Positions 1 through 64,000 of a stretch of DNA of 64,000 nt are shown one piece after another. The position numbers were made by a program, and so were the translations under genes. Origin of the DNA: Caenorhabditis elegans (lineage: Eukaryota > Nematoda > Chromadorea > Rhabditida > Rhabditidae). The number at the start of each line of letters is the position of its first letter. Within the stretch, counting starts at the first letter, position 1. The notes under the pieces were generated by a model, which was given only the letters and a program-made list of their open reading frames with translations, ran no database searches and was not told where the DNA came from. The stretch lies in the NCBI RefSeq assembly GCF_000002985.6, contig NC_003280.10, positions 3,034,501 to 3,098,500 of the forward strand, read 5' to 3'.

Positions 1-148
1 CACGTTCGGGGTTCCGCAGCTTGACGTGAAACGAGTAGCTTGATGTGTGCGCAACGTAGTGCAAAAAAGCAGTTATATGGAAGCGGCCGACACTTTCGGG
101 TTCTACGCCACACTATACATACGAATATCTTCTAAACCAAGTTTCTAG

Positions 149-1408
149 GTACATACCACTGCCCCATTTGCGGAAGCATTCAGTGCTCGAGGTTGTACCA
201 CTGTGATGTACATCATCTCAATTGGAGCTCTGATCGGGCTCACCAATAACCTGGTCACCGGAGTATTTGCTCTGCCACGTGCCGTCTACGCGATGGCTGA
301 TGATGGGCTCATTTTCAAATGGTTGGCTCATGTAACTTCCTCGACTAAAGTTCCATTAAATGCTATCGTTATTTTTACACTTCTCAATGCGATTATCGCA
401 CTTATTTTTGATATTGAGGCGTTGGTAAGTTTTTTCTCAGTTTTCGGTGGAAAATTAACTTTAATTTTTTAATTTTTCAGGTAGAATTTCTATCCATCGG
501 CACCTTATTCGCCTACTCCTTTGTCTCCGGCTCGGTGCTTGTGCTCCGCTACCAGTCGGCTCCGATCGACGGCGATGGGAAGCGAATGGATAATGGCGGA
601 GAGCTGAGCTCATGGATTCCTGCTCGAAACTTCTGGGAGTCTTTACCCGCCGGCACCTCGATTTCCCTGGGTGTCGCCGCGTTGATCGGCTCATTTTTCT
701 GGTTGGCATTCACTTTTCGGACTGGATTTTATGAGCATTGGTATGGTCAAATATCGATTGGTTTCAATGGATTATTGATTGTTTTGGTGATGGCTTTTAT
801 TCTCGGACACCAGCAGAACTCACTGGAAACTAGCTTCAAGGTAAGCCTAAATTCAAGCCTGAGACTAAGCCGAATCCTAAATCTAAGCCCAAACTTAAAC
901 CTAAGCCTAAGCCTAAGCCTATGCCTGAGCTTAAACCTGAGCCTAAGCCTAAGCCTAAACCTGAACCTATGACTTCGTTTAAGTACAAGCCAACGCCTAA
1001 GTCTAAGTCTAATCCTACACCTAAGCCTACACCTGAGCCTAAGCCTAAACTTACAGCCGTAAACCTAAGCCTAAGCCCAAGCCTAAGCCTAGGGCCCAAA
1101 GCCTAAACATTATTTTTCAGGTTCCATTTGTCCCATTCCTTCCGTGTCTATCCCTCCTAGTCAATGTATTCATGATGGCCTACTTGACAACTGCCACATG
1201 GATCCGGCTTTTTGTCTGGATGGGTGTTGGTGAGTTCTAGATTTTTTAGGCCTATTTCCGGTTGAAAAATCTGAAAATTTCAGGCCTCTTGATCTACTTT
1301 TCCTATGGAATCCGACATTCCAAAGAAGCCAAGAAGCTCACCACAATTGCCGATATTCGAATGAGCTCGACGTTTCCGAATAAGAATAATCGGATCACGA
1401 AAACCTAG
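149..1408 (+). CDS. Cationic amino-acid transporter (SLC7A/CAT family), 3' part
   Basis: Exons read as 149-424, 481-840, 1121-1229 and 1284-1408 (stop TAG). The phases join without a break. The 5' end lies left of the window, so the start is missing; the acceptor at 146-148 opens the first visible exon. The family moves lysine, arginine or related amino acids across the plasma membrane with 12-14 helices. Recognition rests on the CAT signatures [23 protein letters not shown] and [20 protein letters not shown], followed by hydrophobic helices and a short polar tail ending [17 protein letters not shown]. Intron 841-1120 is filled with telomere-like hexamers. The gene is convergent with the next one (minus strand, stop at 1723). 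Which of the several nematode CAT paralogues this is cannot be told from the fragment. Confidence 0.9.
845..1109 (+). repeat. Interstitial telomere-like hexamer tract
   Basis: Diverged tandem GCCTAA units (complement of the nematode telomere repeat TTAGGC) fill most of the third visible transporter intron. The plus strand carries the C-rich version. Hexamer register is largely kept despite point changes. Confidence 0.9.
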
Positions 1409-1722
1409 AATAAGAGTCTGCTGAAAAAAACGGGTTTCCCAAATTTTTTGACACTTCATTTTGCCAAAAATTATAATGCCAAATTGTAGAAATCTAGGAA
1501 AATTACTTATATATTCAATTTTAATTTGAATGCTTAATTTTGACTCCCGGTTCTTGTCGAATTTGATCTCTGATTTTGTTTTTTTTTAATTTTTATTATC
1601 ACAATAAAATTGTTCATATTTTAAGCAGCACCAGAATTGCGCCATTGCAGCAGAAATTTAGAAATAGAATAATAATACTGCAGAACACAAGAAACACATA
1701 AAATTTATTACAAAAAAATAGT
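1409..1722. other. Intergenic, convergent 3' ends
   Basis: AT-rich sequence between two convergent stops. A poly(A) signal AATAAA at 1603-1608 suits the transporter transcript. Nothing else is recognisable. Confidence 0.6.
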
Positions 1723-3254
1723 TCAAAAATTAAACTTCGGATGTGGAATCTCCTGAGCATTAACCTGCTCGCCACGCTCTGTGATATCCAGGTGAAATCG
1801 TTTGATCCATTCTCTGAAATATTTGGAGTTCTGGTCATCAAATCACGAGAAATGCACCAAGGAACTAGGGATGCGCCAAGGCATGATAAATGTGTCAAGT
1901 CACTAGATTTGTTTCAATTCTCTAGAAATGCGCCAAGGCACTTGATAAGGGCCAAGGCACTGGAAATGCGCCAAGGCACTGGAAATGCGCCAAGGCACGA
2001 GAAACGCGCCAAGGCACTAGGAATGGGCCAAGTCACTAGAAACGCGCCAAGGCACTGGAAATGTGCCAAGGCACTGGAAATGCGCCAAATCACGAGAAAC
2101 TCGCCAATGCCTTAGAAATGCGTCAAGTCACTAGGAATGTGTCAAGTCACAAAAGGAACAAAAAACTCGTCAAGGCACTACAAAAACGTCAAGTTACCAG
2201 AAACGTGCCAAGACATAAAGAATGCGCCAAGGCACGCAAAAGGCGCCAAGTCACAATAAATGCGCCAAGTCAGTAGAAACGAGTCAAAACACTAAGAGTG
2301 CGCCAAGTCACGAGAATCGCGCCAAGGTACGATATATGTGTCAAGTCATTAAAAATGTGCAGTCACTAGAAACTCGGCAAGTCACTAGGAATGCGTCAAG
2401 GCACGCAAAAAACGCCAAGGCACGAGAAACGCGCCAAAGCACAAGAAATGCGTCAAGTCACGATAAATGCGCCAAGGCACTCAAAACGAGCCAAGTCTTG
2501 ATAAATGCGCCAGGGCACCGAAAAAGCGTCAAGACACTACAAAAGCGTGAAGTTACTAAAAAGGCGCCAGATGACTAAAAACGCGCCAAGTCTTGATAAT
2601 TGCGCCAGGTCACCAAAAAAGCGTTAAGTCACGAAAAAGGCGCCAAGGCACTAGAAAAACGTCAAGCTACCAGAAACGCGCCAAGACATTAGGAATGCGC
2701 CAAGACACAAGAAATGCGCCAAATCTTTAAAATATGACCCACCTGCCAGGAACCGAGTAATCGTCCAATTCCACTCTAATCGTCCGCATCTTTGTCGTGC
2801 TCTTTGTGCAATCGTGCAAGACTAGTGCGTACAGCTCATAGGTCTTCTGCAACAAAAAAAACGTTTACTCGAACTTCCTGTGGTGACGAACATCATAAAA
2901 CGCATTGCCAAACAAGATCCCATAATTATTGTCCATCGACTCGCCCTTATCACCATTTCCAATATTATCCAACCGGGTGGCTTTGGTGTCCGCCGTGAAA
3001 CTGAAAGAAAATCAATAATTTGGAGTCACTGTGGCTCAAAAATCTAATACCGATTCGCATCAAAGTACTGAATTCTGTACCGAAAATTGTGCTTTTCAGG
3101 GATCCGACACGTCATCCTTGCGATGAACACGTAATGGTCCGGCGCGTTTTGACTCGAGCAAAAGTTGAGGATTATGATGAAAAATAGGGCTGAAAATGGC
3201 ATTAAATTGCTGAAAAAATTGGGATTGGCACTTACTTGCGAAAACGTTGAGCAT
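1723..3254 (-). CDS. Small secreted protein, possibly a diverged transthyretin-like (TTR) protein
   Basis: Five exons: 3254-3236, 3189-3051, 3000-2892, 2846-2743 and 1813-1723 (stop TGA), giving 153 aa. The N-terminus MLNVFATLFFIIILNFCSSQ is a clear signal peptide. The body has only two cysteines, at RMTCRI and LHDCT. The stretch YELYALVLHDC resembles the conserved strand before the cysteine in nematode transthyretin-like proteins, and RTIRVELDDY resembles the strand after it. This family call is inference. Weak point: the third donor (GAT|gttcgt) is poor. A stronger-looking donor 22 bases further on would break the frame, so this join needs transcript evidence. The last intron (2742-1814) is almost entirely a 19-bp satellite. 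Confidence 0.65.
1840..2735. repeat. 19-20 bp satellite array (GCGCCAAGGCACTAGAAAT type)
   Basis: About 45 imperfect units of GCGCCAAGGCACTAGAAAT fill the last intron of the small secreted gene. The same family occurs at 4935-5645 and, in the opposite orientation, at about 3960-4075. Confidence 0.9.
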
Positions 3255-3364
3255 TTTTTGTTGATTTATTGATTTTCTTACAAAATAAATGTTTTTTTTT
3301 CCACAAAATCCCATGGGCAAGTTGGCAAAGTTGACAAATTACGTGAAAGTTCTAAACATTTTTT

Positions 3365-4075
3365 TTCCAAAATTTAAATAATTTTAATTTCAAAAATGTT
3401 AGCACGCTAATAAAAAAACCTGGAAAAATTGGAAAAATGTGGCAATATTGTAGTTCCACCAGGCCGCCAATTAAGAGCCTGTAACTTGGGAGCCGGTTGA
3501 GATAGAAAAAAGTTGTCAACTAAGAAATTGTTAAGCAGAGCATTGTGAGCATTTTGCTAGTTGAAAATTTTTTGATAGCTCTTCCGGTTGCGGAGTTATA
3601 GGGGTTTGAAGTTGGAAGAGGGAGAGGGAGAGACGCAGAGAGGCAGAGCGTCTTGTCGTCTGCGTCCCCTCTCTCTCGCACCTTCAACTTCTAACGACCA
3701 TATCTCTGGAACGGTTAGAGATTGAAAGAAATTTTTAATTGCAAAAATTATCAGCGCAAAATTTTGCATCAAATGAGCTAAAAAGTTTTGAAAACGAAAA
3801 AATACTTACCGCACAAAAATTAGGATATTCATTAGCACATGAATGTAAGGATACGGGAACGGGGATTTTCTTGTGGAACTTAAAATGCGCCAACAAGCGT
3901 ACTGGCGCACTTTTAGTGGTTTTTCGTTCAATTTTGATGATTTGACGCAGATCAGTGGCAAGGCACTGAAAATGCGCCAACAAACCATTATGATGATGTT
4001 TTTGTGCCTTGGCGCATTTCTAGTGCCTCGGCGCTTTTGGGGTGCCTTGGCGCATTTCTCGTGGCTTGAAGTTAA
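3365..4075 (-). pseudogene. Inverted, decayed partial copy of the TMEM272-like gene
   Basis: Read on the minus strand, this segment matches the 3' half of the plus-strand gene at 4363-6306. It has satellite units (about 4075-3960), then a copy of its third coding exon ending at about 3806 (FPYPYIHVLMNILIFV against FPYPCGYIHVLLNILIFVW) with an intact GTAAGT donor. Next come intron sequence with the same GAGAGAGGG...GACGCAGACGAC stretch and a degraded copy of the last exon (TGGTGGAACTACAATATTGCCACATTTTTCC) around 3470-3420. No first exons or start codon are seen, and the last exon has lost its frame. Best read as a non-functional inverted duplicate. Confidence 0.8.
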
Positions 4076-4362
4076 CATTGTCAGTTTTCCCAAATTTTCC
4101 CATCGCCACAGGAGTTTCTGTAAAAAAAAAGTTCTCCAACATTTTGGCCTAATCTATGACTTCTATGTCTTCTCCCATTTTTGCAGTTCTCATCAACTTG
4201 ACCCACCCTCTGGTCAAGGTTATCATAGAACAGAAAGAGAAAACACACATCGGCTATCTTTTTCATTTTCCGACACTGTTCTCCCAGTAGATTTTTAGTT
4301 CTTTCCCAACATTTTCATTATTAATTTTTTGATTTATGAGCCAATATATATATTTCAGAAAA

Positions 4363-6306
4363 ATGTCAAAGTCCGACCTAGTTGGGCTGGAGAATGGCGG
4401 CTCAATTGAGCCAGATATACAGAAAACGAAATTTCTTACAAAGACCAATCGGGCAATGGACAAGGCCTTGACGAAATGTGAGTGATTTGAGATTGCCGAT
4501 TTGCCGGAAATTTTGATTTTTGGAAAATTGCCGATTTGCCGATTTGCCGGAAAAAAAAACTTCCAACTGAAGAAATGTGCCAAATTTTCAGCTTCATTCG
4601 ATGAGGAAATGGATGAGGAGATGGCATCGGGCTGCAATATCATTTTCACGGTACTCAATATTTGCCTCGTCATCTTCGGCTTGGCGCGACGCGAAGAATG
4701 TGACGGGCAACCGATGATCCCAGTTTTTATTATTGTTTTGGGGTGTTTATGGCTGGCGAAGGATGCTATCGAGAGGTTGAGACGACGATATGTGAGTTAT
4801 CAAATGGGAAAATGATGATAACAAAGTGGGGGTGATAACGATTGAGAATTCTTTTTTTTTTGGGGAAAACTAGACGAGAGGAGTTGCGCGAAAAAAAAAC
4901 AAAGCAAACTTTACAGGAAACAAAAAATTATCAAAGCACCGATGCGCCATGAAAAGGGTAGATCACCAGAATTGCGCCAATGCACAAAAAAACGCCAATG
5001 CACAAGGAATGCGCAAAGGCACTAGAAATGCGCCAGGGCGCTATAAATGCCTTAAGACACTAGAAATGCGCCAATACACAAAAAACGCCCAGGCACTAGA
5101 AATGCGCAAAGGCACTAGAAATGCACCAAGGTACTAGAAACGCGCCAAGGCACTAGATAAGTGTCAAGGCACGCAAAAAGCGCCAAGGCACTAGAAATGC
5201 GCCAAGGCACTAGATAAGTGTCAAGGCACGCAAAAAGCGCCAAGGCACTAGAAATGCGCCAAGACACTAGGAATTCGTCAAGTAACGAGAAACGCGCAAA
5301 GTCACTATAAATGCGCCAAAACACTAGGAATGCGTCAAGACACCCAAACCCCCAGTATCGAGAAACGCGCCAAGGCACTAAAAGTGCGCCAGGACACTAG
5401 AAATGCGCCAAGGCACTAGCAACGAGTCATGCATTTGAAAAAACGCCAAGACTCTAGAAGTGCGCCAGGACGCTGAAAATGCCTTCAGTCACTAGAAATG
5501 CGCCAAGACACTAGAAGTGCGCCTGGACACTACAAATGCGTCAAGGCACTATGAAAGCGTCAAACGCAAGATGGGTCAATGCACCAAAAAAGCGCCAAGG
5601 CACGAAAATTGCGCCAAGACGCCAAGACACCCAAAAAACGTCATAATCCTAGTTCACAATGAGCACGATAAACCACAAAAACCAGTACACTTGTTGGCGC
5701 ATATTCAATTTAAAATTTTCAGCAACGAAAACGTGAATCCCCGCTACCATCCGACGACGGAGAGCTCAGGGATGCCACAGGAAGATCCGGGTTCCCATAT
5801 CCTTGCGGCTACATTCACGTGCTCCTGAATATCCTAATTTTTGTTTGGTAAGACTTTTTTGATTTTGAAAATTTCTCAGCTCATTTGATGCAGAATTTTG
5901 CGCTGATAATTTTTGTAATTGAAAATTTCTTTCAATCTCTAACCGTTCAAGAGATATGCTCGTTAGAAGTTGGTGGGTGCGAGAGAGAGGGGGACGCAGA
6001 CGACGAGGCGCTCTGCTTCTCTGCGTCTCTCCCTCTCCCTCTTCCAACTTTAAACCCCTTTAACTCTACAACCAAGAGAGCTATCAAAAAACTTTCAACT
6101 AACAAAATGATCAAAAGTTCTGCTAAACATTTCGGGTCTCAATTTTCAGGTGCATATTCGGCTGCTACTGGGTGTTCGGCTCATGGACGGCCCGTGCCTA
6201 CTGCGACTGGTGGACCTACAATATTGCCACGTTTTTCCTGTTTTTCTCAATTTTTTGGCTGTTCATGAGTGTTTTTTGTTGTTGTGTGTTAACATTTGTG
6301 AAATAA
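4363..6306 (+). CDS. TMEM272-like four-helix membrane protein
   Basis: Exons 4363-4477, 4592-4791, 5723-5847 and 6150-6306 give 198 aa and close in frame. An acceptor-like TTTCAG four bases before the ATG suits trans-splicing or a 5' UTR intron. Residues 1-40 are cytosolic-looking and polar (MSKSDLVGLENGG). Helix 1 is around IIFTVLNICLVIFGL, then RREECDGQPMIPVFIIVLGCLW, which matches the short cysteine plus QPMIPV signature of TMEM272-like proteins. A basic linker RLRRRYQRKRESP follows, then helices LLNILIFVWCIFGCYWVFG and NIATFFLFFSIFWLFMSVF, with ARAYCDWWTYN between them. The family's function is unknown. The 0.9-kb third intron is a satellite array. The stop TAA lies inside an AATAAA at 6302-6307, so the 3' UTR may be extremely short. 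Confidence 0.8.
4935..5645. repeat. 19-20 bp satellite array inside the TMEM272-like gene
   Basis: This is the same unit family as at 1840-2735, in the same plus-strand orientation, inside intron 4792-5722. Several units carry internal duplications, such as the repeated block around 5150-5235. Confidence 0.9.
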
Positions 6307-6482
6307 AACATTTTTGAATTTGTTAGTTTGTAGGAATTTTACCAAAATCATAGCTACAACAACTAGGTAGGTGTTGATAAAATAATAGAGTAGGGCAGTC
6401 CAATTTGTATTTTGTATTTGGTATTCCTTTGTCAAAAAATATAATCTAGTACTATTTTATTAAATTAAACCAGCACTTTACA

Positions 6483-8906
6483 TTATCTCTGATTGTGCAG
6501 ACATCTCACTGAATTAACATCAATAGTTACAGGTCCGGTTCCGGCGTCTGCCGTATAGGTCCACGTCATATCAGCACTATTGCAGGTTACAGTAATTGTT
6601 ACTTCTTGGGGTTCGAATTGGCCTTCCAGTGGAATTGTTTGTGCATTCAATTGCATTAAAACGGTGTACCCATCAATTGCAGAGCAGCTAATTTTCATTG
6701 TGGAAGTGGAGTCGGCTGTTCCGGCAATTGGTGTCGACATGAAGCTGGAATAAATATTTTAAGTACGTTTTTACAACTTAAATTCATGATTCACAATTCA
6801 TGAATTCATGCTTCCAAACTAACTCTGAATAGGTAACATCGACCATCGTTTGAGGCTGATTAGCGTCTCCCACTCCCAACATTACCGCTTCAGGATTACA
6901 CTTCCTATTCTCAACTTGTTGGCAGGTCACAGTGTCAAGCGCCTGTGTGGATGGCTGTCCATTCACCATCGTCACGTAGTTCCATATCATATCTGCAGTG
7001 TTGCACTGAGCATTTATAGTAACCGTCTGGGGAGGTGGGTCCAGATTGTTTTCCACTGGGGTGAAGGCTCCATTCAGATCCATTTGCACGTTGAAGTCGT
7101 CGGCTCCAGAGCAAGTGATTGTCATTGAGGAGACGCCGGCTGTAGTTGTAACTGCTGAATGTGTAACATCGATGGCGACCTCAGGGGTTTGATCGTCTCC
7201 AACTCCATAAGTTATCAACGCCGGATCACATGGCACCGGCTCCGGATCCGGTCCCTCTCCCGGCAAATTCTGAACTTGTTGGCAGGTCACACTGTCAAGC
7301 GCCTGTGTGGATGGCTGTCCATTCACCATTGTCACGTAGTTCCATATCATATCTGCAGTGTTGCACTGAGCATTTATAGTAACCGTCTGGGGAGGTGGGT
7401 CCAGATTGTTTTCCACTGGGGTGAAGGCTCCATTCAGATCCATTTGCACGTTGAAGTCGTCGGCTCCAGAGCAAGTGATTGTCATTGAGGAGACGCCGGC
7501 TGTAGTTGTAACTGCTGAATGTGTAACATCGATGGCGACCTCAGGGGTTTGATCGTCTCCAACTCCATAAGTTATCAACGCCGGATCACATGGCACCGGC
7601 TCCGGATCCGGTCCCTCTCCCGGCAAATTCTGAACTTGTTGGCAGGTCACACTGTCAAGCGCCTGTGTGGATGGCTGTCCATTCACCATTGTCACGTAGT
7701 TCCATATCATATCTGCAGTGTTGCACTGAGCATTTATAGTAACCGTCTGGGGAGGTGGGTCCAGATTGTTTTCCACTGGGGTGAAGGCTCCATTCAGATC
7801 CATTTGCACGTTGAAGTCGTCGGCTCCAGAGCAAGTGATTGTCATTGAGGAGACGCCGGCTGTAGTTGTAACTGCTGAATGTGTAACATCGATGGCGACC
7901 TCAGGGGTTTGATCGTCTCCAACTCCATAAGTAATCAACGCCGGATCACATGCCACCGGCTCCGGATCCGGCCCCTCTCCCGGCAAATTCTGAACTTGTA
8001 GGCAGGTCACACTGTCGAGAGGTTCGGTGAACGTTTCACCATTGATCACAGTCACGTAGTTCCATTTCATATCGGCGGTATTACACTGAGCATTGATAGT
8101 AACTGTCTGGGGTAGTGGATCCTGGTCGTTCTCGGCTGGTGTGAAGGCTCCATTAAGCTCCATTTGCACATTGAAGTCAGTGGCTCCAGAGCAAGTAATT
8201 GTCATTGAGGAGGTACCGGCTGTAGTTGTAACTGCTGAATGTGTAACATCGATGGCGACTTCGGGGTTTTGATTGTCTCCTTGTCCAAGAACAAGTGTGT
8301 CCGGAGAGCATGCTGGTTCTGAAAGTTTTTTTTGGCTTCTCGGATATTTTTCGGATTTTTTTGGAATATTTTAATACATTTTCACAAATTTTTTTCACTG
8401 GAAATCCCCTGAAAGTTGAAAAATGGTCCAAAATTAAGCCTAAGCCGTAGCCTAAATCTAAGTCAAAGCCCAAGCCTAACCCTAAGCCTAACTAAGTCTA
8501 AACCTATGTCAAAGCCTTAGCCTAAGCCCAATCCTAAGCCTAAGCCTCAACCTAAACCTAAGTCTAAAACCCTTTGAAAAATCAAAAAAACGCTATAAAC
8601 CCAAGCCTAAATAGCGTCAGAGCTAACGCTCGCCACTGACGCCAAGCTTAAGCCTAAGCCTAAGACTAAACCATAGCCTACGCCTAACCCTAAGCCCAAG
8701 CCTAATCCTAAGCCTAAGCCTGAACCAAAGCCTAAGCCTAAGCCTAAGCCTAGGCCTAAACTTAAGAAAATCGACTTACCTGCCGGAGCCACCGTACTTG
8801 TCACAATTGGCTGCTGTGGAGTCTGAGTAGCGAAACAAGATTCTGAATTTTTAGCAATTAACAATAGAACCGAAAAGCTTAGCCAACAGACTAAGGAAGA
8901 CGACAT
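6483..8906 (-). CDS. Secreted protein with five tandem C6-like extracellular domains
   Basis: Exons 8906-8780, 8318-6824 and 6744-6483 give 627 aa, in frame throughout. The start MSSSLVCWLSFSVLLLIAKNSESC is a signal peptide. Five copies of a roughly 120-aa module follow, each running CDPALITYGVGDDQ, IDVTHSAVTTTAG, SSMTITCSG, VQMDLNGAF, QTVTINAQCNTADMIWNY and LDSVTCQQV. Neighbours are joined by an acidic linker, LPGEGPDPEPV. Cysteine spacing and the threonine-rich strands resemble the nematode C6/DUF281-type extracellular domain, but each module shows four rather than six cysteines. The last module is split by the final intron and is more diverged. Modules 2-4 are almost identical at DNA level. 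Function is unknown; an extracellular matrix or mucosal role is only a guess. Confidence 0.85.
6905..8318 (-). repeat. 360-bp coding tandem repeat of the C6-like gene
   Basis: The period is exactly 360 bp (120 codons). The blocks 7141-7500 and 7501-7860 read identically base for base. The flanking units differ by a few substitutions (for example at 6970, 7932 and 7953), and the outermost units are clearly older. Confidence 0.92.
8428..8772 (+). repeat. Interstitial telomere-like hexamer tract
   Basis: Diverged GCCTAA units on the plus strand fill the first intron of the C6-like gene. They are interrupted at about 8570-8645 by unrelated sequence. In the minus-strand transcript the tract reads TTAGGC. 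Confidence 0.88.
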
Positions 8907-9822
8907 GTTTAATGGAATGAATCAGATCAAATCACGGAAGAGGAGATCAAGATGAAAAATTTCTCAAGGATTTAATGATATAAAAAATCGAAAAGCAGGC
9001 AGGACAGGATATCTTTGATTCCTCTATGTCTCTAGTTTCGTTGTGACGTCGGACTGATTAGAGGAGAGATTTTCGTAGCATTGTCGCATAGTTATCAAAA
9101 AATCAGGATAGTGATCGGAAATCAGTTTTAATCTAGATATAAGATTATAAATATATAGATATAATAATAAAATAATAGATATAATAATATAAAATTGCAG
9201 ATTTCAGAAAAAACCTTTGATCTCCTTTATCCCTGAAACAAAACGTGCTAGCAAAAAGTTGTCAACTAACAAGATGCTTAAAAATATGTGATGAATAATT
9301 TGTTAGTTGACAACTTTTTGATAACTCTTCCCATTTTAGAGTTACAGGAAATGTTTATTAAAATGTGATGAATATTTTATTAGTTGACAACTTTTAACAT
9401 TTTACTTTTACCAGCTTTTACCGTTTTAGAGTTACAACGGCTCAAATCCAAGTTGCTTCTTTTGGGGTCCTATGACAGAACCATGGAACAAGACAGGCAA
9501 TGTGAGTTTGATACGAAAAAATGAAATTCCTGAAGATTTTAACATAAAATCTTGATCTCCACCGCTTATAGATTATACTCAAAGATCAGAAAGTGCTGAG
9601 AGTCGCTGATTGGTGCAAACGTGGGCGTGGCCGAGCGGTGATTGGTCAAGAAATTATGTGGTTCATGTTTCTTTGTTCTTAACATTGTTCGATCATATCT
9701 AGAAATGTGATGTTAATATTAATATTGACAGGTGACTTTTTAACATATGTCTTATGCTGAGCCCCCAAACAATCAATCTCCTCATTTTTCCTGCCAATTT
9801 TGAGCACACTCCTTCTAGTAAC
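8907..9822. other. Divergent intergenic region with a foldback repeat
   Basis: Upstream region shared by the C6-like gene (-) and the first sri gene (+). It holds AT-rich sequence (9110-9210) and a foldback repeat with GTTGTCAACTAA-type arms at about 9243-9435. The same motif recurs at 3500-3560 and 6080-6110. The stretch GGGCGTGGCCGAGCGGTGATTGGTCA is at about 9623. No promoter element is identified with confidence. Confidence 0.6.
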
Positions 9823-11537
9823 ATGTCAGAAAGCTTGAATATTGACTTCGAGGTCCCCGAGCATTTGATTAATCACTATTACGTGTCGGGTACAATTGCA
9901 TTACTACTCAACTTATTAGTCATATACCTTCTGTTGTTTCAAAGCGGCAAGCTAGACAACTTTCGATTTTATTTGCTGGCTTTTCAGGTAACTTAAACAA
10001 AATATTTGTATGTTCAAAAAAATCTTTGAAAAATTCCAGGTATCTTGTACGGCATCTGACGTGAACATTGCCTTCCTATTCCAGCCTATTCCACTATTTC
10101 CACTGTTCTCTGGATATGGGCATGGGTTTATGTCACGTTGGTTTGGCTGGAGCACGCATACGCTATTTGTAAGCATTTTGAGCAATTAACAGTCAAACAA
10201 CAAAGCCAAACTTTCAGACCCTATTCACATTACTCCTTAGCGGTCAAATCGAGGTTCTCACAATATGCTTCCTCCGCAAGTACAAGGCAATCATGCAGCT
10301 GAAAACTTTATCAAACCCGTCAAGTAGCCTAACCTATATTATAATCTACCATTTATGCATGTCCTACTCACTGGCTATCACACTCGCATGGTACTTCAGC
10401 GAGACTAGTAAAGAAGATCAATGGAAGTTGATTAGTCAAGACCATCCGTCGCTGGTCCCGAAGTATCAGCAGCTTAATGAATTTTATTACACATACTTCA
10501 ACAGTGCATATATTTTTATTATATTCCTAGTGCTCACTGCTGCTGGAACCTTAAAGACGATCATTGTGATATCTCTTCTAGTACTTCGAATGTTTAAAGT
10601 TCTATCAGATGTTAAAAGTCGCCTATCGAAGGGGACACTGAGCAGGCATAAGGTTGCGCTGAGAAGTTTGATTATGCAGGTACAGGATAATGGAAATTGA
10701 AGGTAAATCTTCAAAATTTCCAGTTCATGACAACCCCAATATCCTTCCTACCACCCTTCATGCTGGTAGTCGTCGCCTTGTTTCCAACCAGCTACTCTCA
10801 AGGTTCCAGTTTTACTAAAAACTAGTAGTTGACAAAGTTTTTCCTACTGGACTATGTAAAACCATCTCATAGGTCTTTGGTCTGTCGCATACCCGTCGCG
10901 GCGGACTGGCAGACCAGGCCTCCGCACTCACATCACAGGTAAAGCAGGAGAGGCCCTACGACGACCTTACGGCGGTCCGGGGACAGATGTCTGGCAAACA
11001 AACTCAGCTCAAAACTCCGGGTCGTTGGGGGCCGTCGCCGTCGCCGGCCCAGTGGTAGACTATTAACTGGAAGCCCGCTATAGTCTCAAAAACCAGGCCT
11101 CCGCACTCACAACACAGGCCACACGGGAGCGGCCCGGAGACCGAAATCTGGCAAACGAATTGCGTGTCAAAATTCAGGCCGCCGACAGTCCATCTTTGAG
11201 ACGCCCCTGACCCGGCGCCGGTCCGGTGAAGGCTGATTGGTGGCCCAACGGTGTCTAAAAGTCCTGGCCGCCGGCAATCCTGCTTTGAGCCACCGCTACT
11301 GAGCCAAATTTCAACGTTTGTTTTAGTTGGGCCGCTCCAGCTTTACCTGTGAAAATGTTTCTCTAGCTCAAATTTTCCGCCTCAAATTTTTCAGCAATCT
11401 CCCAGGGCTCTTTTATGGTCTCCACCACCCATTCCATAATCAACTCCCTGGTTGTCCTTACCACGTACCCGGAATTCAGAAAAATTCTCATGTTCTGGAG
11501 GAAAAAAGACGCTAGAAGGTTGATAAGCTTTCGATGA
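9823..11537 (+). CDS. Serpentine chemoreceptor, class I (sri), copy 1
   Basis: Exons 9823-9987, 10040-10168, 10218-10679, 10724-10802 and 11395-11537 give 325 aa, the usual size for nematode Sri receptors. The sequence opens [20 protein letters not shown], then helix 1 with SGTIALLLNLLVIYLLLF and [13 protein letters not shown]. Other family landmarks follow in order: [69 protein letters not shown] and [19 protein letters not shown]. The tail is KKDARRLISFR. These genes encode sensory-neuron receptors for unknown ligands. All intron positions match copies 2-4, but the last intron is swollen to 592 bp by GC-rich sequence. There is no sign of decay. Confidence 0.92.
10870..11310. repeat. GC-rich inserted sequence in last intron of sri copy 1
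   Basis: GC-rich block with internal near-repeats of ACCAGGCCTCCGCACTCACA (about 10913 and 11092) and GGCAAAC...AACTC stretches, in sharp contrast with the AT-rich surroundings. The other sri copies lack it at this intron. Likely a transposon-derived insert, family not recognised. Confidence 0.6.
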
Positions 11538-11718
11538 AGCCGTCTAAAAAACTTTTTTTTCAGAATACCAACATTGCTTTCATCTGTCAGACCGACTGCC
11601 TCGCCGAGAAATTGAGCAGGTGAAGCATGCTCTCTGGTTGCCGAGCCTTGAAATTTGATTGATTATAGTAATTGCATTATGCGCACCAAGGTACCACCAA
11701 GGTGTAAAGTCATTTTAA

Positions 11719-13553
11719 ATGTCTGAAGTAGTTGATTTTGAAGTTCCGTGGCATCTGATCTACCACTACTACATCTCGGGTTCGATTGCGATTTTTCTGA
11801 ATTTACTAGTCATCTATCTAATTTTATTCCACAGCGGGAAGCTGGATGGCTTCAGATTTTACTTGTTGGCTTTTCAGGTTGGTTTTGTTCATTTTAACAT
11901 TTTATATTGAGATATATGTACTAATTTTAGATCTGGTGTACCGCTTCAGACGTGAACATTGCGTTTCTAACCCAGCCAATTCCTCTATTTCCAGTTTTTG
12001 CTGGATATGGAGTAGGGTTTTTGTATGATTGGTTTGACTGCAGCTCGTTTACGTTATTTGTGAGTAGCCACAAATTTTTTTGAGTCTATGGGGAATCTGT
12101 AGCTTTGTGACAGTAGTCGGCTATAGGGGCTTCTTCAAGAAAATGCACGTGGTGCCAAGTTGTCCCATTACGGTTTGATCTACTAAAAATGCGGGAATTT
12201 TTTGTCCAAACAAATGTGACGTCAGCACGTTCTTAACCATGCGAAATCAGTTGAGAACTCTGCGCCTCTTCTAACGAATTTTTTGTAGATCAACGTAGAA
12301 AAATTCGGCAAATCTCTTTTTCCAATGTTTGCCGAGCACGGCAAAATCGGCAAATTTGCCGCACACCCCTGCTTTGGACCTACTTTCTGGTTGGAACCGT
12401 AAAAAAGCGGGTATTTGTGAGTAGTCATATATTCACTGAGACCATATCAAAGTTAGGCCGTTTTAGTCCAGCTGTTTCAAAAAACGGGCACACCTTGTTC
12501 GAGCTTTGGTCAGACTTTTGACATGCTTTCTCACGTTCTTCACAATTAAATTTGTCAAGGATCGGGGCTAATTTTAAGAGCCTGGTATTTTAAGGTTTAA
12601 GTCTTCAAGGTCTGCTCAAAGTCTAACCAAAGTTTGACCAGGTTTTGTTCAGCCCTTGTAATACGACTTCTGTTGATTGTCAGCTAACTCAACCATAATC
12701 AAGCTTCTACCAACTTCCAGGTATCCTTCACATTCCTGCTCAGCGGCCAAATCGAAGTGCTTACCATCTGCTTTTTCCGGAAACACCAAGCAATTATGAA
12801 ACTCAAGCAATCAACTGACAGACTTCCCTACCCATTTATCTACGTCCTATGTATGAGCTACTCCGTAGCTATATCTACCGCATGTCATCTGATCCGAATA
12901 AGCAAGGAGGAACAGTGGCAGTTGATCCAGCTGAATCATTCATCTCTGATTCCGCAGTTTCAAAGGCTTCGAGAATTTTCTCTAGGCTATTTGAATTATG
13001 GATTAATCGCTTTCTTTGTGCTAACGGCATTTGGAACATTTAAGACAACGATTGTGATATCTGTTTTGGTATATCGGATGTATAATGTATTATCTATGGT
13101 GCAAGGTCAATTGTCAAAAACTACATTGGCCAGGCATAGAGTAGCATTGTGGAGTTTGAGCATGCAGGTAAGCTTTCCTAGCTCACAGCTCATTAATCAA
13201 TATGCCCCGCTACCAAAGCAAAGTTTCAGTTCATGACAACCCCGATATCCTTCCTCCCGGCATTTATAGTCCTTGTGGTCACTTTGTTCCCAACTGCATA
13301 CTCACAAGGTACCTGTTACCTTGGCTATCCTAACTTATCCGCAAAATTTCAGAAATTTGCCGTTGCTCACTAATGGTTGCTACCACACATTCCACAGTGA
13401 ATTCCTTGGTTGTAATAACGACGTACCCAGAGTTCAGGAAGACCTTCATGTTCTGGAAGAAACCAAGGTGGGTAGAGTTAGGTTTTTTTGAAGTATAGAG
13501 TTTATTGCAGGAAGCTGCATAGAATCTCGTCGCTGCGTCCTAGTGGCTTGTAA
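11719..13553 (+). CDS. Serpentine chemoreceptor, class I (sri), copy 2
   Basis: Exons 11719-11877, 11931-12059, 12721-13167, 13230-13308, 13353-13467 and 13511-13553 give 323 aa. The start MSEVVDFEVPWHLIYHYY is nearly the same as copy 4 at 16503. Landmarks are [64 protein letters not shown] and [16 protein letters not shown]. An extra small last exon encodes KLHRISSLRPSGL; copy 4 shares this exon, copies 1 and 3 do not. Intron 12060-12720 carries a foldback element and a GCCGAGC-type repeat. Frames are intact, so it is probably functional. Confidence 0.92.
12147..12376. repeat. Foldback element (GATCTAC...ATGCGGGA type) plus CGGCAAA repeat
   Basis: 12147-12298 is a copy of an element with inverted ends, GATCTACAAAAAATGCGGGA-like on the left and its complement near ATTTTTTGTAGATCAACG on the right. 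The interior is TGACGTCAGCACGTTCTTAACC. It is followed by 12300-12376, a TTTGCCGAGCACGGCAAA-type repeat ending CGCACACCCC. Both sit in the sri copy 2 second intron. Confidence 0.8.
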
Positions 13554-13749
13554 CATCGAGAGGTGATCGGGCGGTTCAAGGAGAAGCTAATTTTTGGAAC
13601 AATATGACATAAGCTTTTGCTTTTCTGATTTGAAATAATAAAATATTACCTACATTTTCACGTGCTCTTGTTAGGAAAGACATTCGAAACTTGACTCATT
13701 TTAGCTAGTACTGATAGTGATCACAAACACTAAATCGGCAGTAGACACT

Positions 13750-13987
13750 CTTATACCTTATACCTTATACCTTATACCTTATACATTATAACTTATGCCT
13801 TATACCTTATACCTTATACCTTATACCTTATACCTTATGCCTAATATCTTATACCTTATACCTTATACCTTATACCTTATACCTTATACCTTATACCTTA
13901 TACCTTATACCTTATACCTTATACCTTATACCTTATACCTTATACCTTATACCTTATACCTTATGCCTTATACCTTATACCTTATAC
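13750..13987 (+). repeat. 7-bp minisatellite (ACCTTAT)n
   Basis: About 33 nearly perfect tandem copies of the heptamer ACCTTAT, with a few ATGCCTT or ACATTAT variants, between sri copies 2 and 3. Confidence 0.97.
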
Positions 13988-14177
13988 GATGTCAAACACC
14001 AAGTTGGCCAAGCCTTTGACAAAAAGCTGGGACTACTTCCGAGTATGTATGATCAGAAAGTATCTGGAAAGAAAAGCCTAGCGCACGCCTTCTAGAAAAA
14101 CTTCACCTGTTCTTGTTTCTCCTATCCAAGGTTTCCGACAAATCGACATCACTTTTTGCTCCCTTTAATCACAGAGC

Positions 14178-15853
14178 ATGTCCAACCCGTTGAATATCGA
14201 TTTTGAAGTTCCCTTCCACATGATCTACCACTTCTACACCACTGGCACTATCGCCGTGTGTCTTAATATTCTGGTTATCTACCTGATATTGTTCCATAGT
14301 GGAAAACTAGACTCTTTCAGGTTTTATTTGTTGGCTTTTCAGGTGGCAATCTATTGATTTTTATGTTTTTCAATTAGAAATTGGAGGTTTAGATAGCGTG
14401 TACATCTTCCGACGTGAATATTGCGTTCCTCATTCAGCCTGTCGGGTTATTTCCGATTTGTGGAGGGTATGGCTATGGGATCCTGGCACGATGGTTCCAC
14501 TGGAGCTCTCATACTCTTATGGTAACGGGGCTTAAGCTATTTCCAGGATTTTTTCAGCCTAAGCCTAAGCCAAGCGTAAGCCTAGATCTAAGCCTGAGCC
14601 TAAGCCTAAGCCTAAGCCTAAGACTAAGCCTAAGACAAGGCCTAAGCTAAAGCCGAAGCCTAAGCCTAGGCCAAAGCCAAAGACTAAGCCTAAGCCTAAC
14701 CCTAAGCCTAAGTCTAAGCCAGAGCATAATCCTAAGCCTAAGCACAATCCTAAGCCTATGCCTACGTCTAAGCCTAAGCCTAACTCTAAGCCTAAGCCTA
14801 AGCCTACGCCTAAGACTAAACCTTAGACAAAGCCGAAGTCTGAGCCGAAGCTTGAGACTAGGCCTACGCACAAGCCTAGGCCTAAGCCTTAGCCTAAGCA
14901 TAGGACTAAGCCTAAGCCTAAGCCTAGGCCTACGCCTAAACCTAAGCCTAAGCCTAAGCCTATTACAAAAATATATCCAAGATTCCAGACACTGTTCACA
15001 TTATTCATAAGCATTCAAATTCAAGTGCTGACAATTTGCTTCCTACGAAAGCACGAGGCCATTATGAACCTTAAATCTACTGTGAAATCCAATAATTACT
15101 GGATTTACATACTAACCTACATATTTTGCCTATCATTCTCCTGCCTTATATCTTTCTCAATTTTCATCGCAGACGCTACCAAGGAAGATCAGTATAAGGA
15201 ACTGCAGGAGGTCCTTATCCAGGGCTTCAGCTGTTTTCAAGCCTCTGAAACTTTCAGCACTACCCGGAGTACGTGGACAAATTCCGGGAGCTTCCAGAAT
15301 TTGTGGTCTACGTGATAAACTGGCGGATGAAGGTGTTCTTTGTGCTGACTGGGTTTGCAACGCTGAAGACTACAGTGATGGTATCCTTCCTAGTTCTTAG
15401 GATGTTCAATGCTCTGTCAGCTGTGAAGAGTCGTCTGTCGAAGAATACAATAGCAAAGCATAAGATTACGCTGAGGAGCTTGGTCATGCAGGTGGGTCAG
15501 GATCAAGCTTCAGAGCTCGGCGGGAGACTCTGATCCATAAATTTCCAGTTCATGGTGACCCCGATCTCCTACGTCCCAGCGTTCATGCTTCTTGTGGTAA
15601 CGCTATTCCCAACTGAATACTCACAACGTAAAGTTCCCTCCATGCAATTTATATTTCTATTCAAGAACTTGCAGAGATCTCCTGGTACTCTATGATGATC
15701 GCCACTATGCACTCGATTCTTAATTCTCTTGTGGTGATAACGACGTATCCAGAGTTCCGGAAGACGTTGATGTTCTGGGGCAAAGATTCAAGGAGCACTA
15801 ATCCTATTCTTATTACTTCAATGATCCCGTCGGTGTCTCACCGGACTTCGTAG
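14178..15853 (+). CDS. Serpentine chemoreceptor, class I (sri), copy 3
   Basis: Exons 14178-14342, 14393-14521, 14989-15210, 15258-15491, 15549-15627 and 15675-15853 give 335 aa. It opens [20 protein letters not shown], close to copy 1. Landmarks are [69 protein letters not shown] and [15 protein letters not shown], and the C-terminus is longer than in the other copies. Odd point: the long third exon of the other copies has an extra 47-bp interval here (15211-15257). Read through, it brings a stop at 15314; removed as an intron (donor GTCCTT, acceptor TTTCAG), it restores the aligned protein. It is either a new intron or a frameshifting insertion that would make this a pseudogene. Intron 14522-14988 is a telomere-like tract. 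Confidence 0.82.
14553..14962 (+). repeat. Interstitial telomere-like hexamer tract
   Basis: The longest such tract here: about 400 bp of diverged GCCTAA units filling intron 2 of sri copy 3, again C-rich on the plus strand. Confidence 0.93.
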
Positions 15854-16502
15854 GCGAGTAAGGATGTGGAGACGTGCCTGCCAACCACAAAAGCCTATTT
15901 TAAACTCAATGATCTTTATAAAAAATTCAACATCATCTTAATCATAACTTGGTATCCGCTTGACAATCCTACTCGTTTTCATCAGACGTCATACCAAAAA
16001 GCGCATGGGCTTCTGGTCTTCTTCCTCGCAGTTGACGCGCTCCATTGACAATCGTCTGCCGGACAACGTGTGGGAAAAATACATTCTGAAAACAAATTTT
16101 GTTGTAAGCTTTCGGTTTCAGACTGGAACTCAAAAGAGCTATTATGTTCTGGAGGGAAAACTAGTTTTGAAAGTTTTTATTCCAAAAAAACAACAATGAT
16201 ATCATATATCAGACCAAATTTTAAAAAAATTGAACCCTCTCGTAGGCACGTATATTCAGCGCGACCAACGCCTCGAAAATTTTTAAAAAAGGCGGGAAAA
16301 AACATTTGAATTCGCCAAGAGGAATTTCACCGCAGCGCGTGCAAAAATGTCTGCATTTGCGCGTGACGGTGTTTGCACAAATTACACCAAATGGTCGAGC
16401 TGAAAACACGTGACGTAGGCAGGTGAAACTTGGTGGCAAGTCGTTAATCGATTATATCCATTACATCACGCGCCCCAATGTGTGTGTGTAGAGTCGTTTT
16501 AA
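15854..16502. other. Intergenic with dispersed repeat fragment
   Basis: 15985-16075 carries the repeat with GCGCTCCATTGACAATCGTC and CCGGACAACG, also found at 18790-18960 and 53640-53720. The rest is AT-rich. 16310-16440 contains a short stretch also ending in ACCTGCCT/CAAACTT. No gene is seen. Confidence 0.55.
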
Positions 16503-17822
16503 ATGTCTGAGGTCGTTGACTTTGAAGTTCCGTGGCATTTGATCTACCACTACTACATCTCTGGTACAATCGCCATTTGTCTCAATTTACTAGTCATCTA
16601 TCTAATTCTATTCCACAGTGGGAAGCTTGATAACTTCAGATTTTACTTGTTGGCTTTTCAAGTAAGTTGAGTGCCCTTTAACATCTTCCAAAGCAGATTT
16701 CAGATCTGGTGTACCGCTTCCGATGTGAACATTGCGTTTCTATTCCAGCCAATCTTTCTGTTCCAAATTTTAGCTGGATACGGCCATGGATGGTTTTACG
16801 ACTGGTTTGATTTTACCTCGTTCACGTGTTTTGTGAGTAGATTTTTCTAGTTCTGTGATTGCAACCAGATCACTGAGCTGTCAGTTCTCAGATCTAGTCA
16901 ACGGTTGAACTGACCTTGAAAAATGACTAGCTTTGGAGTGTGCTCGAGACTGACTCAAAACTAGATAGATTTTCAACCATACTCAAGCATCCAGGCAATC
17001 TTCACATTACTGCTCAGTGGCCAAATCGAAGTGCTCACGATCTGCTTCTTCCGTAAACATCACGCAATTATGAAGCTGAGACCCACCACTGATAAAGTAC
17101 CCTATCCAATTATCTATGTACTTTGCATGTGCTACTCCATAGTCATCACGTTGTCATGCTACTCTATCCGAATAAGCAAGGAGGAACAATGGCAGTTGAT
17201 CCAATTGAACTATCCATCTATGGTGCCGCAGTTTCAAAGGCTTCGAGAATTTTCGATAGTCCGTATGACTTATGAATTGATTACTCTTTTAGTGCTTAAT
17301 GCAGTTGGAACGTTTAAGACGACGCTTGTGATATCTGTGTTAGTATTTCGAATGTATAACGTGTTATTTTTGATGCAAAGTCAATTGTCAAGAACTACAT
17401 TGGCTAAGCATAAGATTGCGTTAAAATGTTTGGTTTTGCAGGTGAGCTCGCGCGCGCGACAATTATAAGCTGCCATATATAGATAATTCCAGTTCATGAC
17501 AACACCTATATCCTTCCTCCCGGCGTTCGTGCTTCTTCTGAACGTGGCATTCCCAACACCATACTCACAAGGTACGTCTCCCCCGTGACTCCCCACCTAT
17601 CCAATCGGCAAGCTCCAGAAATATCTAACTTTTCACTGATGGTTGCTACCACGCACTCCACAGCAAACTGTTTGGTAGTGATGACAACATACCCAGAGTT
17701 CAGGAAAACTGTGATGTTCTGGAAGAAATCGAGGTGAGTAGGATTTGGATTTTGTTGAGTTATTTTATTTTTTCAGGGGTTCGCGTGTAAGCATCTCATC
17801 TCTGCGTCCCAGTAATTTATAA
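16503..17822 (+). CDS. Serpentine chemoreceptor, class I (sri), copy 4
   Basis: Exons 16503-16661, 16704-16832, 16995-17441, 17493-17571, 17619-17733 and 17777-17822 give 324 aa, in frame. It is very close to copy 2: the same MSEVVDFEVPWHLIYHYY start, the same six-exon structure, and a last exon RGSRVSISSLRPSNL matching copy 2's RKLHRISSLRPSGL. Landmarks are [58 protein letters not shown] and [13 protein letters not shown]. The array alternates 1/3-like and 2/4-like members, suggesting duplication of a two-gene unit. Confidence 0.92.
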
Positions 17823-18151
17823 TTGCATGAGGGGAAAATAATTGAGGAAGTACTTAATGAATTTGTTCGAACTCAAGCCAAGCCTGTTTATTTACATTCA
17901 TAAAAGTGCCATGAATTCAGGTTTGCACCTGTTAAGCTCATGGAAAATAATGAAAAATATGATAAATTTCGTAGATCACTTCGTACATATTTCAGCTTCT
18001 GTTGAGACGTATGCAATCACTTAGATGTTCAGGCTCACAAATCCATAGGCGTTGAGACCTGCCTGCCTACCACATAATATCTTGTTCTAGATTCGTTTTA
18101 AAGCTTGCTACCCAATGTATTTCATGTCAAACTCAACAATTTATTATAAAA
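17823..18151. other. Intergenic, convergent 3' ends
   Basis: 329 bases between the sri copy 4 stop and the MADF gene stop. AT-rich, with no recognisable element. Confidence 0.5.
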
Positions 18152-19816
18152 TTATCTCGATGATTTCTCGGCCAAGTCCCGATACAAGTCCGCCACACAA
18201 TTGTACTCCTTCTGATCAAACGCCAATACTGTATCGAAAAGCGCCTTGCGGAGCAGCTTCACACGTTCCGGCTGCTCTCGAGCAATCCGTGTCGCTTGGT
18301 ACGTGACTTGGAGCATTTCTTCCGCAAAGTCTGGAGCATTCTGCAAAACGCAAGCTCTTTATTGAAAACTTCTATGCACAGAAACCCTTACCAATTGCTG
18401 TCTCGGAGGCTCTGTAGGCATCACTACCACCGTGCGAGTCTCACTGCCGTGCCGAACCTCCATCACGTGCTTGTTCTGCTGGTTTCGCTGAAGGGAAGCG
18501 GTCTTCATGGCGGCATACTCGAGCGTCGGGTGGATCAGTGGCGGCTCCGGGTTGTGGTAGGGTTCCTCGGGATGATAATCGGTGAAGGTTCCCTGGGTAG
18601 AGGTGAGGGTAGAGCTCATCGAGGTTGTGGGGCTCTCTGGGCTGAAAATTGGGACATTTGAGATTTTAGAATTTTGGCGGGTTCCTGCTAGCCATCTGAG
18701 ATGCGATTTTTACCATGTACGTTGCTACAAGAGCCCGAGTACCGCTGAGAAGAACCGCCGTTAGGTAGGGGTGCTGAAGGGCTGCGAGGGGTTCTTTCTG
18801 GGTTCCGCCGGCCTTAAGCACGGGGTTCTGGCCTTTCTCATTGAATTTTCGCGCTCCATTGACAATTGCCTGCCGGACAACGCGTGGAAAAGTGCCGTGT
18901 ACTCCACACGGGCAAATACATCAATTTTACAACTAAAAACGAGCCGCGACGCGACACGCAACGCGCCGTAAATCTACAAAAAATCTCTCCGACACAAAAT
19001 GGCCTAGTTCGGCAAACTCTGCCATTTCGATTTATGAGGGAAGCCAGAATTCCGTGCTTAAGCCACTAGCCACCATGCCCATATGTATATATGCTCCGCC
19101 CACGCAGCTCTACCGTTAGGATCCATGATTCGGAACGCAACACCAACTTACTCAGCGACATCATCCCAAATAATATCCGGATTCTCATACGGCTCCTCCT
19201 CAACATCCATCGAATTCTCGTCGTCTCCTACGATTCCGACACCCCCAGCTGGCTCCCTTTTCTCAAGTTGCTTCGTCTTTCTCATCCGATCCTCCCAACC
19301 TTCAGAGACTTCTCGATAGAACCGGACGAACGGATAGTACTCCCATTCTAACAGATGGGCTTCCGTGTCCACTTCGTTGAGCCCCTTCCGAGAGATGGCG
19401 TCGCGCAGACGGTTCCGCAGTGAGTCCTTGGCGGTTTTGAACACCATTTGGACCATTTTGGCTGAAAATTTACTTTTTTAAATTAATCTTTTGTGTTGAA
19501 AAGCACACTTCTACTCACTATGCAACAACGTGCCGGTCCTTCTATAAACCTGAACCGCCACCTCCGGGTACAGCTTATTCGCGTTGTACGTGTTCTTGCA
19601 ATTCCAGATCGCCGGGATCTTTTCGATCTCGTTGAGCACCACTTTTCGTAGTAGGACGTCCCGAACCTCGGCCTTCTGGAATCCGATTTCTGGAGTTTTC
19701 ATCATCAAAAAGTACTTGGATAGTGGTAAGTTTCGGTTGAGATCCGGTTGCGGGAGTTGCTCGGCCGGGATTGATAGAGGCTGCTTGTAGAGGGGAACGG
19801 ATTCGGAGAATTTCAT
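18152..19816 (-). CDS. MADF-domain protein, copy A
   Basis: Exons 19816-19519, 19461-19152, 18641-18392 and 18340-18152 give 348 aa. Residues about 60-160 form a MADF-type (Myb/SANT-like) DNA-binding domain: RKVVLNEIEKIPAIWNCKN, then YPEVAVQVYRRTGTLL, then the helix KTAKDSLRNRLRDAI and LLEWEYYPFVRFYREV. An acidic stretch (DDENSMDVEEEPYENPD) follows. A disordered proline- and threonine-rich part comes next, then a conserved C-terminal helix block, EEMLQVTYQATRIAREQPER and LLRKALFDTVLAFDQKEY, which sits where MADF proteins often carry a BESS protein-interaction motif. It is probably a nuclear transcriptional regulator. It is divergent from, and clearly paralogous to, the gene at 22335, with the same four-exon plan and phases. 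Confidence 0.85.
18790..19010. repeat. Dispersed repeat in MADF copy A intron 2
   Basis: Contains GCGCTCCATTGACAATTGCC, CCGTGTACTCCACACGGGC and GCGACGCGACACGCAACGCG in the same order as at 53640-53945, so this is one repeat family with two or more long copies here. Confidence 0.8.
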
Positions 19817-19904
19817 TTTAGCTGGAAAAAATAGATTTTAGGGAGAGTATTATAAGATTTCCAAAGTGAATACAGTGAGCAAAAAGAGATGTCAATTTTT
19901 GCCA

Positions 19905-20035
19905 CGTGGTGTCAGATATCGGTTTGATCTACAAAAAATGCGGGATTATTGAGCCGCAGACAACTCAACCGATTTCGCAAAAATTCCCGCATTTTTTGTA
20001 GATCAAACCGTGATGGGGCATCTTGACACCACATG
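19905..20035. repeat. Foldback element (ATGCGGGA type)
   Basis: Ends are inverted: GATCTACAAAAAATGCGGGA at the left and its complement TCCCGCATTTTTTGTAGATC at the right. The same ends appear in the copies at 12147, 20483, 20857 and 53740. Confidence 0.9.
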
Positions 20036-20482
20036 TTTTCGCCAAACTTAGAATAGGACAAATTCGGAAGTTTTCTTTTCTGATATTTCAGAATTTTGCA
20101 AAAATATCGATTAATTTAAATAAAGCAAAATCCACATCCCCAAGGAACTCCACTTCTTCAAAAATTCTAAAAATTAAAGCTAAAACCAGAAAAAGAAAAC
20201 CCGAGAGAAAACCCTCTCAGCTACGGCGGTTTATTCCACATAAATACGCGACTAGAGAGACGACCGGCGAGAGAGTGTGCCGAACAAGGAGACGCAGACG
20301 GTTGAAGACGGCCGTGTGTTGTGTACGCGCGCGCACGCACACCCTGAATACACTCCGCCGTAGAGGAGACGGCCGCCGCTGTGAGTGGACGGCGGCGGAG
20401 GTGGGGAAGAGGAGGACGGATACGGGAAACTACTTTTGAGGGGTGTGACGTCACGCGTGGTTTTTACCTGAAATTCTCATTT

Positions 20483-20612
20483 CGGCTTGATCTTCGTTGA
20501 TCTACAAAAAATGCGGGAGAAGAGGTGCAGAGTTTTCAACTTATTTCGCATGGTTAAAAACGTGCTGACGTCACATTTTTGGGCAAAAATTCCCGCATTT
20601 TTTGTAGATCAA
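20483..20612. repeat. Foldback element (ATGCGGGA type)
   Basis: Same inverted ends as the 19905 copy. The interior includes AACGTGCTGACGTCACATTT. Confidence 0.9.
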
Positions 20613-20856
20613 ACCGTAACTGGCACCAAGTGGGACATTGGAGGTCACGTCTACGCTTCTAGCAGTCCAGAGAGTGTGGTCTGTTGAAGAGACACAGATA
20701 TCCAGGGCTATGTGGACCGGTGATTCGTGGGTCTTGCAGCGAAAATGACGTCAGGCGATCTTGCAGCAAGTGCACCCTGCGCTCGTCCATTCGAACGTTG
20801 TAGAAACCCTTCCACTGCAACTTTGGTGCTGTAGACCCACGTGGTGTCAGACTGCC

Positions 20857-20995
20857 CCATTACGGTTTGATCTACAAAAAATGCGGGAATTTTTCGCCCA
20901 AAAAAATGTGACGTCAGCTGACGTTCTTAACCATGCAAAATCAGTTGAGAACTCTTCGTATGTTTTCCCGCATTTTTTGTAGATCTACGCAGATC
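20857..20995. repeat. Foldback element (ATGCGGGA type)
   Basis: Same inverted ends. The interior has AATGTGACGTCAGCTGACGT, with the TGACGTCA core shared with the other copies. Confidence 0.9.
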
Positions 20996-22334
20996 AACCT
21001 CTCCGCGGGAGGCTTAGACTGTCCCTTGCCGTACCTGCTTTCCCTCCAAGTTTGGTAGATCAAATTTGTGGGGTAACCCTTTTAGCCGAACACTTTTTGC
21101 CTGTCTCTTTCCCCGCCAGCGACTAACACATTTTCTCGGGGTCTTCTCCGCCGCCGCCCAATCGTTTGCCCGCCAGCGAACGACCTCTCCGTTGTCTCTA
21201 GTACCCCCGCCCGGCGGGGGGACACAAGACAACGCGCGCGCACGTTCTCTGCCCGTCTGCGCGCCTCCTCGCTCTCGGCGTGTGCGCTCAACATTATTGC
21301 TTTCGTTCTTCGTTTGTGCGACGTTTTGGATGTTTTTGTTTCCGATGCGGGGTCTCCGGTTTTGCAGTTTTTTTTCAGGTTTTTGGGTGGCTATTTCAGT
21401 TTCCGGTATTGAAAATTTTAATTAGATAATGATTTAATTTTATTGGTATTTGGTATTATCGATTTTCCGGCTTCGTTTGTAATGATTTTGACAAAAAAAA
21501 CTCTAAAAAATCAATTTTTGACTAATTTTCTCGGCAACGCGCCTTTAATATGTTCTACTGTAGCAAAAAAAATTTCCGTCGAAAATTGATTTTTCGACTG
21601 ATGTTTTCCGATTTTAGATCGAAAAATTGGAGTTTAGCGGATAATTTTATAAAAATTCGTTTTTTTTTCAATAAAAAATAGATTTTTACCAGTAAAAATA
21701 AGCAATGCGCCTTTAAAAGGTACTGTAGCAATATTTATAGACTTTTCGTTATTTTTCAATCAAAAATTAGAATTTTTGTTGTAAAAATTGTAGGAAGAAC
21801 ACTGTTATTCACAGGAAATAGTGATTTCCCGGCCAAAAATCGAGATTTTGAATGAAAAATCAATTTCCACTCTCTTCCTGGTAGGATTTTTATTGCTAAA
21901 AGAGGCCTGCGCCTTTAAAAAGTACTGTAGCGGAATATTGTCGGGAAAATCGATTTTTCCACGAATTTCCTCACTTTTTTAATGAAAAAATCGAATATTT
22001 GCTGTAAAAATTATAGAAAACACTACATGTTCTGTGAAAATTTGAAGTTTTACGACGAAAATCGATTTTTGCAAACATCGTGGTAGGAACTTTTCTTAAA
22101 AAGGGGTATGCGCCTTTAAATTGGTACTGTAGCGTAATTTTTTTGGGAATATCGGCTTTTAATCGAGTTTTTAATGAAAAATTCAAATATTTGACTTAAA
22201 AGTTATAGAAAACTCAATTTTAACTAAAAAATATAATTTTTGTAACCATTCTAACTCAAATTTTTGATTTTTTGTTGAAATAATGGATTTTTCTTCAAAA
22301 TTTTCTTTTTTTTTTTTTTGCAGAATCTGCCAAA

Positions 22335-25300
22335 ATGTCAAAGATAAAGACACATTCCACTGGCTCAAAACGGACGGTACCATTCTACAAGCTGCCACCG
22401 CCCGTGCCACTTCCACCACTCCCGCCACCCGATCCAACCCGGTACTTCTCGACGGAAAAGTACATCGCACTGAGCAAAGATGAGAAATTCAAATTTGATG
22501 ATTACGATGTGAATGATGAGACGCTGAAAAAAGTGGTGCTCAACGAGATTGGCAAGTGCCCGGATATTTGGAGCTCGCGGAGCCAGGCAGCCATTATGGA
22601 GCACTATCCGATTGTTGCAACTGAAACGTACAGGAGGACAGGGTTGCTGTTGTCTAGTGAGATTTTTTTTTAGATTTAAAAATTGAAAAAAAAAATGGAA
22701 ATTAAAAAAAATTTTTTTTTTTCTAATATCAAAAATAATATTTTTCAACTTATATTTCTCATATTTTCCAAGTTTCCCGAACTCTTCTGACTGCTAAAAA
22801 AATAATTCGCCACCATGGGGATCGAACCCGAGACCCTCCGACCTGAACTTTAGTCGAAAATCCCACTGCGCCATTTGGACGCTTTTCTGAAAAGGTTCAA
22901 ATTTGAAGTTTTTACACTAAGAATTGCCTATTTTTCTTTTTTTTAAAGCGTTTAGAAACCCGAAAAAAATTTTAAAAAATAAAATTTCAAGCTTTTCCCC
23001 ATTTTCCAAAAAGTTGTCCGAGTGGCGCAGTGGGATTTTGGCGTGGCTCGACGCACAAGGCCACAGGTTCCATCCCCATGGTGGCAACTTTTTTTTTTTG
23101 AAAGTCAGATACGCTTAAAAACGAGTAAAATTATGATCTTTCGCTACTTTCACCGAAAAATATACTCAATTTTCAATTTCCCAATTTTTTGAGTTTTTTT
23201 TTCCATTTTTAGGAAATTTTCAAATTGAATTTTGCCGAGCATTTAAGAAAAATCAGTTCAGAAACCCGAAAAATTATCGAAAATGCCGAAAAAATCGATA
23301 AATTTCAAGCTTTTCCCCATTTTTCAAAAAAATGCGTGACTGGCGCAGTGGGATTTTGGTGCAGCTCGACCCACAAGGCCACAGGTTCAATCCCCGCGGT
23401 GGCAACTTTTTTAAAATTTTTTTTTTCAAAGCCAAGAAAACCTAATAATGAATGAAATATTGATTTTTTGCATTTTTTCTACTAAAATTTCCCCAAAATT
23501 TCAGTCAAATCGCTGAAACAAATCTACAAATGCGGAAAGGACAATCTCCGAAACCGGCTTCGCGTGGCAATTGTAAGCAAGCGGCTTACACCGGCCCAAG
23601 TAGAGGCCTATATGTGGCGCTGGGAGTTTTACGGCTTTATTCGCTACTATCGAGACTATACACAACGCTGGGAGGCCGACTTGTTGAAAGATTTGGACGT
23701 GGTGCTCGGGCTCGAGGCTCGGCGAGCATCGAAAAATATGGAAAAGGTGGATTCTGGGGAGCTCATGGAGCCCATGGAGCCCATGGATTCTACAATGGAT
23801 GAGATGTGCGTCGAGGAGGAGCCCTACGAGGAGACAGGGTCCAATTGGAGCGATCCGGCGCCGGAGTGAGTTCTGCCCAGTTTTCTGCATTTTGGCGTGA
23901 ATTCTGGTGTTTAGTGTTTGAAAAAAAAATGCCTTATTGGTTTTTCTATAAATTTTGAAAAAAAAATTCGCATTTTTGAAAAAAAAAATTTTTTTTGAAA
24001 TTTTTGAAAAAAATTTTTTTTTTGAAATTTTTGAAAAATTTTTTTTTTCAAATTTTTCAAAATCAAACACAAACACAAGATAACTTTGTAATTTCAGACC
24101 ATCCCAATCCAAATCCCAGTCCCCAGAAGCCAAGTACCCTCAAGCCTACCTACTACCTGAGGCGGACGAAGTCTACAATCCTGACGATTTCTATCAAGAG
24201 GAACATGAATCCGCATCAAACGCCATGTATCGGATCGCTTTCTCACAGCAGTACGGTGGCGGCGGGTCCCCAGCCGTGCAGAAGCCCGTCACTTTTAGTG
24301 CTCAGCCGGCGCCGGCGCCAGTTAGAGAGGCCCCAAGCCCAGTTGTGGAGAATGTTAGTTCATCGGTGAGTTTTTTAGGGAGTAGCTCAGGAGCAATTCT
24401 GAAAAAAAAAACAAAAAAAAATTGAATTTGAAATTTAAAAAAAAAATTTTTTTTGGACTAAAAAAATTCGCAAAAAAAAATTACCAAAATTTTTTTTTCA
24501 ACTTCTTTCTCATATTTCTCCAACTTTCCGAACTCCTCTGACTGCTAGAAACATAATTCATCCCCGTGGGGATCGAACCAGAGTCAAAAATCCCACTGCG
24601 CCATTTGGACGCTTTTCTGAAAAAGCTTAAATTTGGGGTTTTTACATTAACAATAAGACTTTTAAAGTGTTAAGAATCCCTAGAAACTATCCGGAGTGCC
24701 AAAAAATCGAGAAATCTCAATTTCCCCGAATTTTCCAAAAAATGGTCAGATCGGCGCAGTGTTATTTTGGAGTTGCACGACCCAAGAGGTCACAGGTTCG
24801 ATCTCCACGGTGGCAATATTTTTTTGCAAAGTCAGATAAGGGTGAAGTTATGATTTGTTTCAATTTTTGTGCTAAAATTTCTCCAAACTTAGAAAAAAAT
24901 TTTTGGTCAAACATTTTTTTTCCAACTTTTTGGAAAAATGCTACCAAACATATATTTTCAAATTTACCGAACTCCTCAAACTGCTAAAAAAAAAAATTTA
25001 CCCCCGTGGGGATCGAACCCGAGACCCTCCGGCCTGAACTTTTGTCGATAAACCCACTGCGGTATTTGGACGTTTTCTGGAAAAGTTTAAATTTGGAGTT
25101 TTTACACTGCCAATAAGAGCTTTAAAGTGTTTAGAAACCCTAGAAACTATCCGAAGTGCCAAAAAATCGATAAATTTGAAGTTTTCCCGAATTTCCAAAA
25201 AAAATGTCCAAATGGCGCATTGGGATTTTGGAGTTCCTCAACGCACAAGGTCACAGGTTCGATCCCCACGGTGGCAACTTTTTTTTTCAAAGTCTGATAA

Positions 25301-25626
25301 GGGGGAAATTATGATTTTTTTGTCAATTTTTGTGCTAAAATTTCTCCAAAATTAGAAAAAAAAATTTTTTGGTCAAAAAAATTTTTTTTTTCAAAATCTC
25401 AAAAACAATGTTTCAGAGTTTCACCCCGAAGCCCCCGGCCATGATCAACAATTTTGGTGAGGAGATGAACCAAATAACATACCAAGCGATCCGTATTGCC
25501 CGAGAGCAGCCGGAACGTCTGAAATTGCTCCGTAAGGCACTTTTCGACGTTGTCCTGGCGTTTGATCAGAAGGAATACGCCGATGTTGGGGATTTGTACA
25601 GGGATTTGGCGCAGAAGAATTCGTGA
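22335..25626 (+). CDS. MADF-domain protein, copy B
   Basis: Exons 22335-22656, 23505-23865, 24098-24365 and 25417-25626 give 386 aa. The order is a proline-rich N-terminus (PPPVPLPPLPPPDP), then the MADF-type domain LKKVVLNEIGKCPDIWSSRS, IVATETYRRTGLLL, KDNLRNRLRVAI and YMWRWEFYGFIRYYRDY. An acidic stretch MCVEEEPYEETGSNW follows, then a disordered P/S/A-rich segment, then EEMNQITYQAIRIAREQPER and LLRKALFDVVLAFDQKEY. It shares exon plan and phases with copy A. Likely a nuclear DNA-binding regulator (inference from the domain). Its first and third introns and its 3' flank host all the tRNA-like foldback repeats of this window. The start is the first ATG after the acceptor at 22323. Confidence 0.87.
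22809..23088. repeat. Foldback element with tRNA-like ends, copy 1
   Basis: The left end, 22809-22880 on the minus strand, is 72 nt long and carries TGGCGCAGTGGG (a perfect A box) and GGTTCGATCC (a perfect B box). The right end, 23013-23088 on the plus strand, has the same A box and GGTTCCATCC. About 130 bp of AT-rich sequence separates the two ends. Confidence 0.8.
23334..23405 (+). repeat. Solo tRNA-like end
   Basis: A single plus-oriented copy with TGGCGCAGTGGG and GGTTCAATCC. No minus partner is seen to its left apart from copy 1. Confidence 0.75.
24561..24816. repeat. Foldback element with tRNA-like ends, copy 2
   Basis: The minus end at 24561-24610 is shortened, missing the middle. 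The plus end at 24744-24816 has CGGCGCAGTG and GGTTCGATCT, i.e. partly decayed boxes. Confidence 0.75.
25001..25278. repeat. Foldback element with tRNA-like ends, copy 3
   Basis: The minus end is 25001-25071 and the plus end 25204-25278, both with GGTTCGATCC. The spacer is homologous to that of copies 1 and 2 (TTTAAAGTGTTTAGAAACCC). Confidence 0.8.
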
Positions 25627-26668
25627 TAATTTTTTTTTGAGTTTTTTAATTTTTAATTTATTTCAATTTTTGTTACATGTTCCAATATAATAAACAGGTG
25701 CTTGTTTGATTTTTCACTTTTTTTGTGAATAAACATCGATAATTTCAAGGAAAAAAATTATTCATACCCGTGGGGATCGAACCCGAGACCCTCCGACCAG
25801 AGCTTCAGTCGAAAATCCCACTGCGCCACTTGGACATTTTCCTGGAAAATTTCAAATTTAAAGTTTTTACACTAAGAATCTAGTTGTTTTAAATTTTTTT
25901 TGCGATTCTATTGCTTCCAAATATGATTTACCTAGTAAAAACTCAAACTTTTTGGGTTTTTTTTGGTATTTTTTCAGACAATTTTTTTTATTGAATTTTG
26001 CTGAAATTTTAAGACCAAATCCGTTTTTAGCGTTTAGAAACACGAAAAAATCGATATTTTTACAGTCTTTCCCATTTTCAAAAAAAAATTGCCCGAGTGG
26101 CGCAGTGGGATTTTGGCTCGGGTCACAAGGTCACAGGTTCAATCCCCACGGTGGCAAATTTTTTTTGCAAGGTGAGATAAGCCTAATAGGGATTAAAGTA
26201 TTGGTTATTTGCAATTTTATCGAGAAATATACCATATTTTTTAAGTAGAATATTGAAAAAAAACCAGAATTTAAAAAATTTGGAATTAAAAAAAATGTTT
26301 TGGAATTTTTTTTTTGAAGTTTTTGTTTAATTTAGAATGTCTCAAAACTCTTCCAAAATATTTTAAAATGGTTTTCTCTATACTACCTCACGTTCAAACA
26401 CTTCTAAAACGTGCCCAAACACCCGGTTTTGAGACAATTCCAGGCTAGGCCTCTGGAAAACCAGTGACCTCTGGAAATGAAGGCTGCTAACAATATTGAT
26501 TAGCCTAAAAACGCGCGATTGGGTCTCGCAGCGCGTTTATCGATCGGTTTTTGCCGTTTTTAGCGCGTTCTCGCGAGCATCCTTCCAGTCGACTGTCCCC
26601 TCCATTTCAGTTGTCTGCTGCTATTACAGCCTGCTGCTGCTGCTGCTAATCCTTTTCTCCTGTCACCA
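25627..26668. other. Intergenic region, same-strand genes
   Basis: Contains a poly(A) signal AATAAA at about 25689 for MADF copy B, the fourth tRNA-like foldback element, and then AT-rich sequence. The stretch just before the next start (26600-26660) has a CTG/TGC run. Confidence 0.6.
25764..26157. repeat. Foldback element with tRNA-like ends, copy 4
   Basis: The minus end is 25764-25835 (A box TGGCGCAGTGGG, B box GGTTCGATCC). The plus end is 26089-26157 (A box TGGCGCAGTGGG, GGTTCAATCC). It lies downstream of MADF copy B. Confidence 0.8.
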
Positions 26669-27535
26669 ATGGCTCAATTCTCAATTTTCCCTGAGCAAAA
26701 CAGTCTCCAGGACCTCCTGAACATTCACTCGGTCCAAGAGGACACCCAGTACAAGTCTATGGGAATCTACGACTTGAAAACGTGCGAGATCCCAATGAGG
26801 TAAGTGGTTTCTTTGCTTTATAACTTTGGATATAGGCTACCTATTGGAAAGTTTTATATGTTTTTTGATAGAGTAAAATGTAGACTTGTTTTTTGTGAAG
26901 TTTCATGAAAATCGATTAATTTTCCAGTGAGCTATTGGGGTTTTAAATTGAAAATTGCAGGTTTTTACTGAAAAACTTAAAGGTTTTTAATTAAAGATTT
27001 TTTTTTATAAGCCTAGGCCTAAGCATATGCCTAAGCCTATTCCTATGCCTAAGCCTATGCCTAAGACTGTGCCATAAAAATTTAAGCATTTTTCAGACCT
27101 CCAACTCACCAGAATCCGGCCCAGAAGGAGCACAACACTATGGAAGACGAGATGATGGCCGTGCTCAACAGCTTTTCCAGAAGAATCGAGATTATGAGTG
27201 CTCCGGAGCCCAAGGCTTTCAGGTACTACTTCGAGATATCCCCACCGCCGAAGCCAGAAGCCCCCAAGTCCCAGCTTGGCCTTGGAGACCTCTCCGAAGA
27301 AAGCTACCCGTTGACTCCGGAGCCTATTCAGCTGGACACCTGCCTCACTTGGAGCCCTGTCGAGCTGCAATTCGACCCGTTTGCCGAGCCGGAGCCAATT
27401 TTCTACAATGAAGAGATGGACAGTGGGCCGACACCGGAGCCCATACCGGATATTTTCGAGTCGCCAAGATCGGAGGTTGAAGCGGTGAAGATGTTTCGCA
27501 GTGAGGTGATTTATGAAGACTTCGCCGAAGAGTGA
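26669..27535 (+). CDS. Unrecognised acidic, proline-rich small protein
   Basis: Exons 26669-26799 and 27097-27535 give 189 aa. I do not recognise the family. It opens MAQFSIFPEQNSLQDLLNIH. The second exon encodes a disordered-looking chain rich in P, E and S, with repeats of the form EPxPIxxN or PEPI (TPEPIQLDT, EPEPIFYNE, TPEPIPDIFE), and it ends YEDFAEE. There is no signal peptide, helix-rich membrane segment or cysteine pattern. The frame is supported by clean splice phase, and codon content contrasts with the flanks. It has AATAAA at 27597. The intron holds a short telomere-like tract. It could be a nuclear or germline regulatory protein, but this is only a guess. Confidence 0.7.
27008..27068 (+). 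repeat. Short interstitial telomere-like tract
   Basis: About ten diverged GCCTAA units within the single intron of the acidic protein gene, again C-rich on the plus strand. Confidence 0.75.
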
Positions 27536-27706
27536 AGACCGTTGCACCATGTGTCTCCTAATTTTTTGCAGTTTTTTTTGGAATTCTGACCGTTTTAATA
27601 AACTTTTTTTGCACAATTTTCGTTAATCCAAGATAAATCGATAAGTTATCGATTTTTGGCCGCACAAAAAACGAATAAAAAATAAATAAAAATAAACAAA
27701 AGTAAT

Positions 27707-27777
27707 TGCATCGACCGGGAATCGAACCCGGGCCGCCCGCGTGGCAGGCGAGCATTCTACCACTGAACCACCGATGC
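27707..27777 (-). tRNA. tRNA-Gly (GCC)
   Basis: 71 nt that fold as a full cloverleaf: acceptor GCATCGG/TCGATGC with discriminator A, D arm TTCAGTGGTAGAA, anticodon arm CTCGCCTGCCACGCGGG with anticodon GCC, and T arm CCCGGGTTCGATTCCCGG. The copy at 27884 is identical in the tRNA part. There is no intron. Confidence 0.97.
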
Positions 27778-27883
27778 TTGTCTGTGACGATCTGATAAGA
27801 CAACTTCGATATCACTTATCGCCGAAACAAACAAACAAACAATCGACTAAGAAATCTTATCAATTTCACCGCCGTTCGAACAA

Positions 27884-27954
27884 GCATCGGTGGTTCAGTG
27901 GTAGAATGCTCGCCTGCCACGCGGGCGGCCCGGGTTCGATTCCCGGTCGATGCA
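27884..27954 (+). tRNA. tRNA-Gly (GCC)
   Basis: Identical 71-nt tRNA-Gly(GCC) in opposite orientation, 106 bp from its partner. A T run directly after it (27956 on) is a suitable Pol III terminator. Confidence 0.97.
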
Positions 27955-28264
27955 ATTTTTTTAAATTCTTAATTATTGATAATAGTGCTGCGAAAAATCG
28001 ATACATTATCGATTTTTCGTTAAAAAAACCTGGAAAAAAACGTCGGAATGGTCTTTATTTATCGATTTTCTATGCACACAGGAGAAATCAATAAAAATCA
28101 CATAATATCACAAGAAAAGGTACAGTAAGTGACTACAAGTGGAACAGGTTGGGTGACGTAGATAAAATTTTCCGGAATTATGCGATTTTAGTGTGGGTAA
28201 AATGGGGGTAAAGCAGGGCAAAAACGAGAAAAAAAACTTTTTTTTTTGCAGAAAAATCGATAAT

Positions 28265-31200
28265 TTATTGATTTTTTTCAGTGGAATTCGTTGCGGCGGC
28301 GGCGGCTTCAGTCGAATTTTCAGAAATTTCAGCGGCCGGCAACTTTTCGGTGCTTTTTTCAGTAGTTTCGGTCGGTTTTTGGTCGATTTTTTCGTCTTTT
28401 CTAACTTGGGGTACGGTAGTTGGCGATGACGTGGCATTCTCGGGTGCTGATGGCTCTGCGTCGTCGGGTTTTGTCTGAAAATTTGGATTTTTTGGGTTAT
28501 TTCTAGAAAATTTGGCAAAAATCGATAATTTATCGATTTTTTCACGTAAAAATCGATAAATTATTGATTTTTCAATCTTCCAACACACAATTTAGCAATT
28601 TTTATCGATTTTTTGACAATTTTCACTAAAAAATCGATAATTTTTCGATTTTAAAACTATTTTCACTGAAAAATCGATATTTTTTGAATTTTTTAAGGAA
28701 AAATCGATTCTCAAAATTCTCAAAATTTTTAAAAATCGATAAATTCCCAAAAATAGGGAAAAAAATCGATATTTTCCAAAAAAAATTTTGGAAAAAAATC
28801 GATAATTTCTCGAAAATTTGAAAAAATAGATTTTTTCAGAAAAAAATCAATATTTTCCAAAAATTAGAAAAAAATCAATACTTTACAAAAAATTTGAAAA
28901 AAATCGATATTTTTCAAAAAAATTGAAAAAAATCGATATTTCTCAAAATTTTGTAAAAATCTATTTTTTCAAATTTTTTGAAAAAATCGATAATTTTTCG
29001 ATTTTTTTCAATTTTTTGTGAAAAATCGATATTTTTTGAATTTTTTAAGGAAAAATCGATAATTTATCGATTTTTCACAATTTTCACTAGAAAATCGATA
29101 ATTTATCGATTTTTGACATTTTTCAACGAAAAATCGATATTTTTTGAATTTTTTACCGCAAAAATCGATATTTATCGATTTTTTGGCAATTTTTACTGAA
29201 AAATCGATAATGTTTTTTGACTTCTCGCAATTTTTCAGTGTTCCAACCCAAAATTTGGTCATTTTTCCAAAATTTTTGCCCAAAAAGCGGCAAAAATCGG
29301 CAAAATTTTTTCAGGAATTTCCATTTCCCTTACCACTTCCGCCGACTCTCGTTTCTTATCATCACTTTTCACCGCTACTACAGTAGTAGTCTCCGTGTTC
29401 GTAGCGGCCTGCAAAAAAATCGATTTTTCCCGAAAAATCAATACTACAAACTACACTTTCTTGAGAATTTGAAGAAAAAAAAAAATCAAATTTTCCAAAA
29501 AAAAAAAAAAAGGATTTTTTGGAAAAAATCGATATTTTTCAAAAAATTGAAAAATCGATATTTTTCAAAAAAATTGGAAAAAACCGATATTTTTCAAAAA
29601 ATTGGAAAAAAAATCGATATTTTCAAAAAATTGAAAAAAATCGATATTTTTCAAAAAATTGAAGAAATCGATATTTTTCAAAAAAATTGAAAAAAATCGA
29701 TATTTTTCAAAAAATTGAAAAAAAAATCGATATTTTTCTAAAAATTGAAAAAAATCGATATTTTTCTAAAAATTGAAAAAAATCGATATTTTTCAAAAAA
29801 CTGAAAAAAAATCGATATTTTTCAACAAATTGAAAAAAAAATCAATACTACAAACTACACAAACCTCCTTCTGATTCGGTGCTTCTGGCGCCGGTACTGT
29901 AGCATTCTGAATCATGATTACTGTAGTTGTGTCGATGAGAAGTGCTGCTGGAGCTGCTGGGCTCAGCGGAGCTCTGGAGCCCGCCGCCGGGTGCATTGCG
30001 TCAAAGTAGAACTCCTGAAAATTGAATTTTTTTTTTTAAATGGCGGAAAATCAATAAATATTTATTATTTTTTTACATTTGGAGAATCGAATAAATTAGA
30101 GCCCAGTTTACAGAAAAAGTCAATATTTTTCCAAAAAAGTTTTTTTGAAAAAAATCGATATTTTCTAAAAATTAGAAAAAAATCAATAATTTCACAAAAA
30201 ATTGGGAAAAATAGAATTTTTGAATAAATTTGAAAAAAATCGATAATCTCTCAAAAAAACTGAAAAATCGATTTTTTCTAAAAATTTTTTTAAAAATCGA
30301 TATTTCTCAAAATTTTTAAAAATCGATATATTCCCAAAAATAGGGAAAAAATCGATATTTTCCAAAATAAACTTTGGAAAAAAATCGATAATTTCTCGAA
30401 AATTTGAAAAAATCGATTTTTTCAGAAAAATTTTTTTTTGAAAAAAATCAATATTTTCCAAAAATTAGAAAAAAAAATCTATACTTTACAAAAAATTTGA
30501 AAAAAATCTATTTTTCGCAAAAAAAAGAAAAATTAAAAAATCGATAATTTTCAAATTTTATGAAAAAATCTAGAATTTCTCCAGAAAGTTGGAAAAAATC
30601 GATTTTTTTCCAAAAAAAAAATTTGATTAAAAAATCGATTTTTTCAAATTTTTTGAAAAAATCGATAATTTTCGTGAACAAAAAATTACAGAAAAAAACA
30701 CAAAAAAAGCACAGAAAAGAGAGGGTAAATTTATTAGATAGGAGAAGGAGAAGCCACCACGACGATGTGCATCGAATCAAAGAAATAAACCTTAAAAGTG
30801 AAGGCGAGCAGGAAATGGAGCACGACGACACTGATTACGGTACCGAATGCGATCTGGAAATTGATTTTATCGATTTTTTTAATAGGAAAATCGATAATTT
30901 AAAAAAAAACGGTATTTTTCAATTTTTTTCGATTTTTTTCGACTGAAATTGACTGAAAATCAGGAGTTTTTCATTGATTTTTATCGATTTTTCGGTAATT
31001 TTTCAATTTTTTGAGCTATAAGGCTATTTTTAAACGTATTTTTTCAAATTTTTTGGCTTAAATTATTGGTTTTTTCAAAATTTCTTAAAATATCGATTTT
31101 TTCGAATTGTTTGCGAAAAACCACGATTTTTTGGGAAAATATCGACTTTTTTTAAAAATTAAACGAAACATATCGATTTTTTCAATTTTTTGGGAAAATA

Positions 31201-34200
31201 TCGAATTTTTGTGAAAAAAGTATCGATTTTTATCAACTTTTTTGGCTGCCAAAAATACGCGAAAATTGATAAATTAGGCAATTTTCTTTGACAATATATA
31301 TCGATTTTTTGCGCCCAAAACACCGCCGCATTTTTCGTACCATTTTGTTGTTATCATTCTGTACGGCTGGCCAAATTGCTCTGGCGAGCACAGTTCCCGA
31401 AAGTCCAACCGACGCGAAGATCAGAGCCCAACGGAACCATCCAATGTCAACAATCCAGAGAACCTGAAGAGAAAAGTAAGATTTTCGAGTGAAAAATTGA
31501 ATTTCTGAGTTAAAAATTGAATTTTTAAGTGAAAAATTGAATTTCTGAGTTAAAAATTGAATTTTTAAGCGAAAAATTGACTTTTTAAGTGAAAAATTGA
31601 ATTTTCTCTTAAAAAATTGATTTTAAAAGTGAAAAATTGAATTTTTAAGCGAAAAATTGAATTTCTGAGTTAAAAATTGAATTTTCAAGTTATAAATTCA
31701 ATTTTTAAGTTAAAAATCGATTTTTAAGTGAAAAATTAGACTTTTAAGCTAAAACTCAAATTTTTAAGTGAAAATTATGTAAAAATTGTCGACGAAAATT
31801 CATTTTTCATCCAAATTTTTGCAGAAAAATTTGAATTTTCGCTGTAAAAATTGAATTTTTACAGTTTTTTGGTCCAAAAAAACCCACTGAAACAGGAATA
31901 AAAATAGCCAACGAGTATCCATAGAGACAGACAAGATCAACGTATGGATGAAGAAGCTCACTACGGCGATTCCATAAAAGTCCGTAGAGAAGAAGTGGAA
32001 CAATGACGACGTACAGGAAGATTAATGTAGATGCAGAGGTTACTGTAAAAGGAGAGAGAAATCATCGATGATTTATTGATTTTACATCGATTTTTTCGCG
32101 TAATTTTCAGTGAAAAATCGATAATTAATCGATTTTTTTTCAGAAAAATTGACAAAAATTCGAATTTTTACCGAAAAACGCTGAAAAATCCGGAAAATCG
32201 ATAAAAATTAAAAAATATCTCGAAAAATCACTGATATTTTGCAATTTTCAACTAAAAAACTGGGAAAAAACCTCAAAATTCTCGAATTTTCACCAATTTT
32301 CATCGATTTTTCAGCCGAAAAGCCCTAATTTTTGCCAAAAACGCGGAATTTTTCATGGAAAATTTGAATTTTTGCGGTTAAAAACCACTGAAATTCGGAA
32401 AACAAAATTCATTTTCACCCGGAAAAAACCTAAAAATTGTCGCATTTTCACCAATTTTCATCGATTTTTCAGCCGAAAAGCCCTAATTTTTACCAAAAAA
32501 GCGGGATTTTTCAAGGAAAAAACGCGCCTAAAATTCCGGAAGATTTGAATTTTTTTCAGTTACAAACCACTGAAACTTGTATAAAAATTCATTTTTTGCT
32601 CTGAAAAACTGCCAGTTTTCAAGTTTCCGTTGGTCAAAAAACCGTGTGACAAATTGCAAAAACTGGGGCTATTTTGGTGGCAAAAATCAGATTTTTTTTT
32701 GAAACTTTCGCATAAATTATTGATTTTTTGAAATTTTTTCATGGAAAAATCAATAATTTTACAATTTTTTTTTGGAAATTGTGCTCGAAAAATCGATATT
32801 TCAGTGACATTTTCTGGAATTTTCGCTGGAAAATCAATACGATATTGATTTTTTTCGGAATTTTAACAGAAAAAGTCGTTATTTTATCGATTTTTTGAAA
32901 ATTTAACGGAAAAAATCGAAATTTTTTCGATTTCTGACAATTTTAACAGAAAAATTGATAATTTATTGATTTTCTGGGCGGTCTTAGTGCGAAAAATCGT
33001 TTTGATATTGATTTTTTCGCGGATTTTTCTGTGAAAAATCGATATTTTAGTGACATTTTGGAAAATTTTAATTGATAAATCGATAATTTATTGATTTTTT
33101 TCGGAATTTTCACAGAAAAATCGATATTATATCGATTTTTCGCGATAGGTTTCCTCAAAAAATCGATAATTTATTGATTTTCTGCTGGGGTTTTAGTGCG
33201 AAAAATCGATTTTTATCAACTCTTCGGACGTTTAAACTGGAAAATCGATAATTTATTGATTTTTTATCGATTTTCACATAAAAATCGACTTTTTATCGAT
33301 TTTTCCTCAAAATTTAAGCAAATTTGCTCCACTTTCAGTGGAAAATCGCAAAAAAAAACCACAACAAAACGACACATTTTTGGCGCGGAAAAATCATGAT
33401 TTTTGCAGTTATAGTGCAAAAAAATCCGAATTTTCCAAATTTTGCCTCAATTTTTCCAGATTTTCGGGACAATTTCCAATTAGAAAAAAAAAATCAATAA
33501 TTTCACAAAAAATTAGGAAAAATATAATTTTTGAATAAATTTGAAAAAAATCGATAATCTCTCAAAAAAACTGAAAAATCGATTTTTTCTAAAAAATTTT
33601 TTAAAAAATCGATATTTCTCAAAATTTTAAAAAATCGATAAATTCCCAAAAATAGGGAAAAAATCGATATTTTCAGAAAAAAATGTAAGCAAATTTGCTC
33701 CATTTTCAGTGGAAAATCGCAACAAAAAAAAACCACAAAACGACACATTTTTGGGGCGGAAAAATCATCGATTTTTGCAGTTTTAGTGCAAAAAAATCCA
33801 AATTTTCCAAATTTTGCCACAATTTTTCCAGTTTTTCCAGATTTTCGTCGGAAATTGTCCAATTTCCGTACCCATTCGAAAATCGGATCCATACGTCCCC
33901 TTGGCTCCGTCATTTTCGATAAATTGTGCCAAATTTCCAAAAATTCCGATAGCGAAAACAAGAGTTACAGACACCCAAAATGGTCCCCAAAGGTCGGGAA
34001 TTGGTTGCAAAAAGTCTTGAATATAGTTACGATGGGTTGGAATGACACTGTTGAGCAGACGTTTGATAACCTGCAAAAAAAATCGATAAATTATCGATTT
34101 TTCAGGGGGGGGGAAATTGATGAAAATTTTATTTTATTTTTATTTTAATAATTTATTTTAATAATTTAATAAAAATTTTATTTTATTTTAATTTCGAATT

Positions 34201-36442
34201 TTTAGCGAATTTTCGGCCATTTTCCAGGGAATTTTCAGCGGATTTTAGTGAATTTTTGGCGAATTTCATCCATTTTTTAGAGAATTTTCAGCGATTTTTA
34301 GGCACAATTTCGACGAATTTCAGCGAATTTTAAACGAAAATTTTAAATGAGCAGACGTTTGATAACCTGCAAAAAAAATCGATAAATTATCGATTTTTCA
34401 GGGGGAAAATTGATTTGAAAAATCAATCAAATTGAGCAATTTTTTCGGGGGATTTTCGCGAAATTTTAGCAGTTTTCAGTGAAAAAACGAGCATTTTTCA
34501 TAAATTTTCCATGATTTTTTTGGTGGTTTTTGGACAATTTTGAGAGATTTTTCCGGGAAAAAATGAATTTTTTTCCGAATTTCAGAGATTTTTACCCACA
34601 TTTTCAATGAAAAATCCCGTTTTTTTTAAATGGAAATTCGCTGGAAAATGGTGAAATTCGACGAATTTTTGGCAGTTTTTCAGAGCAAAAAAAGGAATTT
34701 TTATACACAAGTTTCAGTGGTTTGTAACTGAAAAAAATTCAAATCTTCCGGAATTTTAGGCGCGTTTTTTCCATGAAAAATCCCCTGCTTTTTTGGCAAA
34801 AATTAGGGCTTTTCGGCCCGAAAAATCGATGAAAATTGGTGAAAATTCGAGAATTTTGAGGTTTTTTCCCAGTTTTTTTGGTTGAAAATTGCAAAATATC
34901 AGTGATTTTTCGAGATATTTTTTAATTTTCAGCGTTTTTCGGTAAAAATTCAAATTTTTTGTCAATTTTTCTGAAAAAAATCGATTAATTATCGATTTTT
35001 CAAGGGGGGAAAAATTTCAAAAAATCGATGAAAATTGGTGAAAATTCGGCAATTTTGACGGTTTTTCCGGGTAAAAATGAGTTTTTTCCGAAAAAATTCA
35101 AATTTTCCGGAATTTTAGGCGTTTTTTTTTCCATGATGAAGCCTGTTTATTGGGCAAAATTAGGCTTTTTCGGCTGAAAAATAGATGAAAATAGGTGAAA
35201 ATTCGGCAATTTTGACGGTTTTTCCGGGTAAAAAACGAGTGTTTATCCGAATTCCACAGGCTTTTAATGAAAAATCCCGTTTTTTGGTCAATTTTTAGCA
35301 AAAAATCGGCTTTTTGGTTTTAAATTCACTGGAAAATAGGTCAAAACTCTTTGTTGAAAATTCCAAAATTTCAGAGATTTTTCATCGAAAAAAAGCTACA
35401 ATTTTTCGAGATTTTCAGCGCTTTTCGTGAAAAATCGATAATTTATTGACAAATCCAAATTTTCAAAAAATCTTCACCGATTTTCCATCAAAATTTCGCG
35501 AATTTTCTGGAATTTTCGGGTGAAAAATGCAATTTTTCTCAATTTTTCCAGTTTTTTGTTGCTTTTCCTCTACCTGATCAGTTTCGACATCGAAAAACTG
35601 TTGATAATATTCAAAAGAGAAGAAATTTCCCTTTCTGGTGGAAGTAGTCGATTGGGAATCATCGAAAACTCCGCCAGATGGAGCTGCTGACGATGTTGCT
35701 CCAACACTTCCGCCGACGAGCTGAAAATTACGAAAAATTGACAAAAAATCAATAAATTATCGACTTTTTGGACATTTTCACAGAAAAATCAACTAAATAT
35801 TGATTTTTTGAATTTTTTCACGTAAATATGGGTTATTTATTGATTTTTTGAGCATTTCCAGTGAAAAATCAATAAAATATCGATTTTTTCGGTAAAAAAT
35901 CAATAAAATATCGATTTTTTAGTGAAATTTAACAAAAAAAAATTCAAATTATCGATTTTTTGGTTAAAAAATCAATAAAATATCGATTTTTTCAGTGAAA
36001 ATAGTCCAAAAAATCGATTTTTCAGCTTTTCCAGATGCTCACAATATTGCGATCGCCAATATTTCCACCAAATGCTCCAGATTGCTCGTTCGTCGAGTTC
36101 ACATTATCGAAATCTGCAATTTTTGGGTTTTTTTAGGATTTTTGGAGGGTTTTATGGCCAAAAAACCCGTTTATTTTGTGAATTTAGAGTGAAAAAACCG
36201 GAATTTTCTGGATTTTCAGGACAAAAAGCTTTGTTCAAGCCTAGATTTTACACCAAAAAAAGCAAAAATCTAATTTTTTCGCGAAAAAAAATGCGATTTC
36301 CGCCAAATTTTCAGGCTTCAGGACCGGAAAAGCCCGAAAAATCCAAATTTCCGGCTTAAAATCGCCAATTTTCGAGCTAAAAATCCTAGTTACCAAGATT
36401 AACATCCTCCCATTTTTGCGAAGGCGGCGCTGGTTGAGCCAT
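28265..36442 (-). CDS. YIPF1/YIPF2-like Golgi membrane protein (Yip1 domain), two 3' ends
   Basis: Common exons: 36442-36394, 36113-36043, 35720-35574, 34070-33872, 32042-31888 and 31463-31341. The short form ends in exon 30853-30734 (287 aa, stop overlapping AATAAA). The long form splices from inside that exon (AAG|gtttat, end 30791) to 30014-29865, 29408-29334 and 28474-28265 (413 aa). Both forms are in frame. Family signature: FFSFEYYQQFFDVETDQ and IPDLWGPFWVSVTLVFAIGI, then four more helices (STLIFLYVVIVPLLLYGLLW, YGYSLAIFIPVSVLW, RWALIFASVGLSGTVLARAI, IAFGTVISVVVLHFLLAFTF). Such proteins sit in Golgi membranes and support vesicle traffic with Rab GTPases. The long tail is hydrophilic and rich in E, K, T and A. 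It lies 532 bp downstream of the ZRANB2-like gene on the same strand, so co-transcription is possible. Confidence 0.88.
29515..29850. repeat. About 28-bp tandem repeat in an alternative YIPF intron
   Basis: About ten units of AATCGATATTTTTCAAAAAA plus ATTGA, between the two long-form-only exons. Confidence 0.85.
31480..31790. repeat. 21-bp tandem repeat in YIPF intron
   Basis: About 14 units of GTGAAAAATTGAATTTTTAA with small changes, so the A and T runs fall about two helical turns apart. Confidence 0.85.
32110..32620. repeat. Inverted-repeat arm, partner at 34677-35000
   Basis: Complementary to 34677-35000 over roughly 250-300 bp. Examples are TCACTGATATTTTGCAATTT here and its complement at about 34890, and AAAATTCCGGAAGATTTGAA here and its complement at about 34740. 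It lies in the intron after the 199-base YIPF exon. Confidence 0.8.
33310..33835. repeat. Direct duplication of about 150 bp in YIPF intron
   Basis: 33310-33470 and 33687-33835 share GCAAATTTGCTCCA, AACGACACATTTTTGG, GGAAAAATCAT and TTTTGCAGTT in the same order. The stretch 33488-33660 between them is itself a near copy of 30178-30360. Confidence 0.8.
34347..34405 (-). pseudogene. Duplicated acceptor and first codons of a YIPF exon
   Basis: Repeats the intron end and the first roughly 20 bases of the exon that starts at 34070 (GTTATCAAACGTCTGCTCA, encoding VIKRLL), about 300 bp upstream in the transcript. No matching donor is seen, so it is a decoy acceptor, not an exon. Confidence 0.8.
34677..35000. 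repeat. Inverted-repeat arm, partner at 32110-32620
   Basis: Lies in the intron before the 199-base YIPF exon. It is complementary to the arm in the following intron. A direct, weaker copy continues to about 35240. Confidence 0.8.
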
Positions 36443-36974
36443 TGTTAAAATCGAAAAATAAATTTTTTTTCGCAATTTTCTACTGTATTTTTTTGTTTAA
36501 AAAATTTTGCCAACTCACTTTGAAAGTTTAAATCCATTTCGGGCTGTCACGTTGTTGGGTTTCTAGAAATTATATTAAAAATTGTAAAATTTCGAGAAAA
36601 AATAGGTAAAAATAGATAAAAATCGGCTAGAAACCGTGTGGAAAAAGTCAGAAAAATGCGAAAAATCAATAAAATTACAGAGAAAATTCAAAAATTTTTC
36701 ACAAAAATATGATAAAAACCGTGAGAAATTCGATATTTTGAGATGATTTTTCAAGAGAAAACGGAGAAAAAATCGGGATTTTGAGCAACAAAAATTAATA
36801 AAATAGTGGAAAAAAAACGGTTAAAAACGGAGAATTTTCAAGCAAAAAATCAATAAAATAATGGAAAAATTGGGTAAAAACTAGCAATTTTTAACGGAAA
36901 AACTGGTGGTTTTAGAGCGAAAAAATCAATAAAATTGTGAAAAAATGGCGAAAAAACGGCGAAATTTAGCGTTT
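36443..36974. other. Intercistronic region, ZRANB2-like to YIPF-like
   Basis: 532 bp between stop and start of two minus-strand genes. On the minus strand there is a donor-like GTGAGTTGG (about 36519) and an acceptor-like TACAG (about 36480) ahead of the YIPF start, which could be a 5' UTR intron or a trans-splice site. It is otherwise AT-rich. Confidence 0.5.
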
Positions 36975-39900
36975 TTATCGTCGAAATCTGTCTCTCGATC
37001 GGCTTCTTCGTCGCTCTTTTTCTCTGCGTCTCTCGTCGTCTCGGCGTCTATCACTGGTGGTGCCACGTGGCGGGGAACGGCGGCGTTCGCGAGAACGAGA
37101 TCTGCAAAAAAAATGGGGAATTTTGGCTGGAAACGGGGAAAAGTGCGGAAAAAATCGATTTTTAAGCTTAAAAATCCCATTTTAAAGCAATTTTGAGCAA
37201 AAATTTGGCAAATTTATCGATTTTCCGGCAGTTTTTTGTATTTTTTCGTCGATTTTTTAGGAAATTTGCACGATTTTCGACGGTTTTTTCCGAGAAAATT
37301 TGGAAAAATTCAAGAAAAATCGCATTTTGACCTCGAAATTCCAATTTTAGAGCAATTTTCAGCGAAAATTTGGCAAATTTATCGATTTTCCGGCAGTTTT
37401 TTTGTATTTTTTCGTCGATTTTTTAGGAAATTTGCACGATTTTCGAGGGTTTCGCTTCAAAAAATTTTAAAAAACTCTCAGAAAATTCACATTTTGAGCT
37501 GAAAATTTAAAATTCCGGCAGTTATTTTGTACTTTTTTCGTTGATTTCTAGCAAATTTACACAATTTTCGAAGGTTTCTTACAGGAAAAATGGCAAAAAA
37601 TTCATGAAAATTCGCATTTTTGAGCTCGAAAAATCTGATTTTACAGCAAAAAACTGGCAAATTTTTTTTTAATTTTCTGGCGATTTTCAGCCAATTTTCG
37701 GCCAATATTCAGCAAATTTCTTCCATTTTTAGGCACAATTTCGACGAATTTTCAGGGAATTTTCTGCTAAATTTAGCGAATTTTCAACGAATTTTTGGCG
37801 TATTTAAATGATTTTTCAACGAATTTTCATCGAATTTTCGGCAATTTTCTGCCATTTTTTGGCGAATTTTCAGCGTATTTTAGCGAATTTTTAGGGAATT
37901 TTCAAAGAATTTTCAGGAAATTTTCAGGGAATTTTCGGCGAATTTTTGGCGTATTTTAGCGAATTTTTAGGGAATTTTCAAAGGATTCTCAGGAAATTTT
38001 CAGGGAATTTTCATCCATTTTTCAGCGAATTTTAGGCAATTTTCGGTGAATTTTCAGCGAATTTTCGGGGAATTTTCGACGAATTTTCGAGGAATTTTCG
38101 GCGAATTTTCGGGGAATTTTCGGCGAATTTTTGGCGAATTTTCAGCCATTTTTCAGGGAGTTCTTATTTCATTCAATTTCGACGAATTTTCAGCGAAATT
38201 CGGCCATTTTTAAGTAATTTTTTGGCGAATTTTCAGCGATTTTCCAGCCAATTTAGGCCATTTTTTAGAGAATTTTCATCCATTTTTCAGCGAATTTTAG
38301 GCAATTTTCGGTGAATTTTCGGGTAATTTTCGACGAATTTCCAGCGATTTTTCAGCCAATTTTCAGCAAATTTCCGCACCTCTTGCGATCTCTCCGATCA
38401 TCCCGATAACTTCTTTCTCGGCTTCTACTCCGACTTCTTTTTCCTCTCTTTCTATCACGATCTCTCGGTGAGTTGCTCCGTTTCCGATGGCTTTCACGAT
38501 CCCTTTCTCGTGATGTTTTGTGCATTTTTCGACGATCTTTTTCCTTTTCATCTTCACTTTCTGGGCAAGAGCATTCACCGCCCGAGCATGAGCATGAGCA
38601 TCTGAAAATTTTAGATTGGTTTTTTTTTTGGGATTTTCTGTAGGAAAAAGTGATTTTTCTGAAGTTTTTGAGGCAGAAAATGTGAAAATTGAGCAATTTT
38701 GAGCACTAAAAACCGCATTTTCAGTGAATTTTTGGCATTTTCCTACTGAAAAATTAATTTTTCTCAACTTTTTGAGGCAAAAAAACCGCAAAATTCATGA
38801 ATTGTGAGCATTTTTCAGCTTTTTCGCAGCGAAAAACCGACTTTTCTTAACTTTTTCAGTTAAAAAATATTAAAATTGATCAATTTTAAGTCCGAAAATC
38901 GATATTTTCAGTGAATTTTTTGGCATTTTCGCGTGATTTCATTGCTTTTTTAGGTAGAGAATATGAAAATTGAGCCAATTTTCAGCAATTTTCAGCTTTT
39001 TCGCCGAGAAAAAGTGATTTTTCTGTAATTTTTGAGGTAGAAAATGTGAAAATTGAGCAATTTTGAGCACTAAAAACGGCATTTTCAGTGAATTTTTGGG
39101 ATTTTCAGTAGGAAAAAATGATTTTTCTGTAGTTTTTGAGGCAGAAAATGTGAAAATTGAGCAATTTTAAGTACGAAAATCGATATTTTCAGGAAAAGTT
39201 TGGTATTTTCCCACTGAAAAAGTGATTTTTCTGTATTTTTTAAGGTAGAAAATCGAAAAATTGATGGATTTTGAGCAATTTTCACCTTTTTCGCGGAGAA
39301 AAAGTGATTTTTTCAATTTTTTGAGGAAGAACATCGATATTTTCATCAAATTTTTAGCATTTTCCCGATGAAAACTTGATTTTTCTCTGAAATTTAGACG
39401 TTTTTAGTCGAAAAATTCAATTTTCTGTGATTTTTAAGCATTTTTCCAGGTAGAATTATAAAAATGTACACAATTTTCAGCCTTTTCAGCCAGTTTTCGG
39501 GCAAATTTTCGAGTTTTTCAGCGAATTTAAGGAGGGATTTTCAGAGAATAAGTATGGTTTTAGGTTGTTTTGATGCAAATTTTCTAAATTTTAAGCTGAA
39601 TTATTCAATTTTTAGTCAATTTAAAATTGATTTTCCGCTACAAAGCGGGTCATTTTTTCGATTTTAGCAACGTTTCAGCGAAAAAATTCAATTTTTCTGG
39701 TAAAAAAACGTCAATTTCCTCAATTTTCGGTCAATTTTTCTCAATTTTTAGCGATTTTTCGCCAATTTCAGTCAAGTTTTGGCGAATTTTAGCGATTTTC
39801 CTCATTTTTTCGCCAATTTTCGTCAATTTTCATCCATTTTTCCTCATTTTTCGCACTAACTCGCTGTCATCACAGGCTTCCGAGCCAGCTGCCGCCACCG

Positions 39901-42446
39901 CCACAATTTTGCTCTTCAAATTCTCGACTTTTTCCACTAATTCCGGATCGGAATCAAAATCGAAATTATATTTTCCAAGATCTTCTCCATCCTCATCTTC
40001 ATCTTCATCGGCTTCATCGTCTTCGTCGGCTTCATCTTCTCCACGTGGAGTCCGTTTTTTCAAATCATCTTTTACAGCAATTTCTTCATCATCCGAAGCT
40101 TCTCCTTCCTCCATATCTCGAAATTGATCCTGAAAAGTTGAATTTTTTAGTGAAAAATTGGTAAAAATCGATAGAAAATGGTGATTTTTAGCTGAAATTT
40201 TGGATTTTTAACCGAAAAATTGAGAATTTTTCGATTTTTAAGCAAAAAAAATCTGCTAAATTCCAAGTTTTTTGACTGAAAAACAGGGTTTAGGATTAAA
40301 ATCGAAATTTTTGTAGTATTTTTTTCGATTTTTCGGCTGAAAACTGTCAAAAATTGGAGAAAATCGATAGAAAATGGAGATTTTTACCAAAAATTCAAAA
40401 ATTTTCAGTAAAAATCTGATTTTTAAGCTAAAAAATCGGACTTTTTAGTGCAAAAAAAATTGAAAAAATCGAGAAAAAAATGCAGATTTTTAGCCCAAAA
40501 ATTGAGAATTTTCAGTAAAAATCTGATTTTTTAGCTTAAAAAACCGATATTTTTCGATTTTTGAGTGAAAAATGGAAAAAAATCGATAGAAAATGCATTT
40601 TTAGCTGAAATTTTGGATTTTTTTAGCCTAAAAACCGGAATTTTTCGATTTTTAAGCTAAAAAATTGATTTTTTCAGTGAAAAATGGAAAAAAATCGATA
40701 GAAAATGCATTTTTTAGCTGAAATTTTGGATTTTTTAGCCTAAAAACCGGAATTTTTCGATTTTTAAGCTAAAAATTGGCATTTTTTACTGGAAAAAAAT
40801 CGAAAAAATCGATTGAAAATGGAGATTTTTAGCCCAAAAATTGGAAATTTTCAGTAAAAACCTAATTTTTTAGGTTAAAAACCGGGATTTTCCGATTTTT
40901 ACGCCAAAAAAACGGAATTTTTGACTGAAAATTCGGGGTTTCAACTGGATTTTGAAGAGTTTTAGGGTTAAAAATGGTCAAAAATTCAATTTTTCTGATG
41001 TTTTTGAGCATTTTTCATGCTTCAGAGTGATTTTCTGGTCATTTCCAGCGTATTTTGACGATTTTTATTCATTTTCTGGCGTTTTTCGATGATTTTTATC
41101 CATTTTCAGGTTTTTTTTGAGCATTTTCCGGGGCTTTTTGATGATTTTTATCCATTTTCTGACGTTTCTGGGCCGTTTTTCGTGTTTTTTCGCCCGATTT
41201 CCATCCGATTTCCGCACGAACCTCACCCTTTTTCTTCTTTTTCCGCCCAAACTCGTCGAATTCCTCATCATAATCGCGTTTTACGTATTCAACGTTCTGC
41301 CGATCATTATATCCACCTCCATAGCCTGTTCTACGCTCCAAATCCGCCAATTTTGGAGCATTACACACGTTACACGTCCGTCGGCGAGCCCAGTTAACGT
41401 TTCCGCACCTGGAAATTGGGTTTTTTCAATTTTTTCAGGCAAAAATTCCGATTTTTTAGCTTAAAAATCAAAAAATCTCGGTTTTTATGCTTAAAAAGCT
41501 AGGTTTTTACTGAAAATTTCCAAATTTTTCTGCTAAAATCTGCATTTTCAATCGAGTTTTTCAATTTTTTCAGGCAAAAAATCCGATTTTTTAGCTTAAA
41601 AATCGAAAAATCCCAGTTTTTAAGCTTAAAAAATAGATTTTTACTGAAAATTTCCAACTTTTTCGGTTAAAAATCTGCATTTTTAATCGAGTTTTTCAAT
41701 TTTTTCAGGCAAAAATGCCAATTTTTTTGCTGAAAAATCGAAAAATCTCGGTTTTTAAGCGTAAAAACTAGATTTTTACTGAAAGTTTTCAATTTTTGGG
41801 CTAGAAATCTGCATTTTCTATCAATTTTTTCAATATTTTCAAGCGAAAATTTTGATTTTTAGCTTAAAAATCGAAAAATCCCAGTTTTTATGCTAAAAAA
41901 ACAGATTTTTACTGAAAATTTTCAATTTTTCAGCAAAAAATCTGCATTTTTTTCCGATTTTTTCAACTTTTTCAGGCAAAAATGCCAATTTTTTAGCTTA
42001 AAAATCGAAAAATCCCAGTTTTTAAGCTTAAAAAATAGATTTTTACTGAAAATTTCCAATTTTTAATCTTTTTTTCAATTTTTTCAGGCAAAAATCCCGG
42101 TTTTTTAGCTTAAAAACTAGGTTTTTACTGAAAATTTCCAATTTTTCGGTAAAAATCAAAATCTTACTTTGAACAAACCCAATCTTCAGCTGCAAATAGT
42201 CCTTTCGATTTTTCCGCCTGCTCCTTGCCCAGCTCCTTGCCAATTTTGCTTTTCGCGCGCGGTTTCGCTGAAAATCGATAATTTTTGGGGTGAAAAATCG
42301 TCGAAAACCTCACGTTTTCCATATTCATCACATACAAGAAGTGATTCTTCGTTTACTTTGGCACATTTCGAGTCGACACACGCCCATTCACCGTCTTTCA
42401 GCGCTCGACGCTTTTGTTCTCGATCATCGTCGTATTTCGACGACAT
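36975..42446 (-). CDS. ZRANB2-like RNA-binding zinc-finger protein with RS tail
   Basis: Exons 42446-42314, 42267-42168, 41408-41222, 40129-39861, 38601-38380 and 37101-36975 give 345 aa, closing in frame. Order: first RanBP2-type finger (DGEWACVDSKCAKVN, then VCDEYGK); linker KIGKELGKEQAEKSKGLFAA; second finger DWVCSKCGNVNWARRRTCNV with CNAPK; then the ZRANB2 signature RRTGYGGGYNDRQNVEYV and DEEFDEFGRKKKKK. A long acidic stretch follows (DEADEDDEADEDEDEDGEDL), then an arginine-serine tail (KRSRSRSRERSYRDDRRDRK ... ERRRSRSRDRFRR). Human ZRANB2 binds GGU-containing single-stranded RNA and affects alternative splicing in the nucleus. Finger 2 keeps all four cysteines and the RR of the binding face. 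Finger 1 has Tyr at the fourth metal position. Confidence 0.88.
37680..38370. repeat. 11-bp periodic A/T-run tract (GAATTTTCAGC type)
   Basis: Runs of GAATTTTCAGC / GAATTTTCGGC units with about 11-bp spacing in the last ZRANB2-like intron. Confidence 0.85.
41409..42140. repeat. About 140-bp tandem repeat in ZRANB2-like intron 2
   Basis: Five to six units, each with TTTTTTCAGGCAAAAAT, TTTTTAGCTTAAAAATCGAA, AAAAATAGATTTTTACTGAA and AAAATCTGCATTTT in the same order. Confidence 0.85.
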
Positions 42447-44305
42447 TTACTGACTGAAATCGGGTTTTTATTGCGTTTTTTTGAATAAAAAATAAAAAAT
42501 CACTAGGAATTCGTGAAAAAAACACGAAAAACCGAGAGAACTTAAGCTTTTTGTGTCGATTTCCGTGTAAATTATCACATTTCAAAATGCGGCCGGGTCT
42601 CGCCACGATTTGCCCGCCGCTGTGTCACGGGGTACGGTGGATGGCGAGAACCACGTCACTGTGCGAGAAATCTAGATTCCAATCTTTTTCCGGCGATTTA
42701 CGTGGATTTTTGCCGGTTTTCAGCGGATTTTTTCGTTTTTTCGTGGGTTTTTGAGGTTAAAAATTGATTTTTGAAGCTTTTAAAGCTATATTTCAGTCGA
42801 AAAAGCGGCAAAAATCGATAAAAAACAGGTAGAAAGAGTGAAAAGTGACGTGGCGTTGAATTAGGTCAATTTAAATCAATTTGTCGTTGAAAATTGGGTT
42901 TTACAGCTTTAAAGCCTAGATTTCTGTCAAAAAATCAATAAAAACCAGGCGAAATGAGAGAATTTTGTGAAAAATCAAGTTTCGCAACTTTTTCCGTAGT
43001 TTTCTGTGGATTTTTGCGATTTTTTTCCATTAGAAATTCGATTTTCTGTGTTTTTTGCAGAAAAAGTTACAGTTTTTGCTGAAAAATGCGATTTTTTCAG
43101 GCAAAAACGACAAAAAATCCCATTATCAGCAGAATTTTGGTGGTTTTCTCAGTATTTTTTTCTGAAAAATGCAATTTTTTCAGCCAAAACTGGCAAAAAT
43201 TGCATTATTAGCAACAATTTGTGTGATTTTTCAGATTTCTAGCTGAAAAATGCAATTTTTTTCAGCTAAAACTAACAAAAATCGCATTTTTTGTGGATTT
43301 TTGCAACTTTTCGCGTTTTTTTTTCCATTAAAAATTAAGTTTTAAGGCAAAAAAAGCGAATTTTCGCGGGGTTTTACCACAAAAAAAAACCGAGGGAAAG
43401 GCGAATTTTGCATACAATTGTCCAAAAAATTGAATTTTTTCAATTTTTTTACAAGAACAGTCAGAAAATTTGCATTTTTAGTAAAAAATTTGGCATTTTT
43501 TACTGAAAAAATGGAAAAAATCGATTGAAAATGGGGATTTTTAGCCGAAAATTTGGAAATTTTCAGTAAAAATCTGATTTTTTTAGCTTAAAAACCGATA
43601 TTTTTCGATTTTTAAGCTAAAAAATTGATTTTTTCAGTGAAAAATGGAAAAAATCGATTGAAAATGGGGATTTTTAGCCGAAAATTTGGAAATTTTCAGT
43701 AAAAATCTGATTTTTTAGCTTAAAAACCGATATTTTTCGATTTTTAAGCTAAAAAATTGATTTTTTCAGTGAAAAATGGAAAAAATCGATTGAAAATGGG
43801 GATTGTTAGCCGAAAATTTGGAAATTTTCAGTAAACACCTAATTTTTAGGTTAAAAGCCGGGATTTTCCGATTTTTACGCCAAAAAACGGAATTTTTGAC
43901 TAAAAAATCGGGTTTTCAGCTGGATTTCGAAGAGTTTTAGGGTTAAAAATGGTCAAAAATTCAATTTTTCTGATGTTTTTGATTTTTCTGATGTTTTTGA
44001 GCATTTTTCATGCTTCAGAGTGATTTTCTTGTCATTTACAGCGTTTTTTGATGATTTTTATCCATTTTCTGACGTTTTTGGGCATTTTTCATGCTTAAAG
44101 GCGATTTTCGGGGGTTTTCCAGCGTATTTTGACGATTTTTATTCATTTTCTGGCGTTTTTCGATGATTTTCGATGATTTTTCACAGAAAAATGCGATTTA
44201 GCTGGAAAATTCAATTTTTTCACAAATTTTTTTTTAAAACGTGAACTTTCTCTACTTTTTTCTTTCTTTTCCCCACAAAAAACCCGAATTTCCAGCTCCT
44301 CCACA
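42447..44305. promoter_or_regulatory. Divergent upstream region, ZRANB2-like (-) and copb-1 (+)
   Basis: 1.86 kb between two start codons. The promoters of both genes should be here; 42540-42690 is less AT-rich (GCGGCCGGGTCTCGCCACGA) and is the likeliest core for the minus-strand gene. 43490-43860 is a roughly 145-bp unit repeated about 2.5 times. 43800-44170 duplicates 40780-41110 in the neighbouring gene's intron. TTTCCAG at 44289-44295, ten bases before the copb-1 ATG, looks like a trans-splice or 5' UTR acceptor. Confidence 0.65.
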
Positions 44306-47300
44306 ATGAGCTCCGGAGAGCAACCATGCTACACACTCATCCACGTGCCCAGTGACGCTGAGCTCCCATCAGAAGCTCAATTGAAGGAAAAATTCGAGAA
44401 AGGAGGCGATAAAGAGCGAATTGAGGCGCTCAAAAAGCTCATTTACATGATTTTAAACGGAGAAAAAACGTCGCAGAGCATGCTAATGTACGTCATCCGC
44501 TTCTGTCTTCCATCCAATGAGCACACCCTTAAAAAAGTGCTCTTGATCTTCTGGGAATGTGTTCCGAAGACGGATTCCAATGGAAAGCTGCTCCACGAGA
44601 TGATTCTGGTGTGCGATGCCTACCGAAAAGACCTTCAACACCCGAATGAGTTCGTTCGCGGTTCGACCCTTCGGTTTTTGTGCAAACTCCGTGAGCCCGA
44701 GCTTCTCGAGCCGCTTATGCCGGCGATTAGAGCTTGTTTGGAGCATCGGCACTCGTATGTTCGTCGTAACGCTGTCTGCGCGATTTTCACTATTTATAGT
44801 GAGTTTTTTTGGGCTTATTTAGGCCTGAAATGGGCTTGAAAATGCGAAAAATGACTTTTTTCCAAGAATTTTCACCTTTTATTGCATATTTTACGTTATT
44901 TAGTTGATAAAAGGTACATTTATTGCAAAAAATCGCATTTTTAGCTGAAAATTGGCGAATTTTTCAGCCAAGAACGGCTAAAATCGCATTTTTAGCCGAA
45001 ATTTGAGGGTTTCTTAAGATTTTTGATTTTTTGCTCCAAAATGCGATTTTCTAGGCTCATTTTCGGTGAAATTTGCGATTTTTTGCGAAAAAATCCCTTT
45101 ATTAGCTGAAAATTGGCGAATTTTTCAGCCAAAAATGGCAAAAATCGCATTTTTAGCCGAAATTTGAAGGTTTCTTCAGTTTTTTTTGGTGAAAATTGCG
45201 ATTTCTCATGTTTTTTGAGCTGAAAAATACGATTTTTTACAATTTTTATGCCAAAAAACACATTTTTAGCTGAAAATGCGATTTTGTCAGCCAAAAATGG
45301 CAAAAATCCCATTTTCAGCTAAAATTTGGGGTTTTTTTTTCAGTTTTTTTGCTGAAAAATACGATTTTTCATGATTTTTCAAGAAAAATCACATTTCCAA
45401 CGAAATTCTGACTATTTTTCGCTGAAAAACGGCAAAAATGCCAATATTCAGCTGAAAAATGAGCATTTTGTCTGATTTTTGTTGCCAAAAATCGATTATT
45501 AAGCTGGAAGATGGAAAAAAAATTCGACTTTTTGATGTTTTAAGCTAAAAATACGTAAAATTTCGTTATTTTAAGCAGAAAAATCGAATTTTTCAGGGAA
45601 AAACCTGAAAAACTTGCAGATTTCCAGCTAAAAATGTCATATTTTCTGCAAAAAAACCAGGAAAAATCGTATTTTTCAGCTAAAAATGCGAGTTTGGTCT
45701 TGAAATGCACCTTAATTAACGAAAAATCAATGGAAATATGCAATAAAAGGTGAAAATTTGAGAAAAAACCAACTTCGGGACCGGAAAATTGACCAAAATT
45801 AATGATTTTAGCTAAAATTAGGTGATTTTTTCGCATTTTTTGATCATTTTTTCCCCGTTTAATCCAAAAATCCCGCTTTTTTTCCAGAAAACTTTGAATT
45901 CCTGATCCCAGACGCACCGGAGCTCGTCACAGAATACCTTGAACAGGAGCAAGATGCTTCGTGCAAGCGTAACGCTTTTATGATGCTCCTTCACGTAGAT
46001 CAAGCTCGTGCTCTTGACTATTTATCGGGATGTATCGATCAAGTCGGATCTTTTGGAGATATATTGCAGCTCGTTATTGTTGAACTCATTTATAAGGTGC
46101 ATTCTGTGGAAAATTGACTGAAAATATCGATTTTTTGAGAAAAAACCCGTAAAAATGGGGTTTTTTTCGTTGAAAATCGAAGAATTTTCATTAAAAACGG
46201 CGATTTTCAAGAAAATTGCGGTTTTTTAAGGAAAAATCTGACAAAACCCTGTAAAAATGGGGTTTTTTTTTTTGTTAAAAAACGGAGAATTTCCATTAAA
46301 AACGGCACTTTTTTTATGAAAATTAACTGAAAATGTGAATTTTAGAGTAAAAAAGCTATAAAAATGGCGTTTTTTCGTTGAAAAATGGAGAATTTACATT
46401 AAAAACGGCGATTTTCAAGAAAATTGATTGAAAATATCGATTTTTTGAGAAAAACTTGTTAAACAGGCTATTTTTGTTTTAAAAAAACGGAGAATTTTCA
46501 TTTAAAACGTCGCTTTTTATGAAAATTGAATGAAAATATGAACTTTTAAGCAAAAATCTCAGAAAAATCGTGAAAATCTAGAAATTTCACTATAAAAATG
46601 TGTGAAAATCGATTTTTAATTTTAAAATTAACTAAAAATTGGTTTTTTCAACGAAAATACGATAAATTTATCGAAAAATATGATTTTCCTCCAATTTTAA
46701 CCGAAAAAACTGAAAAAAAATGGCCGAAATCATCCAAAAACTCCAATTTTCTTTCAGGTTTGCCACAATAATCCAAACGAGGCTTCCCGATTCATCAGAT
46801 GTGTCTACAATCTTCTTCAGTCATCATCACCAGCCGTTAGGTGAGGAAAATCTTGGAAAAATGACGGATTTTCCTGGAAAAAATGGACAAAAAATCGCCA
46901 ACACCATAAAAATTGTGCGATTTTAGCGAAAAAACTGGAAAATTACGATTTTTAGACCCCAAAACCTTAAAAATTCAGCGATTTTCTCGAAAAATAGCCT
47001 GAAAAAATGAAAAATGTTGAGTTTTTTTTTTTCGAAAAAAATGCTCCAAAACCTGGAAATTGTGCAATTTTTTCGTTAATAAGCTGAAAAATAATTAAAT
47101 CTTTATTTTTTCTTGAAAAACCTATCAAAATTCTCAAAAAAATCGAGTTTTAGACGCCAAAAGCCCCAAAACCGTGAAAATTTCGCGTTTTTCTGAAAAA
47201 AAAAAAGATAAAAAGTTAGAAAATTACCGTCTTTAGACCCCGAAATCTTGAAAATTCCGCGATTTTTGTCAAAAAAAAATAGGCGAAAAATCAGATAATT

Positions 47301-50300
47301 GCAGTTTTGAGACCTCCAAAACCTCCAAAATTTTGCAATTTTTGTGAATTTAGCCTGAAAAACACTGAAAACCTGGAAAATTTTGAGATTTTACCGGAAA
47401 AAATAGGCGAAAAATAGGAAATTTATGAATTTTTCCCGAAAATCCCCACAAAAACCACTCAAAACCTTGAAAATTTCGCGTTTTCCGTCAAAATAAAAAA
47501 AAATAGGCGAAAAGTTGGAAAATTACGATTTTTAAACCCGAAAAGCCTGAAAATTGTGCGATTTTCTTGAAAAAATGAGCGGAAAAATTAGAAAAAAACG
47601 CAGTTTTTAGACACTAAAACCTGGGAAATTGTTTAATTTTTCTTTTTTTTTTAACACTAAAACTTTCACAAAATGCTCCAAAAACTGGAAAATCACGAAT
47701 TTTTTCGCGAAAATTCACCGAAAAAATGCTCAAAATTGCAGATACGAAGCCGCCGGCACCCTCGTCACCCTCTCCAACGTACCAGCCGCCGTGAAGGCCG
47801 CCGCCAGTGCCTACATCGACCTGATAGTCAAAGAGTCGGATAACAATGTGAAGCTCATCGTTCTCGACCGGCTTGTGGCTCTTCGCGGCTCGTCGAGCAA
47901 CGAAAAGATTCTCCAAGGACTTGTCATGGATATTCTTCGTGTGCTCAGCTCGCCGGGCCTAGAAGTTCGCAAAAAAACGCTGAGCCTGGCGTTGGATTTG
48001 GTTTCAAGCCGAAATGTCGAGGATATGGTGATGTTTTTGAAGAAGGAAATCAATAAAACCGCCACCGAATCCAACGATGAAAATGGAAAATATCGGCAGG
48101 AGCTTGTCAAGACGCTTCACGCGGCGACTATCAAGTTTCCAGACGTTGCTTCAACTATTGTTCCAGTGCTCATGGAGTTCCTATCAGACACCAATGAAAA
48201 AGCCTCCTCATATGTGCTCCAATTCGTTCGTGAAGCTGTTCATAAGCTTCCTAACCTGAAAAACGCGATCCTTGGAGCTCTCCGTGAAGGTATTCCGTTC
48301 ATCCAATCGCCTACGATCTTCATGTCAGCCCTCTGGATCCTTGCGACGTACTGTGAAGCCGATGGAGCTCTGGATGTGCTCAAGCTTGTTAAGAACTCTC
48401 TTGGAGAGCTTCCACTTGTGGATAGTGAGCTCTCTGGGCAGGAAGAGCAAAAGCCGGAGGAGCAGCAGCCCGAGCAGCAGCAGAAGTACGATTTTTTGCC
48501 GCTCGAAAAATTGGGAAAAAATCGCAATTTTCCGAGTAAAAACCAAAAAAAAATAAATAGAAAAATGAATAAAATTCAAAAAAATTTTCCCTAAAACGAT
48601 TTTAGGGCAGAAAAAATCGAAAAAACGATTTTTTGCGAAATTTTCACCCCCAAATCCCTGAAATTCCTTCATTTTTTGAACAAATCCATGTCGAACAGAC
48701 GCGGCGGAAAATTGATTTTTTAGCTTAATTTTCGCTAAAACTCTTAAAAAATGAAAATTTTAAATCTAAAAAACCCAGTTTTCTTCCAGAATTTTGAAAA
48801 AATCTCTGTTTTTTTTTTTGGTAAAACCCGTAAAAAATTGAAAAAAATCGATTTTTTCAAATGAAAATCTTTAAAACATTGAAAAAATTTCAATTTTTTA
48901 GGCAAAAACCATCGATTTTTTTTGGATAAAATCTCAAAAAAATTGAAAAATGTCCACTAAAACAAAAATCGACTTTTTTTTTTGATAAAACCCGTAAAAA
49001 GTTGAAAAAAAATCGTATTTTTCATCCATAAAAAATTAAAAAATTGAAAAATGTTCACAAAAACACATTTTATGGCAAAAAATCTATTTTTTAGCCTAAT
49101 TTTCGATCATTTTTCACCCCAAAACCCCCAATTTTCTTTCAAAATAATCGATTTAATCGCATTTTTTTTGGTAAAACCCGCAAAAAATCATTGAAAAAAA
49201 ATCGATTTTTTGCGCAATTTTCTTCCAGAATTGAAAATAAATTGATTTTTTTTATTTGGAAAAACCCGCAAAAAATTGAAAAATTTGATTTTTTCAATTT
49301 TTTCAAATAAAAATTTCGAATTTTTCAGGCAAAAACCGAAAGTCACTGCAGACGGAACGTACGCCACTCAGACGGCTCTCTCGAGCACTGTAACCACGTC
49401 AAAAAAGAACGAGAAGCCGCCACTCCGACGTTTCCTGCTCGACGGCGAGTTCTTCCTCGGAGCATCGCTAGCCACAGTGCTCACGAAGCTCGCCCAACAA
49501 TTCACCGAGCTCAACGGAGCCGCGAGCGAACGTGCGAATCGATTCAGAGCCGAGTGTATGCTTATCCTCTCGTCGATTATTCATTTGGCAAAGAGTGGGC
49601 TGTGCATTGTGCATCAACAAGTCAACGAGGATGATCTCGATCGAATGGGAGCAACAATTAAGATTTTGGCTCAAGGGATTCCGGGGCTCGACGAGCAGTA
49701 CGGCGACGATTGTAAGAAGAGTTTAGAGTTGATGCTCGGAGCCAAGTCGATTAGTCGGCTTGATGTTACTACTGAGAAGATGGCTTCCACCACGGCTGCT
49801 GGATATCGATCCAAAGATTTTGTGGAAATTGATAAAACTATCAATTTTACGCAGCTCTCTGCTCGGAGCAACCAGCAAGGCGAGAATTTGTTCGACTTAT
49901 CGCTCTCGCAGGCTCTTGGAACAGCTCCGAAGGCTCAAAAATTCGACTTTTCGAGCTCAAAACTGGGAAAAGTGATTCAACTCGCCGGATTTTCGGATCC
50001 AATCTACGCTGAAGCCTATGTCAATGTGAATCAGTATGATATTGTGCTCGACGTGCTCATTGTCAATCAAACATCGGATACACTTCAAAATGTTTCCCTT
50101 GAGCTCGCCACTGTTGGAGACTTGAAGCTTGTCGATAAGCCGACACCGGTTACACTTGCTCCCAATGATTTTTCGAATATTAAAGCGACGGTGAAGGTTG
50201 CGTCGACGGAGAATGGTGTGATCTTTTCAACGATTTCGTATGATGTGACAGGATCTACGTCGGATCGGAATTGTGTCTATTTGCAGGATATTAAGATTGA

Positions 50301-52890
50301 TATTATGGTGCGCGGGTTTTCATGTGGATTTTCCAGCGAAAAATTGAGATTTTTTGGGGATTTTCGTGAAATTTCAGCTGAAAATTCGAAAATTTTCGGG
50401 CAATTTTTAGCCAAAATTGTGATTTTTTACGATTTTTTCGTAAAATTTCAGTCAAAATATGACATTTTCTGAATTTTTTGGCAATTTCCAGTCAAAAATT
50501 GAATTTTACTGGAATCTTTAAAGAATTTCAGTCAAAAATTCAGTTTTTAACGAATTTTTCGTAAAATTTCAGTCAAAAGTTATGATTTTCGTGATTTTTG
50601 GACATTTTCAGTCAAAAAATTGAATTTTTACGAATTTTTCGTAAAATTTCAGTCAAAAGTTGTGATTTTCATGGTTTTTGGACATTTTCAGTCAAAAATT
50701 GAATTTTTAAACATTTCAGCCAAAAATTGAATTTTTACGAATTTTTCGTAAAATTTCAGTCAAAAGTTGTGATTTTCATGGTTTTTGGACAATTTCAGCC
50801 AGAAAATTGAATTTTTAAACATTTTCAGTTAAAAATTGATTTTTTTCTAGAATTTTTCGTAAAATTTCAGTCAATTTTCTCAATTTTCAGGATTTTTTTG
50901 ATAATATAAGTAAAAATTAATTTTTTTTTCCTGAATTTTTCGCCCCAATTTTCAGTTAAAATTTGAATTTTTCTGGAATTTTTGGCCAATTTCAGTAAAT
51001 TTTTCCCATATATTTCAGGATTACATAGTGCCTGGCAACGTGACAGACACAGAATTCCGTACAATGTGGAGTGATTTCGAATGGGAGAATAAGGTGAACG
51101 TGATGACGCCGATTCGTGATCTACGGGATTTCCTTAATCATTTGTCGACATCTACGAATATGAAGGTTTTGACTGGAGATGCGGCGATTGGTAAGGGGAA
51201 AACGAGAACATTTTCGAGAGGATTTTGGCTGGAAAATTGGATTTTTTAAAGATTAAAAAAATGCGAATTTTTTCAATTCTGGAAAAAATTGGGCGAAAAA
51301 TCGATTTTTCTGCCTAAAAAAAGGTTGTATTTTGTGAAAATTTAAATTTTTTCAAGATCTTCGTCTAAAAAAATCGATTTTTAAAGGGTTTTAGCCAAAA
51401 AAAAGGCTAAAAAATCGATAATTTTTCAATTTACTGCTAATCAACACGAATTTGTGCGAAAAATCCAATTTTTTGTCCTAAAATGGTTTTTATCTAAAAA
51501 ATTCGAATTTTTCACAATTTTTCGAGAATTTTCCAGCTAAAAATTTCGAAAAATTTATATTTTCGAGAATTTTAGGCGAAAAATCGATTTTTTTGCCTTA
51601 AATTGATTATTAACGAAATTTTTCCAATTTTTCAATGTTTTTGGTTGGAAAATTTTTAATTTTTAATTTAAAAATTCGAATTTTTTCAATTTTTAGACCC
51701 AAATTATTTAAACCCAAAAAAAATAAACATTTGAATTTTCGGCAAAAAACCTCTAAAAATTGAAAAAATTCGAATTTTTAAATTAAAAATTAAAAAAAAA
51801 TCGAATTTTCCAACCAAAAACATTGAAAAATTGGAAAAATTTCGTTAATAATCAATTTAAGGCAGAAAAATCATCGATTTTTCGCCCAAAATTCTCGAAA
51901 ATATAAATTTTTAGCTGGAAAATTCTCGAAAAATTGTGAAAAATTCGAATTTTTCAGTTAAAAACCATTTTAGGACAAAAATTGGATTTTTCGCACGCAA
52001 ATTCGTGTGGATTAGCAGGAAAATTGAAAAATTATCGATTTTTTAGCCTTTTTTTTGGCTAAAACCCCCAAAAAAATCGAATTTAAATTTTCACAAAATG
52101 CAACTTTTTTGGGCAGAAAAATCGATTTTTCGCCCAATTTTTCCAGAATTGAAAAAATTTGCATTTTTCAGCCAAAAAGTTCAAACAATGAAAAAAAAAA
52201 CCAGATTTTTTGAAGGAAATCTCAAAAAATTTGAAAAATATTTCCTAAAACACATTTTAGGGCTGAAAAATCGATTTTAGCCGAATTTTCACCCAGAATT
52301 TATAAAAATTGATTTTTTTTGTTGTAAAATCGGCAAAAAATTGAAAAAAATCGAATTTTTAAGATAAAATCACAAAAAATATGAAAAATGTTCACTAAAA
52401 CACATTTTATGGCTGAAAAATTGATTTTTAAGCCCAATTTTCGCACCAAAACCCCAAAAAACCCCCAATTACTTGCAGAATTTAAAAAAAAACGAATTTT
52501 TTAGCCAAAAACCTCAGAAAATTGGGAAAAAAATCGATTTTTTTGGATAAAATCTCAAAAAATTGGAAATTTCTCAGCAAAAACCAGTTAAGGGCAAAAA
52601 AAAAATCGATTTTTCGCCCGATTTTCACCTATTTTTCACCCAATTTTCTTGCAGAAGGCGACTGTGGATTCCTGGCAGCCAATCTATGTGCTCATTCGAT
52701 TTTCGGTGAAGATGCTCTCGCGAACGTCTCTGTCGAGAAGGCTCTTCCGATGGATGACTCGTCGCCGATCGTCGGTCATATTCGGATCCGTGCAAAGAGC
52801 CAAGGAATGTGCCTGACACTGGGTGATAAGCTGAGCTCGGCAATGCGTTCACGACGTGATGGTCAACCGATTGCTGCTCCGTCGGCTTGA
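44306..52890 (+). CDS. copb-1: Coatomer subunit beta (beta-COP)
   Basis: Exons 44306-44798, 45888-46096, 46758-46840, 47742-48485, 49329-50307, 51019-51190 and 52655-52890 give 971 aa, in frame; human beta-COP is 953 aa. It is a subunit of the COPI coat that returns cargo from Golgi to ER. N-terminal adaptin-like HEAT repeats (about 20-540) include [60 protein letters not shown] and [20 protein letters not shown] glutamine-rich linker ([14 protein letters not shown]) is followed by the beta-COP C-terminal domain ([40 protein letters not shown]) and the appendage platform ([33 protein letters not shown]). All introns after the first exon are long, AT-rich and repetitive. The C. elegans orthologue carries this name; the call rests on full-length similarity. 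Confidence 0.96.
51261..52164. repeat. Long near-palindrome in last copb-1 intron
   Basis: 51261-51702 is the reverse complement, with scattered changes, of 51767-52164. Matching landmarks from the outside in: TTCAATTCTGGAAAAA against TTTTTCCAGAATTGAA, GGCTAAAAAATCGATAATTT against AAATTATCGATTTTTTAGCC, and TTTTGGTTGGAAAATT against AATTTTCCAACCAAAA. The loop is only about 60 bp. Confidence 0.9.
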
Positions 52891-53526
52891 AGGGGCCCTG
52901 AGGCTTGAAGGCTTGAAGAAGGCTTGAAGGCCCAAAGGCTTATAAATTTTATTCATTTTTTTCTCTCTTGGATTTGTATGATTTGTGATTGATTTACTGA
53001 TTTTTTTTTTGGAATTAATTATTGATTTTTTGTTCCAAGTGTTTATTGCTCCCCCAGCCCCCCAGTCCGTAACTTATTGATTTTTTTTCCACGCAAAAAA
53101 TTATTCCCCCTCACCCCCCGTTTTTCTGTCTATTTTTTTTGTATGTCCCACCACATTCGTGTGAAATGAACAACATGGGTTCAATTTTTGCTGCTCTTTT
53201 TTGGCTCAAAATTGTGATTTTTACAGGTTTCTCGTTGTGTTTGCGTACTTTTTCGCGCTACAGTAACCATGGGGAAATTGGCGAAAATTGGAGCGAAAAT
53301 GGTTACGGTAGCCTCGAGAATACGCAAACACACACAAAGTCTTAACGGATTCTTGCGTGGACTCTGGAAGTGATTTTTGCAATTTTTGAGAGTTTTTTTT
53401 TTGCGTGAAAGCTGTGTGTGTACTCCACACGGACAAATTTTCAAATTTTATTAGAAAGCATTTTGGCGGGCTAATTCAAAATAAAATTCAAATTTTTAGA
53501 TGAAATTTTGGCGGGAAATTCGAGAT
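52891..53526. other. Intergenic, convergent 3' ends, with a small palindrome
   Basis: Short repeats of AAGGCTTGAAG follow the copb-1 stop. 53232-53335 is an inverted repeat (GTGTTTGCGTAC...GCTACAGTAACCAT against ATGGTTACGGTAGC...TACGCAAACAC). No gene is seen. Confidence 0.6.
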
Positions 53527-56500
53527 CTATGACGGAACCTGCACAGCAGAGACACGATGCGAAGACGAGGAGACGAATCTAAAAAAATCATTATTTTAAC
53601 AATTTTGAATTTCTGAAATCACGCGGCGTTCTGGCCTTCTTCCTCATTGAGTTTTTTTCGCGCTCCATTGACAATTACCCGCAAAAGTGCCGTGTACTCC
53701 ACACGGACAAACACGTGATGTCAGAGTGTCTGATTTCGGCTTGATCTACGTTGATCTACAAAAAATGCGGGAACTGATTTCGCATGATTAAGAGCGTGCT
53801 AATGTCACATATTTTTGGGCAGCGAAAAATTCCCGCATTTTTTGTAGATCAAACCGTGATGGGATAGCCTGACACCACACGGACAAATCGCATTTAGTTT
53901 TACAAGAGCCGCGACGCGACACGCAACGCGCCGTAAATCTACCCCGAGGAAGCCAGAAATCCGTGGGGAAAAGTTACCTTGCATTTCCATTTTCCTGTTT
54001 CAATCCAAAAATATCATTTCTCAATTGTCGATGCATTATAATAAGTGCAATTGGGCTGTAGACATGGAGTAGATCAAATATATGAAATGCGGAGAATAAC
54101 ATGAAACTTCGGATGCCTGGAAGGTAGGCAGTGAAGAAGGCAAAGTAGATCTGGAAGTTTGGGGTTACAGTAGCCTCCTGTTAGAACCCTTTCCGTACCT
54201 CCTAGCATCTCTACACTACTCTATAGGACCCCTCTAAAATTGCCCGTTTTTCCCGAAATTTCGTGAAAAAAGTGGCTTCAAAAGTCAAAGAAAAATCTGA
54301 AATTTCAGCCAAAGAACCTTCAAAATAGCCCATTTTCATTTATTTTAAGAATGAAAACCCAGAATTTCTACCAACAAAAAAAAACCCGAAAAATTGGAAT
54401 TCGCTACCAAAAACTCCAAAATTTCAGTAAAAATCTTCAAATTTACCTAAAAACCCTTCAACTTACTACTACTTACCCATAACTTTACTAACATACTTAA
54501 TTTACTTCTTAGTCCAACTTTTATCAATTTTAACCCTAAAGCAATAGAATTTCCACAATGAACTCAGAAAATGTCGAGCCCCCCCCCCCCCCCCACAGTA
54601 ACCCGTTAGGATCCCTACAGTACCCCCAACACCCTCTTTAGGATCGGTACAATACATCCTTAGGAGACCTACAGTACCTCTATTCCGTTTAACATATCTA
54701 CAGTACCCCTTATTGGATCTCTGCAGGAGTTCCTTTATGATCCATATAGTACCCCTTAGGAGTCCAACAGTACCCCCTTAGGACCCCTTAGGACCCCTAC
54801 AGTACCCACTTAGGGTCCCTTGGGAGTCCTACAGTACTCCCGTTAGAAGTTGTACAGTACCTCTACCCCTTGGGGTCTCCACAATATCCTCTTAGGACCC
54901 TACAGTACCCACAAAACACCCTCTTTCAGGATCGGTACAATACATCCTTAGGAGTCCTACAGTACCCTCTCTCAGAAGTGCCTGTGCCCTCTTAGGACAT
55001 CTAGAGTACCACTTTATGATTCCTACAGTCTTCCTTCATGAGATCTACAGTACCCCTTCTCTCTTAAAACCCCTACAGTACCCTTTTAGGATCCCTTAAG
55101 ACCCCTACAGTACCCTTTAGGACCTCTTAGGACCCCTAACTTATCCGCTGAGGACCCCTACAGTACCCACTTAGGGTCCCTTGGGAGTCCTACAGTACTC
55201 CCTTTGAACCCCTACAGTACCCACTTAGGACCTCTTAGGACCCCTACAGTACCCCCGTCCAGTCGGCCTACCTGCGTAAAAGCGAACAACGCCGTCTGAA
55301 TACCCATTATTAAAGTGAAAATTGTCAGGTATCTCTCAACGTTTTTGATTCTATATTCCAGTATTGTTAGGCCATATATGGTGACTATAAAGAATATGGT
55401 AACTAATACAACACATGGGATACAGTGGAATAGGTGTAGGAAGGAGATGTTGGCCTGGAAGCTACTGCTGGTAATTTATAGAACGTGGTGATGAGTACCC
55501 ATGGAATCGCATCCTTGTAGTTGACGGAAAACCCAGCACCGTTTGGATTAATATACACCCTAGATAGTAGGATATTCCAGATTACTCCGAGAGGGAGCAC
55601 AAATTGAGCAATCACCATTGGCCATAGTATCCTTTTCCATAACTGAAACAGCTAGTTTTTTGTCAGAATTGAAATCCCCCGATTCCTTACATGTACGTGC
55701 CGAACTGGAAGAATAACACATGTCATTCTATTGAAGCTGACTGCAATTTGCGATAAAGTCTTGAATGCCAGCATATAATGGTTGATAGTGTAATATGCTT
55801 TGGTAATTATAGACGGGGTGAAGAAGTATGGTGCAACGAGTGGGCAGAGTGGAGTGACGTCACTGAAGAGTCGGCTGAAGAATACAGCGACACAGGAGGT
55901 ATAGATGTTCTGGAAGAGGAGTTCAAAAGTTTGGGATTCGGGAACACTGGCCAATACATCCATAGCAGGCGTGGGCGGCAAACGGGGTTCTCCGGCAAAA
56001 TGGACAAGTTGCCGGAATTGAAAATTTTCGGTAGGCCGGCAAAGTGCCGAAACCGAAATTTCCCGGCAAATCGGCAAATTGACAAATTGCCGGAATTGAA
56101 AATTTCCGGCTAATCGGCAAATCTGCAAACTGCCGAAAATGAAAATTTCCGGCAAATCGGTAAATTGCCGAAACTGAAAATTTCCGGCAAGCCCGGAATT
56201 GAAAACTTTCGGCAAATTGACAAATTGCCGGTATTGAAAAATACCGGCAAATCGGCAAATTGCCGGAAATGAAAATTTCCGGCAAGTCAGCAAATCGGCG
56301 AATTGCCGGAATTGAACTAGATTGAAAAGGCGCCTGGCAGTGACCTACGGGACCTTACGGAGACTCAAAATGCTGCCTAAATGACGATCAACTGTGGCCC
56401 GCCTGTGGTCCGTTTTGAGCCATCCGCGGGCTTTTGAGCTGCCAATGGGCCGCTTTCCTAGCTAGCTAACATTGCCGGAATTGATAATTTCCGGCAAATC

Positions 56501-56796
56501 AGCAATTTGGGTAACTGCTTCACGTTCCTGGCAATGGCTTACTAAAGAAAAGAGCTAAAACTCACCACTACGGCCTCTGTCGTATACAAAATGTAAAACG
56601 AGTTGTTTCGATAATGTTCTTTATTTTTCGACTTGAAAATTGTATTAAGAATCAGCACATTGAGAATAGCACTGAGAACTAGATAGCTGGCTTGTATCAG
56701 GTAGTAGAGAATGGAAAGCTTTACGCTCGGGTCTTCATTGCAAGTGAACGGAAGGGGATCGGAATAGGAAAAGTTGGCGGGTAGGGTGAAGCTCAT
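53527..56796 (-). CDS. Serpentine chemoreceptor, class gamma (srg), copy 1
   Basis: Exons 56796-56566, 55909-55691, 55642-55499, 55454-55272, 54150-53978 and 53578-53527 give 333 aa. The start MSFTLPANFSYSDPLPFTCN is shared by copies 2 and 3. Srg landmarks in order: LIQASYLVLSAILNVLILNT, NNSFYILYTTEAVV, RLFSDVTPLCPLVAPYFFTP, SFNRMTCVILPVRHV, PLGVIWNILLSRVYINPNGA, GFSVNYKDAIPW, ILEYRIKNVERYLTIF and FHIFDLLHVYSPIALI. The tiny last exon (FVSSSSHRVSAVQVPS) lies 399 bp away across a foldback repeat but matches the last exons of the other copies. Sensory G-protein-coupled receptor of unknown ligand. Introns 1 and 4 are stuffed with simple repeats. Confidence 0.9.
53640..53945. repeat. Composite repeat: foldback element inside a dispersed repeat
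   Basis: 53640-53712 and 53878-53945 are two halves of the repeat seen whole at 18790-19010 (GCGCTCCATTGACAATTACC, GTGTACTCCACACGGACAAA, GCGACGCGACACGCAACGCG). An ATGCGGGA-type foldback (about 53740-53862) lies between them, so the foldback probably inserted into the older repeat. Confidence 0.8.
54570..55260. repeat. CTACAGTACCC / TTAGGACCCC interspersed tandem array
   Basis: About 30 irregular units of CCTACAGTACCC joined to TTAGGACCCC or TTAGGAGTCC fill intron 4 of srg copy 1. A shorter array of the same type is at 57690-58010 in intron 4 of srg copy 2. Confidence 0.85.
55985..56310. repeat. CCGGCAAATTGCCG repeat array
   Basis: About nine units of ATTGCCGGAATTGAAAATTT / CCGGCAAATCGGCAA type in intron 1 of srg copy 1. 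Each unit is itself partly palindromic. Confidence 0.88.
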
Positions 56797-56931
56797 GGTG
56801 ATTTGAGAAGGTTTTCTGTGAGTTGAGGAGTGAAGGAAGCGGGGAGAATTTGAACTAAAAACAACAAAAACAACTAGAAAATGCCAGGGATAATTATGGG
56901 CTTTCGACTCTCTCAGAAACTTTTATGAAAT

Positions 56932-58952
56932 TCAATTACGCGGGCTTGATTGAATCGGTATAACATTTATACGATTTGATGACGAGGAAACGAATCTGGA
57001 AATTATTTTTTTGAAAATAAAATCTCATTGTTGCCAGCTGCATACCCTCCATTCTCCTTTTTCAATCTGAAAATGTCGTTTCTTAATTCTCGATTTGATA
57101 TTAGGAGTGCTATCGGGCTGTAGACATGGAGAATATCGAATATGTGGAATGCGAGTAAGAGTATGTACCCGCGAATACTTGGGATATAGGTGGCGAGGAA
57201 GGCAAAGTAGATCTGAAAAATTGATCTTTGAGAATTGAGGGAGCCTTGGTTCCCGGAAACACTAAAACGGTTACACCACAAGCTTCTTCCCCTGAAGCTC
57301 TCGGGTACAGTAGTTCAGTTACTGTAGTTTGGCGTTACAAATTTTGTAACATGGAAGCTCACGACAGTAATAAAGTACAATTACTGTAGAGCGGTAGGGC
57401 TCTTTTCACCAAAGTCGTCACTTTACGCAAGTTGCCGTTTGATCTCTAGAAATGGCGGAAAAGTTAAATGACAGAGTAGTGACCTAATTATAATAGGAAC
57501 TTTTTGAAATCATTGGCTAACAAACATTGAAACCTACAGTACTGTACCCGAGTTACAGAAGCTGCATCGTTATCAGCCAACAACTTTGCTTTTACAAGAC
57601 CTACAGTAACTTCAACTACACGAAAGCTTGGCTGCCTGGGAGGTAGGCAGTGAAGAAGGCAAAGTAGATCTAGAGATACGGGGTTACTGTAGCTTCTTGG
57701 GATCTTCTTAGGACCCCTTACAGTACACTCTACAATATTCCACCTGTCCGTTTTTCCCGAAATTTGTTAAAAATTGGCTTCAAAAATTCTCCAAAAAATG
57801 AAATTCTCACCTGAAAACTATGAAAACTATGATCTAGAAATGTGGGGTTACAGTACCCTTCTAGGATGCTCTTAGGACCCCCTAGAGTACTTTATTACTA
57901 CTTATACCCCATCACGCTTAGGACTTCTACAGTACTCTTCTTAGAAGTTGTACAGTACCTCTACCCCTTAGGATCTCTACAATATCCTCTCAGGACCCCC
58001 TACAGTATCCCTTTCCAGTCGCCCTACCTGTGTAAATGCGAACAACGTCGTCTGCAAACCCATTATTAATGTGAATATTGTCAGGTGTCGCTCAACATTT
58101 TTGATTCTATATTCCAACATTGTTAGGCCATAAATAGTAACTATAAAAAATATGGTAACCAGTACAACACATGGGATACAGTGGAACAGGTTCAGAAGAG
58201 AAACGTTGGCCTGGAAGTAGTACGCATTGAAATGATGAACCCATTAAAAATATTACCCATGGAATCGCTGCCTTGTAGTTGACAGAAAACCCGTAACCAC
58301 TTGGATTAGTATACACTCTTGATAGTAGAATATTCCAGATTACGCCGAGAGGGAACAGGTGTTGAATGATCAGTATCGGCTTCAGTATTCTTTTCCATAA
58401 CTGAAACTTGCAAGGTTCTTTGAATCACAAATATTTTACTACCTACCGTTGCATGTCGAATTGGTAGTACAACACATGTCATTCTATTAAAACTTATCAC
58501 AATTTGTGAAATAGTCTTGAATGCCAAATTGTAGTTGTACGTAGCGTAATAGGCTTTGGTGATTATAGATGGGGTGAAGAAAAATGGAGATAAAATTGTA
58601 CACAAAGGAGAGACTCTTAGAACAAGGCGGCTAAAGAATGCAGCAACTAACGAGTCATAGATACTCTGGAAGAAGATCACTAAGTAATTTGTAAGGATCC
58701 TGAAATCCTTCATCAACTCACCATAATTGCCTCCGAGGTGTAGAGATAATAAAACGAGTTGCTCCGATACTTTTCCTTATTTTTGGATTTAAAAATTGTA
58801 TGAATAATTAGACTATTCAGAGTAGCACCAAGAACTAGATAGCTAGCTTGAAAAATGTAGATAAAAATGGAATAGGCCACATCAGGGTCCTCTTTACAAG
58901 TGAACGGTAGGGGATCGTCATAGGAGAAGTTGACTGGTAAGGTGAAGCTCAT
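56932..58952 (-). CDS. Serpentine chemoreceptor, class gamma (srg), copy 2
   Basis: Exons 58952-58722, 58665-58447, 58400-58257, 58210-58028, 57212-57046 and 56995-56932 give 335 aa. The start is MSFTLPVNFSYDDPLPFTCK. Landmarks: FQASYLVLGATLNSLIIHTI, SNSFYYLYTSEAIM, FFSRLVLRVSPLCTILSPFF, SFNRMTCVVLPIRHAT, PLGVIWNILLSRVYTNPSGY, MLEYRIKNVERHLTIF and FHIFDILHVYSPIALL. The last exon encodes FVSSSSNRINVIPIQSSPRN. All exon phases equal those of copies 1 and 3. The fourth intron contains a dead copy of the fifth exon at 57618-57669. Confidence 0.92.
57618..57669 (-). pseudogene. Dead srg fifth-exon fragment
   Basis: Reads IYFAFFTAYLPG from an acceptor-like CTCTAG, nearly identical to exon 5 of copy 1, and then diverges into a stop (QAFV, stop). 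It lies inside intron 4 of srg copy 2, upstream of that gene's real fifth exon. Confidence 0.85.
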
Positions 58953-59149
58953 CGTTTTTTCTATGGAAGTAAAATAGAATAGGATGTCAAAAGTGAACAA
59001 TGCAAATTACTTTTCAGACACTCAAATGCGAAAGAGAAAAAAAAATTATAAATTATATCCTTGCGTGAAATTTATAAAAAGTGAGAATTAAAATATTTCT
59101 CGGAACTAAAATTCATTGTGCTAAAATAAAATTAAAAGCAGACAAAACT

Positions 59150-59269
59150 TCAGCACTTGTGAATATCTCCGACGTAGCAACAGGTGAAATGCTCGGCTCC
59201 ATCCGCTTCGGCTGCTGGTAAGGTTAGCAGAGTCGAGAACAAAATGAGCAATTCCTTGACGTGAGCCAT
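59150..59269 (-). CDS. 39-aa secreted-peptide-like frame, or remnant of a duplicated neighbour gene
   Basis: An ATG-to-TGA frame of 39 codons, starting 19 bases beyond the stop of srg copy 3. MAHVKELLILFSTLLTLPAA looks like a signal peptide with a plausible cut after AEA. That leaves about 17 residues with three cysteines (HFTCCYVGDIHKC). The DNA is clearly homologous to the end of the last exon of the gene at 61843-62397 (GAGCATTTCACCTG, TGCTACGTCGG). It could be a functional micropeptide, but its position in the probable 3' UTR of the receptor and its homology make a decayed remnant at least as likely. Confidence 0.4.
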   Translation of the reverse strand: MAHVKELLILFSTLLTLPAAEADGAEHFTCCYVGDIHKC

Positions 59270-59288
59270 TGTCGAGATGCATTACCTT

Positions 59289-61679
59289 TTAACATACTAT
59301 CCCAGAGGATTGAATTGGTATAACGCTTATTCGATTTGACGTCGTTGATGCAGCAAATCTGGAAAAAAAAAATTAAAAATCGCAGCATATCGGTAATCTT
59401 GTTACCCCCCATTCTGCCTTTTAGAACCAAAAATATCGTTTCTCAATTCCCAATTTGATATTAAAAGTGCTATCGGGCTGTAGACATGCATGACGTCAAA
59501 AATATTAAAAGCAATTAAAACCATGGTTGCGCGGATACTTGGGATAGATGGGGCGAGGAAGGCAAAGTAGATCTGGAAATGTACCTGTTGTACCTTAGCG
59601 CTTGATTAAAAGTACGTCAAAAGTGTATGGGGATTCTCAGTTACCATGAACGTAAATATTTGAAAAATTCCTTAAAAGTTCCAGAAAAAAACTCGCCGCT
59701 AAAATCAAACGGTAAGGAGACACGTGTAAGGATGTATGTAGTTAAAAGTGTACCTTTAAAAGAATACAATTCTATTGTTACATTACAAACAGTAAAGCTA
59801 CGTAACCCTATTTCAATTCAGAATAATAGGCGAAGTTCACCAACCTGCGTAACAGCATACATTGTAGTCTGCAAGCCCATTATTAATGTGAAAATTGCCA
59901 GGTATCGCTCTACATTTTTGATTCTATATTCCAACATTGTTAGGCCATAAATAGTGACAATAAAGAATATGGTAACTAATACAACACATGGGATACAGTG
60001 GAATAGGTTCAGGAGAGAAACGTTGGCCTGGAAGTTATGCAGAATTGTTAGTTGTTAGACGTTGACATTTCCTAGATTACCCATGGAATCGCTGCCTTGT
60101 AGTTGACAGAAAACCCAACACCACTTGGATTTATATAAACTCTTGATATCAATATATTCCAGATTACACCGAGTGGGAGCAGGTATTGGAGGATCAGTAC
60201 CGGCTTCAATATTTTCTTCCATAACTGAAAATCTAACTTCTATGAATGCTCGAATTGTAAAGGTTACCGTAACATGTCTAACTGGAAGTACAACACATGT
60301 CATTCTATTGAAACTTATAATGATTTGAGAAATAGTCTTGTGTGCCCCGTTGTAGGTATTCACAGTGTAATAGGCTTTGGTAATTATGGATGGCGTAAAG
60401 AAATATGGGGATAAAACTGGACAGAGTGGTGAGACTCTATTAATAAGGCGACCAAAGAATGCAGCAACTAACGAGTCATAGATGCTCTGGAACAGGGGTG
60501 TGCGGCAAATGGAAAAAATTGCCGAGCTCGGCAAATCGGCAATTGCTGGCTTTTCAAAATTTGCCGAGCTCGGCAAATTCGGCAAATCTCTTTTTTCAAT
60601 ATTTGCCGAGCACGGCAAATTCGGCAAATTTGCCGCGCTAACTCGGAAAAATTTGATATTTTTTATGTTTTCTGGAGCACCAAAACTACTGAATTCTTAA
60701 CACACATCTGGTTTCTGAATAAGTTCCGCGTAGTATGTCTGTTTAAGCATCAAAATAGCTCAATTTTGTGTCATTTTACTAAATTTTTGGCTAAAAAATC
60801 AATAGTTTTAGTCAAAATTGTACTGTCAAATTTTTGACGTGTGCGGCAAATTTCGAAATTTGCCGAGCTCGGCAAATCGGAAATTGCTGGTTTTTTTTAA
60901 TTTGCCGAATTCGGCAAATCGGCAAATTTGCCGCACACCCCTGCTCTGGAAGTCAGGAAAATTGAAAAAAAGGAAATTTTGGCGATTGCTGGTTTTTGGA
61001 ATTTTTGGCATTTGGCAATTCCGGCAATTGCTGGGTTTCGAAATTTTCGGCAATTGCCGGTTTTTGAAATTTACGGCAATTGCTGGCTTTTGAAATTATC
61101 GGAAATCGGCAATTTTGAGAAACGCCGGTTTTTAAAATTTTCAGAAACCGACAATTTCGGCAATTGCTGGTTTTTAAAACTTTCGGCAATTGCCGGGTTT
61201 CGAAATTATCGGCAATTTTCGGATTTCGAAGTTTTCGCAAAAAGCCGGTTTTGGCAATTGCTGGCTTTTGAAATTTGCGGAAACCGGCAATTTCGACACT
61301 TGCCGGTTTTTAAAATTTCCGACAACCGGCAATTTTTTATGACTAAATTGTGCAACTTGTCAGCTTTCAGAAGACATATCAATTGCCCTTGAACTCTCTA
61401 GACTGCTGTTTTGAAGCTCTTTTGCTTGGAGCTCTTTTGCCAATTCACTATAATTGCCTCCGAGGTGTACAGATAATAAAATGAGTTACTTCGGTATTTT
61501 TCCTTATTTTTCAATTTAAAAATTGTATAAATAATCATAATATTCAGAACAACTCCAAGAACTAGATAGCTAGCTTGTACAAGGTAGATCAAAATGGAAA
61601 GCGCCACATTTGGGTCTTCATTGCAAGTGAACGGTAGGGGATCGGAATAGGAAAAATTGGGGGGTAAGGTGAAGCTCAT
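59289..61679 (-). CDS. Serpentine chemoreceptor, class gamma (srg), copy 3
   Basis: Exons 61679-61449, 60486-60268, 60224-60081, 60027-59845, 59572-59406 and 59358-59289 give 337 aa. The start is MSFTLPPNFSYSDPLPFTCN. Landmarks: VQASYLVLGVVLNIMIIYTI, SNSFYYLYTSEAII, FFGRLINRVSPLCPVLSPYF, SFNRMTCVVLPVRHVT, PLGVIWNILISRVYINPSGV, GFSVNYKAAIPW, MLEYRIKNVERYLAIF and FNIFDVMHVYSPIALL. The tail exon encodes FAASTTSNRISVIPIQSSGI plus VC. The first intron (962 bp) is occupied by CGGCAAATTTGCCG-type repeats. The first donor is GTGAAT, weaker than the GTGAGT of copies 1 and 2. Confidence 0.9.
60495..61345. repeat. CGGCAAATTTGCCG and GGCAATTGCCGG repeats in srg copy 3 intron 1
   Basis: Two blocks (60500-60640 and 60838-60945) of TTTGCCGAGCTCGGCAAATC type, joined to GTGTGCGGCAAA. 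Then a longer array (60960-61340) of GGCAATTGCTGGTTTTTGAA units follows. This is the same family as at 12300-12376 and related to 55985-56310. Confidence 0.85.
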
Positions 61680-61842
61680 AGATATTTCTATGGAAGTATT
61701 ATATAATAGTATAGGAATTTGAAATTGAACACTGCAAATTAATTTTCAAAAAGTTAAAATGCCAACTACATACATATGCGGAAATTATATACTTTGAGCT
61801 TTTTTTTCGACCAATTATTTTACATTACGTGTACGTGTAACA

Positions 61843-62397
61843 TCAGATTTGGTTTTGAAACCCAGACAAAACTTCAACAACACATTTAAATATCCCGACG
61901 TAGCACCAGGTGAAATGCTCCACTCCAGAGATTTTCCACCCGCTTGGGCTGCTGGGGCTCTGAAAATAGCTCTAGCTTTAGCTCTAGCCTTGAAATTCTG
62001 AAAAAAATCATACTCTTACCGACGACATCAACCATTGATGCTCATATTTCTTATTCGATGGTGGCAACCGGAAGCTCAAGTTAGCCAGAATTTCACTGTT
62101 CGGTGTGAACTCGGCGGAGTTTATGGAAATCCACACGGTCTTGCTAGCATTGATCAAGTCAGGAGCATACGGCAGGTCTTCTGAAAGTTATACATATGAT
62201 AGGCTAGGCTCTGCTAGGCTATGCTAGGCTGAGCTCAAGATACCATCTGTTGTCTCAAAAATTGCCAGGAGCATTTGAACATCGTGCCTGGCCACTACAT
62301 TGTGAAGGAGCACAAGTTGATTGTGAACTTGAAGTCGAGGAAATTGCAGGAGACCTGAACTCCGTGCAGTTAGAAGAAACAGGCAAAGGAAAAGCAT
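61843..62397 (-). CDS. Small secreted protein of unknown family
   Basis: Exons 62397-62244, 62180-62020 and 61959-61843 give 143 aa. It opens MLFLCLFLLTARSSG, a signal peptide, then LLQFPRLQVHNQLVLLHNVV. Exon 2 reads DLPYAPDLINASKTVWISIN, then SAEFTPNSEILANLSFRLPP, a beta-rich-looking chain. The last exon is uncertain: another acceptor 44 bases upstream (62003) gives a different open frame. I chose the one whose DNA and frame match the related peptide at 59150 (VEHFTWCYVGIFKC). The family is not recognised. It lies between two srg genes on the same strand. Confidence 0.55.
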
Positions 62398-63810
62398 AAT
62401 GACGGGGAATTTTTGGCAGAAGAACAGCTGTGAATGCTTTAATAGAATGATAGTCATATTTTATACAATAAATATGATTAATCATCTTTTGTGAATGCTG
62501 AAACATTTATTGACGACAGGGCATTGAAAAAAACATTTCTACATTCCTTAACTTGGAAATTGGAAGATTGAAATAATATAAAACATGCCAACTATAGTCT
62601 TGTTAGTTGAAAAATTTCAAACATTTGGAGTTGGAGTTTTTGGTTTTTTTAAAAAGTTTTTAAAAATACTGTAAATTTCATAAACTTTTGAAAAATTATT
62701 TTTATTAATAATTACTTTATTAATATTAAAATATCAAAATTTGTGAAATTTGCAAATTTCCATTTTACATTTTAAAAGTTGAGAATTTTGGAGTTTCTAG
62801 AATTTTCTAAATATTCAGAAGTTTCCCAAAACTCCATAGTTTTTGAAATTTCAAAAATCAACAAATTTTGAGCATTACAAAACAATCAAAAAATTAAAAA
62901 AAAAGAAGGAATATTCTAAAAATTCCAAAAAGTCCTCAGATTTTGAACTTTTAGAATTTTCCAAATTTCCACAAACTGGAATATTTCAATATTTTTGAAC
63001 AACATACATTTTTTTAAGTTCCAAAAATATTGCAATTTTTGAAATTTTCGACCCCACGGAGGACCAGATTTGATAAAATTTGGTAACGTGTACCTAAATC
63101 GAATTGAAAGGGCAGGATACTTTAATTTGATACTCAAACTTAGGCACTGTTTAAATTTATAGGATTTGGTTTTTGAAAAGTTTAAAAAATTCTGTAAATT
63201 TCATAAACTTTTGAAAACATATTTTTTCCGAGTTTAAAAAATATCAAAATTTGTGAAATTTACAAATTTCCATTTTACAGTTTAAAAATTGAGAATTTTG
63301 GAGTTTCTAGAATTTTCTAAATATTCAGAAACTTTCCAAAACTCCAAAATTTCCGAAATTCCAAAAATCAACAAATTTTGAGCATTATCAAATAATCAAA
63401 AAATTAGAAAAAATTGAGTATTCCAAAAATTTCCAAAAACTCCTCAAATTTTGAACTTTTAGAATTTTCCAAATTTCCACAGTTTACAATAAAACTGGAA
63501 AATTTCAAAAACTCCAAGCGTTTGAAATTTTTGGAGTTTTCAGTTTTCAGGAACTCTGGAAATTCCAAAAATTAATATATTTTTGAACAACATAAATTTT
63601 TTTTTAAAGTTCCAAAAATATTGGAATTTTCGGAATTTTTGACCCCACGGAGGTCCAGATTTGGTAAAATTTGGTAACTTGTACCTAAAGGGCAGGATAT
63701 TTTTTTTTAATTCCCAAAATTAGGCGGTGATTTCAAAAAAGTTAGCTTCCAGTCGCCTTTAATGAAAAAAAAAATAGAAAAAATATTTGGGCTTCTTGGA
63801 GACTTGGAGA
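62398..63810. other. Intergenic, with a direct duplication of about 500 bp
   Basis: Very AT-rich. 62630-63110 and 63160-63720 are direct copies. Both contain TGTAAATTTCATAAACTTTT, ATATCAAAATTTGTGAAATT, GAGTTTCTAGAATTTTCTAA, and GACCCCACGGAGG followed by TTTGGTAAC. No gene is seen. Confidence 0.8.
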
Positions 63811-64000
63811 CTACCCGGCTGGCATCACATTTATCCGATTTGATGACGTGGAAAAAACAAATCTGGAAATAAATTCAAAATCTCAATAAATCAGTTTTCA
63901 GGCTACCCTCCATTCTCCCTGTTAGAACTGAAAATATCGTTTCTTAATTCCCGATTTGAGATTAAAAGTGCTATTGGGCTGTAGACATGTTGTACATCGA
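63811..64000 (-). CDS. Serpentine chemoreceptor, class gamma (srg), copy 4, 3' end only
   Basis: Cut by the window edge. Visible are the end of the fifth exon (64000-63907: HVYSPIALLISNRELRND, then IFSSNRENGG) and the last exon (63862-63811: FVFSTSSNRINVMPAG, stop TAG). Both join in the same phase as in copies 1-3. Confidence 0.88.

What the first reader, a model, noticed from the sequence alone, without database searches (positions are those of the whole stretch)
22809..26157. Foldback repeat family whose two ends are tRNA-like and carry intact Pol III boxes
Four elements of about 255-395 bp, plus one solo end, cluster in and just after one gene. Each full element has a minus-oriented tRNA-sized end on the left and a plus-oriented one on the right, with a shared AT-rich spacer. 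The ends contain TGGCGCAGTGGG, which fits the A-box consensus exactly, and GGTTCGATCC, which fits the B box. That is not an ordinary SINE (one head, one tail) nor an ordinary MITE (no coding-like ends). It looks like a non-autonomous element that uses tRNA-derived sequence as its terminal inverted repeats. It could make Pol III transcripts inward toward a neighbouring copy or outward into the host gene.
Basis: partly seen in the sequence, partly recalled or inferred. Interest (0 to 1): 0.8.

Follow-up and report, generated by a model that had tools for sequence, protein, structure and literature searches.

The report
Paired tRNA-promoter repeats in worm introns
Five decayed copies of a worm repeat sit in and beside one gene, four of them carrying a pair of outward-facing tRNA-style control sequences; they are most likely members of a known roundworm repeat family that binds the protein complex TFIIIC without being transcribed.

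Summary
Nine homologous modules (58-83 nt) lie at 22806-26157: four inverted pairs (E1, E3, E4, E5) and one solo right module (E2). E1-E4 are in introns 1 and 3 of a Lin-8-domain gene with an open frame; E5 lies 137 bp past its stop. Box A is exact in 6 of 9 modules, box B in 7 of 9, both in 5 of 9. A T-run follows 8 of 9, so each would be a short, self-terminating, outward-facing Pol III unit. Left modules resemble left and right resemble right, so the pair was copied as a unit.

Two corrections. The modules are not the element's ends: homology continues outward, about 24-95 nt on the right in all five copies and 45-69 nt on the left in three of four. And they no longer fold as tRNAs: only the promoter skeleton remains.

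Best reading: copies of the C. elegans repeat CeRep3 ('putative tRNA pseudogenes'), which in print makes up 214 of the 225 repeat-overlapping TFIIIC sites that lack Pol III. This rests on description; no worm genome or repeat library was available. The paired layout is the one point I did not find described.

The parts
22806..22888 (-). E1 left module: box A exact (22862-22873), box B exact (22818-22828), T7 downstream
23018..23086 (+). E1 right module: box A exact, box B one mismatch, T11 downstream
23334..23405 (+). E2 solo right module: both boxes exact; preceded by spacer homologous to E5's long spacer
24563..24620 (-). E3 left module: both boxes exact but about 21 nt between them deleted; no T4 run found downstream
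24745..24815 (+). E3 right module: box A three mismatches, box B one
24999..25070 (-). E4 left module: box A one mismatch, box B exact
25205..25277 (+). E4 right module: box A one mismatch, box B exact
25763..25835 (-). E5 left module: both boxes exact
26091..26157 (+). E5 right module: both boxes exact, 26-nt gap
22741..23173 (.). E1 including shared flanks
23183..23500 (.). E2 (left part missing) including shared right flank
24494..24890 (.). E3 including shared flanks
24952..25394 (.). E4 including shared flanks
25751..26240 (.). E5 (long spacer) including shared right flank
22335..25626 (+). Host gene with Lin-8 domain; predicted exons 22335-22656, 23505-23865, 24098-24365, 25417-25626; 386 aa; E1+E2 in intron 1, E3+E4 in intron 3
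   Evidence: prediction, no transcript data

Best explanation
These are old, partly decayed copies of a non-autonomous interspersed repeat of Caenorhabditis, most likely the CeRep3 family ('putative tRNA pseudogenes'). The repeating unit holds two outward-facing Pol III type internal promoters (box A, mostly 26-33 nt, box B, T-run) in inverted order, their A boxes 148-269 bp apart. The most likely activity today is binding of TFIIIC to the better-preserved modules (E1L, E2R, E5L, E5R first) without recruiting TFIIIB or Pol III, that is, as 'extra-TFIIIC' sites. Shown here: anatomy, box matches, shared ancestry as a unit, intronic position, loss of tRNA structure. Shown in print for CeRep3 as a class, not for these copies: TFIIIC binding without Pol III; and for extra-TFIIIC sites as a class: clustering in autosome arms, enrichment in introns. 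Inferred: that these copies are CeRep3 and are bound. An insulating or nuclear-periphery role is a possibility raised by that paper, not shown.
For: Nine homologous modules with boxes and T-runs. Pair ancestral: left/right split best of 126. Shared flanks. tRNA fold lost: ARAGORN and Rfam find only two real tRNA-Gly genes; E5L and E5R scanned alone give no tRNA match; acceptor stem 0-3 of 7 pairs against 7 of 7 in the control. Host gene with Lin-8 domain, neighbours with Sri and Srg domains fit Caenorhabditis. PMC6950938 (abstract, sections 5-8 and 11 read): 504 TFIIIC sites without Pol III, 90% with box A and 87% with box B; 214 of the 225 that overlap repeats are CeRep3; median spacing 1207 bp within arms; over-represented in introns and in the arm with the pairing centre.
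Against: No CeRep3 sequence was available, so membership rests on description. PMC5270495 (passages) gives Cerp3 as about 1000 bp, against about 390-490 bp aligned in the paired copies here. All five copies lie within 3.5 kb, so local duplication could explain the shared flanks, and I cannot show that this family is dispersed. Box A has decayed in 3 of 9 modules and box B in 2 of 9. 279 of the 504 published sites overlap no annotated repeat. No binding data for this locus; the species and chromosome position were not tested.
Confidence: 0.62

Rival explanations
1. A Pol III-transcribed, SINE-like repeat (for example CELE45 or a relative): the modules make outward RNAs of roughly 90 nt that end in the T-runs.
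For: Both boxes exact in 5 of 9 modules and T-runs of 6 or more in 8 of 9. CELE45 exists in C. elegans, and 95% of its active copies are reported Pol III-bound (PMC8457455, passages).
Against: T5 runs are common in this locus anyway (29-34% of positions within 25 nt). Four of nine modules have a damaged box. CELE45 may be active in wild populations (PMC5850821, passage), whereas modules here differ by about 5-25% within a side.
Confidence: 0.15
2. The part that matters is the RNA foldback: in the host pre-mRNA, E1, E3 and E4 form long imperfect hairpins that serve as ADAR or small-RNA substrates. This can coexist with TFIIIC binding.
For: Fold z-scores -10.2 (E1), -5.1 (E3), -7.9 (E4), -9.9 (E5), no shuffle as good.
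Against: Any inverted repeat folds. No editing or small-RNA data; the one paper search on this gave 0 papers. E5 lies past the stop and E2 has no partner.
Confidence: 0.12
3. A local relic: a divergent pair of tRNA pseudogenes duplicated within this gene, not a dispersed mobile family.
For: All five copies are in one 3.5-kb stretch, none elsewhere in 64 kb. E3 and E4 look like a tandem duplicate (79% over 445 positions). A real divergent tRNA-Gly pair lies 1.5 kb away.
Against: Similarity of the modules to that tRNA-Gly is weak (1-49 of 500 shuffles as good). Acceptor, D and T stems are broken in all nine. The distinct left and right forms predate the copies.
Confidence: 0.08
4. One reading: a cut-and-paste (MITE-like) element whose terminal inverted repeats are tRNA-derived.
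For: Inverted modules, AT-rich centre, no coding capacity seen.
Against: Shared sequence continues outside the modules, so they are not the termini.
Confidence: 0.03

Closest known systems
CeRep3 / Cerp3 interspersed repeat of C. elegans
   Same: Called putative tRNA pseudogenes; makes up 214 of the 225 repeat-overlapping TFIIIC sites without Pol III; such sites carry both boxes, cluster, and are over-represented in introns (PMC6950938).
   Different: Reported as about 1000 bp (PMC5270495); sequence not compared here; the words inverted, palindrom-, orientation, hairpin and divergent do not occur in PMC6950938.
Extra-TFIIIC (ETC) sites of yeast and human
   Same: TFIIIC promoter elements without a functional Pol III gene.
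   Different: Those mostly have box B only (stated in PMC6950938); here box A is often kept too, and sites come in inverted pairs inside a repeat. Binding here is not shown.
CELE45, putative SINE of C. elegans
   Same: Pol III-related repeat (PMC8457455).
   Different: Transcribed and raised with age and heat (PMC8457455), possibly active in wild populations (PMC5850821); sequence not available for comparison.
tRNA-derived SINEs in general (recalled)
   Same: tRNA-type internal promoter that has lost tRNA folding.
   Different: A SINE has one head and a tail; here four of five copies have two heads facing outward, and neither a common tail nor element ends were identified.

Membership tests
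CeRep3 / extra-TFIIIC sites | Sequence match to the CeRep3 consensus | not testable with these tools
   No repeat library or worm genome held; the WormBook chapter cited for CeRep3 is not held; pattern scans of bacterial and viral collections found nothing.
CeRep3 / extra-TFIIIC sites | Both box A and box B present | tested here: met
   Both exact in 5 of 9 modules; at most one mismatch in total in 8 of 9.
CeRep3 / extra-TFIIIC sites | TFIIIC bound, Pol III and TBP absent | not testable with these tools
   No ChIP-seq data at hand.
CeRep3 / extra-TFIIIC sites | About 1 kb long, dispersed, 50-100 copies (PMC5270495) | tested here: inconclusive
   Aligned length about 390-490 bp in the paired copies, true ends not found; five copies in 64 kb, all local.
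Functional tRNA gene | Cloverleaf found by ARAGORN or Rfam RF00005 | tested here: not met
   Only 27707-27777 and 27884-27954 found; E5L and E5R scanned alone: no tRNA match; stems broken in 9 of 9 modules.
MITE / TIR transposon with tRNA-derived termini | The inverted repeats are the element's termini, with host DNA and target-site duplication outside | tested here: not met
   Shared flanks outside the modules on the right in five of five copies and on the left in three of four. Local duplication of host DNA is not excluded as their cause.
SINE | Single promoter head with a tail | tested here: not met
   Four of five copies have two inverted heads; no common tail recognised in the alignment.
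CELE45 | Sequence match to CELE45 | not testable with these tools
   Consensus not available.

The most novel reading that the evidence does not exclude
The repeat spread and persists as a bivalent TFIIIC dock: two outward-facing box A/box B modules copied as a unit, with the A boxes 148-149 bp apart in the three short copies (269 bp in the long one), so that paired TFIIIC complexes would flank about one nucleosome. A repeat would then have seeded paired extra-TFIIIC sites through the chromosome arms of an animal that lacks CTCF.
Probability: 0.12. Interest if true: 0.55.

Novelty: new member of a known kind. Interest (0 to 1): 0.3.

Why it matters
If these are CeRep3 copies, they add an anatomical detail that I did not find in the chromatin study: TFIIIC-type sites in this repeat can come as inverted, outward-facing pairs copied as one unit. 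It becomes testable whether paired sites bind TFIIIC or position chromatin differently from solo ones such as E2. On its own it is a modest refinement of a published association.

Tried and rejected
Considered and dropped. (1) Functional tRNA or another Rfam family. Matches to miRNA-precursor families over E1 (MIR7533, best E 0.00093; MIR2606) and E4 (MIR2646, MIR2670) lie far below gathering scores (32.9 against 230 bits for the best); I put them down to hairpin shape. Vault-like matches at E4L and E5L are weak (E 1.2 and 9.9). (2) The nearby tRNA-Gly pair as parent: similarity above shuffles but weak (1-49 of 500 shuffles as good, nine modules). (3) Inverted symmetry beyond the modules. Outer flanks, 20 left-right pairs: lowest 3 of 200 shuffles as good (E3L/E4R) and 10 of 200 (E3L/E3R), the other 18 from 27 to 177 of 200; within elements 69, 554, 519 and 352 of 1000. 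Inner spacer within elements: E4 5, E1 138, E3 418, E5 989 of 1000; of 12 cross-element pairs E5L/E4R had 0 of 300, E4L/E1R 10, E3L/E1R 17, E4L/E3R 20. So weak inner symmetry may exist. (The full-length profile also matches the elements on the minus strand, as the modules alone would cause.) (4) Stronger conservation of the modules than of the rest: identity 0.92 (left) and 0.84 (right) against 0.85 in adjacent spacer and 0.74-0.78 in flanks (E3/E4 pair left out of the totals; global alignment of AT-rich sequence inflates flanks). No clear sign of selection. (5) Further copies in the window: the full-length profile gives about 40 weak hits outside the elements at E<=1, the best at 29158-29302 (17.3 bits; best in 20 shuffles 11.2 bits) covering spacer only, without boxes; not counted.\n\nSearches that led nowhere: bacterial/archaeal contigs, 2 scans, 0 hits. 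Viral contigs, 3 scans: 3 stretches with a 17-base pattern, 0 when box B was also required, 0 with a right-module pattern. Paper searches on Pol III boxes with inverted repeats: 6 listed; 0; 1; 1; of those listed only PMC2888827 was looked into (passages). It reports a bias in the orientation of antiparallel tDNA pairs in Caenorhabditis, but its arrow notation is not consistent, so I did not use it. Module letters as search terms: 0 papers. Follow-up papers on extra-TFIIIC sites in C. elegans: 2 listed, one the same paper. CeRep3: 1 paper; CERP3: 1. [quoted passage not shown] joined the predicted exons of the host worm gene to check its frame. One search fetched three viral-contig loci (L001-L003), not studied. 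Scripts made shuffled copies of window stretches as controls.
Full report
WHAT IS THERE. The window looks like Caenorhabditis: the gene that hosts the elements has a Pfam Lin-8 domain, and open frames with Sri, Srg and Adaptin_N domains lie nearby (6 of 9 frames given to Pfam had a match). I take it to be C. elegans, but the species was not tested, and no whole genome is held. Nine homologous modules of 58-83 nt lie on the minus strand at 22806-22888, 24563-24620, 24999-25070 and 25763-25835 (left) and on the plus strand at 23018-23086, 23334-23405 (solo, E2), 24745-24815, 25205-25277 and 26091-26157 (right). A predicted four-exon model of the host gene with GTGAG donors and TTTCAG acceptors reads 386 aa without a stop (no transcript data). 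E1 and E2 lie in intron 1, E3 and E4 in intron 3, and E5 begins 137 bp past the stop.

IS IT MORE THAN CHANCE. Yes. A profile of the nine modules finds those nine (by construction), nothing else in 64 kb at E<=10 and nothing in 20 dinucleotide-shuffled windows. The best BLASTN match of each of the ten element pairs has an E-value between 3e-19 and 3e-110 (rows that were only the overlap of two query stretches are left out). All six exact box A sites in the window are in these modules, as are seven of the nine exact box B sites; the other two are in tRNA-Gly genes.

THE PROMOTER SKELETON. Against the recalled consensus TRGCNNAGYNGG and GGTTCRANNCC, box A is exact in 6 of 9 modules, box B in 7 of 9, both in 5 of 9, and 8 of 9 have at most one mismatch in total. 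The gap between boxes is 31-33 nt in seven modules, 26 in E5R and 12 in E3L. A run of six or more T starts 13-16 nt past box B in 8 of 9 (not E3L). In this AT-rich locus 29-34% of positions have a T5 run within 25 nt, and the copies share descent, so the T-run is suggestive only. Box order makes all nine face outward.

NOT A FOLDABLE tRNA. ARAGORN and Rfam at gathering scores find only two tRNA-Gly(GCC) genes, 27707-27777 and 27884-27954. A permissive Rfam scan (E up to 10) lists no tRNA match at any of the nine modules. Two modules, E5L and E5R, were also scanned alone, without a tRNA match. With tRNA numbering anchored on the boxes, acceptor pairs are 0-3 of 7 (random mean 2.7), D stem 2 of 4, best anticodon stem 3-4 of 5 in eight modules (0 in E3L) and T stem 2-3 of 5; the tRNA-Gly control gives 7, 4, 5 and 5. 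The modules do resemble the tRNA-Gly sequence slightly (1-49 of 500 shuffles as good). tRNA ancestry is plausible from box layout and size but not shown.

A UNIT, BUT NOT WITH THESE ENDS. Left modules resemble left and right resemble right: the L/R split is the best of all 126 four/five splits, and modules of one element are no more alike than others. So an ancestor with distinct left and right modules was copied as a unit. E2 keeps the right half plus spacer homologous to E5's long spacer (0 of 500 shuffles as good), so it looks like a truncated copy. Homology continues outside the modules. Right flanks: in 9 of 10 element pairs at most 7 of 500 shuffles are as good, in E4/E5 26 of 500. Left flanks: E1/E3, E1/E4 and E3/E4 0 of 500; the three pairs with E5 at chance, 79-223 of 500. 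By BLASTN the shared stretch runs about 24-95 nt past the right modules (partly T-run) and 45-69 nt past the left ones of E1, E3 and E4, but only 10-14 nt in E5. Outer flanks are mostly not inverted copies of each other and the inner spacer is at most weakly so (figures under tried and rejected). The modules are thus sub-terminal or internal, and the true ends are unknown. A caution: all copies lie within 3.5 kb, so local duplication of host DNA could also give shared flanks. The distance between the two A boxes is 149, 148 and 148 bp in E1, E3 and E4 and 269 bp in E5 (coordinates).

RNA FOLDING. Each paired element folds better than every shuffle (z -10.2 E1, -5.1 E3, -7.9 E4, -9.9 E5), as an inverted repeat should. 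In intronic RNA this is a possible ADAR or small-RNA substrate; no data were at hand.

COMPARISON WITH WHAT IS KNOWN. PMC6950938 (Stutzman and others 2020; abstract, sections 5-8 and 11, references) reports 504 TFIIIC-bound sites without Pol III or TBP in C. elegans embryos, 90% with box A and 87% with box B. 225 overlap repeats and 214 of these are CeRep3, which it calls putative tRNA pseudogenes, citing a chapter not held. The sites cluster (median spacing 1207 bp within arms), are over-represented in introns, and favour the autosome arm with the pairing centre. PMC5270495 (passages) gives Cerp3 as about 1000 bp with 50-100 copies. The elements here fit that description in boxes, clustering and intronic position, but are shorter as far as aligned, and I had no CeRep3 sequence. 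Another Pol III-related repeat, CELE45 (PMC8457455, PMC6873666, PMC5850821; passages), is transcribed; it cannot be excluded by sequence either. The text of PMC6950938 holds none of the words inverted, palindrom-, orientation, hairpin or divergent, so the paired layout may be unremarked there; older papers on the family were not available.

VERDICT. 'tRNA-like termini' is corrected to 'paired TFIIIC-type promoter modules inside a longer, decayed repeat', most likely of a known family. Interest is modest; the paired layout is the point worth following.

Noticed in passing
27699-27781 and 27880-27962: Two identical tRNA-Gly(GCC) genes in divergent orientation form an 83-nt inverted repeat, 98% complementary, 98 nt apart (fold z -23.7): the same minus-left/plus-right geometry as the elements, 1.5 kb away.
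   Followed up: partly
27631-27657, 27991-28017, 28250-28276: Three copies of a 27-nt repeat like AGATAAATCGATAAGTTATCGATTTTT around the tRNA-Gly pair.
   Followed up: no
29158-29302 (-): Weak match to the spacer part of the full-length element profile (17.3 bits, E 1.4e-5; best of 20 shuffles 11.2 bits); perhaps a remnant, perhaps AT-rich composition.
   Followed up: no
6784-8370 (-): Open frame of 528 codons with four matched stretches of the Pfam C6 domain; the repeat units look nearly identical.
   Followed up: no
24512-25394: E3 and E4 look like a local tandem duplicate inside intron 3 (79% identity over 445 aligned positions).
   Followed up: partly
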